From Ignavibacteriae bacterium HGW-Ignavibacteriae-2 (GTDB taxonomy: Bacteria > Bacteroidota > Ignavibacteria > Ignavibacteriales > Melioribacteraceae), in the NCBI GenBank assembly GCA_002839805.1, contig PGYT01000015.1:1-50909 (forward strand): a stretch of DNA of 50,909 bases. Reading direction: 5' to 3'. Made by a program: the position numbers and the translations under genes. Within the stretch, counting starts at the first letter, position 1; each line of letters starts with the position of its first letter. Below are positions 1-50,909 of this stretch, one piece after another. The notes below the pieces were generated by a model. It ran no database searches and was not told where the DNA came from. It worked only from the letters and a program-made list of their open reading frames with translations.

Positions 1-58
1 AAAAACACAACTAAATGAAATTGAAAAACTTTTATCAGCTAATTATTATAAAAATTAA
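1..58 (+). CDS. fliH: C-terminal end of flagellar export regulator FliH (partial)
   Basis: An open frame enters from the left edge and stops with TAA at 56-58. Only 18 residues are visible, including TQLNEIEKLL. That fits the end of FliH, whose last helix usually reads QL..I...L. The next gene is fliI, and fliH normally lies directly before it. FliH binds the FliI ATPase and holds it at the export gate. The identification rests on position plus this short motif, so it is tentative. Confidence 0.55.
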   Translation, partial: KTQLNEIEKLLSANYYKN

Positions 59-60
59 TT

Positions 61-1392
61 ATGACTATAACCGATTCATATATCAACCATTATAAAAGTA
101 TTATCAGAACCGCTGATATATATAAACTTAATGGAAAAGTTACCGATGTGATTGGATTGGTTATTGTATCAAGCGGTCCGAATGTTTGTCTTGGCGAAGT
201 ATGTACAGTTGTAGACCGAGGCGGTAGAGAGGTTTGTAAATCGGAAGTTGTAGGATTTAAGCAAGGCAAAGTTTTATCAATTGCGCTGGGTGAAGTTTAC
301 GATATTTCTCCCGCTTGTGAAATTATTGCCACTGGTAAAAGTTTCACTGTTTCCGTTGGCGATGAACTGCTCGGAAGGGTTATAGACGGATTCGGAAATC
401 CAATTGACGGCAAAGGTCCGTTAAATTTGTCAGAGCAGTATTCAATTTACAGAGATCCCCCCAGTCCGTTGGGGCGGGAAAGAATAACCTCGCATTTGCA
501 AACAGGTGTCCGTTCAATAGACGGTTTACTAACTGTGGGCAAAGGACAAAGGATTGGAATATTTGCAGGTAGCGGTGTAGGTAAAAGTGTTATGCTTGGA
601 ATGATGGCCCGCAATACAACGGCAGATGTAAATGTAATAACTCTAATTGGTGAGCGAGGTAGAGAAGTAAAAGAATTTATTGAAAAAGATCTTGGCGAAG
701 ACGGATTGAGTCGATCGGTCGTTATTGTAGCCACAAGCGACAGGTCCGCCTTATTAAGATTAAGAGGCGCTTTTATTGGGACCACAATTGCGGAATATTT
801 TAGAGATAAAGGAAAAGATGTTTTGCTTATGATGGATTCGGTAACACGATTTGCAATGGCGCAAAGGGAAATAGGGCTAACAATTGGTGAACCGCCAACA
901 ACTAAAGGATATACCCCTTCCGTATTTTCAATTCTACCTAAACTTTTGGAAAGAGCCGGCGTTGGAATTAAAGGATCGATTACAGGATTTTACACTGTTC
1001 TTGTTGATGGCGATGATATGAACGAACCTATTGCCGACGCTACAAGATCAATACTCGACGGACACATTGTACTATCCCGTAAATTGGCTAATAGAGGACA
1101 ATACCCGGCAGTAGATCCTTTGCAAAGCGTAAGCAGGGTGATGGTCGATATTGTACCTGAAGAGCATTTCAAACGAGCCAGAGCTTTCAGCGAAATTTTA
1201 TCAACTTATAATGAAGCTGAAGACTTGATAAATATAGGCGCATACGTAAAAGGAAGCAATCCTCAAATTGATCATGCATTATCAAAAATAATTTCCCTTA
1301 GAACTTTTCTAAAGCAAGATATGCTTGAAAAAACGATTTATAGTGAAACAATAGCAAGATTAAATGGACTAATTGAAGAACCATTATTCTAA
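61..1392 (+). CDS. fliI: Flagellar type III export ATPase FliI
   Basis: FliI hydrolyses ATP at the cytoplasmic face of the flagellar export gate and helps load substrates. The 443-residue length is typical. Walker A (GSGVGKS) is at residues 170-176. Walker B (VLLMMD) is at 254-259 and runs into the family signature SVTRFAMAQREIG. The export-ATPase motif PPSPLGRERI is near residue 133. The N-terminal barrel (YKLNGKVTDVIGLVIVSSGP) matches the family from its start, so ATG 61 is kept although no clear Shine-Dalgarno precedes it. It lies 2 bases after fliH and just before fliJ. Confidence 0.97.
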   Translation: MTITDSYINHYKSIIRTADIYKLNGKVTDVIGLVIVSSGPNVCLGEVCTVVDRGGREVCKSEVVGFKQGKVLSIALGEVYDISPACEIIATGKSFTVSVGDELLGRVIDGFGNPIDGKGPLNLSEQYSIYRDPPSPLGRERITSHLQTGVRSIDGLLTVGKGQRIGIFAGSGVGKSVMLGMMARNTTADVNVITLIGERGREVKEFIEKDLGEDGLSRSVVIVATSDRSALLRLRGAFIGTTIAEYFRDKGKDVLLMMDSVTRFAMAQREIGLTIGEPPTTKGYTPSVFSILPKLLERAGVGIKGSITGFYTVLVDGDDMNEPIADATRSILDGHIVLSRKLANRGQYPAVDPLQSVSRVMVDIVPEEHFKRARAFSEILSTYNEAEDLINIGAYVKGSNPQIDHALSKIISLRTFLKQDMLEKTIYSETIARLNGLIEEPLF

Positions 1393-1396
1393 TAAA

Positions 1397-1828
1397 ATGC
1401 CAAAATTTAAATTTAAATTCGAAACAATAAGCAAAATAAAAGACCGACTGCGGGTAAAAGTTCAGAAAGAAATAGCTGAATTCAATTTAAAGATAGAGCA
1501 GAAAAGAATATTAATAGAAGAAACAAAAAATGAAATTTTAGAAAATAAAAAAATGTTTTCCTCGGGAAGTCATAAAGTATCTGAAATACATTATTACGAA
1601 AGACATGATATTCACCTTCGTTCTAAATTAAAAAAATTCGAAGCCGAGTTAAGATCATTAGAGTATCATAAAAGAATAAAAATGGAAGATCTTGTTGAAA
1701 AAACAAAAGAACTTAAGATGTTCGAATTGCTTGAAGAGAAACATTATACAAATTATTTGCTCGATCAATCAAAATCGGAAAATTCTATGCTGGACGAATT
1801 GGCTATTCAGAAGATAGGTAGGAAATAA
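1397..1828 (+). CDS. fliJ: Flagellar export chaperone FliJ
   Basis: This is a 143-residue, almost entirely helical and charged protein. Its opening, MPKFKFKFETISKIKDRL, is the usual FliJ start (short basic stretch, then F.LE..L..R). I chose ATG 1397, four bases after the fliI stop, over an in-frame ATG at 1373 inside fliI, because family members begin at this motif. FliJ is a coiled coil that sits in the FliI ring, escorts empty chaperones and helps couple the proton motive force to export. The sequence has little conservation outside the coiled-coil pattern, so position between fliI and the motE-like gene carries much of the weight. Confidence 0.85.
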   Translation: MPKFKFKFETISKIKDRLRVKVQKEIAEFNLKIEQKRILIEETKNEILENKKMFSSGSHKVSEIHYYERHDIHLRSKLKKFEAELRSLEYHKRIKMEDLVEKTKELKMFELLEEKHYTNYLLDQSKSENSMLDELAIQKIGRK

Positions 1829-1829
1829 A

Positions 1830-2411
1830 GTGAAAGAAAAAATTATAGGTATATCTGTATACATGGTTGCCTTTGTATTGGTAACTGTGATGTTAGTATT
1901 CTTAAATGGACAATACAGAAACATATTCCAATTTGATTTTTCACATCCTATTGGCGAAGAACTGCTTAATACCGGAGCAAAACTTGAAAGTTTATCGAAG
2001 TTCAAAAAGAATGTTGAAACCGTTGTAAGAAATGAATACAAAGATTCTCTAAAAGTCATAAAAGCTACTACAACTTTCGAAGCCAATAAATCCGATTCCA
2101 TTCTTTTAGACAGCATAAATGTTCTGAAGAATACCTTAGCTCGATTGGAAAAACAACGAGAGGTTCAACAGATAGAAAAAGTTACGAATCCTGATACAAC
2201 TAAGCATAATGTTAAATATGAACAATGGCTTAAAAACACCACAAGTTTATATGAAGCTATGGATGCTTCTCAGGCGGCTAAAATTATAACCAAATATTCC
2301 GATAATGTAGCACGCGACATTATATACAGCATGAAAAAAAAGAAAGCTGTTCAGATACTCGCTTCTCTAAAACCAGATGTTGTTAACAGATTGATAAAGG
2401 TAGAAGAATGA
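1830..2411 (+). CDS. MotE-like (YlxF-type) flagellar protein with MgtE-N-like domain
   Basis: The start is GTG 1830, one base after the fliJ stop. The 193-residue product has one N-terminal membrane segment (about residues 6-25), a charged helical linker, and a C-terminal helical repeat (about 135-190: LYEAMDASQAAKIITKYSD... and KKKKAVQILASLKPD). That repeat resembles the MgtE intracellular N domain found in MotE (COG3334) and in B. subtilis YlxF, which lies at the same place between fliJ and fliK. MotE proteins are described as chaperones for motor components. The exact function here is inferred. It overlaps fliK by 4 bases. A sigma-28-like sequence lies inside it at 2279-2305. Confidence 0.8.
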   Translation: MKEKIIGISVYMVAFVLVTVMLVFLNGQYRNIFQFDFSHPIGEELLNTGAKLESLSKFKKNVETVVRNEYKDSLKVIKATTTFEANKSDSILLDSINVLKNTLARLEKQREVQQIEKVTNPDTTKHNVKYEQWLKNTTSLYEAMDASQAAKIITKYSDNVARDIIYSMKKKKAVQILASLKPDVVNRLIKVEE

Positions 2412-5059
2412 TATTTAATCCATTATTTATTACCAATTCCAGCCAGACTTCCGGAGCGCAAGCATATAAATTCGCGAATCAGAATTATCTGTTTGCGGAT
2501 ATAATTAATGTAAATGAAAACGGCCCGGCTATTGGTACTACAAAAATTGCGGATTTTTTAAATTCTTATGCTGATAGCGCCGAGAGCTCCAATAAATATG
2601 TTATATCCACAAAAAAGAACGGAAATAACGGTGAATTGGATGGACAAGGTTTTAAATTAAATGAAAAGGAAATTACTGGAGTATTGTCCGAATTGATACA
2701 GAACTCGGACTCAATTGCTATTATTAATAATAATACAATAGTAACCGAATTTGAGAATATAGGCGATAACTTTTTAGGGATTCTTCAAAACATTTTTAAT
2801 GAAATGGATTCGAACGATAATATTCAGCTGCAGGTAAAAAATGGTAACGCAACATTTTTGGTGGAGCTTCTGAATCTTAATCAATCTAATAATTCCTTCA
2901 ATTCTTTGTCCGGTTTTTCGGATCCCAATTTTCTTAAACTGAAAAATAATGAGAACGGTTCGATTAAATATCCCGAATCCTTAACAAATTCGATTAAAAA
3001 GACACTGCAGTATACAGCCAGAATAAATAAAATTTTAGATTTTATTAAAAGTGATGTAACCGCATTATCGGAAGAGTTCACCGGATTAATAGAATCTTAT
3101 ACTAATGAAGAGACTTCTACCGGATCTTTAACTGAGGAAACTTTTTCAAATTTTTTTGAAACCGATAACCCGGATAAGGACGAACTGATAAATAAAATGC
3201 TCGACAATATGAGTGAGGAATTATTAAATCAGTTGTTTATGATTTACTCTCAGAATCAAAAATATATTTCATGGACTGAACAATCTGCCGGCAAAGAAAA
3301 TTTAACCGCCTCATCAAATGTTACACCAGGCAACATAAAAGAGTTAAAAGAATTGATGCAAAACAAAGGAATTGAACTTAAACAATTATTCCCTTCCGTT
3401 AATGATTTTATGGAGCATTTCGATGAAACTGTAATCACAGATCAGGTGCTCCAGGATGATGAAATATTTCAATTTGTAAAAGAAAAAATTGGTTCTATAG
3501 GTGAAACTGATAAAGTAATGTCTCAGTCGATGCCTGTTACGGAGAATACAGGTGGAATATCGCCAAATGATAAGACTGCTGTGAACAGTTCTAAACTCTC
3601 TCAAATAGATGGCAAAATTGGCAACGTTATTAACTTGTCATCATTAAAAAACTCTCACCAAGCTAAAGAAAAACTCGAGGAAAAAGTTGAAATACCTCAA
3701 AGCAAAACTGAAAAATTCCTTCTTAAAATATCACAGCCGGATCACTCGCGGCTTACGGAACTTATAACTAAAGGCACCGGAGAAGCGAAAGCAGATGATG
3801 TGATAAAACAATTGTTAGGCAAGATTAAAACATCACAACCAGATCAATCAAAACTATCAGACCTTATATCTAAAGGCACCGGAGAGGCGAAAGCAGATGA
3901 TGTGATAAAACAATTATCAGGCAAGATGAAAATATCTCAACCGGATCAGTTAAAACTGACAGACATAATTTCTAAAGGCACCGGAGAAGCAAAGGCAGAT
4001 GATGTTTTAAAACAGTTGTCGGGCACAAAAACTACGCAGATTGAAAACAAACCAGATGAAATTATTGAATCCTCGGTTGATAGGAAAACAAACACCAATT
4101 TTGAGATTTTTAAAGAACTTTCTCAAATACGCTCAGCGGGCAGAGAGCTTAAAGGTGAATTAAACAAAAATCTTAACTCAAGCGCCCAATTAAAGTCCGA
4201 GTTATCAGCTAAAAGTGAAAACATAACAAATCCACATAATGAAGTGGAATTAGAGAAATTTGATTTAATGAGCCCCATTAAACTAAATCTGGCAAAAACG
4301 AAAAACATTTATGCTTTAGAGCCCGAAAAAAATATCGAATCAAAAACTCAAATTATTGGGCCGAGCGATAATATAAAAATAAACTCAAAGTCTACGGAAC
4401 CGGCTGAAATTAAAAATAATTCATTTGATCAAAATAAGATAATAAATGCCGATGAAACCAGCGGCGCCAAAGCCGAGACGAATAACACACCGAACAATAA
4501 TAACAAGACTGATCAGAATAGCGGTTCGCCTAATAATAATTTTGCAAATGTAAGCAGTTCCGACAAGCCTGTTAATAATATTGCTCAGACATTTACATCA
4601 GAATTAAACACAATGACCGGAAACACTCACGAAATTGAAAAACGGATAGAAGTTATAAAACAGGTTGAGTTAAATAAAATTAATAATGAGTTAAAATCAA
4701 TTATAACTGATAAGGGAAACCAAAACGTAACGTTAAAGTTAACTCCCGATTCCCTTGGTAAAGTACACATAACTATTGAAGTAATTAAAGATATTGTGAA
4801 CGCGCACATAGAAGTTGAAAACGAATCCGTAAGGCAGGTGGTTAATGCCGGTGTAGAAAACCTTAAACAAACACTTGTTCAAAGCGGAATGGTTCCACAA
4901 AACATTAATATATCTCTCTCTAATTCTGACGAAAAAAATCAAAAGTTTACGAAAAACAAAAAACGTAATTCAAACGGTGAAAATTTCGAAATGGAACAAA
5001 ATTCCGAAATAGATTTACCTAAAAAGATGGGCTACAATACATATGATTTTGTTGCATAG
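2408..5059 (+). CDS. fliK: Flagellar hook-length control protein FliK
   Basis: FliK is a secreted ruler that measures the hook and, through FlhB, switches export from hook to filament substrates. At 883 residues this copy is much longer than E. coli FliK (about 400). Most of it is low-complexity and rich in Asn, Ser, Lys and Glu, as expected for an unfolded ruler. Residues about 442-539 hold three 34-residue tandem repeats. The conserved C-terminal Flg_hook domain is at about 770-845 (VTLKLTPDSLGKVHITIEV..., NAGVENLKQTLVQSGMVPQN). A basic, Asn-rich tail follows. The ATG overlaps the previous stop by 4 bases. Confidence 0.9.
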   Translation: MIFNPLFITNSSQTSGAQAYKFANQNYLFADIINVNENGPAIGTTKIADFLNSYADSAESSNKYVISTKKNGNNGELDGQGFKLNEKEITGVLSELIQNSDSIAIINNNTIVTEFENIGDNFLGILQNIFNEMDSNDNIQLQVKNGNATFLVELLNLNQSNNSFNSLSGFSDPNFLKLKNNENGSIKYPESLTNSIKKTLQYTARINKILDFIKSDVTALSEEFTGLIESYTNEETSTGSLTEETFSNFFETDNPDKDELINKMLDNMSEELLNQLFMIYSQNQKYISWTEQSAGKENLTASSNVTPGNIKELKELMQNKGIELKQLFPSVNDFMEHFDETVITDQVLQDDEIFQFVKEKIGSIGETDKVMSQSMPVTENTGGISPNDKTAVNSSKLSQIDGKIGNVINLSSLKNSHQAKEKLEEKVEIPQSKTEKFLLKISQPDHSRLTELITKGTGEAKADDVIKQLLGKIKTSQPDQSKLSDLISKGTGEAKADDVIKQLSGKMKISQPDQLKLTDIISKGTGEAKADDVLKQLSGTKTTQIENKPDEIIESSVDRKTNTNFEIFKELSQIRSAGRELKGELNKNLNSSAQLKSELSAKSENITNPHNEVELEKFDLMSPIKLNLAKTKNIYALEPEKNIESKTQIIGPSDNIKINSKSTEPAEIKNNSFDQNKIINADETSGAKAETNNTPNNNNKTDQNSGSPNNNFANVSSSDKPVNNIAQTFTSELNTMTGNTHEIEKRIEVIKQVELNKINNELKSIITDKGNQNVTLKLTPDSLGKVHITIEVIKDIVNAHIEVENESVRQVVNAGVENLKQTLVQSGMVPQNINISLSNSDEKNQKFTKNKKRNSNGENFEMEQNSEIDLPKKMGYNTYDFVA
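3731..4024 (+). repeat. Three tandem 102-bp repeats inside fliK
   Basis: Units start at 3731, 3833 and 3935, each 102 bp (34 codons); the third loses its last four codons. The protein unit begins SQPD.S.L..LI.KGTGEAK and continues ADDVIKQLSGK. The core AAAGGCACCGGAGA-GCGAAAGCAGATGATGT is nearly identical in DNA among the units, so the duplication looks recent or is kept uniform by gene conversion. Gain or loss of a unit would lengthen or shorten the FliK ruler by 34 residues without a frameshift. Confidence 0.95.
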
Positions 5060-5068
5060 GAGCATAAA

Positions 5069-5758
5069 ATGGTAGATGGAGTAAATAGCACAACCACAAG
5101 CGGTTACACCACAACCGAAGCAGGCAGTAACTCAGAGTTGGGTAAAGACGATTTTTTAAAACTTATGATAACCCAAATGAAGTATCAGGATCCAATGAAC
5201 CCAATGGATAGTAATGAATATTCAGCACAATTGGCTCAATTTTCGCAATTGGAGCAGCTTACCAATTTGAACGATTATATGAAACAGTCTATTGACGCCA
5301 ATTATTTACTTACACAATCTGTAAATAACACCATGACAGCCACGCTTATCGGCAAAGAAGTAAGACTTGGCACGGACACAATTAAGTACAATGGTCAGGA
5401 GCAGGTTAATTTTGGTTATGATTTACCTGTTAACGCGGCTTCTGTTACAGTTAATATTTATGATCAATACGGAAATATTGTAAAAACTATTCAGTCCGAT
5501 AAAAAATCTCTCGGACAGGCTAAACTAAGCTGGGATTTTACCGATAATAATGGTAATAAAATTCAAAATGGTGATTACACTTTTAAGGTGGATGCAAAAT
5601 CGATGGACGGACAAGAATTAACAATAAGTAATTATGTCTTTGGAAAACTTGAAGGCGTGCGTTTTGGTGAAAACGGTACAAACCTTATAGTTAATTCCGT
5701 TGAGTATTACTTATCCGATATCGAAGGCATTTACGATTCGAACGAGGGAGGTAATTAA
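5069..5758 (+). CDS. flgD: Flagellar hook cap/assembly protein FlgD
   Basis: FlgD sits at the tip of the growing hook and helps FlgE subunits assemble; it leaves when the hook is complete. The N-terminal secretion and capping region is at residues about 22-70 (LGKDDFLKLMITQMKYQDPM, then NEYSAQLAQFSQLEQL), which is diagnostic. An Ig-like/Tudor region follows (about 95-210), including KLSWDFTDNNGNKIQNGDY. Length (229 aa) is normal. A clear Shine-Dalgarno AGGAG lies 7 bases before ATG 5069. It sits between fliK and a small flagellar-operon protein, as in Firmicutes. Confidence 0.95.
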   Translation: MVDGVNSTTTSGYTTTEAGSNSELGKDDFLKLMITQMKYQDPMNPMDSNEYSAQLAQFSQLEQLTNLNDYMKQSIDANYLLTQSVNNTMTATLIGKEVRLGTDTIKYNGQEQVNFGYDLPVNAASVTVNIYDQYGNIVKTIQSDKKSLGQAKLSWDFTDNNGNKIQNGDYTFKVDAKSMDGQELTISNYVFGKLEGVRFGENGTNLIVNSVEYYLSDIEGIYDSNEGGN

Positions 5759-5759
5759 A

Positions 5760-6134
5760 GTGGCTGAATTGAATGGAATTAAAGTACCATTTGTACCGCT
5801 GGTAGATAATACCAGAACGTACAGCCCGCCTGTTGGAAATGTTAAGTCGACATTCGACGATATTTTTAACAGAGAACTGGAAAATATAAAAATTTCCAGC
5901 CACGCTCAAAAAAGATTAGATTCGCGCAATATAACTCTTAATGAAGTTGAGATAAGTAAAATTCAGAATGCGGTACAAAGAGCTGAGATGAAAGGCTCTA
6001 AAGATTCCTTAGTTATGATGAACGACACCGCATTTATAGTAAATGTACCTAATAGAACTATTATTACAGCAATGGATGTAAAAGAAAGTAAAGACAATGT
6101 ATTTACGAACATAGATAGTGTAGTGTTCGCGTAA
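5760..6134 (+). CDS. Flagellar operon protein, TIGR02530-type
   Basis: The 124-residue protein starts at GTG 5760, one base after the flgD stop, with GGAGG 9 bases upstream. That signal favours this start over an in-frame TTG at 5700 inside flgD. Residues about 42-110 show the family pattern: SSHAQKRLDSRNI, then AV.RAEMKGSKDSLVMMND and RTIITAMDV. Members sit between flgD and flgE in many Firmicutes flagellar operons. Their molecular role is not established; a link to hook assembly is inferred from position. I recognise the family from the motif and from context. Confidence 0.8.
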   Translation: MAELNGIKVPFVPLVDNTRTYSPPVGNVKSTFDDIFNRELENIKISSHAQKRLDSRNITLNEVEISKIQNAVQRAEMKGSKDSLVMMNDTAFIVNVPNRTIITAMDVKESKDNVFTNIDSVVFA

Positions 6135-6151
6135 AAAATTAATTAAATAAT

Positions 6152-6204
6152 AAGAGCGGGACCTTACAAGGACGCTCTTGATTCGGCCGACTGACTGACG
6201 CCGA
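6152..6204 (+). promoter_or_regulatory. Two stem-loops in the leader of flgE
   Basis: Between the previous stop and the flgE Shine-Dalgarno there are two consecutive inverted repeats. The first pairs AAGAGCG (6152-6158) with CGCTCTT (6173-6179), with further CCT/AGG pairing inside around TACA. The second pairs TCGGC (6183-6187) with GCCGA (6200-6204) around GACT repeats. No T-run follows either, so they do not look like terminators. They may form a structured 5' leader or an mRNA-processing or protection element. Function unknown. Confidence 0.5.
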
Positions 6205-6236
6205 TTCAAAAAACATTAAATCCTTTGGAGGTTAAA

Positions 6237-7928
6237 ATGGCACTTCTAAATTCACTATTCGCTGGCGTATCCGGTTTAAGAAATCACCAATCAATGATGG
6301 ATGTAATCGGAAATAATATAGCAAACGTAAACACAATCGGCTTTAAAGGATCGCGAATTACATTTAGCGATACTTTTAATCAGTTTGTAAAATCCGGAAC
6401 AAACCCAACAGGCACATCAGGCGGTACTAACAGTTTCCAGGTCGGCTTAGGCATGAAAGTTAATTCCATAGACAGAAACTGGAACCAGGGTACATTCGAA
6501 AGAACCGGTATTACAACTGACCTGGCTCTTCAGGGTCCGGGAATGTTTATTCTAAAAAGCAACGGTCAGCAATTCTATGCTAGAGCCGGCGCGTTTATAT
6601 TTGACGCAGATGGAAAGCTGGTTAATCCTCAAAACGGCGCTATTGTTCAGGGTAAAGTTGCAAACGGCTTGGGTGAGATACCTGCCGGTACAGCTTTACA
6701 GGATATTGTTATTGATAAAAATTTAAGATTGCCAGCCGTTAAAACTACACAAATTGACTGGGGTGGAAATCTACAGAGTAGTTCAACTACAATTCGTACG
6801 GACAGTGTTGAACTTTCTGGAAACCTTAAAAAAGAAACTCCTGCGGCAACAACTTATTATCCGGGAACAATTGCTTATGATGCAACAGATTCATCAACAT
6901 ATACTTCAAGTGTAATTTATAATAAAGACGGAAAAGAATACGAACTTAGAACACATTATTCCGAAACAACCGCGGGCGCTTGGACTGCTAATTACGATAT
7001 TTGGGACAACAGTCTTGCCACTCCTGCATCGGTTGGAACAGGCACACAAGCTTTAGCTTTCGATGTAAACACCGGCGCTTGTACTACAACTCAGATGGAT
7101 GTAGCGATAGCCGGAGAAAATTTAGATTTCAAATTAAATTTTGCTTCTTTAAGTAATCTTGTAGCAGATACTAATGTTGTTTCGAGAATTGATAAATCAG
7201 AAACACCTGAGCCTGTTCTTGGATCTGTAACAGTATTCGATTCTTTAGGTAACCCGCACACTATGTCAATTAAATACGAACATCTGGACAGCAACAGATG
7301 GAGCTGGTCGGCAACTGTTCCAACGACAAGCGGAAATTTAATGGGTGCTTCTGGAGAAATTCGATTTAAAACAGATGGTACTATTCAAAGTGTATGGCAA
7401 GGAGGAAATCAAGTAACAAGTTCACCTCCCGTACCACAGATTACATTTACACCTGCAAGCGGCGCAGAGCCACAAATAATAGAAATGGATTTCGGTTCCG
7501 GTACTGCTGGTGTTACACAAACAAACCTGGCTTCACAGATAGCGGCATTATCACAAAACGGTTCCGCATCTTCGGCACTCGCAAATATAAATATAGACCA
7601 ATACGGCAATATATTAGGAATTTTCTCAAATGGTAATTCAAGAAATCTGGCTCAAATAATGGTGGCCACTTTCAAAAACGCGAATGGACTTGTAAGCGTT
7701 GGCGATAACATGTACAATGTTGCAGCTAACTCTGGCGATCCCAGAATTGACACTCCCGGAGAAAATTCTGTAACTACTATACAGTCTGGAGCTTTAGAAC
7801 AATCCAATGTTGACTTATCGGAAGAATTTACAAGAATGATTGTCTCACAAAGAGGATTTCAGGCAAACGCGAGAGTAGTAACAACAGCAGACTCTTTACT
7901 ACAGGAAATCACAAATCTTATCAGATAA
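6237..7928 (+). CDS. flgE: Flagellar hook protein FlgE
   Basis: FlgE polymerises into the hook, the universal joint between rod and filament. I chose ATG 6237, which follows GGAGG by 5 bases, over an in-frame TTG at 6225. The 563-residue product begins with the rod/hook-type helix (MALLNSLFAGVSGLRNHQSM, then NNIANVNTIGFKGSRITF). It ends with the matching C-terminal helix (SNVDLSEEFTRMIVSQRGFQ...). The middle, about residues 190-330, is a Thr/Ala/Ser-rich, variable surface domain, which makes the protein longer than E. coli FlgE (about 400). Two stem-loops precede it and a strong terminator follows it. Confidence 0.96.
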   Translation: MALLNSLFAGVSGLRNHQSMMDVIGNNIANVNTIGFKGSRITFSDTFNQFVKSGTNPTGTSGGTNSFQVGLGMKVNSIDRNWNQGTFERTGITTDLALQGPGMFILKSNGQQFYARAGAFIFDADGKLVNPQNGAIVQGKVANGLGEIPAGTALQDIVIDKNLRLPAVKTTQIDWGGNLQSSSTTIRTDSVELSGNLKKETPAATTYYPGTIAYDATDSSTYTSSVIYNKDGKEYELRTHYSETTAGAWTANYDIWDNSLATPASVGTGTQALAFDVNTGACTTTQMDVAIAGENLDFKLNFASLSNLVADTNVVSRIDKSETPEPVLGSVTVFDSLGNPHTMSIKYEHLDSNRWSWSATVPTTSGNLMGASGEIRFKTDGTIQSVWQGGNQVTSSPPVPQITFTPASGAEPQIIEMDFGSGTAGVTQTNLASQIAALSQNGSASSALANINIDQYGNILGIFSNGNSRNLAQIMVATFKNANGLVSVGDNMYNVAANSGDPRIDTPGENSVTTIQSGALEQSNVDLSEEFTRMIVSQRGFQANARVVTTADSLLQEITNLIR

Positions 7929-7957
7929 TATTTAATCCGCCATACTCAGCATCAACT

Positions 7958-7985
7958 AAGGAGAGCCAAAAGCTCTCCTTTTTTT
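7958..7985 (+). terminator. Rho-independent terminator after flgE
   Basis: A perfect 9-bp stem, AAGGAGAGC (7958-7966) with GCTCTCCTT (7972-7980), encloses a 5-base loop and runs into a T-tract ending at 7985. It lies 30 bases after the flgE stop and closes the first part of the locus. It implies that fliL and later genes have their own promoter. Confidence 0.93.
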
Positions 7986-8064
7986 ATCTATAACCATCTG
8001 TGCAATATTAGCCACGTTTCAATATGAAATAATCGCTTTATAGCTAATAAACTAACTTTCCTTA

Positions 8065-8080
8065 TGGCATAACAATTGGT
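8065..8080 (+). promoter_or_regulatory. Possible sigma-54-type promoter for the fliL gene cluster
   Basis: TGGCATAACAATTGGT fits the sigma-54 pattern TGGCAY-N5-TTGCW except that the -12 GC is GG. It sits about 30 bases before fliL and about 80 bases after the flgE terminator, where a promoter is needed. The broken -12 GC makes this uncertain. No other promoter in the 7986-8109 gap is clearer. Confidence 0.3.
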
Positions 8081-8109
8081 TTTATTATTAAAAATTTTAT
8101 GAGTGGATT

Positions 8110-8649
8110 ATGTCAGAAGAGATTAAACCTACACCCCCGGTAACGGGATCATCGAATTCTAAAATCTTTATGATTGGGCTTCCTGTTTTTATAATACAAC
8201 TTGTAGTTGTGTACTTTATTACAGCAAATATTTTATTAGATAAGTTTAAAGAACAATACAAACACGAAGCTGTTTTAGGGGATTTGGCTCTATTGGACAC
8301 TGTAAAATCGGAGGAAAAATCCAAAGAAACCGCTCCTGTTGAATTTGGGAAGTTTATTCATACAATCGACGATATAATTGTAAATCCAGCGAATACAACC
8401 GGTCAACAATTGCTTCTAACATCAATAGCTTTCGATTTGGGCAGCGAAGAAAACAAAAAAGAGTTGGAATCAAAAGATATTCTTGTTAAAGACCTTGTAC
8501 TTTCTATTCTATCCAGCAAATCAGTCGCCAAGTTAGGCAACAATTTGTACAAAGATTCTTTACGTACCGAAATTTCAGAAAAAGTTCAGGGATATTTACC
8601 AAAGTTAAAAATTAACAGAATTTATTTCAGTAAATATATAATCAACTAA
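8110..8649 (+). CDS. fliL: Flagellar basal-body-associated protein FliL
   Basis: FliL is a single-pass inner-membrane protein that surrounds and supports the stators. The 179-residue product has a short cytoplasmic tail, one membrane helix (about residues 19-42, IFMIGLPVFIIQLVVVYFIT), and a periplasmic domain. The domain carries typical FliL features: DDIIVNPANTTGQQLLLTSI near residues 87-106, and a C-terminal part with LRTEISEKVQGYLP followed by INRIYFSKYIIN. It starts a new transcription unit after a terminator and lies one base before fliM. Confidence 0.9.
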   Translation: MSEEIKPTPPVTGSSNSKIFMIGLPVFIIQLVVVYFITANILLDKFKEQYKHEAVLGDLALLDTVKSEEKSKETAPVEFGKFIHTIDDIIVNPANTTGQQLLLTSIAFDLGSEENKKELESKDILVKDLVLSILSSKSVAKLGNNLYKDSLRTEISEKVQGYLPKLKINRIYFSKYIIN

Positions 8650-8650
8650 A

Positions 8651-9622
8651 ATGGCAGAACTACTATCCCAACAAGAAATTGACCAACTGCTTAGTAATGT
8701 TAAGAGCGGGATTGAAATTAAAGAAACTTCCACCAAAATTGAAAAGGAAGTTATCCCTTTCGATTTCAGACTGCCTAACAGAATTTCAAAAAACCAGTTA
8801 AGAACTATGAGAAACATTCATGAAAATTTTTCTGAAGGGCTCAGTTCTTTTCTTGTTTCGAAACTGCAGACAATTGTTAATATAACTGTAACAAGTGTCG
8901 ATCAGATTTATTATTCCGAATATGTGCTTTCAGTCCCAAATCCGGCGTGTTTATTCACTTTCGATTTAGTTGATACGGATATTAAAGGAATTTTAGAAAT
9001 AAGTCCCGAGCTTGCCATTACTCTTGTTGAAAGGTTATTGGGCGGAACCGGGAGCGGAACAAAACAGCATAATATTATTACACCTATTGAACAAAAAATA
9101 TTAGGTGTAGTGGTTGAAAGAATTATGGAAGATTTGCATAAAGCTTGGCAAATGATTGACAATTACGAGTTTGAAGTTGATAGATTTGAACCGGATGTAG
9201 ATTTCGCTCAAATTACAAGTCCCAGCGAATCGGTGTTACTCGTCTCTTTCGAAATATCTTTCGGTGAAAAAGCATTTTTAATGAATATCTGTTTTGCTAC
9301 TTATGCCTTCGATACGATTTTGGCAAAATTATCTTTGCAGAAATTATCCTCAATTAGACCGGCTCGGTATAAAGGCACAACATCACACGAAATAATTTCT
9401 AATAAAATTTACGACGCAAACATTCCGATTAAAATTGAATTCGGAGAAGCTGAAATAACAATGAACGAATTGAGCGGATTAAAAAAAGGCGACATTATAA
9501 AATTAAAGACGAAGATTAATGAGGGTGTAAAAGTAAAAGTCGATAATAAAACTGTTTTTTTCGGAAAAGTTGGAGTTCTCAACAATAAAAAAGCGGTTAA
9601 AATAACACATAAAATTTTTTAA
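8651..9622 (+). CDS. fliM: Flagellar motor switch protein FliM
   Basis: FliM forms the middle of the C-ring and receives the chemotaxis signal. The N-terminal peptide LLSQQEIDQLL (residues 4-14) is the classic CheY~P-binding motif, so the motor should respond to a CheY-like regulator although none is obvious in this window. The middle CheC-like domain is at about 45-220 (SFLVSKLQTIVNI..., ERLLGGTGSG near 130). The C-terminal SpoA domain is at about 240-320 (IPIKIEFGEAEITMNEL...GDIIKL). Length (323 aa) is normal. Confidence 0.97.
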   Translation: MAELLSQQEIDQLLSNVKSGIEIKETSTKIEKEVIPFDFRLPNRISKNQLRTMRNIHENFSEGLSSFLVSKLQTIVNITVTSVDQIYYSEYVLSVPNPACLFTFDLVDTDIKGILEISPELAITLVERLLGGTGSGTKQHNIITPIEQKILGVVVERIMEDLHKAWQMIDNYEFEVDRFEPDVDFAQITSPSESVLLVSFEISFGEKAFLMNICFATYAFDTILAKLSLQKLSSIRPARYKGTTSHEIISNKIYDANIPIKIEFGEAEITMNELSGLKKGDIIKLKTKINEGVKVKVDNKTVFFGKVGVLNNKKAVKITHKIF

Positions 9623-9642
9623 TAAAGGAATGCGGTTCAACG

Positions 9643-10059
9643 ATGGAAGATAATTCAAATAATTTATTAGATGATAGCAACGATTTACCAGGTGGTTTTG
9701 GAAATCCGGATAATCTTAAAGCCAATGCTCAAACGAGTGGAGCTGTGGCGGATTTCGAAGATTTCGACGAATCCAGCAACAGGGGACAGGGATCATTGGA
9801 TAAACTGGAATTTTTGCAGGATTTACATCTAAACCTCTATATCGAGCTGGGACGTACTAGAATGAAAATTAAAGATATTCTGGAATTGGAACGAGGTTAT
9901 GTAATTGAATTAGATAAGTTGGCTAGTGAGCCGGTGGATATTTTTGTTAATAATAAAAAAATTGCCGAAGGCGAAGTTGTTGTTATAGATAAACATTTCG
10001 GAATTAGAATTACTAATCTAGATAGCTCACAGGAATTATTAAGCGGATTGGAAAAATGA
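9643..10059 (+). CDS. fliN: Flagellar motor switch protein FliN
   Basis: FliN lies at the base of the C-ring and helps dock export cargo. The 138-residue product has a long acidic, Asn- and Asp-rich N-terminal extension (residues 1-58). The SpoA domain follows (about 60-132: LHLNLYIELGRTRMKIKDIL, then LDKLASEPVDIFVNNKKIAE and GEVVVIDKHFGIRIT). There is no CheC phosphatase domain, so this is FliN and not FliY. AAAGGA lies 14 bases upstream of ATG 9643. It overlaps fliO by 4 bases. Confidence 0.95.
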   Translation: MEDNSNNLLDDSNDLPGGFGNPDNLKANAQTSGAVADFEDFDESSNRGQGSLDKLEFLQDLHLNLYIELGRTRMKIKDILELERGYVIELDKLASEPVDIFVNNKKIAEGEVVVIDKHFGIRITNLDSSQELLSGLEK

Positions 10060-10391
10060 GTTTCTTCGAATTATTAAAAGCATTTATACCTTTAATACTG
10101 ATCCTGGGTCTTTTATACGGGGTATTGTATTTAGTTAAACGAAAAGGATTCAGGATTAATCCAACTCAATCTAAAATTAACGGTGTGGAAATCCTTTCCA
10201 CGCAGACAATTATGCCTAAAAAATTTATTTCACTCATTAAAGTAAAAGATAAAATAATATTAGTGGGAATTACGGATAATAATATTTCGCTTCTAAAAGA
10301 ATTTGATTATGACGAAGAATTTTCGGAACAGCAAAAAGTTGATAAACAAAATTTTAGTGATATTTTTAAGAAGAATTTGGGGATTAGGTGA
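10056..10391 (+). CDS. fliO: Flagellar export protein FliO
   Basis: FliO is a small membrane scaffold that promotes assembly of the FliP ring. The 111-residue product has one membrane helix (about residues 8-27) followed by a basic turn (VKRKGF). A short cytoplasmic domain follows, with the family pattern IEVL....MPKKFISLIKVKDKIILVGIT. Sequence conservation in FliO is low, but size, topology and position between fliN and fliP agree. It overlaps both neighbours by 4 bases. Confidence 0.85.
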   Translation: MSFFELLKAFIPLILILGLLYGVLYLVKRKGFRINPTQSKINGVEILSTQTIMPKKFISLIKVKDKIILVGITDNNISLLKEFDYDEEFSEQQKVDKQNFSDIFKKNLGIR

Positions 10392-11149
10392 AACGCGCTG
10401 CATTTTTTATAATAATTGTTTCGTTGTTAATGTCAGGTACTGTAAACATTTCGGCACAGCAGAAAACAACATTACCTATACCTAAAATAGGAATTGATGT
10501 CGGATCGGCCGATAGTCCCGAAGATGTATCAGTTACGCTGCAAATACTTGTACTAATGACGGTTCTTTCTTTAGCCCCCTCTATAATGATAATGACAACA
10601 GCATATCTAAGAATAATAATCGTTTTCCATTTTCTTAAAAATGCATTGGGAACCCAACAAATGCCGCCAAGTCAGCTTTTGGCCGGTATTGCTTTATTTA
10701 TTACTTTTTTTGTAATGGCTCCAACATGGAATAAAGTGAACGATACTGCCATCCAGCCGCTGCTCGAAGGTAAAGTAACTATGGAAGCCGCATATGATAC
10801 CGGGATTGAACCAATACGCGAATTCATGTACAAACAGGTAAGAGACGAAGATTTGGAAATGTTTATTTCAATGGCGCAAATTGAAAGACCAGATAATCAA
10901 AAAGAACTGCCCACTTACGTTCTGATACCCGCATTTGTTTTAAGTGAATTGCGCACCGGATTTATAATGGGATTCTTTCTTTTTATTCCATTTATTATGG
11001 TTGATATGATTGTTTCCAGCATACTTCTTTCGATGGGTATGATGATGATACCTCCAATGATGATTTCTTTACCTTTCAAAATTTTGTTGTTCATTATGGT
11101 GGACGGTTGGAATTTAATAATAGGATCGCTTATTAGGAGTTTTGCATAA
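10388..11149 (+). CDS. fliP: Flagellar export gate protein FliP
   Basis: FliP forms the core of the export channel with FliQ and FliR. The start is GTG 10388, overlapping fliO by 4 bases. The 253-residue product has a cleavable signal peptide (residues 1-23, ending SAQQ). It has the signatures LMTVLSLAPSIMIMTTAYLR, RIIIVFHFLKNALGTQQMPP and, near the end, MGMMMIPPMMISLPFKILLF. Four membrane helices are visible. These motifs are diagnostic. Confidence 0.97.
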   Translation: MKRAAFFIIIVSLLMSGTVNISAQQKTTLPIPKIGIDVGSADSPEDVSVTLQILVLMTVLSLAPSIMIMTTAYLRIIIVFHFLKNALGTQQMPPSQLLAGIALFITFFVMAPTWNKVNDTAIQPLLEGKVTMEAAYDTGIEPIREFMYKQVRDEDLEMFISMAQIERPDNQKELPTYVLIPAFVLSELRTGFIMGFFLFIPFIMVDMIVSSILLSMGMMMIPPMMISLPFKILLFIMVDGWNLIIGSLIRSFA

Positions 11150-11419
11150 ATGACGGAAGAATTAGTAATAGAATTATTAACGGAAGTGTTTTACACTGTT
11201 TTTATTATACTTTTACCAGTGCTAAGCGTCGCCTTAATAGTTGGTATTTTTATATCCATTTTCCAGGCGGCTACTTCAATTCAGGAAATGACATTAACAT
11301 TTGTTCCTAAAATATTATTTACTGGAATCGCTATCTTATTTCTAATACCGTGGATGTTGGAAAAAATGATTGCTATTACACATAAAATTATTTCAATGAT
11401 GAATACAGTAGTTCAATGA
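11150..11419 (+). CDS. fliQ: Flagellar export gate protein FliQ
   Basis: The 89-residue product has two membrane helices, as FliQ requires. The family pattern is clear: LPVLSVALIVGIFISIFQAA, TSIQEMTLTFVPKI, then ILFLIPWMLEKMI. FliQ packs around the FliP/FliR core of the export channel. It begins directly after the fliP stop with no gap and overlaps fliR by 4 bases, which suggests translational coupling. Confidence 0.96.
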   Translation: MTEELVIELLTEVFYTVFIILLPVLSVALIVGIFISIFQAATSIQEMTLTFVPKILFTGIAILFLIPWMLEKMIAITHKIISMMNTVVQ

Positions 11420-12192
11420 GCAATATCCTAACAACTGATTTTTTGATAGTATTCCTTATATTCTTACGAATATTATTTGCATTTGTGGCCGCTCCAATTT
11501 ACGGACATCAGGCAATTCCCGCTTTAACAAAAGTATTTCTCGCATTTATTATCGCGTATATAATTTTCAGTACTCTCGATACATCGTCAGTTACAGTTGA
11601 AGTAAGTTTATTATGGATTGCTATAAACGGAATTAAAGAAATTTTAACAGGGTTAATAATTGGATTTTCACTTAATATAGTTTTTTATGGAATTTCGTTT
11701 GCCGGCACTTTAATAGGATTCGAAATTGGTTTATCTATGGCAACAATTTTTAATCCTGTTGATGAATCATCGGCGAATGTTATCGGTCAATTGATTTATT
11801 TTTTAGCGATGTTCGTTTTCTTTATAATTAACGGGCATCATTATGTAATTCAGGCACTGGTCTCGTCATTTTATGTAGCTCCTTTAGGTGTTACTGCCAT
11901 TACGGGTCCGATAACTGAATTGCTTATAAAATACTCGGCCTCGGTATTTATAATTGCGGTTAAAATCTCAGCCCCAATTCTAGTATCCTTTTTTATGATT
12001 CAGATTGCAGAAGGAATTCTCGCTCGTGTTATACCACAGATGCAGGTTTTTTTTGTTACATATCCGATAAAATTGGCAGTTGGATTTTTAATTATGGGAT
12101 CACTTATTCCATTGTATGTTACAGTAATTAAAAGCCTTCTACAAGATTTTGAAAGTAAACTTTTTACAATAGTTAGAGTATTGGGAACCTGA
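11416..12192 (+). CDS. fliR: Flagellar export gate protein FliR
   Basis: FliR completes the FliP-FliQ-FliR export channel. The 258-residue product has about six membrane helices. It shows family features: LRILFAFVAAPIYGHQAIPA near residues 15-34, GLIIGFSLNIVFYGISFAG near 77-95, FEIGLSMATIFNP near 101-113, and a late GILARVIPQMQVFFVTYPIK stretch near 200. It is encoded separately from flhB, which begins two bases after its stop. Confidence 0.96.
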   Translation: MSNILTTDFLIVFLIFLRILFAFVAAPIYGHQAIPALTKVFLAFIIAYIIFSTLDTSSVTVEVSLLWIAINGIKEILTGLIIGFSLNIVFYGISFAGTLIGFEIGLSMATIFNPVDESSANVIGQLIYFLAMFVFFIINGHHYVIQALVSSFYVAPLGVTAITGPITELLIKYSASVFIIAVKISAPILVSFFMIQIAEGILARVIPQMQVFFVTYPIKLAVGFLIMGSLIPLYVTVIKSLLQDFESKLFTIVRVLGT

Positions 12193-12193
12193 T

Positions 12194-13276
12194 ATGGCGG
12201 AAAGCGACGGCCAGGAAAAAACCGAACAGGCCACCGGTAAGAAATTACAGACAAGCAGAGAAGAAGGAAAAGTTGCCAAAAGCACTGAGATTTCGTCGTT
12301 TGCTATTTTTTCTTCCGGAATGATTCTTATCTATATGTCCAGAGAGTTTATCGGCAGTAAAATGTCGGATTTGGCTTTTTATGTTTTTAATTCGCTTGAT
12401 ACACTTCAAATAAACAGCAATATTGTTCAGTTTTATATGTTAAAAGCAATGTTATTGTTTTTCCTCACGTTATCTCCAATTCTAATCGGACTTATAATTA
12501 TTGGGCTTGTTGCTAACATTGGTCAAGTTGGTATCCATTTTAGTTTGAAGGCTTTATCGCCAAAATTTAATAAAATGAATCCGATCAGTGGAATTAAAAG
12601 AATATTATTCTCTTCAAGTTCTTTGGTGGAAGTACTAAAATCCCTTTTGAAGCTGCTTTTGATTGGTGGTTTTACATATATGATTCTGAGTGATATTATA
12701 TATGAATCCGTTTCCCTGGTAAGTTTAACAATATCCGAAATTATATCGTTTATGATAGATGGTGCTTTCGGATTGATATGGAAAATAGCAATGCTTTACG
12801 CAATTCTCGCTATAGCCGATTTTATTTTCCAAAAATTTAAGTTTAAAAAAGATATGATGATGACCAAGCAGGAAGTAAAAGAAGAAGCTAAGCAGGCCGA
12901 TGGTGATCCTCTTATAAAAAGCAAAATTAAAAGTTTACAATTAGAAGCCGCAAGAAGAAGAATGATGAAAGATATTCCAACTGCGGATGTAGTTATTACA
13001 AATCCAACTCACTTTGCGGTTGCCATTAAATATGATCCGCAAAAATATGCCGCACCAAAAGTTGTGGCTAAAGGTGCGGACGAATTAGCTCAAAGAATTA
13101 AAAAATTAGCAGTCGAAAATAATGTTCCGCTTCACGAAAATAGGGAACTCGCGCGTGCTTTATATAAAATGTGTGATGTAGGCGATACAATTCCGGAAAA
13201 ATTGTTTCAGGCGGTTGCAAAAATACTTGCATACATATATAACCTTAAAAAAACTACTAAAAAGAAGATTGTATAA
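12194..13276 (+). CDS. flhB: Flagellar export switch protein FlhB
   Basis: FlhB controls which substrates the export gate accepts. The 360-residue product has the N-terminal signature KTEQATGKKLQTSREEGKVA and four membrane helices. The cytoplasmic domain carries the self-cleavage loop NPTH at residues 270-273 in the context VVITNPTHFAVAIKY. Cleavage between Asn and Pro changes export from hook to filament substrates, and FliK triggers the change. A basic C-terminal tail ends the protein. Length and motif position match E. coli FlhB closely. Confidence 0.97.
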   Translation: MAESDGQEKTEQATGKKLQTSREEGKVAKSTEISSFAIFSSGMILIYMSREFIGSKMSDLAFYVFNSLDTLQINSNIVQFYMLKAMLLFFLTLSPILIGLIIIGLVANIGQVGIHFSLKALSPKFNKMNPISGIKRILFSSSSLVEVLKSLLKLLLIGGFTYMILSDIIYESVSLVSLTISEIISFMIDGAFGLIWKIAMLYAILAIADFIFQKFKFKKDMMMTKQEVKEEAKQADGDPLIKSKIKSLQLEAARRRMMKDIPTADVVITNPTHFAVAIKYDPQKYAAPKVVAKGADELAQRIKKLAVENNVPLHENRELARALYKMCDVGDTIPEKLFQAVAKILAYIYNLKKTTKKKIV

Positions 13277-15328
13277 TTGTCAAGCATCGGTAAAAATAGC
13301 GATATTCTTTTAGCATTCGGACTAGTATTTATAGTAGCCTTAATGCTTCTTCCGTTACCAGCGGGTTTTCTGGATTTCTTCTTAGCGCTAAACATTACAA
13401 TTTCTGTCCTTGTTTTAATAGTTTCTTTATACATCAAATCACCGCTTGATATTTCCGTGTTTCCAGGACTTTTGCTTGTTGTAACTTTATTTCGATTGGC
13501 GTTAAATATAAGTTCAACAAGATTAATTCTAATAGAAGGTTACGCCGGAAAGGTAATAGAATCCTTCGGTCAGTTTGTTGTTGGCGGAAACTTTGTAGTG
13601 GGAATGATTATTTTTATAATTCTTGTAATTATTCAGTTTATAGTAATTGTAAAAGGATCAGGAAGAATTTCAGAAGTATCCGCGAGATTTACTTTGGACG
13701 CTATGCCCGGCAAGCAGATGGCCATAGACGCTGATCTGAATACCGGTTTAATAACTGAAGATGACGCAAAAAAACGCAGAGAACAAATTTCCCGTGAAGC
13801 TGAATTTTACGGCGCAATGGACGGTGCAAGTAAGTTCGTAAAAGGGGACGCAGTTGCGGGTCTGCTTATTAACGGAATAAATATTTTAGGCGGTTTTATT
13901 ATTGGTATTGCTCAAAGAGGAATGTCTTTAAGCGACGCTATTACTTCTTACACAATTCTTACAATTGGTGACGGACTTGTTTCTCAAATTCCAGCTTTGC
14001 TTATAGCAACAGGCGCAGGTTTGGTTGTTACACGCAGTGCTGCAGGAACGGCACTTGACAGTCAAATTAGAACTCAGCTTTTTAGTAATCCTAGAGTTAT
14101 GGGCACTGTTGCTGGTGTTGCATTTTTATTCGGACTTGTTCCCGGAATGCCAACCATTCCTTTCTTTATTTTAAGTATAGCTTTCGGTGCTACCTCATAT
14201 ATCAAAAATAAAAGAAACGACCAAGAACTTATTGATGAAGCTCAGCAGCAGGAAGTGGAAACTGAAAAACAGGAAGAAAGTTTTGAAAAATATTTACAGG
14301 TAGATCCTATTGAAGTTGAAATTGGCTATGGATTAATTAGTCTTGTAGATGAGGACAGCGGCGGTGACTTATTTAATAAAATTTCATCAACACGAAAATA
14401 TCTTGCTTTAGAATACGGCGTTTTAATTCCACCTGTGCGTGTTCGCGATAATTTACAACTTGCTTCTAACGAATATCTTATAAAAATAAAAGGTAATATT
14501 GTCGCTGATTACGAAGTTCATACCGACAGGTATCTGGCAATGAACCCAGGTGATGTGCAGGAAAAAATAAATGGTATTCCTACTACTGATCCTGCATTCG
14601 GTCTGGAAGCATATTGGGTGTCGGAAGCTGAAAAAGAAAGAGCTGAAATTGCCGGCATGACGGTAGTTGACGGATTGTCTGTGTTATCGACTCATTTGCA
14701 GGAAACACTGAAGAAAAATTTCGACAAAATACTTACCCGCCAGTCAGTTAAACAATTGCTGGAAAATCTTAAGAAAAATTATTCGGCTGTTATAGACGAT
14801 ATAGACCCAGACGCTTTACCTCTGGGGACAATTCAAAAAGTACTTCAGGCATTATTAAAGGAATTTATTCCTATAAAAGATTTAGTTCAGATTTTAGAGG
14901 CTTTGATTGATTACGGTAAAATCACAAAAAATATTGACGTATTAACAGAATACTGCAGACATTCAATCGGTGAAACAATTGCCAACATTTATAAAGACAA
15001 CAATGGGATAATTCACGCTTCGGTTATCGGGGAAAATTTGGATTCTATTATTACGTCTTCATTGCAAAATCAAAAAGAAGCTTCTCAAAATTTAGGCTTA
15101 TATCCAAATACTCTTAAGCAATTAAACAACAATTTAAAATCCGTTCAGAGCAAATTTATATCTCTCGGTTTTTCCCCGGTTGTTATTTGTTCGGCTACAA
15201 TAAGACCATATTTTTATAGACTTATCAACTCATCTTTTCCGGATTTTTCAGTTATTTCGTTCTCTGAATTGCCAGCCCACGTAGAAATAGAATTTATAGA
15301 TAAAATTGAGGTTTCAAATGAAAATTAA
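13277..15328 (+). CDS. flhA: Flagellar export gate protein FlhA
   Basis: FlhA is the large export-gate subunit and docks chaperone-substrate complexes. The start is TTG 13277, immediately after the flhB stop. It is chosen because the N-terminus SSIGKNSDILLAFGLVFIVA aligns with the family from there; the next ATG would remove part of the first membrane helix. About eight membrane helices cover residues 10-310. The FHIPEP loop motif is present (SARFTLDAMPGKQMAIDADL, near 135-154). The cytoplasmic domain fills residues 340-683. It overlaps flhF by 11 bases. Confidence 0.97.
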   Translation: MSSIGKNSDILLAFGLVFIVALMLLPLPAGFLDFFLALNITISVLVLIVSLYIKSPLDISVFPGLLLVVTLFRLALNISSTRLILIEGYAGKVIESFGQFVVGGNFVVGMIIFIILVIIQFIVIVKGSGRISEVSARFTLDAMPGKQMAIDADLNTGLITEDDAKKRREQISREAEFYGAMDGASKFVKGDAVAGLLINGINILGGFIIGIAQRGMSLSDAITSYTILTIGDGLVSQIPALLIATGAGLVVTRSAAGTALDSQIRTQLFSNPRVMGTVAGVAFLFGLVPGMPTIPFFILSIAFGATSYIKNKRNDQELIDEAQQQEVETEKQEESFEKYLQVDPIEVEIGYGLISLVDEDSGGDLFNKISSTRKYLALEYGVLIPPVRVRDNLQLASNEYLIKIKGNIVADYEVHTDRYLAMNPGDVQEKINGIPTTDPAFGLEAYWVSEAEKERAEIAGMTVVDGLSVLSTHLQETLKKNFDKILTRQSVKQLLENLKKNYSAVIDDIDPDALPLGTIQKVLQALLKEFIPIKDLVQILEALIDYGKITKNIDVLTEYCRHSIGETIANIYKDNNGIIHASVIGENLDSIITSSLQNQKEASQNLGLYPNTLKQLNNNLKSVQSKFISLGFSPVVICSATIRPYFYRLINSSFPDFSVISFSELPAHVEIEFIDKIEVSNEN

Positions 15329-16451
15329 AAAATTTCTTGCACCTACATTGCGCGAGGCTTCTGCAAAAATGAAGACTGAATTTGGTGATGAAGCCATAAT
15401 ATTAGGCACCAGAGTTGTGAATAAACAACTTGAGTATGGTACCGTTAAACTTTTTGAAATAACATCGGGCATCGAAGACGAAAATGATTTGGAATCGAAT
15501 AGTTTCCAGGGTTTATTGGACGCAAATACAAGACCCGAAATGGATTTTAAAGCCGAGCTCTCCAAAGTATCTGAAAACATTAATAGAAAAAAAGATCAAA
15601 ATTCTCTGTTAAGTATATTGGATACCGCAAAAATTAAAAGCTTAAAAAACGACAGCAAGCTTACCAAAGATTTATTAAATATGGCAATCGATAATTTGCT
15701 GCATAAAGAAATTGACAAACCTATTGTAAAAACTATTGTAGGGCATTTAAAAAAATCGCAACAGTTAATTAACGATAATAATTTAGAAAATTATATTATT
15801 TCTACAATTGCATCGTTGGTCTCCACTTCTAACTTTGAACTTGAAAAGAAAGGCAAACCGAAAGTTGTTGCTATGGTTGGTCCTACAGGTGTTGGCAAAA
15901 CAACATGTATAGCTAAATTGGCGGCAATTTCAAAAATATTGCATAACCTCAACATTGGAATTATTTCTATAGATACCTATAGACTCGGTGCAATTGATCA
16001 GCTGAGGATTTTTTCGGACATTAGCAACATAGATATGCTCGTCGCGTATGAACCCGGAGATATGCCGAAACTCGTGAAACAGCTGAAAGATAAGGACATT
16101 ATTTTTATTGATACAGCCGGCAGAAGTCAGAAGAACAGTAAAGATCTTGAACAAACAAAATACTTTCTCGATCAGATAAATGTAAACGAAACTTATCTGG
16201 TGCTGAGTTCAACAAGCTCAACTAAAAATTTATTTGATATAGCTGAAAAATTTAAAGTATTAAAATATGACTCACTTATTTTTACAAAAATTGACGAGAG
16301 TGTAACTTTTGGAAATATGCTTAATGTAATGGTTGAATTTAACGTTCCTATCATATATTTGACTAACGGTCAGGTAATACCCGACGATATTATATCGGCT
16401 GATTCCGAAGTTATAGCCAACATGATTTATACTGGAAAAGCGCTGGCATGA
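15318..16451 (+). CDS. flhF: Flagellar placement GTPase FlhF (SRP family)
   Basis: FlhF is an SRP-type GTPase that sets where and how many flagella form. I chose ATG 15318 (MKIKKFLAPTLREA), which is preceded by GAGG, over a TTG at 15306. The 377-residue product has the FlhF N-terminal region (KMKTEFGDEAIILGTRVV) and then a helical N domain. The G domain follows: P-loop GPTGVGKTT from residue 188, the DTYRLGAIDQL motif, DTAGRS, and TKIDE in the place of TKLDE. FlhG follows with a 4-base overlap and is its usual regulator. Confidence 0.96.
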   Translation: MKIKKFLAPTLREASAKMKTEFGDEAIILGTRVVNKQLEYGTVKLFEITSGIEDENDLESNSFQGLLDANTRPEMDFKAELSKVSENINRKKDQNSLLSILDTAKIKSLKNDSKLTKDLLNMAIDNLLHKEIDKPIVKTIVGHLKKSQQLINDNNLENYIISTIASLVSTSNFELEKKGKPKVVAMVGPTGVGKTTCIAKLAAISKILHNLNIGIISIDTYRLGAIDQLRIFSDISNIDMLVAYEPGDMPKLVKQLKDKDIIFIDTAGRSQKNSKDLEQTKYFLDQINVNETYLVLSSTSSTKNLFDIAEKFKVLKYDSLIFTKIDESVTFGNMLNVMVEFNVPIIYLTNGQVIPDDIISADSEVIANMIYTGKALA

Positions 16452-17275
16452 GCGGACAAATCGCTAAACTACACCGGATGTTTGAGGCAGAAAATCAGGA
16501 CTCTTACACCGGCAATAAAATTATTGCCTTTACTTCCGGTAAAGGAGGCACAGGTAAGACGTTTTTATCTGTCAATATAGCTCATTGCCTGGCGCACAGG
16601 GGTTATAAAATACTATTTATCGATTTCGACTCGAATCTTTCTAACGCGAACGTTTTGCTAAATATTAATCCTCAGAAAACGATTATCGACTACTTTTTAG
16701 GTAAGGTTCTATTCGATAATATAATTACTCCGGGAGCTGGAAATATAGATTATATTTTTGGCGATTCGGGCCGGCTGGATTATCCCAAAATTACTGTGGA
16801 TCAAATTTCGAGATTTTTAACTCAGCTACATAAGGCTAGTAAAAATTACGATTATATTTTTATTGATACAGGTGCCGGAATAAATAATGAAATAATTTAT
16901 TTGCTGGGGAAAATGCATAAAAACATTTTTGTAACGACACCCGAACCAACCTCCATAATAGATAGTTATGCCGTTATCAAAATGCTTCACTCAAAATCAC
17001 GCGCAGTAAAAAATTCGGTTATAATAAATACATGCGAAAACAAACAACAAGCTGATGAAGCTTTCGAAAATATGCGTATTGCATTGTCTCATTTCCTGAA
17101 AATATCGATTGATTATTTGGGATTCGTTCAATTCGATCAATCAGTTCGTAAATCTGTAATCGATCAGAATTTGTTTGTCTCCACTTTCCCCAAATCCTCA
17201 ATTACTTCACAAATAATATCAATATCAGAAAAATTGTCGGGCATCGAGCAATTGGCCAATATTCACCATTCCTGA
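16448..17275 (+). CDS. flhG: MinD-like ATPase FlhG (YlxH), flagellar number regulator
   Basis: FlhG is a MinD/ParA-family ATPase that activates the FlhF GTPase and limits flagellar number. The deviant Walker A motif GKGGTGKT is at residues 31-38, and FIDFDSNLSNANVLL follows near 58. The signature DYIFIDTGAGIN is near 136. The N-terminal GQIAKLHRMF resembles the DQAxxLR activator helix through which FlhG stimulates FlhF. Length (275 aa) is normal. The ATG overlaps the flhF stop by 4 bases. Confidence 0.95.
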   Translation: MSGQIAKLHRMFEAENQDSYTGNKIIAFTSGKGGTGKTFLSVNIAHCLAHRGYKILFIDFDSNLSNANVLLNINPQKTIIDYFLGKVLFDNIITPGAGNIDYIFGDSGRLDYPKITVDQISRFLTQLHKASKNYDYIFIDTGAGINNEIIYLLGKMHKNIFVTTPEPTSIIDSYAVIKMLHSKSRAVKNSVIINTCENKQQADEAFENMRIALSHFLKISIDYLGFVQFDQSVRKSVIDQNLFVSTFPKSSITSQIISISEKLSGIEQLANIHHS

Positions 17276-17321
17276 TTTTCAGCTTTACCCAAAACATCTT
17301 TAAAGTTCAGTTTTGAAGCTA

Positions 17322-17346
17322 AAAACGAAGAATAAATGTTCGTTTT
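17322..17346 (+). terminator. Hairpin after flhG (possible weak terminator or attenuator)
   Basis: AAAACGAA (17322-17329) pairs with TTCGTTTT (17339-17346) around a 9-base loop, 47 bases after the flhG stop. The T-rich arm gives only four T bases and no longer T-run, so it would be at most a weak terminator. It separates flhG from the small membrane protein and fliA. Confidence 0.3.
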
Positions 17347-17350
17347 AGAG

Positions 17351-17366
17351 TGGTATGGTAATTGTC
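17351..17366 (+). promoter_or_regulatory. Possible sigma-54-like promoter before the small ORF and fliA
   Basis: TGGTATGGTAATTGTC resembles the sigma-54 pattern TGGYAY-N5-TTGCW, with T replacing C at -12. It is about 32 bases before the next ATG, nearly the same geometry as the candidate before fliL. Two imperfect sites with the same spacing make each a little more interesting, but neither has the full -12 GC. Confidence 0.2.
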
Positions 17367-17397
17367 TTATCTACTAACAAAAACTGTTAAGGATGTC

Positions 17398-17610
17398 ATG
17401 AATAAAATAATTCTCAATATTGGTTTACTGCTTTTTTTCTTAGCCATAATCTTTTTTAGTCAGAGACAGTTACCGGTAATGGACGTGTTAATCAAATCAT
17501 TTTCAATATTTATTCTTTCAACTGTGATGCTGGCGATTTTGGGTATTGTGATTATACGATCCATTAATAAACGATCTTTAGATAAGTCTAATAATGTAAC
17601 CGAACATTAA
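17398..17610 (+). CDS. Small two-helix membrane protein, unknown
   Basis: The 70-residue product starts at ATG 17398, with AAGGA a few bases upstream. That is preferred to an in-frame TTG at 17362 with no such signal. It has two membrane helices (about residues 4-20 and 28-50) and a short basic, polar C-terminus. I do not recognise a family. It lies between flhG and fliA, with 14 bases to fliA, so it is likely cotranscribed with the sigma factor. Any role in sigma-factor control or flagellar placement is speculation. Confidence 0.6.
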   Translation: MNKIILNIGLLLFFLAIIFFSQRQLPVMDVLIKSFSIFILSTVMLAILGIVIIRSINKRSLDKSNNVTEH

Positions 17611-17624
17611 AGTGGAAATGATAA

Positions 17625-18254
17625 ATGGATACAAATACACTTTGGGCCGAATATAAAGCACAACCAAATACGTTACTGAAGAAAAAAATTATTCTCAGCT
17701 ATACTAATTTGGTACACTATGTTATTCATCATTCGAAATTCGCAACAATGAATATTTTTGATGACAGAGACTATTTTCAATTCGGAATCGAAGGTTTAAA
17801 CGAAGCTGTAGACAGATTCGACCCCGACTTTGGAACAAAGTTCGAGACATATGCGATACAAAGAATACGTGGAAAAATTATTGATGAGTTGAGAAAGGCT
17901 CAGATTAAACCCAGAATTTTAAGCAGGGAAGATTCCAATCAGGTTCAATATTCCAATGTATCCCTTAATCAGCCCATCAATCAGGAAGATGGTTCCATGT
18001 TATACGAAGTGCTTCCAGCCGATGTAGAAACGCCAGATTTTGAAACAGAAAAGATTGAAGCGAAAGAAAAACTAATTGAAGCAATAAAAAATTTGAATGA
18101 AAGAGATAGAATGATAATAACTCTGTATTATTTCGAACATTTAAGTTACAAAGAAATTGCCGATGTTCTGGATATTTCAGTTTCAAGAATTTCGCAAATA
18201 CATTCCAAAATTATTGAAAACTTAAAATCAATGCTGGGTGATCTTAATGACTAA
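17625..18254 (+). CDS. fliA: Flagellar sigma factor FliA (sigma-28/SigD), lacking most of region 3
   Basis: FliA directs RNA polymerase to late flagellar and chemotaxis genes. Region 2 is intact (residues about 20-92: YFQFGIEGLNEAVDRFDP, then TYAIQRIRGKIIDELR). Region 4 is intact (about 150-203: LNERDRMIITLYYFEHLSYK, then SRISQIHSKIIENLKS). Between them, the segment after DELR is much shorter than in E. coli FliA. The helices that normally follow VPRSVRR and make up region 3 are absent, which explains the length of 209 instead of about 240 residues. Two TAAA-N15-CGATAA promoters in gaps of this window are plausible targets. No flgM anti-sigma gene is visible. Confidence 0.9.
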   Translation: MDTNTLWAEYKAQPNTLLKKKIILSYTNLVHYVIHHSKFATMNIFDDRDYFQFGIEGLNEAVDRFDPDFGTKFETYAIQRIRGKIIDELRKAQIKPRILSREDSNQVQYSNVSLNQPINQEDGSMLYEVLPADVETPDFETEKIEAKEKLIEAIKNLNERDRMIITLYYFEHLSYKEIADVLDISVSRISQIHSKIIENLKSMLGDLND

Positions 18255-19125
18255 TATGCTTCAAGATGACTTTTCTCTTAAAAACAAAAGGAAAAACTAT
18301 CTACTAAATATAAGGAGTCTTCCCCCGATTCCTACTGTAGTTGTTCAACTGACGCAAATTTTAAACGATCCTATGACTTCCACTCATCAGATCGGGAATT
18401 TAATTAGTCAGGATCAGGCATTAACGACAAAAATTTTAACAGTAGCTAATTCTCCACTTTACGGTTTGCCTAGAAAAGTACCAAGCATAGATTTTGCCAT
18501 ACTTGTTTTAGGTTTCGAACAAATTAAACAGATAGTTATTGCCCTGAGTTTAATGGATACATTCAAAAACGAAAATTCAAAATACTGGAATAGAAAGTCT
18601 TTCTGGATGCATTCATTCCTAACAGCAATGATGGCTAAAAATATCGCAGCGGAAAAAAAATATCCTAAAACAAATGAAGCTTTTACTGCGGGTTTGCTGC
18701 ATGATTTGGGCATATCAGTAATACAAAAATATTTTAATAGAGAGTTTGTTGAAATTAATGAATTAGTATCCACAAATTTTATCCCTTATTCCGAGGCCGA
18801 ACTTGCAATTCTTGATCTCACTCACGCTGAAATCGGAAAAATACTATGCGATAAATGGAATCTGCCCGTTTCCCTGAGTGATTCAATTCTTTATCACCAT
18901 AATCCTTCACAAGCAGAAGAGAATAAAAAATTAGCCGCTATAGTCCATCTGGCCGATTATACAACACAACAATTAGGATTCGGAAAATTTTTATGGGACG
19001 AAGAATTTACACTCGATACCTCGGTGATTGATATTCTTGAACTTGGAGGTTTAGATTACGTAGAATCGTTAATGGAAAATTACGGCGATCAGCTTAAACA
19101 ACAATTAGAATCTGTAAGTTTTTAA
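18247..19125 (+). CDS. HDOD-domain protein (first of a tandem pair)
   Basis: The 292-residue product is almost entirely one HDOD domain: LPPIPTVVVQLTQIL, LISQDQALTTKILTVANSPL, YGLPRKV.SIDFAILVLG, then a helical HD-like core with AGLLHDLGIS. HDOD proteins are usually non-catalytic signalling or regulatory relatives of HD phosphohydrolases and often occur with motility and c-di-GMP systems. I chose ATG 18247, which overlaps the fliA stop; ATG 18256 is also possible. The next gene is a clear paralogue. The direct role in this operon is not known. Confidence 0.9.
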   Translation: MTNMLQDDFSLKNKRKNYLLNIRSLPPIPTVVVQLTQILNDPMTSTHQIGNLISQDQALTTKILTVANSPLYGLPRKVPSIDFAILVLGFEQIKQIVIALSLMDTFKNENSKYWNRKSFWMHSFLTAMMAKNIAAEKKYPKTNEAFTAGLLHDLGISVIQKYFNREFVEINELVSTNFIPYSEAELAILDLTHAEIGKILCDKWNLPVSLSDSILYHHNPSQAEENKKLAAIVHLADYTTQQLGFGKFLWDEEFTLDTSVIDILELGGLDYVESLMENYGDQLKQQLESVSF

Positions 19126-19133
19126 AAGGGTTT

Positions 19134-20015
19134 ATGGAAACATCAGCTAAATATTCGATAGATAAAAACGAGAAGATTAAAACCACACTCGACAAAATAT
19201 ATAATCTTCCTGCTTTGCCCGATATTATTACGGAAGCTTTGCGTTTACTGAATAATAAAAAAACTTCCAACCAACAGCTTGTTGAAATAATTTCGAAAGA
19301 ACAAAGCTTCGTTGCCAAAATACTTTCTATTGCAAACTCCCCGATATACGGTTTAAGCAAGGAAGTATCCACTCTGGATTTTGCAATTATGCTATTGGGA
19401 CATAACGAACTGCGTCATATCATTTTTGTTGTGTCGTTTTTGGAATCATTCAGAGGTGGCGATTCCAAATATTTCGATCAAAATTTATATTGGCTCCACT
19501 CCCTTTTAACGGCAAAATTGGCAAAAAGAATAGCACAGGATGTTGGGTATGGAAAAAGCGGTGAAGCTTTTATAGCTGGTTTTTTGCACGATTTCGGCGT
19601 TTCAATTTCCCACAGATATTTCAAAAATACATTTATAGAAATAAGAGAATATATAGAAAAAGAAAAATGTTCGTTTGTTGAAGCCGAAAGAATACACCTT
19701 GGTATTACTCATTCGGAAATAGGCGGTTATTTAATGGAGCGTTGGAATTTACCAGTTGCGCTTCGTAAAGCTTCCCTTTATCACCATAATCCGATTGCTG
19801 ACTTAGAAGATCCGTTTTTACCGTCAATTATTCATGTGGCCGATTATGTAGCTGGTAAAATTCATTCGGAAAGTCTTTTTTGGGAAGATGGTTTTGTTTT
19901 GGATAAAAAAGTTTTCGAAGTTTTACGCGTCAGTGAAGAAAAACAGGAAGATTTTATCAGCAAATATGAAAATGTAATCGGTGAGGAACAAGACCTTAAG
20001 GGATTAATAATTTGA
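19134..20015 (+). CDS. HDOD-domain protein (second of a tandem pair)
   Basis: The 293-residue product matches the preceding gene along its length: LPALPDIITEALRLL, IISKEQSFVAKILSIANSPI, YGLSKEVSTLDFAIMLLG, AGFLHDFGVSI, and a shared ending with YHHNPIADLED...VADYV. The two genes are a tandem duplication that has diverged. The HD pair is retained in both. ATG 19134 follows AAAAGGG by a few bases. The end overlaps the kinase-like gene by 4 bases, so sigma factor, both HDOD genes and the kinase-like gene look like one translationally coupled set. Confidence 0.9.
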   Translation: METSAKYSIDKNEKIKTTLDKIYNLPALPDIITEALRLLNNKKTSNQQLVEIISKEQSFVAKILSIANSPIYGLSKEVSTLDFAIMLLGHNELRHIIFVVSFLESFRGGDSKYFDQNLYWLHSLLTAKLAKRIAQDVGYGKSGEAFIAGFLHDFGVSISHRYFKNTFIEIREYIEKEKCSFVEAERIHLGITHSEIGGYLMERWNLPVALRKASLYHHNPIADLEDPFLPSIIHVADYVAGKIHSESLFWEDGFVLDKKVFEVLRVSEEKQEDFISKYENVIGEEQDLKGLII

Positions 20016-21319
20016 AAGTGATAAAAAATAAATATATCAAATTCCCTAGTCTGGAGGATTCTATCGGTAGACTGGGAGTTGAGTTTAAGGGAAACTCCGA
20101 AGCGAAAAACGACTATAACGATTTCGACTTAAGTCCCGCGGAGCAACAGAAGAGAATTCGATTCTTTTTTGTTATGAACAAGCTGAACGCGAAATTTGAT
20201 GAAACGTTTGATCCAGAAAAAATACTTGAATATTTACAAACAGCTTTAAAAGAAATTATAATTCTTAAAAGTTCTTTCTTTTTTGTTTTCGATGAAAATT
20301 CGCATCTTAAACCGGTAAGCAAAACAACCGATAAAAATTACACATCCTTTATAAATAAAGCGTATCAGAATGGAATTTTAGACTGGATGTTTGAAACAAA
20401 AAAAATATCCGTATTACCCGACATAACAAGACGTGAAAAAAACACAAATGCTCTTAGCCTCCTTGTTATACCATTATTTATGGAAAACAAACCATATGGC
20501 CTATACGCGATTGCCACACCCATTGCATCACTATCTTCAAAAACCTACGAATCAGATGTATTAAAAATGTTTTTGGCATTAGCTCAAAGCAAAATTGAAC
20601 ATGCCCGTCAGCAAGAGCGGATATCTGCTGTTTACGATGATTTACAAACTCTTCAATCAAAATTATCTAACGATTATAAATTCTCGGCTATTGGGGAACT
20701 TACCGCAGGTATAGTTGAAGATGTTATGAGCCCTGTACAGGTAATTCTGAGTTGTACAAATTTTATTGAAAAAGAATTTACTCAAGTGGATAAAAAATTA
20801 ACGGGAGCAATAACTTCTCAGATAAAAAAAATTGAAAATGTAATTAAAAGACTATCCAAATTTGTTGGCGCTCAGCCAACTAATGGAAATCTTTATCCCA
20901 CAATAATTAACGAACAAATTCAGGATTATTATGAAGTAGTACTTTCATCGTTAAAATATAATAACTACGAATGTATACTTGACTTGGATAACAATCTTCC
21001 GCCCATAATGACGCAGAAATCCTATATTCATCAACTGCTCACCAACCTGTTCGGAATGGTTCTGAATTCTAATGTTGAAGGCGGTGGGATTTTAGTACAA
21101 ACAAAATTTGTAAGTGAAAGTATTTCTCTGCGATTTATTGTAACGGACAGACTAAATATTTACGCAGAAGATAACAATGGGAACAAAGCGAATTTAAACG
21201 TTAAAATGATTGCAAATATTATGAAACGTCACCAGGGTGATGTAAAAATAATTAATAACGAATCCGGCGGTACAACAATAATCTTAAATTTCCCTGTAAA
21301 AAGGAAGCTCAGTAAATGA
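20012..21319 (+). CDS. GAF-containing histidine-kinase-like protein without phosphoacceptor His
   Basis: The 435-residue product starts at TTG 20012 with AAGGGA about 10 bases upstream; GTG 20018 is an alternative. Residues about 60-200 look like a GAF sensor domain. A DHp-like segment follows (FSAIGELTAGIVEDVMSPVQ, residues 224-243). In true kinases of this type it reads GELAAGIAHEINNPL; here Glu236 replaces the His. The ATPase-like end (about 335-430) keeps a weak N-box (QLLTNLFGMVLNS), but the DxGxG motif is replaced by VTDRLNIYAEDNNG. It is therefore probably not an active kinase. It may act as a binding or scaffold partner. Confidence 0.8.
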   Translation: MKVIKNKYIKFPSLEDSIGRLGVEFKGNSEAKNDYNDFDLSPAEQQKRIRFFFVMNKLNAKFDETFDPEKILEYLQTALKEIIILKSSFFFVFDENSHLKPVSKTTDKNYTSFINKAYQNGILDWMFETKKISVLPDITRREKNTNALSLLVIPLFMENKPYGLYAIATPIASLSSKTYESDVLKMFLALAQSKIEHARQQERISAVYDDLQTLQSKLSNDYKFSAIGELTAGIVEDVMSPVQVILSCTNFIEKEFTQVDKKLTGAITSQIKKIENVIKRLSKFVGAQPTNGNLYPTIINEQIQDYYEVVLSSLKYNNYECILDLDNNLPPIMTQKSYIHQLLTNLFGMVLNSNVEGGGILVQTKFVSESISLRFIVTDRLNIYAEDNNGNKANLNVKMIANIMKRHQGDVKIINNESGGTTIILNFPVKRKLSK

Positions 21320-21993
21320 AAAAGTTAATTTTTGTGATTACCATTTCCATAATTTTAATTTCTGGCACAAAAACCACGAAAGCTCAAAACATGGATTCTG
21401 TTGATGTTCAGGCAATTGTAAAAATTCAAATGCTTGCAGCTCAGCTAAAACAACTTGAACAAGAGCAATTATTAAAAAACGCGAGTCAAAACACAGGAAT
21501 AATAATTCCTGATAACTATTTGATCGCTGGAGAATTAAAAAATAGTACAGAAGAATCTACAATTAGTAATTCTATAATTTCGGTAAATGAACCTTCAAAA
21601 AAAGAGAGTAAAGAAGCTACCGATTCGACTGGATTTTTTAATATTATGGAATACATCACTCCCTTTACTTTAAAAATGTTTGTGCTATTTATTGTTGCTT
21701 CTGTTGCTGCGGGATTTGTTATAAAAAGAAGATTAAAAATTAAAAAGATTAGCGACAGGATAAAACTGAAAGAAAACGTAAAAGCTATGCGTGAAGAACA
21801 ACTTGTTAAAACAATGGATCCGAGATTAAAATCAATAAGAAAACGACTTTGTTTAACCTCCACATATTTGAATAAGCCGGAGAAAGAAGTGATTTTGGCA
21901 GCTAAAAGATATCAGATTTCCAAAGAAGAACTTTATTTAGCATCAAGATTAAATATGTATAAGATGGAAGAAAAATTAGAGGCGAGAGTATAA
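21316..21993 (+). CDS. Unknown membrane protein encoded before the rod genes
   Basis: The 225-residue product has an N-terminal signal-like helix (residues 5-20, then TKAQ) and a polar, Ser/Glu-rich stretch. A membrane helix follows (about 118-137), then a basic cytoplasmic tail with KPEKEVILAAKRYQISKEEL near its end. The layout (signal, TM, basic tail) resembles FliO, but a FliO gene is present at 10056 and the sequence does not match. I do not recognise the family. Overlaps of 4 bases upstream and 1 base downstream (TAATG) tie it to the kinase-like gene and to flgF. Confidence 0.7.
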   Translation: MKKLIFVITISIILISGTKTTKAQNMDSVDVQAIVKIQMLAAQLKQLEQEQLLKNASQNTGIIIPDNYLIAGELKNSTEESTISNSIISVNEPSKKESKEATDSTGFFNIMEYITPFTLKMFVLFIVASVAAGFVIKRRLKIKKISDRIKLKENVKAMREEQLVKTMDPRLKSIRKRLCLTSTYLNKPEKEVILAAKRYQISKEELYLASRLNMYKMEEKLEARV

Positions 21994-22700
21994 TGATTAA
22001 AGGAATTTTTATGGCAGCCCGTAGTCTTCAATCGGGCGAACAGCACATTAGCGTTGTTGCCAATAATTTGGCAAACATAAATACTAATGGTTTCAAACGC
22101 GAAGTTCCATTTGCCGAAATTCTTGATAAAGAAGGCAATTTAGTGGTGAACCAAATTACAGATCAAAAACAAGGCGAACTTGTAAGCACATCAAATCCTT
22201 TGGACGTAGCTCTTAAAGGCGATGGTTTTTTTGTGGTAAAAACTGAGGACGGGCAGGAGCTGACACGTGATGGAAGGTTCAATATATCGAACGAAGGTTT
22301 TTTAGTTAATGTAAATGGTCAAAAGGTTCTTAGCAAAAGCGGTGAGATAAGTTTTAATCAAAATATTTTCGATCAAAAAAATTCTATTTCAATTTCAAAG
22401 ACTGGTGAAATTAAAATTGGGGACACTTCAGTTGGCGAATTATTAATAGCAAATGTTGATGATGCCCGACTCCTCAAAAAAGCGGGAAACAATAATTTTA
22501 TTAGCTCGGACGAAAATTATAAAACACAAGATGAAAGTAATTTTGATGTTATCCAGGGTTACCTGGAATCAGCAAACGTGAATCCCGTTGAAGAAATGGA
22601 GGCGATGATTCGTACAAATAAAGATTATCAATCGTCGTATAAAATTGTGAACTATCTGGATGAATCACTTGAAAAAGCAAACCAGATAGGAAAGGTTTAA
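21993..22700 (+). CDS. flgF: Flagellar proximal rod protein FlgF-like
   Basis: The 235-residue product has the rod/hook N-terminal motif (VVANNLANINTNGFKREVPF) and the C-terminal motif (YLESANVNPVEEMEAMIRTN). It is shorter than the next gene product and begins with MIKGIF, the usual FlgF start. It forms part of the rod. Assignment to FlgF and not a second FlgG rests on length, on the start motif and on its position before flgG. ATG 21993 overlaps the previous stop by one base. Confidence 0.88.
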   Translation: MIKGIFMAARSLQSGEQHISVVANNLANINTNGFKREVPFAEILDKEGNLVVNQITDQKQGELVSTSNPLDVALKGDGFFVVKTEDGQELTRDGRFNISNEGFLVNVNGQKVLSKSGEISFNQNIFDQKNSISISKTGEIKIGDTSVGELLIANVDDARLLKKAGNNNFISSDENYKTQDESNFDVIQGYLESANVNPVEEMEAMIRTNKDYQSSYKIVNYLDESLEKANQIGKV

Positions 22701-22715
22701 TAAAGGAGAGATAAT

Positions 22716-23516
22716 ATGGCTACCAGATCTTTAAGAACCGCTGCTTCAGGAATGTACGCACAGCAATTAAATATTGAGGTTATATCTAACAATATAGCCA
22801 ACATGAACACTACCGGTTTTAAAAAGAACAAAGCGGAATTCCAGGATCTTATGTATCAGGAAGTTCCTGTAAATTCATTGTCAGGTTCAACGGTTGGAAT
22901 CAATCAATCATCTTCAAATAAAATTCAAATTGGTAACGGTGTTCAGCCAACATCCACTCAAAAAATATTTAAACAAGGCGATATGCAGCCAACAAGCAAT
23001 CCAATGGATATCGCGATTCAGGGGCAGGGATTTTTTCAGGTATCAAAACCTGATGGAACTTTTTCTTATACCCGCGACGGGAGTTTTAAAGTTAACGGCG
23101 AAGGTAAAATTGTTACATCAAGCGGTTATTTGCTTGAACCTGATATTACGTTAAGTGATGATACGGTAAGCATAGCAATAGGACGCGACGGAACTGTAGA
23201 ATTAACTGATTCGAGCGGGGGCAAATCTGTAGCCGATCAAATTCAATTAGTTCGTTTTCTTAATCCGGGCGGACTTAAAGCACTTGGCGATAATTTATAT
23301 GCTGAAACTGAATCTTCCGGTATACCGATTTTTGGAACTAGCGGAACAAATGGCTTCGGTGAAATTCATCAGGGATTTTTAGAAATGTCTAATGTGGATA
23401 TTGTTGAAGAAATGATTGCTATGATTACTGCTCAACGCGCTTACGAAATAAATTCTAAAACTGTTCAAACTGTTGAAGAAATGATGACTATGGCAAATAA
23501 TCTTAAAAGAGGTTAA
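22716..23516 (+). CDS. flgG: Flagellar distal rod protein FlgG
   Basis: FlgG builds the distal rod. The 266-residue product is the normal length and carries MATRSLRTAASGMYAQQLNI, NNIANMNTTGFKKNKAEFQD and the C-terminal QGFLEMSNVDIVEEMIAMIT. AAAGGAGAG precedes ATG 22716, one of the clearer Shine-Dalgarno sequences in the window. It follows flgF by 15 bases and precedes flgA by 5. Confidence 0.97.
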   Translation: MATRSLRTAASGMYAQQLNIEVISNNIANMNTTGFKKNKAEFQDLMYQEVPVNSLSGSTVGINQSSSNKIQIGNGVQPTSTQKIFKQGDMQPTSNPMDIAIQGQGFFQVSKPDGTFSYTRDGSFKVNGEGKIVTSSGYLLEPDITLSDDTVSIAIGRDGTVELTDSSGGKSVADQIQLVRFLNPGGLKALGDNLYAETESSGIPIFGTSGTNGFGEIHQGFLEMSNVDIVEEMIAMITAQRAYEINSKTVQTVEEMMTMANNLKRG

Positions 23517-23521
23517 TAAAA

Positions 23522-24166
23522 GTGTTTAATCTTCTAATAAATATTTTGATTCTTTTCTCTTTTAACAGCGAATATGAAAATGCAGTTTATAAATATTTGT
23601 GTCAAAAAATTAATGGCTACAATAAAATTGAAATTAAACTACTAAATGACTGGAACCGTTTTGAGAGCATTAAAATAAATAATGAAAAAAAACTTGAACT
23701 GAAAGGTAATATAGCATATGTGCCCGTAGAGTATACTACAGCAAATAGACAGAACACATTGACTCAACTGGCAGTGGAGATAAAATTATTTGATGAAGTT
23801 CTTGTTGCTAATACTAACATAAAATCGGGTGAGGAATTAAGTGCGGATAAATTTGATCTTTTGATTGCCGATGTTACAAATATTAGCAGGCCGGTTGCAG
23901 ATTATAACTGTTTGTTAAATAAGCGTGCAACAGGTTTCATAAAAAAAGACGATGTTTTATCCGAACATTCAATTGAGGAGAAACCAATAATTCAACCGGG
24001 TGATAAATTAATTTTACATTCATCTAGCGGCTCAGTAGACGTTACATTAGCGGTTGTTTCAAGGCAGGAAGGTCATTTAAACGATATTATAAGAGTAAAA
24101 ACCCTGGATAATAAACTTCTGAAAGCCAGGGTGATAGATAAAATTAATGTTTTAGTAATTGAGTGA
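23522..24166 (+). CDS. flgA: Flagellar P-ring chaperone FlgA
   Basis: FlgA is a periplasmic chaperone for assembly of FlgI into the P-ring. The 214-residue product starts at GTG 23522 with AGAGG upstream. A short hydrophobic signal-like segment is at residues 2-14. A SAF-type domain (about 95-160) shows NTNIKSGEELSADKFDLLIA and NKRATGFIKKDDVLSEHSIE. The C-terminal part (VDVTLAVVSRQEGHLNDIIR) matches the FlgA family. The four genes flgG-flgA-flgH-flgI form a normal distal rod and ring block. Confidence 0.88.
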   Translation: MFNLLINILILFSFNSEYENAVYKYLCQKINGYNKIEIKLLNDWNRFESIKINNEKKLELKGNIAYVPVEYTTANRQNTLTQLAVEIKLFDEVLVANTNIKSGEELSADKFDLLIADVTNISRPVADYNCLLNKRATGFIKKDDVLSEHSIEEKPIIQPGDKLILHSSSGSVDVTLAVVSRQEGHLNDIIRVKTLDNKLLKARVIDKINVLVIE

Positions 24167-24170
24167 AATT

Positions 24171-24740
24171 ATGAAAAATTTATTGATACTGATAATTATA
24201 GCCGGTTCAACAGTATTGGGGCAGGATATGAGGCAAAATGCCTTTAAGTCTTTGTTTTCGGATAACAAAGCAAGTATGATTGGCGACGCCGTAACTATTA
24301 TAGTTGTAGAATCATCGCAGGCCTCGAACAACGCTAAAACTAATGCCGGAAGAAGCAGTGAAATCAAATTTAACGCAAGTGGAGCTCTCGACGCGACTGC
24401 TTTGCCAAATGTGGATTTGGGGGTTAGCTCGGGGAACGAATTTTCCGGGTCGGGCGGCACACAAAGCTCCGGTAGCGTTCAAACAAAAATTAGCGCAACT
24501 ATCGATTCCGTTTTAGCCAATGGCAACATGCGTGTAAGAGGCAGCCGTAAAATTTCGATAAATGGAGAAGAACAAACAGTTTTTATAAAAGGTATTGTTC
24601 GTCCCTCTGATATTTCTGCTGATAATAATGTGCTTTCATATAATATATCCGATGCCGAAATAATTTTTGAAGGATCTGGAATTATAGACAATGCTCAGAA
24701 ACCGGGCTGGTTAACAAAGTTATTTCACTGGCTATTTTAG
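24171..24740 (+). CDS. flgH: Flagellar L-ring protein FlgH, without the lipidation Cys
   Basis: FlgH forms the L-ring in the outer membrane. I chose ATG 24171 over TTG 24159 because it begins at the signal peptide. The 189-residue product carries the family features: LFSDNKASMIGDAVTIIVVE near residue 27, NEFSGSGG, IDSVLANGNMRVRGSRKISI, and IVRPSDISADN...DAEIIFEGSG. The signal peptide ends STVLGQDM, with no Cys; E. coli FlgH is a lipoprotein with a Cys there. The protein has no Cys at all, so it cannot be lipidated in the usual way. Confidence 0.93.
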   Translation: MKNLLILIIIAGSTVLGQDMRQNAFKSLFSDNKASMIGDAVTIIVVESSQASNNAKTNAGRSSEIKFNASGALDATALPNVDLGVSSGNEFSGSGGTQSSGSVQTKISATIDSVLANGNMRVRGSRKISINGEEQTVFIKGIVRPSDISADNNVLSYNISDAEIIFEGSGIIDNAQKPGWLTKLFHWLF

Positions 24741-24749
24741 GTGGCAAAA

Positions 24750-25844
24750 ATGAAAATAAAAGCATTACTACTAATAACAATTATTTTTATTAGCTCTATT
24801 TTATCCGCTCAAAGGATTAAAGATATAGCTCAAATAGGCGAACAGAGTTCCGAACAAATCATCGGATACGGTCTTGTTGTTGGTCTAGCTGGTACGGGCG
24901 ATAGTCACAGGTCTGCATTTACTGTTCAATCGGTAACAAGTATGTTAAAAAGATTCGGGATAACCGTACCACAAAGTGACCTTAAAACACGGAACGTTGC
25001 CGCCGTAATGGTAACAGCTTCAATTAACTCTTACCTGAAACCCGGCTCCGATTTCGATATAAATGTTTCATCAATGGGCGACGCAAAAAGTCTGCAAGGC
25101 GGAACATTATTAATGACCCCTCTCTCGGGCATAAATGGTACAGTTTATGGAATGGCGCAGGGATCAATTTCCGTCGGTGGATATGATGTATCCACAAAAT
25201 CGGGCGGTCGTGTTGCGCGTAATCACACACTTACGGGGCGTATACCGCGAGGAGGATCTTTAAAAACATCACCAAGCGAAGCTGTGGCATATTCCAACGA
25301 AATAAAAATATTTCTTAAAGAACCAGATTTAACAACTTCGGATAATGTTGCAAAAATTATAAACGATACTTTTGGAAATGGTGTAGCAAAATGTTTAGAT
25401 GCTTCCGAAATTACCGTTAATGTACCAAGCGCTTCACAAAATAATATTGTTCAATTTCTCTCACAACTTGAAACCCTTGAGGTTCAGACAGATTTCGGGG
25501 CAAAAGTTGTTCTTAATGAAAGAACAGGTACAGTTGTTGCGGGCAGCAATGTTATTATTAAACCGATAACAATATCGCACGGCGGATTAAATATAAATAT
25601 TAGATCATATCCGATGATTTCTCAGCCTAATTCTTTTAGTCAGGGAAAAACAACTGTGTTTAATAATTTGGTTCCCGAAGCATCTGTAGACTCAACAAGA
25701 GTAATTGCTCTGGAAGGGGCTAGTAATGTTCAGGAAGTTGCCGCTGCGTTAAATTCTCTGAAAGTGTCTCCTCAGGATATTATAGCAATTTTCCAGGCAA
25801 TTAAGGAAGCCGGAGCTTTAGTGGGTGAACTAATAATATTATAA
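24750..25844 (+). CDS. flgI: Flagellar P-ring protein FlgI
   Basis: FlgI forms the periplasmic P-ring. ATG 24750 is preferred to GTG 24741 because AGGTGG lies 5 bases before the ATG and the signal peptide (MKIKALLLITIIFISSILSA) begins there. The mature part opens with RIKDIAQIGEQSSEQIIGYG, LVVGLAGTGDSH, the classic FlgI start. NVAAVMVTASI and GTVVAGSNVIIKPITISHG follow. Length (364 aa) is normal. With FlgH and FlgA it shows that the cell envelope has an outer membrane. Confidence 0.97.
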   Translation: MKIKALLLITIIFISSILSAQRIKDIAQIGEQSSEQIIGYGLVVGLAGTGDSHRSAFTVQSVTSMLKRFGITVPQSDLKTRNVAAVMVTASINSYLKPGSDFDINVSSMGDAKSLQGGTLLMTPLSGINGTVYGMAQGSISVGGYDVSTKSGGRVARNHTLTGRIPRGGSLKTSPSEAVAYSNEIKIFLKEPDLTTSDNVAKIINDTFGNGVAKCLDASEITVNVPSASQNNIVQFLSQLETLEVQTDFGAKVVLNERTGTVVAGSNVIIKPITISHGGLNINIRSYPMISQPNSFSQGKTTVFNNLVPEASVDSTRVIALEGASNVQEVAAALNSLKVSPQDIIAIFQAIKEAGALVGELIIL

Positions 25845-25847
25845 AAC

Positions 25848-26660
25848 ATGGAAAATCTAAATCTTAAAATATCGAATCAGTCGAAACATATAACTCATAC
25901 TCCTGAAATTGCGAGCAAATATTCGAATGAAGAAAAAGAAAAAATCGCGGGTGCGTCAAAAGATTTTGAAAGTCTTTTAACTTCCATGATGATAAAAAGT
26001 ATGACTCAGACTACCCAAGGATTGTTTGGAAGTGAAGGATTCGGCGGGGATTATTTCGACACTCTTTTTGAAGGGCAAATTGCCTCTATGATGTCTAAAG
26101 GAAAAGGATTGGGAATTTCGGAGCAGGTCTATAGAAAAATAACGGGTGAGGAACTAAATAATCTGAAAATAGAAAAAATTGATTCGAATCCCTTCAAAAA
26201 TTCGCCATTAAAAATAAATAAAACTTCCCCTGTTTCGGGTAACCTTAAACCAAGTTTAGGATCTGTTAACAGATTGGAAAAATATAATGATATTATTAGT
26301 TCTGCTTCCAAAAAATATGGAATCGGTGAAAACCTAATAAAGTCAGTAATTTTAACAGAGTCAGCTGCTAATCCTACAGCTGTTTCTAAAGCAAACGCCA
26401 AGGGGCTGATGCAATTAATGGATTCCACAGCTCAGGATATGGGAGTTAATAATTGTTTTAATCCTGTAGAAAATATTCATGGTGGGGCTAAATATTTGGC
26501 TAAAATGATTCGACAATATAATGGGAATTTGGAACTTGCTCTGGCAGCTTATAATGCCGGTCCCGGTAATGTGGCAAAATATGATGGTATTCCACCCTTC
26601 AAAGAAACAAAAAATTATATTAACCGGGTAATAAATTACCTCAACTATTTGGACGGCTGA
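25848..26660 (+). CDS. flgJ: Rod-cap protein FlgJ with C-terminal lytic transglycosylase domain
   Basis: The 270-residue product joins two domains. Residues about 28-98 are the FlgJ rod-binding domain (FESLLTSMMIKSMTQTTQGL, GGDYFDTLFEGQIASMMSKG). Residues about 143-265 are a Slt70-type lytic transglycosylase with catalytic Glu171 (ILTESAANPTA), GLMQL (186-190) and AYNAGPGNVAKY (234-245). It would cap the growing rod and cut peptidoglycan for its passage. E. coli FlgJ carries a glucosaminidase-type domain instead; Slt-type fusions are known in other lineages. It starts 3 bases after flgI. Confidence 0.94.
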   Translation: MENLNLKISNQSKHITHTPEIASKYSNEEKEKIAGASKDFESLLTSMMIKSMTQTTQGLFGSEGFGGDYFDTLFEGQIASMMSKGKGLGISEQVYRKITGEELNNLKIEKIDSNPFKNSPLKINKTSPVSGNLKPSLGSVNRLEKYNDIISSASKKYGIGENLIKSVILTESAANPTAVSKANAKGLMQLMDSTAQDMGVNNCFNPVENIHGGAKYLAKMIRQYNGNLELALAAYNAGPGNVAKYDGIPPFKETKNYINRVINYLNYLDG

Positions 26661-26662
26661 CA

Positions 26663-27127
26663 ATGAATATTCAAAGTTTAACAAAAGTATATGAGGATCA
26701 GCTAAATAATTTGCAGGATTTATTAATGGCTGCTCAATTAAAACAAAAAGCTGTAATACAAAACAATCGCAAAACTTTAGAAATATACACATTGCAGGAA
26801 GAATCGGTATTAACAAGAATAAACAGAAAAGAGCAGGAAAGAGAAAATTTTATAGAAAAAATATTTAATGAACACAACCGATTCAATCTGAAGGAAGAGG
26901 ATGTAAATTTTGAGAATGTTATCGCCGGATTGTTGAAACTATTTAATCCCGAAGAACTTACGAAATTCAATTCCCTGCGCGAAGAAATTAAATTTACTAC
27001 TCAAAAAATTAAAGATATAAATTTTCAAAATAAACGATTAATAGAGCAGGCAAACGGAGTTATTAAACAAACATTGGGAATTCTGCTCAAATCTCAAAAG
27101 AAACCATTATTAGACAGAAAAATATAA
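26663..27127 (+). CDS. flgN: Flagellar export chaperone FlgN
   Basis: The 154-residue product is an all-helical, charged protein with the FlgN pattern: an N-terminal L..L..LL.AA..K (YEDQLNNLQDLLMAAQLKQK), a middle LQEE region, then a long helix ending with ANGVIKQTLGILL. FlgN delivers FlgK and FlgL to the export gate, and those genes follow directly. Assignment depends partly on this position, because FlgN diverges strongly in sequence. No flgM-like gene lies beside it, unlike in B. subtilis and enteric bacteria. Confidence 0.8.
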   Translation: MNIQSLTKVYEDQLNNLQDLLMAAQLKQKAVIQNNRKTLEIYTLQEESVLTRINRKEQERENFIEKIFNEHNRFNLKEEDVNFENVIAGLLKLFNPEELTKFNSLREEIKFTTQKIKDINFQNKRLIEQANGVIKQTLGILLKSQKKPLLDRKI

Positions 27128-27128
27128 C

Positions 27129-28487
27129 ATGGCACTAACAAGAGTATTCGACATAGCCAGAAGAAGTTTATCGACTTATCAATACGCGATGAATATTGCG
27201 GCACATAATATTTCAAACGCCGGTAATGAAAATTATAGCCGTCAGCGCGCAAGTCTGTCGACAGTAACTCCCGAAAAAAACGCCGGATTTATATGGGGTG
27301 CTGGAATTAAAATGGATTCAATCCAAAGAATCAGGGATGGAATTATAGAAAGGCAGATACTCACTAATCAACAAAGTTACTCCAATAATTATAAACAATC
27401 GCAGGTGCTATCACAGGTCGAGGGAGTTTTTTCAGAACCTTCGGAACTGGGGATTTCAAATTTGATGAATCAGTTTTTTAATAATTGGAATGAATTGTCG
27501 GTAACACCTAACTCAGTGCCTTTAAGGAACAATGTTATTTATGCGGCGCAGAACTTAAGTAATAAAGTTGCCTCTGTAAATCAGGATATTGACACAATAA
27601 AATATGATATATACAAGGAATTTCAACAAAGCGCTAACAACGTCAACAGTTATCTGAAACAATTAAATCAACTCAACCAACAAATTTATTCTTTCACCGG
27701 TATTAACCAGCAACCTAATGATTTACTTGACACTAGGGATTCCGTTATTCAGCAGCTTTCAAAGCTTGTTAATACAACTGTTACTTACGATAATTCCGGA
27801 AATGCAGCTGTAAGTATTGGCGGAGCTTTTGCGGTTGATGGTCATACTTATACAGAATTTGAAGTACGTTTGAGTAATGATAAAATAACACTCGCGCCCG
27901 TAGGAGGAGATAATCCTGCAAAGCTAAGTGGCGGCGAAATGGCAGCGATGGCAGAGATTTATAATAATAAAATTCCATCTTATAAAAACGATTTGGATAA
28001 TATTTTCTCCCAATTTGTTACTCAGGTAAATGCCATTCATCAGTCCGGCTGGACTATAGAAGATACACCAAGGAGCAATATAAAATTTTTCAAAGAATAT
28101 ACTAATGGCAAACTTGTAATTGATAATGAAATTTTAAATGATCCAAAAAACATTGCGGTTTCAGCTGACGGTACAAACGGTAATGGCGATATTGCTGTTA
28201 AATTGTTTGAACTATCAGAAGCAAAAAACATGAGTGGAACTACTTTTGGAAATTTTTACAGTTCTTTAATGAGCAAGTTAGGTAATGATAATTCATCAAT
28301 TACGAATATGACCGAATCATCTAAGCTGGTTTTAAGTCAGCTCGAAAATCAAAGGGCGTCGGTATCTGGAGTATCGGTTGATGAAGAAATGACGGAAATA
28401 ATAAAATTTCAAAAAGCTTACGAGGCATCGGCTAAACTTATTTCCGTTTCAAATGAAATGTTAGACACATTAATTAATCTGGTGTAG
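27129..28487 (+). CDS. flgK: Hook-filament junction protein FlgK (HAP1)
   Basis: FlgK is the first junction protein between hook and filament. The 452-residue product begins with the D0 helix and motif NIAAHNISNAGNENYSRQRA. An internal region with DLLDTRDSVIQQLSKLVNTT follows, and it ends with VSVDEEMTEIIKFQKAYEAS, all typical of FlgK. It lies one base after flgN and 4 bases before flgL. Confidence 0.96.
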   Translation: MALTRVFDIARRSLSTYQYAMNIAAHNISNAGNENYSRQRASLSTVTPEKNAGFIWGAGIKMDSIQRIRDGIIERQILTNQQSYSNNYKQSQVLSQVEGVFSEPSELGISNLMNQFFNNWNELSVTPNSVPLRNNVIYAAQNLSNKVASVNQDIDTIKYDIYKEFQQSANNVNSYLKQLNQLNQQIYSFTGINQQPNDLLDTRDSVIQQLSKLVNTTVTYDNSGNAAVSIGGAFAVDGHTYTEFEVRLSNDKITLAPVGGDNPAKLSGGEMAAMAEIYNNKIPSYKNDLDNIFSQFVTQVNAIHQSGWTIEDTPRSNIKFFKEYTNGKLVIDNEILNDPKNIAVSADGTNGNGDIAVKLFELSEAKNMSGTTFGNFYSSLMSKLGNDNSSITNMTESSKLVLSQLENQRASVSGVSVDEEMTEIIKFQKAYEASAKLISVSNEMLDTLINLV

Positions 28488-28491
28488 AACA

Positions 28492-29385
28492 ATGAGAATT
28501 TCAGACAGTATGACTACTCAAACTTTTCTGATGAATTTGTCCAGGACAAAATCGGAAATGAACAAAATAAGTGAATCGATTTATACAGGTTCCAAAATTA
28601 ACCGTCCATCTGATTCACCCGATGGCACTGCAAAATTGTTAAGATTGAACACGGCTATAAATAATTCCAATACGTACGTTAAAAATGTCAACGAAGGACT
28701 GGCTCAGTTACAGGAAACAACCAACTCGATGGAGTCTATGTTTTCCTCCATACAGGATGTAAGATCACTGCTTGTCGAAATTCAAAATCCTTCTAATAGT
28801 CCTTATTTGGAATCTTACGCGATTAAAATAGATTCCGCGTTAGAGTCTATGTTAAACATGGCCAATCATGAATACAACGGAAAGTTTCTGTTCGGTGGAA
28901 CGGATCATTCAACAAAACCCTACGGACTAAAAGATGATGGCACCGGCATTGAACTTAAAACTTCTAGCGTGAGCGGGAGTCAGTCGATTAAAATATCAGG
29001 CACTATCTCGACAAAAATTAATATTACAGGCGAGGAACTATTTGGCACCGTTGGTGCCGATGACATTTTTAATACTCTTTATAGAATTCGTGAAGACCTT
29101 AAAGCCGGCAATATGCCCAATGAATCCGATAAACAGAAAGTGGAAACATTTAATAATAATTTATTGAACAAAATTTCTTATGCGGGAAATATTACAAATA
29201 GACTTTACGACTGCGGAGAATTATTAAACAACAGTATTTTATCATTGCAGGATCTTATGTCGAAAGAGACTGAAGTTGATATGGCAAAAGCTGTTGTTGA
29301 TTTAGAATATCAAGAAAATTTAATGCAGCTTGCTTATAAAACTTCTTCGATGGTACTTCCTAAATCTTTACTGGATTATTTATAA
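28492..29385 (+). CDS. flgL: Hook-filament junction protein FlgL (HAP3)
   Basis: FlgL is the second junction protein and belongs to the flagellin family. The 297-residue product begins MRISDSMTTQTFLMNLSRTK and has IYTGSKINRPSDSPDGTAKL, equivalent to the flagellin S.G.RI....D.....A motif. NHEYNGKFLFGGTDHSTKPY is a FlgL hallmark. The C-terminal D0 helix is VDMAKAVVDLEYQENLMQLA. It is not flagellin itself: the FLFGG motif and the position after flgK settle that. The stop overlaps the motA start by one base. Confidence 0.95.
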   Translation: MRISDSMTTQTFLMNLSRTKSEMNKISESIYTGSKINRPSDSPDGTAKLLRLNTAINNSNTYVKNVNEGLAQLQETTNSMESMFSSIQDVRSLLVEIQNPSNSPYLESYAIKIDSALESMLNMANHEYNGKFLFGGTDHSTKPYGLKDDGTGIELKTSSVSGSQSIKISGTISTKINITGEELFGTVGADDIFNTLYRIREDLKAGNMPNESDKQKVETFNNNLLNKISYAGNITNRLYDCGELLNNSILSLQDLMSKETEVDMAKAVVDLEYQENLMQLAYKTSSMVLPKSLLDYL

Positions 29386-30164
29386 TGAGAAAATTTGGAA
29401 CAACATTTGGATTTTTACTCGGATTAATTTCAATCTTTGGAGCGTTCTTAATTGAAGGTGGCTCTGCAAAAACTTTGTTCCTTCTGCCTCCTATACTTAT
29501 AGTATTCGGTGGTACTTTTGCGGCAACCATAATAAGCGTTGGGCTGGATAAATTTCTTCAATCCTTTGCGCTTATCTATAAGGCTTATTTCCCGGTGAAA
29601 TACGATTATAAAAAAATTGTAAGCGATTTTTTTGTTATGTCTATTAAATCAAGGCGCGATGGAATTTTATCAATAGAAAAAGAGCTGAAAGAAATTGATT
29701 ATATGTTTCCAAGAAAACTTGTGCGTTATGTTATTGACGGCACTGATACAGAAACCTTAGAAAATATGGCTTTTCTTGAAATTAAAGCTATGCAGGAAAG
29801 GCATTTCAGCAATGCAGGTATTTTTACAAAAATGGGGGGTTACGCGCCAACAATGGGAATACTTGGCACAGTAATGGCTCTTATTATGACTTTGGCTAAC
29901 GCCGGGTCGGATCCTAATATATTAATTAAAAATATAGCCTCAGCATTTATAGCAACACTTTGGGGCGTGTTAACAGCAAATTTATTTTGGCTACCCATAG
30001 GGGATAAACTTAAAAAATGTCATCTGGAAGAGAAAAATATGATGGAACTGTCGTTAGAGGGAACAATGGCCTTGCAGAGCGGCGAAATTCCTTCGGTTCT
30101 AAAAGCAAGAATGGTAAGCCTGCTTCCACAGAGCGAACAAAAAGAAATTTTAGACTTCGCTTAA
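29385..30164 (+). CDS. motA: Stator protein MotA, first set (Gram-positive-like type)
   Basis: MotA forms the five-subunit ring of the stator and pushes on FliG. The 259-residue product has four membrane segments. The second pair spans about residues 150-205, with MGGYAPTMGILGTVMALIMT and the conserved Pro before the glycines. The cytoplasmic loop has SIKSRRDGILSIEKELKEID. It resembles MotA/MotP of Bacillus type and is shorter and different from the second MotA at 32201. The C-terminal LKARMVSLLPQSEQKE is normal, so the frame is intact to its stop at 30164. Confidence 0.94.
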   Translation: MRKFGTTFGFLLGLISIFGAFLIEGGSAKTLFLLPPILIVFGGTFAATIISVGLDKFLQSFALIYKAYFPVKYDYKKIVSDFFVMSIKSRRDGILSIEKELKEIDYMFPRKLVRYVIDGTDTETLENMAFLEIKAMQERHFSNAGIFTKMGGYAPTMGILGTVMALIMTLANAGSDPNILIKNIASAFIATLWGVLTANLFWLPIGDKLKKCHLEEKNMMELSLEGTMALQSGEIPSVLKARMVSLLPQSEQKEILDFA

Positions 30165-30829
30165 GAGAAGATCAGTTTATTGAAGAAGTTAATGGAAACG
30201 ACAGATATCTTATTACTTATGCTGATTTAATTACCTTACTATTGGGGTTATTTATTATTTTGTACGCGATTTCCAATATAGATCTTCATAAATATCGGGA
30301 TATGATGACGGCTATGGGAAGCATTTTCGGGGATTCGAAAGGTTTACCCTCGTTACAGGAGCTTGGTAACGAAAAAATTGAAACCCCTATTAGTTCTTTG
30401 AAAGATGATTTAAATACAGTAATTAAGCGGTATAAATACGAAAATTCGGTTGCACTCGAAGAAAATGAAAGAGGAATTGTTATTCATATACTTGACGATG
30501 TGTTGTTTAATTCGGGACAGGCCGAACTAAATAGAAATTCGCAAGAAGTGCTTCATCGTCTGGCTGCGATAATTCGTTTACTACCAAATGATATTCGTAT
30601 TGAAGGACACACGGATAATATTCAAATTACAACAGGAGTTTATCCTTCGAACTGGCATCTTTCGGTTGCGCGCGCCCTTAATACTGCTTATTTTTTAATA
30701 AAAAACGAAAACCTTTCGCCTGAAAAACTTTCAATTGTTGGTAACTCGGAGTATAAACCGATGGCCACAAATGAAACCGTTGAAGGCAGAGCAAAAAATA
30801 GAAGAGTAGACATAGTAATAATAAAATAA
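30017..30829 (+). CDS. motB: Stator protein MotB, first set (start codon uncertain)
   Basis: MotB anchors the stator to peptidoglycan. The membrane segment DRYLITYADLITLLLGLFII carries the ion-binding Asp (residue 70 from this start). The C-terminal OmpA-like domain (about 150-265) has DVLFNSGQAELN, IRIEGHTDNIQI and NRRVDIVI. The only standard start codon in frame before the membrane helix is ATG 30017, which lies 148 bases inside motA and adds about 60 residues, many of them basic. A rare ATT start at 30179 would give a shorter, more normal N-terminus. The protein itself is clear; the start is not. Confidence 0.85.
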   Translation: MSSGREKYDGTVVRGNNGLAERRNSFGSKSKNGKPASTERTKRNFRLRLREDQFIEEVNGNDRYLITYADLITLLLGLFIILYAISNIDLHKYRDMMTAMGSIFGDSKGLPSLQELGNEKIETPISSLKDDLNTVIKRYKYENSVALEENERGIVIHILDDVLFNSGQAELNRNSQEVLHRLAAIIRLLPNDIRIEGHTDNIQITTGVYPSNWHLSVARALNTAYFLIKNENLSPEKLSIVGNSEYKPMATNETVEGRAKNRRVDIVIIK

Positions 30830-30838
30830 GATAACCCA

Positions 30839-31219
30839 ATGAAAATTAAAACTACACAATTCGGAGAAATTGAGTACACGCAGGACCGTGTAATTAGTTT
30901 CGAAGCAGGTCTTTTCGGGTTTGAAGAATATAAAAAATTTCTTCTTATAAAAAGAGAGGAAGATTTATTCTTCTGGCTAACTTCAATAGATGAACCCGAA
31001 ATTGTTTTTCCTCTCTTCGGCGTTAATATTCTGGATGATAATTATCCTGCCGCAGAAGGGAATGAACCATTTGCCGTTGTTACGTTAAATTCTAATCCGG
31101 CAGAGATAACAGTTAACCTTAAAGCACCTGTTTACATCGATCAGGACTTGAAGGTTGGACAGCAAAAAATACTTGATAATGATAAGTATGCGGTGGATTA
31201 CAACTTATTTATCGAATAA
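30839..31219 (+). CDS. fliW: Flagellar assembly factor FliW
   Basis: FliW binds flagellin and also binds and inhibits CsrA, so that flagellin translation follows export. The 126-residue product has the family pattern: TTQFGEIEYTQDRVISFEAG, LFGFEEYKKFLLI, FFWLTSIDEPEIVFPL, and late NLKAPVYID. csrA follows 17 bases later, the usual partnership in Firmicutes. The flagellin gene that this pair would regulate is not in the window. Confidence 0.95.
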   Translation: MKIKTTQFGEIEYTQDRVISFEAGLFGFEEYKKFLLIKREEDLFFWLTSIDEPEIVFPLFGVNILDDNYPAAEGNEPFAVVTLNSNPAEITVNLKAPVYIDQDLKVGQQKILDNDKYAVDYNLFIE

Positions 31220-31236
31220 AGGGAAGGAGCCCTAAA

Positions 31237-31479
31237 ATGTTAATTTTAAAAAGAAAAATTAATGAAGAGTTAAAAATTAACTCAAACATTACTATAAAAA
31301 TTCTATCCATTTCCGATAATCAAGTTAAGATCGGAATTGACGCGCCGGGAAGTGTACAAATTTATAGAGCGGAGTTATTGGACAAGGTTACTGAAAGTAT
31401 TAAAACCGCTTCTGTAAAAAGTAAAGAGAACTTAACAAACCTCAACAAATATATGTTGAACAAGATCGGGAAGAAGTAA
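31237..31479 (+). CDS. csrA: Translational regulator CsrA
   Basis: CsrA binds GGA motifs near ribosome sites and represses translation, in this context most likely of flagellin mRNA. The 80-residue product begins MLILKRKINEELKINSNITI. It has the core DNQVKIGIDAPGSVQIYRAE, keeping the RNA-binding Arg of the usual VHREE segment as YRAE. AAGGAG lies 9 bases before ATG 31237. The C-terminal tail (about residues 52-80) is longer and more basic than in E. coli CsrA, as in FliW-linked versions. Confidence 0.95.
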   Translation: MLILKRKINEELKINSNITIKILSISDNQVKIGIDAPGSVQIYRAELLDKVTESIKTASVKSKENLTNLNKYMLNKIGKK

Positions 31480-32201
31480 TGGAATCGAAAAATAAATTAA
31501 CAGTTTTAATTGTAGACGATTCCGATATTATTAGGAATTCTTTAAAAAATTTCTTCGAAGATTACAGCATTGAAGTAATTACCTGCAACGACGGACTTGA
31601 AGGAATTCAGAAAGCTATTGATCATAAACCGAATTTAATTTTTCTGGATCTTCTTATGCCCAACTTAAACGGGCTTAAAATGTTGCAGGTAATGAAAGTT
31701 ATTAATGACTTAAAAAATATTCCTGTAATAGTAATTAGTGGAAATACGAATAAACAAAATGTTATCGCTGCAATTGAAGCAGGCGCCGAAAAAGTGCTTT
31801 CCAAACCACTTAAAAAAGAATTAATTATTAAAAGTGTAAACGAAGTTATGGGAGAAGGCCTTCTAATAAAATATGCTCACGAAAAAATACTTAATGAGCA
31901 GGATAATATAGAACTTCGCCGACGTCTCGTAAAATTTTTCTTGAATGGATTTCCTGAGAAAAAGAAAGCTATTGTGGAGGGACTCAGTTCCAGAAACAAA
32001 GATCTAATGAATGTAGCGATTCATGAAATAAAGGGAACGGGAGGTTTAATCGGTTACCCTGAAATTACACTGCTCGCAAGTAAAATGATGCTTCAATTGG
32101 AACAATCCAATGTTGATTGGAACTCGTTAACTTTTGAAGTTGATGAACTATTTAATCTTGTAAAAAAAGTTGAAATTCCTAATGAGGAGATAACTATTTA
32201 A
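31479..32201 (+). CDS. Receiver-HPt fusion protein (phosphorelay intermediate)
   Basis: The 240-residue product has a receiver domain (residues 1-125) with the acidic pair VDDSD, phosphorylated Asp57 (LIFLDLLMP), ISG (Thr/Ser switch position) and Lys109-Pro (VLSKPLKKE). An all-helical HPt domain follows (about 140-235), with His182 in VAIHEIKGTGGLIGY, matching the HPt pattern AH.LKG.....G. It should be able to pass phosphate between a kinase or receiver and a partner. The ATG overlaps the csrA stop by one base and the end overlaps motA2 by one base. Confidence 0.88.
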   Translation: MESKNKLTVLIVDDSDIIRNSLKNFFEDYSIEVITCNDGLEGIQKAIDHKPNLIFLDLLMPNLNGLKMLQVMKVINDLKNIPVIVISGNTNKQNVIAAIEAGAEKVLSKPLKKELIIKSVNEVMGEGLLIKYAHEKILNEQDNIELRRRLVKFFLNGFPEKKKAIVEGLSSRNKDLMNVAIHEIKGTGGLIGYPEITLLASKMMLQLEQSNVDWNSLTFEVDELFNLVKKVEIPNEEITI

Positions 32202-33058
32202 TGCTTGTAATAATTGGTTTGGTTGTTGTCATGGGTTCTGTAGTCGCTGGTTATACAATGGCGCACGGAAATTTTGCGGTTTTACTGCAATGGGCTGAAT
32301 TCGTTACAATTATAGGTGCGGCTGTAGGTAGTTTAATCGTCGGTTCACCGATTGAAGTAATTAAAAAAGTAATTACCGCTCTCTTGGGAACTATAAAATC
32401 CGATCATCTACATAAGCAGGACTACCTTGATATATTAAAATCTTTTAACGATTTATTTCTTGCCGCTCAGCGGGATGGTTTACTTTCAATTGAAGCGCAT
32501 ATTGAAAAGCCTAAAGAAAGCAGCATACTTTCGAGAAACAAAAAATTTATTGATAACGAATATGTAACAAATTATTTCTGCGATACAATGAAAATTCTTC
32601 TAACTGGTTCTGTGCCACCCCACGAACTTGAAAATATTATCGATACAGAAATTGAATCGTTCGAAATGGAAAACAAACCAGTTGGCGCTGCAGTTTCGAA
32701 AATGGGAGACGCTTTGCCGGGTTTAGGTATTGTTGCAGCTGTGCTTGGAATTATTATAACTATGTCATCAATTGACAAAGGCGCGGCTTATGTGGGCTTA
32801 CACGTTGCAGCGGCGTTGGTGGGCACCTTTTTGGGTGTGTTACTTTCCTACGGTATTGTTGGCCCTTTGGCGGCAAAAATTGAACACGATATGGAAGTTA
32901 AAGTCCGTTTTTTAATGACAATAAAAGCATGTATAGTGGCGTACGCAAAAGGAAATCCTCCTATTATTGCAGTTGAAATAGCACGTCGTACAATTTTTTC
33001 GGATTTCAGACCTTCTTTTTCTGAACTCGAAAATTATATGCGTACTAAAAAAGAGTAA
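32201..33058 (+). CDS. motA: Stator protein MotA, second set (proteobacterial-like type)
   Basis: The 285-residue product has four membrane segments. It resembles E. coli MotA in length and motifs: the start MLVIIGLVVVMGSVVAGYTM, QRDGLLSIEAHIEKPKESSI in the loop, and the later KMGDALPGLGIVAAVLGIII, with the conserved Pro. It is clearly a different subtype from the MotA at 29385, not a recent duplicate. It overlaps the REC-HPt gene by one base and precedes its own motB. Confidence 0.95.
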   Translation: MLVIIGLVVVMGSVVAGYTMAHGNFAVLLQWAEFVTIIGAAVGSLIVGSPIEVIKKVITALLGTIKSDHLHKQDYLDILKSFNDLFLAAQRDGLLSIEAHIEKPKESSILSRNKKFIDNEYVTNYFCDTMKILLTGSVPPHELENIIDTEIESFEMENKPVGAAVSKMGDALPGLGIVAAVLGIIITMSSIDKGAAYVGLHVAAALVGTFLGVLLSYGIVGPLAAKIEHDMEVKVRFLMTIKACIVAYAKGNPPIIAVEIARRTIFSDFRPSFSELENYMRTKKE

Positions 33059-33061
33059 AAG

Positions 33062-33823
33062 ATGAGCGACGGCCAGGATAATATAATAATTGTTAAAAAG
33101 GGAAAGAAGGGTGGCCATGGTCACCATGGCGGCGCGTGGAAAGTAGCTTACGCGGATTTTGTAACCGCAATGATGGCCCTGTTTATTGTTCTTTGGGTTC
33201 TTGGCCAAAACGATGATGTTAAAAAATCGGTTTCAAGTTATTTTAAAGATCCTACGGGTTATTCACCATATGGGAAAAATGTTATAACAGGGGCACCTTC
33301 AAGCCCTCTACCTATAACTACTACAAAGTCCCAGAAAAGAGAAGAAGAAAAATTAAAATTTGAGGAAATGAAAAGTAAAATTCAGGAAGAATTGGGTCAG
33401 AATCAGGCGTTTGCAAGCGTTTCTCAGTATATTGAGTTTGAAATGATAAACGAAGGATTACGAATTGAACTTTTAGAAAGCGCGGATAACATATTTTTTG
33501 GAATTGGCAGCAGCCAGCTTAATGCGAATGCTTCAAAATTAATACAGGAAATCGGACAACAAGTTGCAACTCTAAACAATAATATTGTTATTGAAGGGCA
33601 TACAGATGCGCGACCTTTTGTGGCTGGGAGTGAAAATTATACAAACTATGAGTTGAGTACTGATCGCGCCAATGCCGCACGTAGAGCTCTTATTAAGGGA
33701 GGAGTTAGTACTAAACAAATAGATGAAATAAGAGGCTGCGCGGATAAAAGATTGCGTAATCCAGAAGATCCCTACAGCCTTGTTAATAGAAGAATCAGCA
33801 TTGTCATCAAATATTTGGAATAA
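33062..33823 (+). CDS. motB: Stator protein MotB, second set
   Basis: The 253-residue product has a basic, His/Gly-rich N-terminus (KKGKKGGHGHHGGAW). The membrane segment KVAYADFVTAMMALFIVLWV has the ion-binding Asp at residue 32, the same number as in E. coli MotB. The C-terminal OmpA-like peptidoglycan-binding domain has NIFFGIGSSQLN, IVIEGHTDARP and NRRISIVI. The membrane segment is of the ADF.TAMMA.F proton-type pattern, unlike the ADLITLLL segment of the first MotB. ATG 33062 follows motA2 by 3 bases. Confidence 0.95.
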   Translation: MSDGQDNIIIVKKGKKGGHGHHGGAWKVAYADFVTAMMALFIVLWVLGQNDDVKKSVSSYFKDPTGYSPYGKNVITGAPSSPLPITTTKSQKREEEKLKFEEMKSKIQEELGQNQAFASVSQYIEFEMINEGLRIELLESADNIFFGIGSSQLNANASKLIQEIGQQVATLNNNIVIEGHTDARPFVAGSENYTNYELSTDRANAARRALIKGGVSTKQIDEIRGCADKRLRNPEDPYSLVNRRISIVIKYLE

Positions 33824-33825
33824 TA

Positions 33826-34218
33826 ATGGACCCACACATTTTAATTATTGAGGATGATCCATTCCTTAAAGAATTCTATGAATTCGTGTTCAGAAAAATG
33901 AAATGGAAACTGACTTTAATTGAAGATGGAGACCGTTTTATAAAATTTCTTGATGAAGAAGAAATTGCGCTTATAATTATGGACATTAATCTTAAAAATA
34001 CAAGTGTAAAGGGTGAAAAAGTTGACGGTGTATTTCTCTCCAGGTACGTTAAACAAAACGAAAAATATGCGAAAATTCCAATTCTAATTGTTTCGGCATA
34101 TTCGTTGGACAAATCAAGCAGTAAAATATTTGTAGATAGCATGGCGGATGATTATTTTACGAAACCAATTACAGATATAAATGAGTTTCTTTCCCAAATT
34201 AAAAAGTTTGTAGAATGA
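33826..34218 (+). CDS. Single-domain response regulator
   Basis: The 130-residue product is one receiver domain: acidic IIEDD near residues 7-11, phosphorylated Asp53 (LIIMDINLK), Ser/Thr switch region ILIVSAYS, and Lys near the end (YFTKPITD). It has no output domain, so it acts through protein contact as CheY does. The position after the second stator genes suggests a motor or relay partner. The sequence after Asp53 (INLKNTSVKGEKVDGVFLSR) is longer than usual for CheY, so I do not call it cheY. It starts 2 bases after motB2. Confidence 0.85.
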   Translation: MDPHILIIEDDPFLKEFYEFVFRKMKWKLTLIEDGDRFIKFLDEEEIALIIMDINLKNTSVKGEKVDGVFLSRYVKQNEKYAKIPILIVSAYSLDKSSSKIFVDSMADDYFTKPITDINEFLSQIKKFVE

Positions 34219-34874
34219 TGGACGAAAAAGACAAAATATTAATAGTTGAAGACGAGCCCGATACACTTTTTATTTTGACAAAACTTCTTGAGAAAAATAA
34301 TTACGAAGTGATGTCGGCCAGAAACGGAAAAGAAGCGCTCAAAGTAATTGAAGGGTTTGATCCTCAGGTTGTTTTAGCGGATTGGACTATGCCAGAAATG
34401 GACGGTATAGAATTATGTAATAGGCTTAAGAGCACAGAAAAATACAAGCTAGTATACTATATTATTCTAACCGCGCGGACATCTCTCCGCGATAGGGTGA
34501 AAGGGCTCGATTTAGGAGCCGATGATTTTCTGTTAAAACCTACTGAAAACCAGGAGCTTTTGGCTCGTATCAGATCTGGAGTTAGAATTTATAAACTGCA
34601 GAATGAACTAAAAAACGTAGAACATAGTAAAGCATTGATTGAAATGGCGTGTACTCTTGGTCATAAAATGAATAATCCATTAAGTGGTCTTGTAATGTCC
34701 ATTAAAAATGTTGAAGAAGAATTATCATCTAAAAATAATATTGAATTCAAAGAGGATTTTTCTGTTATTAACGAATCAATCGATAGAATTAAATCACTAG
34801 TCAACAGTTTAGTGAAATTAGAAAATCCAGAAACAATTAATTATTCCGATGAAAGTAAAATGCTCAAATTATAA
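34215..34874 (+). CDS. Receiver domain joined to a DHp (HisKA-like) domain, no ATPase
   Basis: The 219-residue product has a receiver domain (residues 5-122; Asp56 in VVLADWTMP, and LLKPTE). A two-helix segment follows (about 135-205) with His150 in LIEMACTLGHKMNNPLSGLV, the phosphoacceptor motif of NtrB-like kinases, and INESIDRIKSLVNSLVKLEN as the second helix. The protein then ends; no N-box or DxGxG ATPase domain follows. It could work as a phosphotransfer protein using Asp and His on one chain. It overlaps the previous gene by 4 bases and is the last gene before a gap. Confidence 0.85.
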   Translation: MMDEKDKILIVEDEPDTLFILTKLLEKNNYEVMSARNGKEALKVIEGFDPQVVLADWTMPEMDGIELCNRLKSTEKYKLVYYIILTARTSLRDRVKGLDLGADDFLLKPTENQELLARIRSGVRIYKLQNELKNVEHSKALIEMACTLGHKMNNPLSGLVMSIKNVEEELSSKNNIEFKEDFSVINESIDRIKSLVNSLVKLENPETINYSDESKMLKL

Positions 34875-34946
34875 AATTTTATAAAGAATTTGTTCATCAA
34901 ACTAAAATCCACACTCTTTCATTCCCCAAAAAACTTTTTAGAGCGC

Positions 34947-34973
34947 TAAATTCTCAATAATTCCTTTCGATAA
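34947..34973 (+). promoter_or_regulatory. Sigma-28-type promoter before the unknown gene at 34992
   Basis: TAAATTCT, 11 bases, then TTCGATAA. This fits the FliA pattern TAAAGTTT-N11-GCCGATAA with the exact spacing; the -10 element has TT in place of GC. It ends 18 bases before the ATG, which has GAGGA close by, so a short 5' leader is expected. Confidence 0.65.
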
Positions 34974-34991
34974 TATCTTGAGGAACTATTT

Positions 34992-35642
34992 ATGTTAGAA
35001 AGAATACAAGAAGTTAATGTAGAGACTAAATTTACCGGGTCTCGAAGAAATTTATCCAGAATGTATGGAAAGGGTAACGTAAGCTTTAGTAAAACACTCG
35101 AGCAAGATTCCCTCTCTATATCACCGGCTTATAAATTGGCTTCAAAGTTCCATTTAAAAATTAAAGATGCTGTAAAAACTGGTGACTATTATGAAATTAA
35201 ATTCGAACTTAATGATTTTGAATTTACGGCAAAAATTGATCTCGGCAAATTGTATTCAGACGGGAAAATAATTCTACAGGGTTTAAGGATTTTTGAATTT
35301 CCCGAAGGAAGGCTCGATTTAGAATTTTGGTTCGAATTTACTCTCGACAGAATTGCGGCGGAGTATGAAATAATACTCGAAAGCAAAATTCTTGAAAAAT
35401 TTACTGAAAATATAATTGATTTGGGTATCCGAGAAGATTTTAACATATATAATGAATCATCGCTTGAAACACTAGCAGAAGGGTTAAAAGAAGATTTGAC
35501 TAACGAGTTGTATAATACATGCTGCATTGCTATTATTTTTATAGAAAAGTTATACGATCATAAAATTATTGAAAAATTTGGTGTCTGTAATGAGAGGGAA
35601 AAATATTACAAGTTACAACTTGTCAAACAACTTAAATATTAG
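34992..35642 (+). CDS. Unknown protein behind a sigma-28-type promoter
   Basis: The 216-residue product has no signal peptide or membrane helix and no family that I recognise. A charged N-terminus (residues 1-35) is followed by a strand-rich middle (about 55-110: DYYEIKFELNDFEFTAKIDL...). A helical, acidic C-terminal half follows. GAGGA lies just before ATG 34992. It overlaps the following PAS kinase by 53 bases, so the two are probably made together. The promoter suggests a late flagellar or chemotaxis-class role; that is inference. Confidence 0.75.
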   Translation: MLERIQEVNVETKFTGSRRNLSRMYGKGNVSFSKTLEQDSLSISPAYKLASKFHLKIKDAVKTGDYYEIKFELNDFEFTAKIDLGKLYSDGKIILQGLRIFEFPEGRLDLEFWFEFTLDRIAAEYEIILESKILEKFTENIIDLGIREDFNIYNESSLETLAEGLKEDLTNELYNTCCIAIIFIEKLYDHKIIEKFGVCNEREKYYKLQLVKQLKY

Positions 35643-37470
35643 TACTTCGCACCCGGGGCAAGTAAATGATAAAATTTTGTTTGATAATAAAATTTGGATT
35701 GTCGTACATGAAAACGGACAAATATTCTATTCGAACGATAAATGCAAATTAGAATTAAAACTAAGTGAAGGCGATGATTTTAGTAAATTAAACACTGAAC
35801 CTCATTTACAATCATTAATTAATAACCTAAATGGAAATAATTATAACAATTTTAATTTTGAATTATTTGTCGATAATAGCGGCGAGAGTAAAACTTATAA
35901 TGTAGAATTAGAACGTATTGTTATTGAAGGCGAAAAATATTACACATTAATTTTTAATTCGCCTGAAGAGAGCAACAAACTCGAATCAAAAATATCTAAC
36001 CTCCACCACGCATTAGAATTCGGTGAAATTCCAGTAATTATTACAGATGAAAACGGGAAAGTAATTTATGCCACTAAAACTTTCGAATCTTTACTGGAAT
36101 TGGATTTGGATGTTATTTACAACAATCATATCTCTTCTGTGCTATCCTGGTATTTGAATAACGAAGAACTCGCTAATATTCAAGCATCATTGATTAAAGG
36201 TGTTGCCTGGTCAACAAATATTTATGTTAAAAACGGAAAACAAGATAACCTTGTACTTGATCTTAAGTTGAATCCTGTAGTTAATGAAGAGGGGAATAAA
36301 AAAAGTTTTATACTTACCGCTCACGATGTAACTTATTACTACCAGAAAAATATGGTTATCAAAAAGTCGGAAGAAAAACAAAGGTCTATAATCAATAATA
36401 TTTCCGACTTGTTGCTAATTTTTAAACCGCAAGACGACGATTTTTTATTTGAGGACGCAAATAATGAATTTAAATCCACATTTAATTTAAAGAACTCTGA
36501 TTTTACAGGACGTAGTTTAAAGAGAATTGTTCCGATTTACTTCTATGAGAAACTTTCAACATCGTGCAATTTAATGCGTAAAAACAAACTTGATGTAATT
36601 GAGTTCGACTGCAATTATGATGGTAAAAAGCATTATACAGCAAAGATGTCTTTTATTCCTGATGAAGTATCCCAAGGTTATTTATATATACTTAGTTTAA
36701 GAGATATAACAGAAAGGATGATGCAAGAAGTAAGAATAAAAGAGGCATATAAAAAAGAAATTCAGATGAATAGACTGAAAACAACTTTTCTGCAGAATAT
36801 GTCTCATGAATTACGAACGCCAGCCACTGCCGTAATTGGATATTCGGAAATAATTAAAGATTGTGCCGAGAACAATGATATTGAAGCGATTCAGGAAATT
36901 ACACACAGCCTTGAAAATGTTGTTAATAGACTTATAAACCTTTTCAATAAAATTATTGAGATTTCCGAAATTGAATCGGATGAAGTTGAAGTGAATCGCG
37001 TAAAATTGAACTGTAACAAAATTCTTAAATCCATTTATGATCAAAAATTACCTGAGGCGCAAAATAAGGGAGTGGATTTATCCCTTGAATTGGGCGAATT
37101 CCATGACCTTATTGAAATAGATTGGGTAAAACTTGAAAAAACAATTCACTATATAGTTGATAACGCGGTTAAATTTACCGATTATGGACATGCGAAGATA
37201 AGCAGTAAAAAAATTGGTAATGAGATAATTATTAATATAAGTGATACCGGACGAGGAATGGACCAAAAAACAATTGACTGGCTTCTGCAGCCGTTTGTTC
37301 AGGAAGATGAATATGGATTAACAAGGGAATATGAGGGTTCAGGACTTGGATTAACAATTGCTTATAAATATACAAAAATTATGGGCGGCGAAATAAAAAT
37401 TCAAAGTGAAAAAAATATTGGTACTTCGGTTAATATTATTTTTCCTATAGCAAATCACAGGTTGGGGTAA
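35590..37470 (+). CDS. PAS histidine kinase
   Basis: The 626-residue product starts at ATG 35590; a TTG at 35569 also lies in frame, both inside the preceding gene. No membrane helix is seen. PAS-like regions are at about 25-125, 140-255 and 270-385 (EFGEIPVIITDENGKVIYAT, ISDLLLIFKPQDDDF). HisKA follows with His406 in NMSHELRTPATAVIGYSEII. The ATPase domain has an N-box (HYIVDNAVKFT), DTGRGMD and GSGLGLTI. All catalytic motifs are present. It probably depends on the sigma-28-type promoter before 34992. Confidence 0.92.
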   Translation: MRGKNITSYNLSNNLNISTSHPGQVNDKILFDNKIWIVVHENGQIFYSNDKCKLELKLSEGDDFSKLNTEPHLQSLINNLNGNNYNNFNFELFVDNSGESKTYNVELERIVIEGEKYYTLIFNSPEESNKLESKISNLHHALEFGEIPVIITDENGKVIYATKTFESLLELDLDVIYNNHISSVLSWYLNNEELANIQASLIKGVAWSTNIYVKNGKQDNLVLDLKLNPVVNEEGNKKSFILTAHDVTYYYQKNMVIKKSEEKQRSIINNISDLLLIFKPQDDDFLFEDANNEFKSTFNLKNSDFTGRSLKRIVPIYFYEKLSTSCNLMRKNKLDVIEFDCNYDGKKHYTAKMSFIPDEVSQGYLYILSLRDITERMMQEVRIKEAYKKEIQMNRLKTTFLQNMSHELRTPATAVIGYSEIIKDCAENNDIEAIQEITHSLENVVNRLINLFNKIIEISEIESDEVEVNRVKLNCNKILKSIYDQKLPEAQNKGVDLSLELGEFHDLIEIDWVKLEKTIHYIVDNAVKFTDYGHAKISSKKIGNEIIINISDTGRGMDQKTIDWLLQPFVQEDEYGLTREYEGSGLGLTIAYKYTKIMGGEIKIQSEKNIGTSVNIIFPIANHRLG

Positions 37471-37623
37471 AAATTAAACAGTAATTTGATTTTTAAATGG
37501 TCTAATAAGATTAGAATAATACTGAGAGAGATGGATTTAAATAAGACTAATAACTTTATAGCATTGTAAATAATTTAAGTTCCCATTAATCATTTTTCTT
37601 AAAGTGTTGCTAACTCCATTTAA

Positions 37624-39375
37624 CTATTGACCGTAATTTATAACTTTCAGATTGTTAGAACATGTATCAATGGATTTTGAAATAGTTTTATTAAATACCA
37701 ACCTAATTGTCGTTCCTACTGATTTATTACTTTTTATCGATATATCCACATCATTTATTTCACAATAACTCTTTGTTAGTGTTAATCCTAAACCGTTCCC
37801 TTCATATTTTCTGTTTACACCTTCGTCTTCTTGAGAAAAAGGCTCGTAAATTTTTTCGAGGTAATCCTCACTCATTCCAATTCCGGAATCTGAAATTTCC
37901 AAAGTGATTTTATTATTTTCATTTAGAAATAAATTGGCGGTTATTTCTCCGTCGGTTGTAAATTTAACCGCATTGTCCAAAATATTGAGGATTATTTGTT
38001 TAATCATATATTCGTCGCCGAAAACATTTAACACATCAGTTTCGCGACTATAATTACACGGGATAGTTTTTTCGGCGGCGTATTTGCGGTATTTCATAAA
38101 TACTTCGCTGAAAACATCTGTAAAAATATTGAATTCTTTAGGAATGTAATCGTAAGAGTCGGTCATTACTTCCGATAAATCCAATATTAAATTTATTGTT
38201 CTTATTATTCTATCGCCGCCTCTGTTAATCACCTCAAATCCGGTTTTTAATTCCGGACCAATTTTATCTTTTAATTCGTCCCTTATTAAATTTGCAAAAC
38301 TTAATATTGCGTTTATAGGTGTCCTTATTTCATGAGACATTTGTGTGACGAATATTGTTTTAAGCTGATTGGCTTTTTGCTCCGCTCTATTTAGTTTTTT
38401 AAATAATTCAATTTCACGAGTTTGATTTATAATACTAATAAGCCATTCTGAGTTTCCCCCAAATTTAGCAACCTCAATCTTTGTATAAATCTGCATATTT
38501 TTAGTTGTTATAAGTTCGGCTTCTAAATCATATCTCTGTTTTTCTTCTGGATCGTTTAAATAATTAAAGGAGTCTAAAATTTCTTGTTTTACATCTGCAG
38601 ATAATTGATTAAGCAGAAAAAACTTATCCAGCAAAGCCGGAGGGGTAATATCGAATAATTCTAAAAAAGCATTGTTGAATTTTTCGAGGGTTAACTGAGA
38701 GCTTACAATACACATAGGAATATTAGAAGCATAAAAAATGCTTGTGTTTAATGCTGTGTGTGTCTCGTTACTTGTTGGAGTTTCCCATTTTTTAATTCCG
38801 ACTTCAAGCATAAAATAATTCCCGTCCATTAAATTGACGGGACGCAATTTACATTTTACTCGTGTGCTGTCGGATATTGTAGAAAATAAATCCAAATTTA
38901 ATTCGCCCTCTCTTATATCCCTATTTAGAAACTTAGAGAGTTTGTTGAGCTCAATTATGTTTTTTGAATTCTCAATATCAAATAATTGAGCCAAAGTGAG
39001 GCTAACATTGATTTTACGTGGCAGATTAAAACAATGCTTGGCAGCTTCGTTACAAAAAATAATGCGATCTTTCTGAAATATTAAAATAGGATAGCTTAAA
39101 TAACAAATCAATGACTTAAAATCCTGCGTTGCCAGATAATTAAAATTTGGAGAATCGAGAGTATTTTTCATCATTTTTATTCTATGGGATTTTCTAATAA
39201 AATTCTTCCACAAATATTTATTTATTGGCTGAGTCAAGACATGCACAATAATAATGCCATAATTTTTGACTCTAGTGGAATAATTTTGATCGAAATTTTG
39301 ATGTAAAAGACGGAATATGGAATAAAAACCGAAATATAAAAGGGCGAGGCTGTTCAATATTAACCAGGTGAACAA
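37624..39375 (-). CDS. PAS histidine kinase (start uncertain)
   Basis: The product is up to 583 residues on the minus strand. Two PAS-like regions lie at about 90-190 and 205-320 (SLICYLSYPILIFQKDRIIF, SIFYASNIPMCIV). HisKA follows with His348 (QMSHEIRTPINAILSFANLI), then the ATPase domain (ILDNAVKFT, DSGIGMS, GNGLGLTL). The first 67 residues form a hydrophobic helix and a basic linker of doubtful reality. Starting at the ATG pair at 39174 or 39171 gives a soluble protein of about 516 residues that still holds all domains. It converges with the plus-strand kinase before it; the 153-base gap holds only a short TCTAAT/ATTAGA repeat. Confidence 0.88.
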   Translation of the reverse strand: MFTWLILNSLALLYFGFYSIFRLLHQNFDQNYSTRVKNYGIIIVHVLTQPINKYLWKNFIRKSHRIKMMKNTLDSPNFNYLATQDFKSLICYLSYPILIFQKDRIIFCNEAAKHCFNLPRKINVSLTLAQLFDIENSKNIIELNKLSKFLNRDIREGELNLDLFSTISDSTRVKCKLRPVNLMDGNYFMLEVGIKKWETPTSNETHTALNTSIFYASNIPMCIVSSQLTLEKFNNAFLELFDITPPALLDKFFLLNQLSADVKQEILDSFNYLNDPEEKQRYDLEAELITTKNMQIYTKIEVAKFGGNSEWLISIINQTREIELFKKLNRAEQKANQLKTIFVTQMSHEIRTPINAILSFANLIRDELKDKIGPELKTGFEVINRGGDRIIRTINLILDLSEVMTDSYDYIPKEFNIFTDVFSEVFMKYRKYAAEKTIPCNYSRETDVLNVFGDEYMIKQIILNILDNAVKFTTDGEITANLFLNENNKITLEISDSGIGMSEDYLEKIYEPFSQEDEGVNRKYEGNGLGLTLTKSYCEINDVDISIKSNKSVGTTIRLVFNKTISKSIDTCSNNLKVINYGQ

Positions 39376-39419
39376 TATTGGTTAATTATACGATGAATAG
39401 ATATAATTTTATTTAATTA

Positions 39420-40898
39420 TTAATTAATGAAAGTAGTTGGAACGGTAAACTTAAATTTACTCCCCTTCTTGAGAGTACTTTCTACTTTAAGAGTGCCTCC
39501 GTTTTTCTCTACAAATTCCTTACACAGTATGAGTCCCAGACCGGTGCCTTGCTCATTTTTAGTTCCAGGTGTACTTATTTTTTTTTCGATTTTAAATAAG
39601 TTGTTTATTAAATCCGCACCAATTCCAATTCCATTGTCGGTAACTGTTATCTCAATAGTATTTTCATCAAACAGGCGCGCGTTTAACTCAATTTGACCTG
39701 TTTCATTCGTGTATTTTATAGCATTGGCGGCCAGATTTCTAAGAGTAGCTTCTAACATTTTTTCGTCGGCATAGATCTCAAAATCATCGTCGATGTTATT
39801 TTTGATCTTAATCTTCTTTTCTGCTGCGGTTATCATTAGGGGATATAGACTAATAGTTACTATGGTTTTGAGGTTTAGTTTTTTTGGTTCAAAACGTATC
39901 GACCCTCTCTGTAGTCTCGACCATTCCAATAGATTTTCGAATAAACGGAAAAGATGTTTTGAAGAACTGTTCAATCTGTTTAGGCTTTCTAACAATTCCT
40001 CTTCAGAAAAATCCTCAAAGTTTTCTATTAAAAAGTCCGTTATGCCCAGGAGCACAGAAAATGGATTTTTTAGATCGTGTGCTAGAATGGAGAAAAATTT
40101 ATCTTTTGTGTCATTTATTTCTTTTAATTTTGCTTCAGAATCTTTTAATACATGTTGAGCTTTTTTCTGTTCAGTAATATCGAAAATCAATCCAATAATG
40201 CCGTCAATTTTTCCTTTTTGCGTATAATAAGTCGCCTTGTGAACTATTACATCGTGCACTTTACCGTCTGAAATTTTTAAGCTACCCTCTTTAATTATTT
40301 CTCCAGGATTGTTCAAAAGAACCGTGTCCATTTCCATATAGAAAGAAGCAAGTTCTTCGGGTAAAATTTCATCAGCATTTTTACCCAAAATATTTTCACG
40401 CTTAAGTCCCATAAATTTTTCGAAAGCGGTGTTGCATCCTGTATATCTTCCACCGGAATCTTTAAAAAAGATGGGAATTGGAATAGTATTTAGCATCAAA
40501 TAGATTTGTCTAAAAACAGAGGGATATTGCTCCGAAAACATTCTACTGCCGGCGACAATATTAAATTTATAAATAATTATATTCTCATATTCTGATAGAA
40601 GTGGAGAGTATTGAACTTCAATTGAAGACGAATCTAAAGTATACAGCATTTGTTCCGGTAAGGTTTTTATACTGAAATCATTCGACTGTATTCCTGATTT
40701 AGTAAAATCAATCTTATTTTTTATCAAAGAATCAATTACTTGGAGTTTATATTCACTAGTTTTTTCGATCCCCCACAATTGTCTAAACAAATCGTTTAGA
40801 AATAATATCTCGTCGGTTTCAGAATTAATTACAACGATAGCTTCAGGGAAACTTTCCGCAATTTTTCTCAGTATTATATTTTCAATATTTCTTTGCAT
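39420..40898 (-). CDS. PAS histidine kinase with LAHDLKNP-type H-box
   Basis: The 492-residue product starts at ATG 40898; a TTG at 40910 is in frame. Two PAS regions lie at about 8-110 and 130-240 (IFFKDSGGRYTGCNTAFEKF, GKNADEILPEEL). HisKA follows with His274 (SILAHDLKNPFSVLLGITDF), then the ATPase domain (NLAANAIKYT, DNGIGIG, GTGLGLIL). No membrane helix. It is a close relative of the next minus-strand kinase (41036-42613) along both PAS and kinase parts, so the pair is a tandem duplication. Phosphate acceptors may be the local REC proteins; that is inference. Confidence 0.92.
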   Translation of the reverse strand: MQRNIENIILRKIAESFPEAIVVINSETDEILFLNDLFRQLWGIEKTSEYKLQVIDSLIKNKIDFTKSGIQSNDFSIKTLPEQMLYTLDSSSIEVQYSPLLSEYENIIIYKFNIVAGSRMFSEQYPSVFRQIYLMLNTIPIPIFFKDSGGRYTGCNTAFEKFMGLKRENILGKNADEILPEELASFYMEMDTVLLNNPGEIIKEGSLKISDGKVHDVIVHKATYYTQKGKIDGIIGLIFDITEQKKAQHVLKDSEAKLKEINDTKDKFFSILAHDLKNPFSVLLGITDFLIENFEDFSEEELLESLNRLNSSSKHLFRLFENLLEWSRLQRGSIRFEPKKLNLKTIVTISLYPLMITAAEKKIKIKNNIDDDFEIYADEKMLEATLRNLAANAIKYTNETGQIELNARLFDENTIEITVTDNGIGIGADLINNLFKIEKKISTPGTKNEQGTGLGLILCKEFVEKNGGTLKVESTLKKGSKFKFTVPTTFIN

Positions 40899-40961
40899 AC
40901 TGATTGTCAATTATTAGTTAAAATTCTATTTAGGTATAAGGCATATATTATTTCAATAAAT

Positions 40962-40985
40962 CAATAATAAATAACGTTATTATTG
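40962..40985 (-). other. AT-rich inverted repeat between two kinase genes
   Basis: CAATAATAA (40962-40970) and TTATTATTG (40977-40985) form a perfect 9-bp inverted repeat with a 6-base spacer. Overlapping ATTTCAATAA/TTATTGAAAT arms (40950-40959 and 40980-40989) offer a second 10-bp pairing. It could be a weak terminator for the upstream minus-strand kinase or an operator for the downstream one. There is no T-run on the minus strand, so I do not call it a terminator. Confidence 0.35.
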
Positions 40986-41035
40986 AAATCTTGTAAAATA
41001 ATATTCAAGAGGGGAAGGAAAATCTATAATGCCCT

Positions 41036-42613
41036 TCAAAACTTTATTGGTAAAGTAAAAGTAAATTTGCTTCCTTTTCCAAATTCACTTTCCACCCAAA
41101 TTTCTCCGTTATTCTTTTCAGCAAATTCTTTGCACAGAATTAAACCTAAACCAGTGCCCTGCTCGTTTCTGGTTCCATTTGTAGAATGAAATTTATCAAT
41201 ATCAAACAATTTCTGCAAATTCTTTTCCGAAATTCCCATCCCGTCATCTTCAACAGATATCTCCGCAAATCTACCGTTTATATTAGCGCTAACAATTATT
41301 TTACCCCTATTATCGGTGAATTTAATGGCGTTGCCTATCAAATTTCTTAAAACTGTTTTTACCATATCTTTATCCGCTATTACGGACAAATCATAGGTTA
41401 TTTCGTTTATGAGCTCAATTTTTTTCGATATGGCAATGTTAATATTAAGAGAAATTACTTCCTCGAGAATGTCTCGTAAATTAAATACAACCGGGTCATT
41501 CTGTAATTTTCCAGATTGGGAACGCGACCATTGCAATAAATTTTCGAGCAATTGAAATGAAAATTTGGATGTATTTCTTATTTGTTTGAGATATTCTAAA
41601 TGTTCTTCTTTACTCATTGAACTGTAATCATCAATAAGTGCGTCTGTGAAACCTAATAAGGTGATAAATGGATTTTTCAGGTCATGCGCAATTATTGAAA
41701 AGAATTTATCTTTACCGGTATTCGATTTTTTGAGTTCTTCGGCATAAACAGCCAGCTTATTTTCAATTTCAATCCTATCGGAGATATTAATTATTCCGCC
41801 AACTAGTCCTACAATCTGTTCATCGTAGTTTACAAAACTAGCCTGGTGGAAAATTACGTCAATTTCTTTATTATTTGGAAATGTTAAATGTTTTTCGAAA
41901 TGCTGAATGCCTTTATTTTTCAAAAGTTCCTGATCTTTTTCAAAGAGAAATTTGGCAATATCTTCCGGAAAAATATAGTGTACGTTTTTCCCAATTAATT
42001 CGTTTCTCGTTTTGCCGCATAAATCGACAAAAGCGTTATTACAGCCCTGATAATTACCGAAAATATCTTTATAATAAATTGGCGTTGGAAGAGTATTGAT
42101 GAGCACTTCAAGAAAGTTTAGATTATTCTGAAGCGCGAATTCCGATTCTTTTTGTTTAGTTATATCTGTAGATATGCCAAAAATTCCTGTACATTGCCCT
42201 TTAGTGTTTTTAATGGGCAATTTGGAATTTATTGCAAATGTAGATGTTCCGTCGGGCCAGGTTTCCTCAATCTCAATATCAATTTGGGGTTTGCCGCCTT
42301 TAATAATTTGTTGTTCGTTTTTTGAAATTTCTTTAAAATATTGCTCCGAATAAAAAGCGTTATCTGCTTGACCAATGATTTCATTAGAATCGGTCAAACC
42401 AAATTTTTTAATCGTGGATTTACTTACTTCTGAATAACGGCCGTCTTTATCTTTGAAGAAAATACTTTGGGGGATATTAGACAAAATTAAATTAAAAAGA
42501 TATTCTTTATACCTCAGATCTTCCACCTGATTCTTTAAAACCAGATTTTCTTTCCTGAGAAGTTCCAACTCTTCAGCTAATTTATTATCCGGCTTATTAA
42601 CTTTATTGTCCAT
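41036..42613 (-). CDS. PAS histidine kinase with coiled-coil N-terminus
   Basis: The 525-residue product starts at ATG 42613. Residues 8-42 form a coiled coil (ELELLRKENLVLKNQVEDLR). Two PAS regions follow: about 45-160 (SIFFKDKDGRYSEVSKSTIK) and 165-285 (YYKDIFGNYQGCNNAFVDLC). HisKA has His310 (IIAHDLKNPFITLLGFTDAL). The ATPase domain has NLIGNAIKFT, DDGMGIS and GTGLGLILC. No membrane helix. It resembles the kinase at 39420-40898. Its 5' end faces the cheW promoter across a 224-base divergent gap. Confidence 0.92.
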   Translation of the reverse strand: MDNKVNKPDNKLAEELELLRKENLVLKNQVEDLRYKEYLFNLILSNIPQSIFFKDKDGRYSEVSKSTIKKFGLTDSNEIIGQADNAFYSEQYFKEISKNEQQIIKGGKPQIDIEIEETWPDGTSTFAINSKLPIKNTKGQCTGIFGISTDITKQKESEFALQNNLNFLEVLINTLPTPIYYKDIFGNYQGCNNAFVDLCGKTRNELIGKNVHYIFPEDIAKFLFEKDQELLKNKGIQHFEKHLTFPNNKEIDVIFHQASFVNYDEQIVGLVGGIINISDRIEIENKLAVYAEELKKSNTGKDKFFSIIAHDLKNPFITLLGFTDALIDDYSSMSKEEHLEYLKQIRNTSKFSFQLLENLLQWSRSQSGKLQNDPVVFNLRDILEEVISLNINIAISKKIELINEITYDLSVIADKDMVKTVLRNLIGNAIKFTDNRGKIIVSANINGRFAEISVEDDGMGISEKNLQKLFDIDKFHSTNGTRNEQGTGLGLILCKEFAEKNNGEIWVESEFGKGSKFTFTLPIKF

Positions 42614-42738
42614 ACTTTCGGTGATAAAAATTACCTAAAATTTGTTTTACATCATTGTAGAAACACATAAAATAGAATATCAGAATATAACTTAAATAAA
42701 TTTTTAAATAGATATTCGGATTTCATTTGGGAAATTAC

Positions 42739-42765
42739 TAAAGTTTTTAAATAACTGTCCGATAA
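42739..42765 (+). promoter_or_regulatory. Near-consensus sigma-28 promoter for cheW
   Basis: TAAAGTTT, 11 bases, then TCCGATAA. Compared with the FliA consensus TAAAGTTT-N11-GCCGATAA only the first base of the -10 element differs. It ends 72 bases before the cheW ATG, in a divergent intergenic gap. This is the best promoter in the window. Confidence 0.85.
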
Positions 42766-42837
42766 TAATTTTAGAAGAAAATTTATTCCATTTGATATTA
42801 TTAAAAAATATATCGCTTTAATTTTAGGGGAGTTTTA

Positions 42838-43320
42838 ATGCTGGGAGAACAAACTTTAAAAGACGATCATGAAGAAATTCTCCAACTTGTAAGTTTTAAA
42901 ATTGGACGTGAAGAATTTGGTGTTGATATTCTTAGAGTTCAAGAGATAATTAAAATGCTTCAAATTACTTCGGTTCCTAATACAAGCGATTTTATTGAAG
43001 GGGTTGTTAATCTTCGTGGCAAAGTTATACCGGTTGTCGATTTGCGTACAAAACTTGGTATTGTAAAAAAAGTACATGATAAAGACACGAGGATTGTTGT
43101 CGTTGAACTGGATGATAAAACCGTTGGTTTTATTGTAGATGAAGTAAACGAAGTATTACGAATCCCCAAAAGTATTACGGAAGCACCCCCTGAAATGGTT
43201 TCAAGCATCCACTCGGATTTTATTACGGCCGTTGGAAAACTTGAAGACAGGTTGATAATTTTGCTGGATTTGGAAAAAACTTTATCTACGAATGATATTA
43301 GAGAATTAGAATCAGTATAA
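42838..43320 (+). CDS. cheW: Chemotaxis coupling protein CheW
   Basis: CheW links chemoreceptors to the CheA kinase. The 160-residue product shows the family pattern: ILQLVSFKIGREEFGVDILR, VQEIIKMLQITSVPNTSDFI, EGVVNLRGKVIPVVDLRTKL, and VDEVNEVLRI. GGGGAG lies 7 bases before ATG 42838. It stands alone, with its own sigma-28 promoter and a strong terminator. No cheA or receptor gene is in the window, so the array components must be elsewhere. Confidence 0.96.
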   Translation: MLGEQTLKDDHEEILQLVSFKIGREEFGVDILRVQEIIKMLQITSVPNTSDFIEGVVNLRGKVIPVVDLRTKLGIVKKVHDKDTRIVVVELDDKTVGFIVDEVNEVLRIPKSITEAPPEMVSSIHSDFITAVGKLEDRLIILLDLEKTLSTNDIRELESV

Positions 43321-43350
43321 AATCCCTTACCACGCAGTGCCCCTACTTAT

Positions 43351-43381
43351 GGATTCGTTCGATGAACGAATCCACCTTTTT
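43351..43381 (+). terminator. Rho-independent terminator after cheW
   Basis: A perfect 10-bp stem GGATTCGTTC (43351-43360) with GAACGAATCC (43364-43373), 3-base loop, followed by ACC and five T (43377-43381). It begins 30 bases after the cheW stop. Confidence 0.85.
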
Positions 43382-43705
43382 AAAGATATTCCAAATTAAC
43401 CCGTTCATATCCTCGTATCGTTTTTTATTGATCCTCATAAAATTTACCCCTCAAAAAACTTAAAATATTCCTTTACTTACATCAAGAATTTAAACCCTGC
43501 TGCACTTGGATATGTCTAACAATTTTAAGATTCTTATAAGTATAAGCTTCCGGTCTTAGTAAATAAAAGGGAAGTTATTTGGGATTTCGGCGAGATTGTT
43601 TTATTGAGCGCAAATAGTTTGATGAAACTACAAAACGGTCATGGAGTATTTAATAAATTTACCCCAAACTAATTTTTTTTAAAGCAATAGTTGAATTGGA
43701 GAATT
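43382..43705. other. Intergenic gap with no clear gene
   Basis: Between the cheW terminator and the next gene, about 320 bases. I see stop codons in all frames within short distance. One open stretch without a start codon runs about 43529-43672 (it would read YKLPVLVNKREVIWDFGEIV) and might be a decayed coding remnant, but nothing supports this further. No sigma-28 or sigma-54 site is visible, and the promoter of the next gene was not recognised. Confidence 0.5.
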
Positions 43706-44530
43706 ATGCGAAAGAAAAAATATTTTTCATCATGGTATTTATTTGCGGCTGTAATCACTCAAATTTTTATAGGCTGCTATTCTCAAAATGTTATAACAAG
43801 CGGTTACTCATCTGAAGATATTACCATTGACGGTCAACAAATGGATTGGGAGAACAAACTTAATTTTGTTGAAGATAATAAAATGAGTGTTGGATTTACC
43901 AATAACGACGATTATTTATTTGTCGCTTTAATAACCTCAGACCGGATTAATATAAATAAAATTCTCACCTTAGGTTTAACCGTTTGGCTCGAGCCTGAGA
44001 ACGGCAAAAAAATTGGAGTCAGATTTCCACAAAAATTTGAAATGAAATCTTTAGGAATGATGCGACCGGAGAGCGGCATAGACACTGATGGGAATGAACG
44101 TAACTTAAGGGAAGAAATTAACGAGCTGATTGCAAGTAACAAAGAAATTTCAATTCTAAATGAAGATGAATATTCATTATACCTTTTCGATGGAACAAAC
44201 AAGGTTGGTTTTTCAGCTGAACTTGGTCTTGTTAAAGGCCAGTTCGTATATGAATTACAAATACCACTTGAAGGAAATTCGTTATCTCCAATAACATTGA
44301 ACGCCAATCCGGGTGAAAAAGTTGAAATTGAAATTGTAACCGGAGAATTTGAAAAAACTGAAATGGCGGGTAACAGATCAATAAGAGGCAGCAGGGATGG
44401 AAGTGCCGCCGGTGGAATGGGCAGACAAGGCGCTGGTAGTAAAGGGCGATCAGGCGGAGGTAACAGAATAGCAGACACCAATCAAAAAATAGATTATTCG
44501 GCGACCTTACTGCTTTCTAAACCTAACTAG
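43706..44530 (+). CDS. Secreted Gly-rich protein, probable lipoprotein
   Basis: The 274-residue product starts at ATG 43706, with TTGGAG upstream; TTG 43691 is also in frame. A signal peptide (residues 1-22) ends IFIGCYSQ, a plausible though not ideal lipobox with Cys22. A beta-rich domain follows (about 35-215); its opening ITIDGQQMDWENKLNFVEDN and VGFTNNDDYLFVALI recall CBM9-like domains (DGxxxDW, then a YL.VA strand). The tail (about 226-255) is Gly/Arg/Ser-rich (RGSRDGSAAGGMGRQGAGSK). I cannot name a function. The next gene encodes another envelope protein. Confidence 0.75.
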   Translation: MRKKKYFSSWYLFAAVITQIFIGCYSQNVITSGYSSEDITIDGQQMDWENKLNFVEDNKMSVGFTNNDDYLFVALITSDRININKILTLGLTVWLEPENGKKIGVRFPQKFEMKSLGMMRPESGIDTDGNERNLREEINELIASNKEISILNEDEYSLYLFDGTNKVGFSAELGLVKGQFVYELQIPLEGNSLSPITLNANPGEKVEIEIVTGEFEKTEMAGNRSIRGSRDGSAAGGMGRQGAGSKGRSGGGNRIADTNQKIDYSATLLLSKPN

Positions 44531-44895
44531 TTGAGGGAGGAGTTTATTTAATAAAGCAGGTATTCGAATTTAAATTATTGTTCTTAATCTTTAATATCTG
44601 CTTATTCTTTAGTTCGATTTTATAATTTGTAATCCGATTGAAACCACTCATAACATGAAATTACAATGCTTAAATAAGAAAATAAATGGTTGCAAAATTT
44701 AACTTCTCAAAAAAAAGGGGGAGTTAATAAATTCCTGAGATAAAAAATAATATTTCATTCATATTTGATTTCTTTATCTTAATCCGACTTATTATTATCT
44801 TGCAGATAATTGAGTGACGAAAAAAATAAAAAATATTTGATTCGCACCTCTTCTTGAGAAAAAATCTATTCTTATTTAAGGGCATAATTTTATAG
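44531..44895. other. Intergenic gap with one stem-loop
   Basis: This AT-rich gap of 365 bases has no credible open frame. One stem-loop pairs AAGCAGGTATT (44554-44564) with AATATCTGCTT (44593-44603), perfect with one G-U pair, around a 28-base loop. It lies 24 bases after the preceding stop and might protect or end that mRNA, but no T-run follows. A purine-rich AAAAAAAAGGGGGAG stretch near 44708-44722 looks like a ribosome site, but no start codon in a useful frame follows. No promoter was recognised. Confidence 0.5.
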
Positions 44896-45711
44896 ATGAC
44901 AAAACTATTCAATATTATTCTTGTGCTTCTTTTATTTAGCACCCATCTCTCGGCACAGTTTAAAATCACATCTGTAATCCCATCGTTTTATTTTACCACA
45001 GGGGATTATTCAAATAATAATTCATCCTTTTCATATACTGGTTATGTTTCGCTTGGATTTAATGATTCGGATTTTTTTAACGCCGGACTGGATTTTTTAA
45101 CCATTGACGATCAATCTGTGGAGTATAATCAGACAGCGCTCTACATGGGATGGGTTAAAAATATAGATGTTTTTCGATTTAAAATAAACTATGCCCAAAT
45201 TGACGGGACTTATGATGATAATTCAGTGGATTATAAATACTCGGACTATTTGAAAATTTATAACATTGGTTTTGCCTACAATTATAATCAATTTGTTTTT
45301 GGCGCTGTGTTTTCATACATGAATATGATTGGCAATCAGTCGTTAAATGGTCGCCAATACGAATTTTCTGCTTCCTGGCTGCCTTCGGATTTTATGTCGA
45401 TTTCTGTTAATCCGGTATTTATTAATCTAAATGATTCCAGAAAATTATATTCTATTGGTGGAGATTTAACTTACAAGCTAACGGATAAACTAAAAATCAA
45501 CATAAATGGATTTATTGGCGAACGGGCATATTATTTTAATAGTGATTTGCTCTGGATTAATAAGCGTGAAGAAACTCAGAAATATTTGACGGAAATTAAA
45601 GCGGAGTACATAATTGCAAAAACAATTGTAATTACCGCTTCAGCTCAAAAAACAAAGTTCGGAAATTACCATATCACATATCTAAGCGGCGGCGGGAAAG
45701 TCTTTTTATAA
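44896..45711 (+). CDS. Probable outer-membrane beta-barrel protein, unknown
   Basis: The 271-residue product has a signal peptide (MTKLFNIILVLLLFSTHLSA, then Q). Many short alternating strands rich in Tyr, Phe, Asn and Asp follow (SFSYTGYVSLGFNDSDFFNA, FGAVFSYMNMIG, YEFSASWLPSDFMSISVNPV). This is the pattern of an outer-membrane barrel of about twelve strands. It ends GGGKVFL. There is no plug or TonB box. I do not recognise the family. A terminator follows. It may belong with the secreted Gly-rich protein before it. Confidence 0.75.
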   Translation: MTKLFNIILVLLLFSTHLSAQFKITSVIPSFYFTTGDYSNNNSSFSYTGYVSLGFNDSDFFNAGLDFLTIDDQSVEYNQTALYMGWVKNIDVFRFKINYAQIDGTYDDNSVDYKYSDYLKIYNIGFAYNYNQFVFGAVFSYMNMIGNQSLNGRQYEFSASWLPSDFMSISVNPVFINLNDSRKLYSIGGDLTYKLTDKLKININGFIGERAYYFNSDLLWINKREETQKYLTEIKAEYIIAKTIVITASAQKTKFGNYHITYLSGGGKVFL

Positions 45712-45788
45712 AAATCCCCACACGCAATTGTTCGAAATTTTTATCAATAATTATATTTAATAGAGCGTTTATTTTAATCTCTTGAGTC

Positions 45789-45819
45789 ACGAAGTTGGTG
45801 GTACCTTCGTTTTCTTTTT
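45789..45819 (+). terminator. Probable terminator after the barrel gene
   Basis: ACGAAG (45789-45794) pairs with CTTCGT (45805-45810) around a 10-base loop and runs into TTTCTTTTT. It lies about 78 bases after the stop, in the convergent gap with rmuC. The T-run favours the plus strand. Confidence 0.65.
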
Positions 45820-45841
45820 CTGTAAATTTTATAATATTTTG

Positions 45842-47125
45842 TTAATCTTCGTCAGACCCATCCAATAATGAAGTTGGTAAAATTTTTGAAGTTTTAGCTC
45901 CCAATTCTTTCAATCGTTCCGTTCTTCTTATCAAATTCCCAGATCCGTCCTGAAGTTTTTTCATAGCCTCTTTATATGTATCCTGTGTTGAATCGAGCCG
46001 TTTGCCAATATTAACAAGATCGTCAACAAACCCAACGAATTTATCGTATAATGCACCGCTTTGTCTCGCAATTTCGAGGGCATTTTTGTTTTGACTCTCC
46101 TGCCTCCAGATACTCGCAATTGTACGTAATGTAGCAAGCAGAGTGCTTGGACTAACTATAACAATATTTTTATCGAATGCCTCCTGAAACAATGCGGCGT
46201 CGTGCTGAACGGCTAAAGCGAATGCTGGTTCAATTGGCATAAACATTAGGACAAAATCAGGCGTATTTAGTTCATATAAATTTTGGTAGTTTTTTTGGCT
46301 TAGAAGTTTAATATGACTTCGCACAGATTTGATATGATTATTAAGATGACTGATTCTCAAAGCTTCGTCATCGGCTGAAACACACTGTTCATATGCGGTG
46401 AGTGAAACTTTCGAGTCGATAATTATATTTTTATTTTCTGGCAAATAAACAATAACATCGGGGCGTTGAAGATTTCCATCCTCACTTTTAAAGGATTCTT
46501 GAATAGTATACTCTCTTCCTTTTGATAAACCTGATTTTTCAAGAACACTTTCAAGTATAAATTCACCCCAATTGCCCTGTGTTTTTTGGTCGCCGCGTAA
46601 TGCTTTAGTTAAATTATTAGCTTCCTTAGTCATCTGTTGATTTAAATCGTATAACATTTTAATCTGTTGGACCAATCCTGCACGAGCTTCCGTATCTTTA
46701 TTATGTTTGTCTTCAACTTTCTGCTCGAATTCTTTGATTCTTAGAGAAAGCGGGTTTAATATCTCACTCAGGTTATCTTTATTTTGCTGTGTAAATTTAG
46801 AACTTTTATCCTCGAATATTCTGTTTGCAAGATTCTCAAATTCTTTTGCAAACCTGCTTTCCAGATTTTCTATTTCATTTTTTTGATCGTCCATTTTTTG
46901 CTGAAGATTTTTATAATCAGATTGAAGTGATGCTAATTCCGAATTAATTTTGATGTATTTTTCTGATGCGGCCGATAACAACTCCTTCTTCTCATTCAAA
47001 TCTTTTTCAAGCAAAAAATTCCTTTCATTAAGCTGTGCTTTTTCGCCAGCTGATTTCGATTTTAGCATGAAATATATTATTACTCCGCCGGAGACGATCC
47101 CAATTACTAAAAAAAGTATTTCCAT
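45842..47125 (-). CDS. rmuC: DNA recombination protein RmuC
   Basis: The 427-residue product has an N-terminal membrane helix (about residues 2-20), a coiled coil (about 25-115), and the RmuC domain (about 150-370). Hallmarks are TKALRGDQKTQGNWGEFILE, RPDVIVYLPENKNIIIDSKV, SLTAYEQCV and DFVLMFMPIEPAFALAVQHD. RmuC resembles restriction-type nucleases and limits recombination at inverted repeats. It is unrelated to motility and lies on the opposite strand between two gene groups, as a housekeeping neighbour. Confidence 0.96.
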   Translation of the reverse strand: MEILFLVIGIVSGGVIIYFMLKSKSAGEKAQLNERNFLLEKDLNEKKELLSAASEKYIKINSELASLQSDYKNLQQKMDDQKNEIENLESRFAKEFENLANRIFEDKSSKFTQQNKDNLSEILNPLSLRIKEFEQKVEDKHNKDTEARAGLVQQIKMLYDLNQQMTKEANNLTKALRGDQKTQGNWGEFILESVLEKSGLSKGREYTIQESFKSEDGNLQRPDVIVYLPENKNIIIDSKVSLTAYEQCVSADDEALRISHLNNHIKSVRSHIKLLSQKNYQNLYELNTPDFVLMFMPIEPAFALAVQHDAALFQEAFDKNIVIVSPSTLLATLRTIASIWRQESQNKNALEIARQSGALYDKFVGFVDDLVNIGKRLDSTQDTYKEAMKKLQDGSGNLIRRTERLKELGAKTSKILPTSLLDGSDED

Positions 47126-47251
47126 TTTTTGCCTGTTATAGAATTAATGAGTAAAAATTTCCCTAACTCTAAAATATTAAAAATCGTTGATTAAATAAGG
47201 GATAGTTTATTACAAATTTAACTGGAGCATTGACACGTATTTTTAATGTGA

Positions 47252-48610
47252 ATGAATATTTCTATCTTACTCTATATGATTTGGAAAAAATTCAAAAATA
47301 CTTTACTAATCAATTACTCGTCGATTATAATTATTGCAATAAGCATTTCCGCTCTTGTGGTTTATTATGTTATTTCAATAACATCAAACGGGGTTCAAAA
47401 GAATAAAGTTACTGAAATTTATTTTGCAGATAATATTTCATCAGCTCATCAGAGTGTAATCGACAGATTCAACAAAAAGTTCGAAGGTAAAATTAAGGTA
47501 ACACCTATAGATTTACCTTTCTTAAAATTTAGTACAAACGAAAGAAAAGAATTACTTACGCGAGCTTTGCGCAGCAAAAGTGAAAGGATCGATGTTTTTG
47601 CAGTTGATTTAATTTGGGTGCCGCGTTTTGCTAAATGGTGCCAGCCGCTTGACGAATTTTTCCCTGATGTTAAATCCGATGGCTTTCTTGCTTATGCAAT
47701 GGAATCCTGTATAGTCGACGATTATTTGGCTGCTGTCCCTTTTTATATAGATGTAAGCATGATGTATTATAGAATTGACTTACTGAAAAAAATTCCTAAT
47801 TATAAAAAATTAATTCCCAAACTGGAATCATCAATCACATGGGAGGAATTTCTATCTCTAAGTAAATATTTCGATTCAAATAAAAATCCTTTCTATCTAT
47901 TTCCTGCGGATGATTACGAGGGGTTGATCTGTAGTTATTTTGAGTTGATTTTAAGTCAGGATCCGGATTTTTTTAAAAAAGGTGAATATAATTTAAACGA
48001 GGGAGCTCCAAGAAAATCTCTGGAACTATTGGTTGATCTTGTAAATAAATATAAAGTCTCGCCAAAAATAATTACTTCCTTCGATGAAAATGATGCCTAT
48101 CACTACTTCCTAGAGAATGACGGTGTGTTTTTAAGAGGATGGCCCGGTTTTCAAAAAGATAATAAAAATTTCTCTCATGATCTCTCAAAAGAAAAACTTA
48201 TTAAAAAAGCGGCATTGCCTCATTTTAAATCTTCAAGTTCCGGTTCAGTTTTTGGCGGTTGGAATCTAATGGTTTCCAAATTCAGCGCTAACAAAAAGGA
48301 GGTTGTTGAATTTATTAAATTTGTGGTTAGCGAGGAAGCTCAGGAGATCCTTTTTAATGAAGGTTCTTTTCTACCTGTACGATCCAAATTTTACCAAAAT
48401 CAGAAATATTTATCGGAATTTCCTGAAATAGTATATTTGAAGAAATTGCTTGACAAAGGAATTCACCGCCCGTTTCTTAAAGACTATACGCGAGTTTCGG
48501 ATATTATTTCCTACTATGTTAAAAGGGCCATTAAAAATGAGGTAACGATTGATATGGCCTTAATGGAAGCAGAAAAAATGATAAAAACAAATAAAGTAAT
48601 AATTAAGTAA
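47252..48610 (+). CDS. Membrane-anchored extracellular solute-binding protein (sensor-type)
   Basis: The 452-residue product has an N-terminal membrane helix (about residues 22-44) without a clear cleavage site. A type-1-like ABC solute-binding fold follows: EIYFADNISSAHQSVIDRFN, then RIDVFAVDLIWVPRFAKWCQ, PLDEFF, AAVPFYIDVSMMYYRIDLLK, SGSVFGGWNLMVSKFSANKK, EFIKFVVSEEAQEILF. These are features of sugar-binding proteins (SBP_bac_1/8). No permease or ABC gene follows; instead a histidine kinase starts 3 bases later. It may therefore act as a ligand sensor for that kinase. ATG 47276 is a second possible start. Confidence 0.85.
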   Translation: MNISILLYMIWKKFKNTLLINYSSIIIIAISISALVVYYVISITSNGVQKNKVTEIYFADNISSAHQSVIDRFNKKFEGKIKVTPIDLPFLKFSTNERKELLTRALRSKSERIDVFAVDLIWVPRFAKWCQPLDEFFPDVKSDGFLAYAMESCIVDDYLAAVPFYIDVSMMYYRIDLLKKIPNYKKLIPKLESSITWEEFLSLSKYFDSNKNPFYLFPADDYEGLICSYFELILSQDPDFFKKGEYNLNEGAPRKSLELLVDLVNKYKVSPKIITSFDENDAYHYFLENDGVFLRGWPGFQKDNKNFSHDLSKEKLIKKAALPHFKSSSSGSVFGGWNLMVSKFSANKKEVVEFIKFVVSEEAQEILFNEGSFLPVRSKFYQNQKYLSEFPEIVYLKKLLDKGIHRPFLKDYTRVSDIISYYVKRAIKNEVTIDMALMEAEKMIKTNKVIIK

Positions 48611-48613
48611 AAA

Positions 48614-50095
48614 ATGCAATCAAATAAAATAATAGATAGTATAAAAAAGTATCGGTTCGAATTCAAACATCTTACTGTCCTGTTTGTTGTGTTGGTGTTT
48701 TTTCAAATAATTTTGTCGTTTATTCAAAAAACTTCGCTCCAAAGTTATCTTATTGAAACACAAAAATCCTATCAACAGTATAGTGCCGAAAAAATGGCTA
48801 ACTTAACAAGCACTTCTTTGGAACTGCTTTTGGAGAACATTAATATACGAGAGTTGAAAGAAGAGGGTGAAAGAAAAAAAATTATTCAATCATTTAATAT
48901 TATCTTCAGTCAGCAACTGCTGCAGCAAAATGTGGAAGATATTTGTCTTATTGTAACTAAGGACAAATTTACGTTTGCAATTGATGACGGTGCTATATTG
49001 TTTGATTACCTGACAAATAATCTTAATTCTATTCCGGAAACTGAAATCCGCCATTCGTTTGCTGTAAAAAAATACAATGAAATTAATGAAAGAGTGCGCC
49101 TTGAAGAACAGATTTACAGTGAATTGGAGGGGATGCAAACATTCCACATTTTTGTTCCTTTTGTTCCCAATGGTGAGTATCAAGGTGTGCTGTACCTTAA
49201 AAAGTCTCCAGATTTCACTTCACTTACCCACGAAATTATCTCAAGCTACGATGAAGCGGCGATAATTTATTCATCCTTAATCCTGCTTGGTTTATTAACC
49301 ATGTATTATATTTCATCGTATACTGTTAAAGAAAGAGATGAAGCGCAGTCCCAGCTTATGGATGAGCATGAAAAGCATATTAAAGAAACAATAATGCACG
49401 AAAAAGAATCTTTGTTTACAAAACGGATTTACCACACTCATCATAAAGCCGAAAAGGTGATGGGTTTTATAAAAGAAGATCTTCGTAAGATTTCAGCAGA
49501 TAACTTAACTGAAATAAAAAACCGAGTAACAAAATACTCAAATTTTATTTCTCGGGTAATTTATGACATGAAATGGTATGATCCACCCATACAAACGACA
49601 CGTAATCTTATGTTTAAAACAAATATAAATGAAGTAATCCAATTTCTTGTTAAGTATATATTTTTAAGGATTTCTTCCTCTACAGACATATTCACTTTTA
49701 AGCTGAACTTAGATCCAAATGTTCCAATTGTTCATATAAACGAATTTGTTCTATGGGAAATTTTGGAACCTCTAATCCAAAACAGCATAGATCATTCTGC
49801 GAATAAAAAAGTTCAAATAACGATTTCTACATTGTATAACGAAAATGAAAATACAACGGAAGTAAAAATCTCCGACGATGGTAATGGGATACCACCGGAA
49901 CTTCTGGATAAAGAAGTAAATGGGCAGAAGAAAATTTTTAACGAAAATATTACAACTAAAAAAGCAGAAAATAAGAATTCGGGATATGGATGCTATATCG
50001 CACATCAAATGGCAACTAAAAGGTGCGGATGGCAATTGGAGGTTGAAAATAACCCTGATAAAGGCTGTTCGTTTATTATATTTATATCTAATTGA
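48614..50095 (+). CDS. Transmembrane histidine kinase linked to the solute-binding protein
   Basis: The 493-residue product has two membrane helices (about 20-37 and 215-236) flanking a periplasmic sensor of about 175 residues. A coiled linker then leads to a DHp region with RIYHTHHKAEKVMGF (residues 271-285), in which several His are candidates and the standard HE-x-x-x-P motif is absent. The ATPase domain is intact: N-box LIQNSIDHS (388-396), DDGNGI (421-426) and NSGYGCYIAHQ (455-465). It starts 3 bases after the solute-binding gene and precedes an NtrC-type regulator by 11 bases. Confidence 0.9.
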   Translation: MQSNKIIDSIKKYRFEFKHLTVLFVVLVFFQIILSFIQKTSLQSYLIETQKSYQQYSAEKMANLTSTSLELLLENINIRELKEEGERKKIIQSFNIIFSQQLLQQNVEDICLIVTKDKFTFAIDDGAILFDYLTNNLNSIPETEIRHSFAVKKYNEINERVRLEEQIYSELEGMQTFHIFVPFVPNGEYQGVLYLKKSPDFTSLTHEIISSYDEAAIIYSSLILLGLLTMYYISSYTVKERDEAQSQLMDEHEKHIKETIMHEKESLFTKRIYHTHHKAEKVMGFIKEDLRKISADNLTEIKNRVTKYSNFISRVIYDMKWYDPPIQTTRNLMFKTNINEVIQFLVKYIFLRISSSTDIFTFKLNLDPNVPIVHINEFVLWEILEPLIQNSIDHSANKKVQITISTLYNENENTTEVKISDDGNGIPPELLDKEVNGQKKIFNENITTKKAENKNSGYGCYIAHQMATKRCGWQLEVENNPDKGCSFIIFISN

Positions 50096-50106
50096 ATGGA
50101 GAATTA

Positions 50107-50909
50107 ATGCTCGATTATAAAATTAAAATTATGCTTATCGAAGACGAAGATTTTGATGTTAGAAGGGTAAGAAACACTATTAAATTATTTGATCAGTTTA
50201 TTGCTATCGAGCATGTTACATCGAATGGTATGGATGCTCTGGAAATGTTAAATAAAAAACCAGATCGTTTTGATATTGTGATAATGGATTACCAGATAGC
50301 CGGAGCTTTAAGAGGCGAAGAGTTAATAAGAAAAATAAAAGATATAAACAGGACTATTCAGATTATTGTAATTACAAAACTTACAATTAATATTTCCGAT
50401 TTCGATTTCGCGAAAAGTCTTATGAAGGCAGGCGCTTTCTGGTACTGCACTAAATATCCCGGAGATATTGAAGAATATATATATCAGCCAACAGATTTTT
50501 TGATGAGTATTTTTAACGCATACGATAAACGCCGCCTTGAAATGGAAACATATAATTCCAGCAAAAAACTGATACGTAATGTTGATGAGATGTTGGAGAA
50601 AAAGAAAATTATTTCAGTTTCCGAACCAATGGAAAAACTTAAGAATAATATTCAGCGTCTTGCCGAAAGCGATATAAGTATTCTTATTAGCGGTCCTTCT
50701 GGTACGGGTAAAGAACTTGTCGCGAATAATATACATTACAGAAGCAAAAGAAAATTTGAAAATTTTGTTCCAATAAATTGTGGAAGTATACCTCCGGATC
50801 TTATTGAAAGCGAATTGTTCGGATACGAAAAAGGAGCGTTTACAGGTGCAAATAACAGTAAGCAGGGTCTGTTTGAGATGGCTAATAATGGTACTTTGTT
50901 TCTGGACGA
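50107..50909 (+). CDS. Sigma-54-dependent response regulator, NtrC type (partial, runs off the end)
   Basis: ATG 50107 follows GGAGA; the frame is open to the window end (267 complete codons). Residues 1-125 are a receiver domain with acidic EDED near 12-15, Asp61 (DIVIMDYQI) and a divergent lysine region (YCTKYP). A helical linker leads to the AAA+ domain: Walker A GPSGTGKE at 196-203 and the sigma-54 contact loop GAFTGA at 243-248. It should activate sigma-54 promoters when phosphorylated by the adjacent kinase. The DNA-binding end is outside the window. Confidence 0.93.
   Translation, partial: MLDYKIKIMLIEDEDFDVRRVRNTIKLFDQFIAIEHVTSNGMDALEMLNKKPDRFDIVIMDYQIAGALRGEELIRKIKDINRTIQIIVITKLTINISDFDFAKSLMKAGAFWYCTKYPGDIEEYIYQPTDFLMSIFNAYDKRRLEMETYNSSKKLIRNVDEMLEKKKIISVSEPMEKLKNNIQRLAESDISILISGPSGTGKELVANNIHYRSKRKFENFVPINCGSIPPDLIESELFGYEKGAFTGANNSKQGLFEMANNGTLFLD

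Follow-up and report, generated by a model that had tools for sequence, protein, structure and literature searches.

As far as sampled, the flagellar sigma factor FliA (sigma-28) of the bacterial order Ignavibacteriales lacks the helices of domain 3, a loss that is conserved among relatives; a half-eroded intermediate survives in a neighbouring family, and the sequences preceding flagellin genes differ from those of sister families with full-length FliA. We consider it probable that this factor works two-headed, without dependence on the bases G-15 and C-14 of the extended -10 element, and that its promoters have relaxed as a result. The starting point was a stretch of 50,909 nucleotides from Ignavibacteriae bacterium HGW-Ignavibacteriae-2 (contig PGYT01000015.1, assembly GCA_002839805.1), referred to here as the window, whose features are collected in Table 1.

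Table 1. Features of the fliA locus and candidate sigma-28 promoters in the window.
Feature	Position	Strand	Basis or context
fliA, 209-aa sigma-28-type sigma factor without region 3 helices	17625..18254	+	ATG-start ORF, Pfam, curated families, 79 relatives
Sigma domain 2, aa 1-90 (D87 and R90 correspond to E. coli FliA D81 and R84)	17625..17894	+	Pfam r2, 6PMI alignment
Remnant at the position of regions 3.0/3.1, aa 91-112 (R97 corresponds to E. coli R91)	17895..17960	+	pLDDT 50-62, helix-free
Region 3.2-like linker, retained, aa 113-134	17961..18026	+	Sub-cut-off Pfam r3 fragment; S113 in 80/80 rows
Sigma domain 4, aa 148-201 (V186; E in the sister rows read)	18066..18227	+	Pfam r4
flhA, SRP54-type GTPase (flhF by position), ParA/MinD-type ATPase (flhG by position)	13277..17275	+	Pfam FHIPEP, SRP54, AAA_31/ParA
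Two HDOD genes and a 435-aa gene, downstream of fliA	18238..21319	+	Pfam, gene order
Candidate sigma-28 promoter TAAAGTTT-N11-TCCGATAA-T	42739..42765	+	72 nt before cheW gene (42838)
Candidate sigma-28 promoter TAAATTCT-N11-TTCGATAA-T	34947..34973	+	18 nt before ORF 34992
Weaker candidate TATAAAAA-N11-TCCGATAA-T	31293..31319	+	Before ORF 31479, one mismatch

A preliminary description of the window had reported a FliA of 209 residues with intact regions 2 and 4 and most of region 3 missing, about 36 or more residues relative to E. coli FliA. This account is confirmed by Pfam, by alignment to the E. coli chain 6PMI and by an AlphaFold2 model. The Pfam search placed Sigma70_r2 at residues 45-93 (41.1 bits) and Sigma70_r4 at residues 153-201 (60.3 bits); for Sigma70_r3 it returned a fragment below the cut-off (E = 0.095, positions 48-75 of the 78 in the profile, residues 112-138), which reads as the tail of region 3.2 without the helices. 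When the protein was aligned to 6PMI with phmmer, D87, R90 and R97 fell on residues 81, 84 and 91, and E159 on residue 191. The distance from the end of region 2 to the ERDR motif of region 4 is 68 residues in the window FliA and 106 in the E. coli protein, a difference of 38. In an alignment of 32 proteins the missing piece corresponds to the helical part of region 3, and the sequence from SLNQP onward (region 3.2) still aligns. The earlier view that the chain runs almost straight from region 2 to the linker is thus correct for the region 3 helices but not for the region 3.2 tail, which is retained.

The AlphaFold2 model, computed from an 80-row alignment, is helical in domains 2 and 4 and of low confidence between about residue 95 and residue 134. 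A helix at 73-94 is followed by the next helix of at least four residues only at 126-129, and the mean pLDDT of ten-residue blocks from residue 91 onward is 58, 50, 62, 64 and 70, with values below 50 at 96-100. The structure prediction that the preliminary description had proposed as a check thus contains no domain 3 helices. The pTM is 0.45, a value that a flexible connection between two domains may explain. Structure comparisons with the model returned sigma factors generally; the full-length rmsd is high since the domains are not fixed relative to each other, and the comparisons are uninformative on domain 3. Among curated families, WhiG (153.9 bits) and FliA_WhiG (TIGR02479, 152.1 bits against a cut-off of 189.6) scored best, both under their own cut-offs, and the general sigma70-ECF superfamily model gave 121 bits. 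The protein therefore has FliA-type regions 2 and 4 and is devoid of regions 3.0 and 3.1, which make up domain 3.

Koo et al. in 2009, writing on the extended -10 element of sigma-28, reportedly found that in E. coli the CG of CGATAA is contacted by D81 and R84 and the upstream GC by R91 of domain 3; Shi et al. 2020 reportedly describe the sigma-28 structure. By way of these E. coli residues we take D87 and R90 of the window protein to be the readers of CG, and R97 to be the counterpart of the upstream GC reader. D87 and R90 are invariant among the relatives described below, so that, given these roles, the CG reader would be untouched, and the GC reader would be lost or would sit on a flexible segment.

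We asked how widely this architecture is shared. A search of genome contigs found 101 relatives, of which the best 80, all close relatives, were examined; their titles are of Ignavibacteriales type, name the broader Bacteroidetes/Chlorobi group or say simply 'bacterium'. One (L084) was excluded for an in-frame stop, and the window sequence was aligned with the other 79, of which one row ends at a contig end (L067) and three were started inside the ORF (L065, L069 and L075). The 79 relatives are 55-83% identical to the window FliA. In all 80 rows D87, R90 and S113 are conserved and the spacing from R90 to S113 is 19-24 residues. Position 97 is more variable (R in 56/80, K in 11, E in 11, and S and D in one each). 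Position 186, in region 4.2, is V in 71 rows and I in nine; it is also V in family f13, and its equivalent is E in those sister rows whose motif was extracted by pattern. Since the short linker is common to the 79 relatives, it is not a frameshift, and the combination that the preliminary description had considered, normal-length relatives with a frameshift here, was not found among them.

Whole genomes extend this picture. A strong match to the window FliA was present in 29 of 39 related genomes. As TIGR02479 detects the short protein poorly in whole genomes, a profile built from the alignment of relatives was also used. The class sample included 32 genomes of the order (families f1, f2 and f3): none exceeded the full-length family cut-off, and 21 matched the short-FliA profile. 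The same profile matched 55 of 56 Ignavibacteriales genomes chosen because they bear flagellin; two of these matches (G578 and G621) are contig-end fragments only, and a third (G515) has an in-frame stop. As far as sampled, the short FliA is therefore an order-wide sigma-28 variant. Two genomes of f2 (G023 and G031) carry two short fliA copies each. Another genome, G032, is 99% complete and yields four matches to flagellin and none to fliA, for which its congener G566 has one. A FliA without region 3 is not described in the titles and abstract openings that were searched, a body of literature that leaves most subscription journals outside its coverage.

To place the short proteins we built a tree on 156 columns taken only from regions 2 and 4, with the linker excluded and without ECF rows. 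FliA above the full-length cut-off occurs in families f5, f9, f10, f14, f17, f18, f19, f21, f26 and f27 of the class sample. The 16 short proteins form one clade (support 99/97), which together with f13 forms a second (100/98), and this is joined by rows from f9, f17, f21, f26 and f27 (98/83), with one f21 row (L205) lying elsewhere. The short FliA is thus nested among full-length proteins of the class (98/83 and 100/98), that is, it descends from FliA. The linker from DELR to region 4, measured by pattern, is 100-114 residues long in the seven full-length rows measured, 88-89 in the four of f13, and 66 and 68 in the two short ones; the remaining rows tried gave no measurement. Family f13, which resembles the short proteins in being their sister in the tree and in having V at the same place in region 4.2, therefore differs from them in that about half of region 3 is kept. 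A single f13 locus (L360) was viewed; there, as in the window, HDOD and 435-aa genes lie downstream of fliA, the latter being only weakly similar to its window counterpart (20% over 198 residues, E = 1e-4). None of the six f13 genomes (6/6) has a Flagellin_N match, so this family has apparently retained sigma-28 without flagellin.

Outside this clade, genome G091 of family f7 (85% complete, 7% contaminated) encodes a FliA of 216 residues with a 66-residue linker in which DWMPRS is kept. This protein falls elsewhere in the tree and may represent a second, independent loss. Of the four regions upstream of flagellin in G091, one has TAAAGTTT-N11-GCCGATAA (L274).

The window fliA lies in a flagellar gene neighbourhood with the order flhB, flhA, flhF-like, flhG-like, a small ORF, fliA, two HDOD genes, the 435-aa gene and an FlgE/F/G-type gene. 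The small ORF (17362-17610) looks like a membrane protein; the 435-aa protein (20012-21319) has no Pfam match at 1e-6. The window's genome has a match to the anti-sigma factor FlgM (PF04316, 28.9 bits), which makes ordinary anti-sigma control plausible, but FlgM was matched in just 4 of 38 genomes searched, full-length sisters included. Scans of the fliA neighbourhoods for promoters gave four matches at 81 short-clade loci (reversed control, three) and two at 28 full-length loci (reversed control, none), a near-absence that is expected of an early-gene cluster.

We next turned to the promoters. The preliminary description had argued that both intergenic sigma-28-type sites in the window, at 42739-42765 and 34947-34973, keep CGATAA and lose the leading G, as would suit a reader without region 3. 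Two window sites alone are poor evidence: the window as a whole holds 24 matches to TAAA-N17-CGATAA with at most one mismatch, against 13.6 +/- 3.9 in shuffled sequence (one of 100 shuffles reaches 24). Regions upstream of Flagellin_N matches were scored for TAAA and CGATAA at N10-N12 spacing, the two bases preceding CGATAA being left unscored; the C of CGATAA is numbered -13 by convention, by analogy with sigma-70. Scores of at least 9 out of 10 were found in 69 of 92 Ignavibacteriales regions (13.5 in mononucleotide shuffles) and in 34 of 47 regions from sister families with full-length FliA (5.2 in shuffles), leaving 23/92 and 13/47 regions with no site of at least 9.0. After one identical site was merged (69 to 68) and three were dropped for lying outside 110-230 nt or scoring below 9.3 (L260, L426 and L452; 68 to 65), the comparison comprised 65 sites from 60 Ignavibacteriales genomes and 34 sites from 31 sister genomes, with five f7 regions in neither group. 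In the short clade the distance from the site to the start of the Flagellin_N match is mostly 90-120 nt, and in five cases that were viewed the start codon is 65-84 nt below the site.

All 65 short-clade sites have the CG of CGATAA, a high value being expected because these bases were scored. At the unscored positions the groups diverge (Table 2).

Table 2. Bases at -15 and -14 of candidate flagellin promoters; the nearest sisters are families f9, f17, f21, f26 and f27.
Base	Short clade	Nearest sisters	Other sisters
G-15	7/65	12/17	5/17
C-14	26/65	7/17	17/17
G-15 or C-14	28/65	16/17	17/17

Taking all sisters together, 33/34 sites have one base or the other, and with one site per genome the counts are 27/62 in the short clade and 31/31 in the sisters. 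The Fisher p-values, inflated because genomes that share ancestry are treated as independent, are 2e-6 for G-15 against the nearest sisters and 8e-9 for either base, one site per genome, against all sisters. The difference persists in a stricter set. Omitting G032, the genome in which no fliA was found and which gave two of the 65 sites, leaves G-15 at 7/63 and either base at 27/63; omitting the two f21 genomes (G204 and G199) whose genus FliA (L205) falls elsewhere in the tree leaves the nearest sisters at 10/15 and 14/15, and for G-15 the similarly inflated Fisher p becomes 3e-5.

The identity of the bases qualifies the earlier argument. In families f10, f14 and f18, which have full-length FliA, the step is TC, giving TCCGATA, at 12/12 sites, and a missing leading G alone is therefore not diagnostic. 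The expectation that CGATAA would be kept and the leading G lost is thus borne out by the scarcity of G-15 next to the nearest sisters and fails as a marker on its own; the argument pointed in the right direction, was incomplete and is partly supported. What marks the short clade is a loosened constraint on both -15 and -14, which is reduced and not gone. The step takes 12 different dinucleotides among the 68 short-clade sites, and in an information profile restricted to N11 sites (62 short-clade, 27 sister) it holds 0.72 bits in the short clade and 1.62 in the sisters. Some preference persists, with T-15 at 45/65 sites (background 0.295), C-14 above its background of 0.155, and either base at a frequency slightly above its background of 0.295 (p = 0.02), so that something may still read there and the positions are relaxed, not free.

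We also looked beyond flagellin genes. An exact pattern search of 31 short-clade genomes gave 128 matches (20 in the reversed control), of which 23, of the type TAAACTTT-CTTGGGATTTTACCGATAA, look like flgD codons and were set aside; among the remaining 105, G-15 occurs in 14 and either base in 44. The 31 sister genomes gave 24 matches, of which 22 were listed and counted, with either base in 17/22; the reversed control gave 12, so about half of the sister matches are chance. This broader count, made without filtering, separates the groups less clearly than the flagellin sites do. To determine whether the change reflects homology of flagellin leaders only, we picked by hand 18 non-coding, non-flagellin sites, 17 of them from the pattern matches and one being the window site at 34947, and excluded L382 and L383, whose core is not CGATAA. 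Some precede cheW, HDOD, STAS, PAS or chemoreceptor-like genes and some have no near gene. In this small set, which will include chance matches, G-15 occurs once, either base nine times and T-7 17 times.

Other positions of the candidate flagellin promoters have changed as well. Relative to the 34 sister sites, the 65 short-clade sites are richer in T-7 (64/65 vs 22/34), T-1 (54/65 vs 17/34) and G+1 (51/65 vs 3/34), and positions -7 to +1 carry 5.8 bits against 2.7. Over +2 to +40 the mean per position is 0.20 bits for the short clade and 0.09 for the sisters, but the 1.1 bits at +3 in the short clade indicate that some leader conservation is mixed into the promoter signal. At position 5 of the -35 box, C is found in 59/65 short-clade and 1/34 sister sites, G being the sister base in 30/34. 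Set against the consensus TAAAGTTT-N11-GCCGATAA, the spacing and CGATAA are kept, the GC is relaxed, and TAAAC stands for TAAAG before flagellin genes, which gives TAAAC-N16-CGATAAT as a candidate signature of Ignavibacteriales flagellin promoters. We considered the G-to-C change at -35 as a consequence of the E to V/I substitution at position 186 and retain the link as a correlation only, because the late-type sites of the window's genome are a mix of TAAAG and TAAAC: the substitution accompanies the -35 change before flagellin genes and not at all such sites. The changes at T-7, T-1, G+1 and -35 position 5 lie where region 3 is not expected to reach.

In the explanation that we favour, domain 3 would have been lost stepwise in an ancestor of the Ignavibacteriales, with domain 2, the region 3.2 linker and domain 4 kept. 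Domain 4 would read the -35 box (TAAAC/G), domain 2 would read CGATAA through D87 and R90 and then melt it, and the flexible 3.2-type linker would thread the RNA polymerase cleft. With no domain 3 contact at the extended -10 element, dependence on G-15 and C-14 would disappear and these bases would drift, and selection would shift weight to bases at and below the -10 box (T-7, T-1 and G+1). Lacking domain 3, a sigma factor would be expected to lean more on the -10 box and the bases below it; T-7 and a preferred start base would fit that expectation. This explanation takes the motifs to be promoters and the protein to be active, and would make the loss of domain 3 the cause of the relaxation and the downstream bases its compensation. 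Because the loss is one event in one clade, the comparison is effectively a single replicate, and it is by inference that we connect the loss with the promoter change.

The promoter change could instead reflect drift within the lineage, or a retuning in which domain 4 (E to V/I at position 186) and further factors took part, the loss of domain 3 being coincidental and nearly neutral. We think this unlikely, though it deserves serious consideration: the shift at -35 position 5 accompanies a substitution in the recognition helix, the -35 box is out of reach of domain 3, and TC is seen in sisters whose domain 3 is full. It accounts less well for the variety of dinucleotides at -15/-14 beside a fixed CG, which looks like loosened reading and not like a new preference, and the mix of TAAAG and TAAAC in the window's genome suggests that the -35 change may be confined to flagellin genes. 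Replacement of domain 3 in trans, or transfer of its extended -10 role to another protein or to a changed RNA polymerase subunit, seems improbable. A partner would help a sigma factor with fewer contacts, and the neighbouring 435-aa protein without a Pfam match, with its weakly similar counterpart in the same place at f13 locus L360, is the kind of gene that might supply one; the small ORF upstream of fliA, as an apparent membrane protein, speaks against it.

A takeover of the flagellar locus by an ECF (group 4) sigma factor is very improbable. The two-domain architecture and a sub-cut-off Sigma70_ECF match would suit such a takeover, but the WhiG and FliA_WhiG models score 154 and 152 bits against 121 for the sigma70-ECF superfamily, and the tree, which holds no ECF rows, nests the short proteins within FliA next to a half-eroded sister. 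Least credible of all is a decaying or damaged FliA, whether by frameshift or by metagenome assembly error. Most of the relatives' records are titled as metagenome bins, yet the 79 share the same architecture and conserved residues, and they include the named strain Stygiobacter electus 09-Me (L097) and a chromosome-titled record (L074); on the strength of this alignment we ruled out frameshift, decay and assembly error.

As generally described, group 3 sigma factors have domains 2, 3 and 4, and ECF (group 4) factors only domains 2 and 4 with a flexible linker between them. The window FliA resembles the latter in this layout and differs from them in its family scores, its position in the tree with FliA/WhiG and its region 3.2-like segment. 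It is conceivable, at somewhat short of an even prospect, that an order-wide sigma-28 became two-domain and ECF-like by stepwise loss, with promoter information moving from -15/-14 to -7, -1 and +1, along a path from group 3 towards group 4. With the FliA systems of E. coli, Aquifex and Pseudomonas (6PMI, 1RP3 and 9WSM) the window protein shares domains 2 and 4, a neighbourhood of flagellar export genes, TAAA...N11...CGATAA before flagellin genes and the FlgM match; it differs in the absence of the domain 3 helices (38 residues fewer than E. coli), and the short-clade promoters differ in their relaxed extended -10 element, T-7, T-1G+1 and a -35 position 5 that is mostly C before flagellin. Among the WhiG structures of Streptomyces and Rubrobacter (6PFV/6PFJ and 7LQ4), 6PFV and 6PFJ are the best PDB sequence matches to the window FliA. 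The WhiG chain in 7LQ4 looks short, and we considered Rubrobacter WhiG as a known relative without region 3. This was ruled out, as Rubrobacter WhiG has a domain 3, with density reported for only part of it and a final model of residues 2-115 and 202-271 (PMC8325347).

A short sigma-28, sisters with half or full domain 3 and dozens of changed promoters would together allow the contribution of domain 3 to be asked about directly. Such a system could show how promoter recognition redistributes after a reading domain is lost, and would bear on whether ECF-like sigma factors arise by loss of domain 3. It may be viewed as a natural experiment in the evolution of a gene switch, in which flagellin promoters are largely without the bases that domain 3 is thought to read.

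Finally, a sequence of TAAACTTT-CTTGGGATTTTACCGATAATAATGG type occurs in the window at 5521-5547, in apparent flgD codons (WDFTDNNG). Five cases of this flgD-type sequence that were viewed sit about 150-220 nt before the next ORF, and its recurrence may be either a codon coincidence or an internal late promoter.
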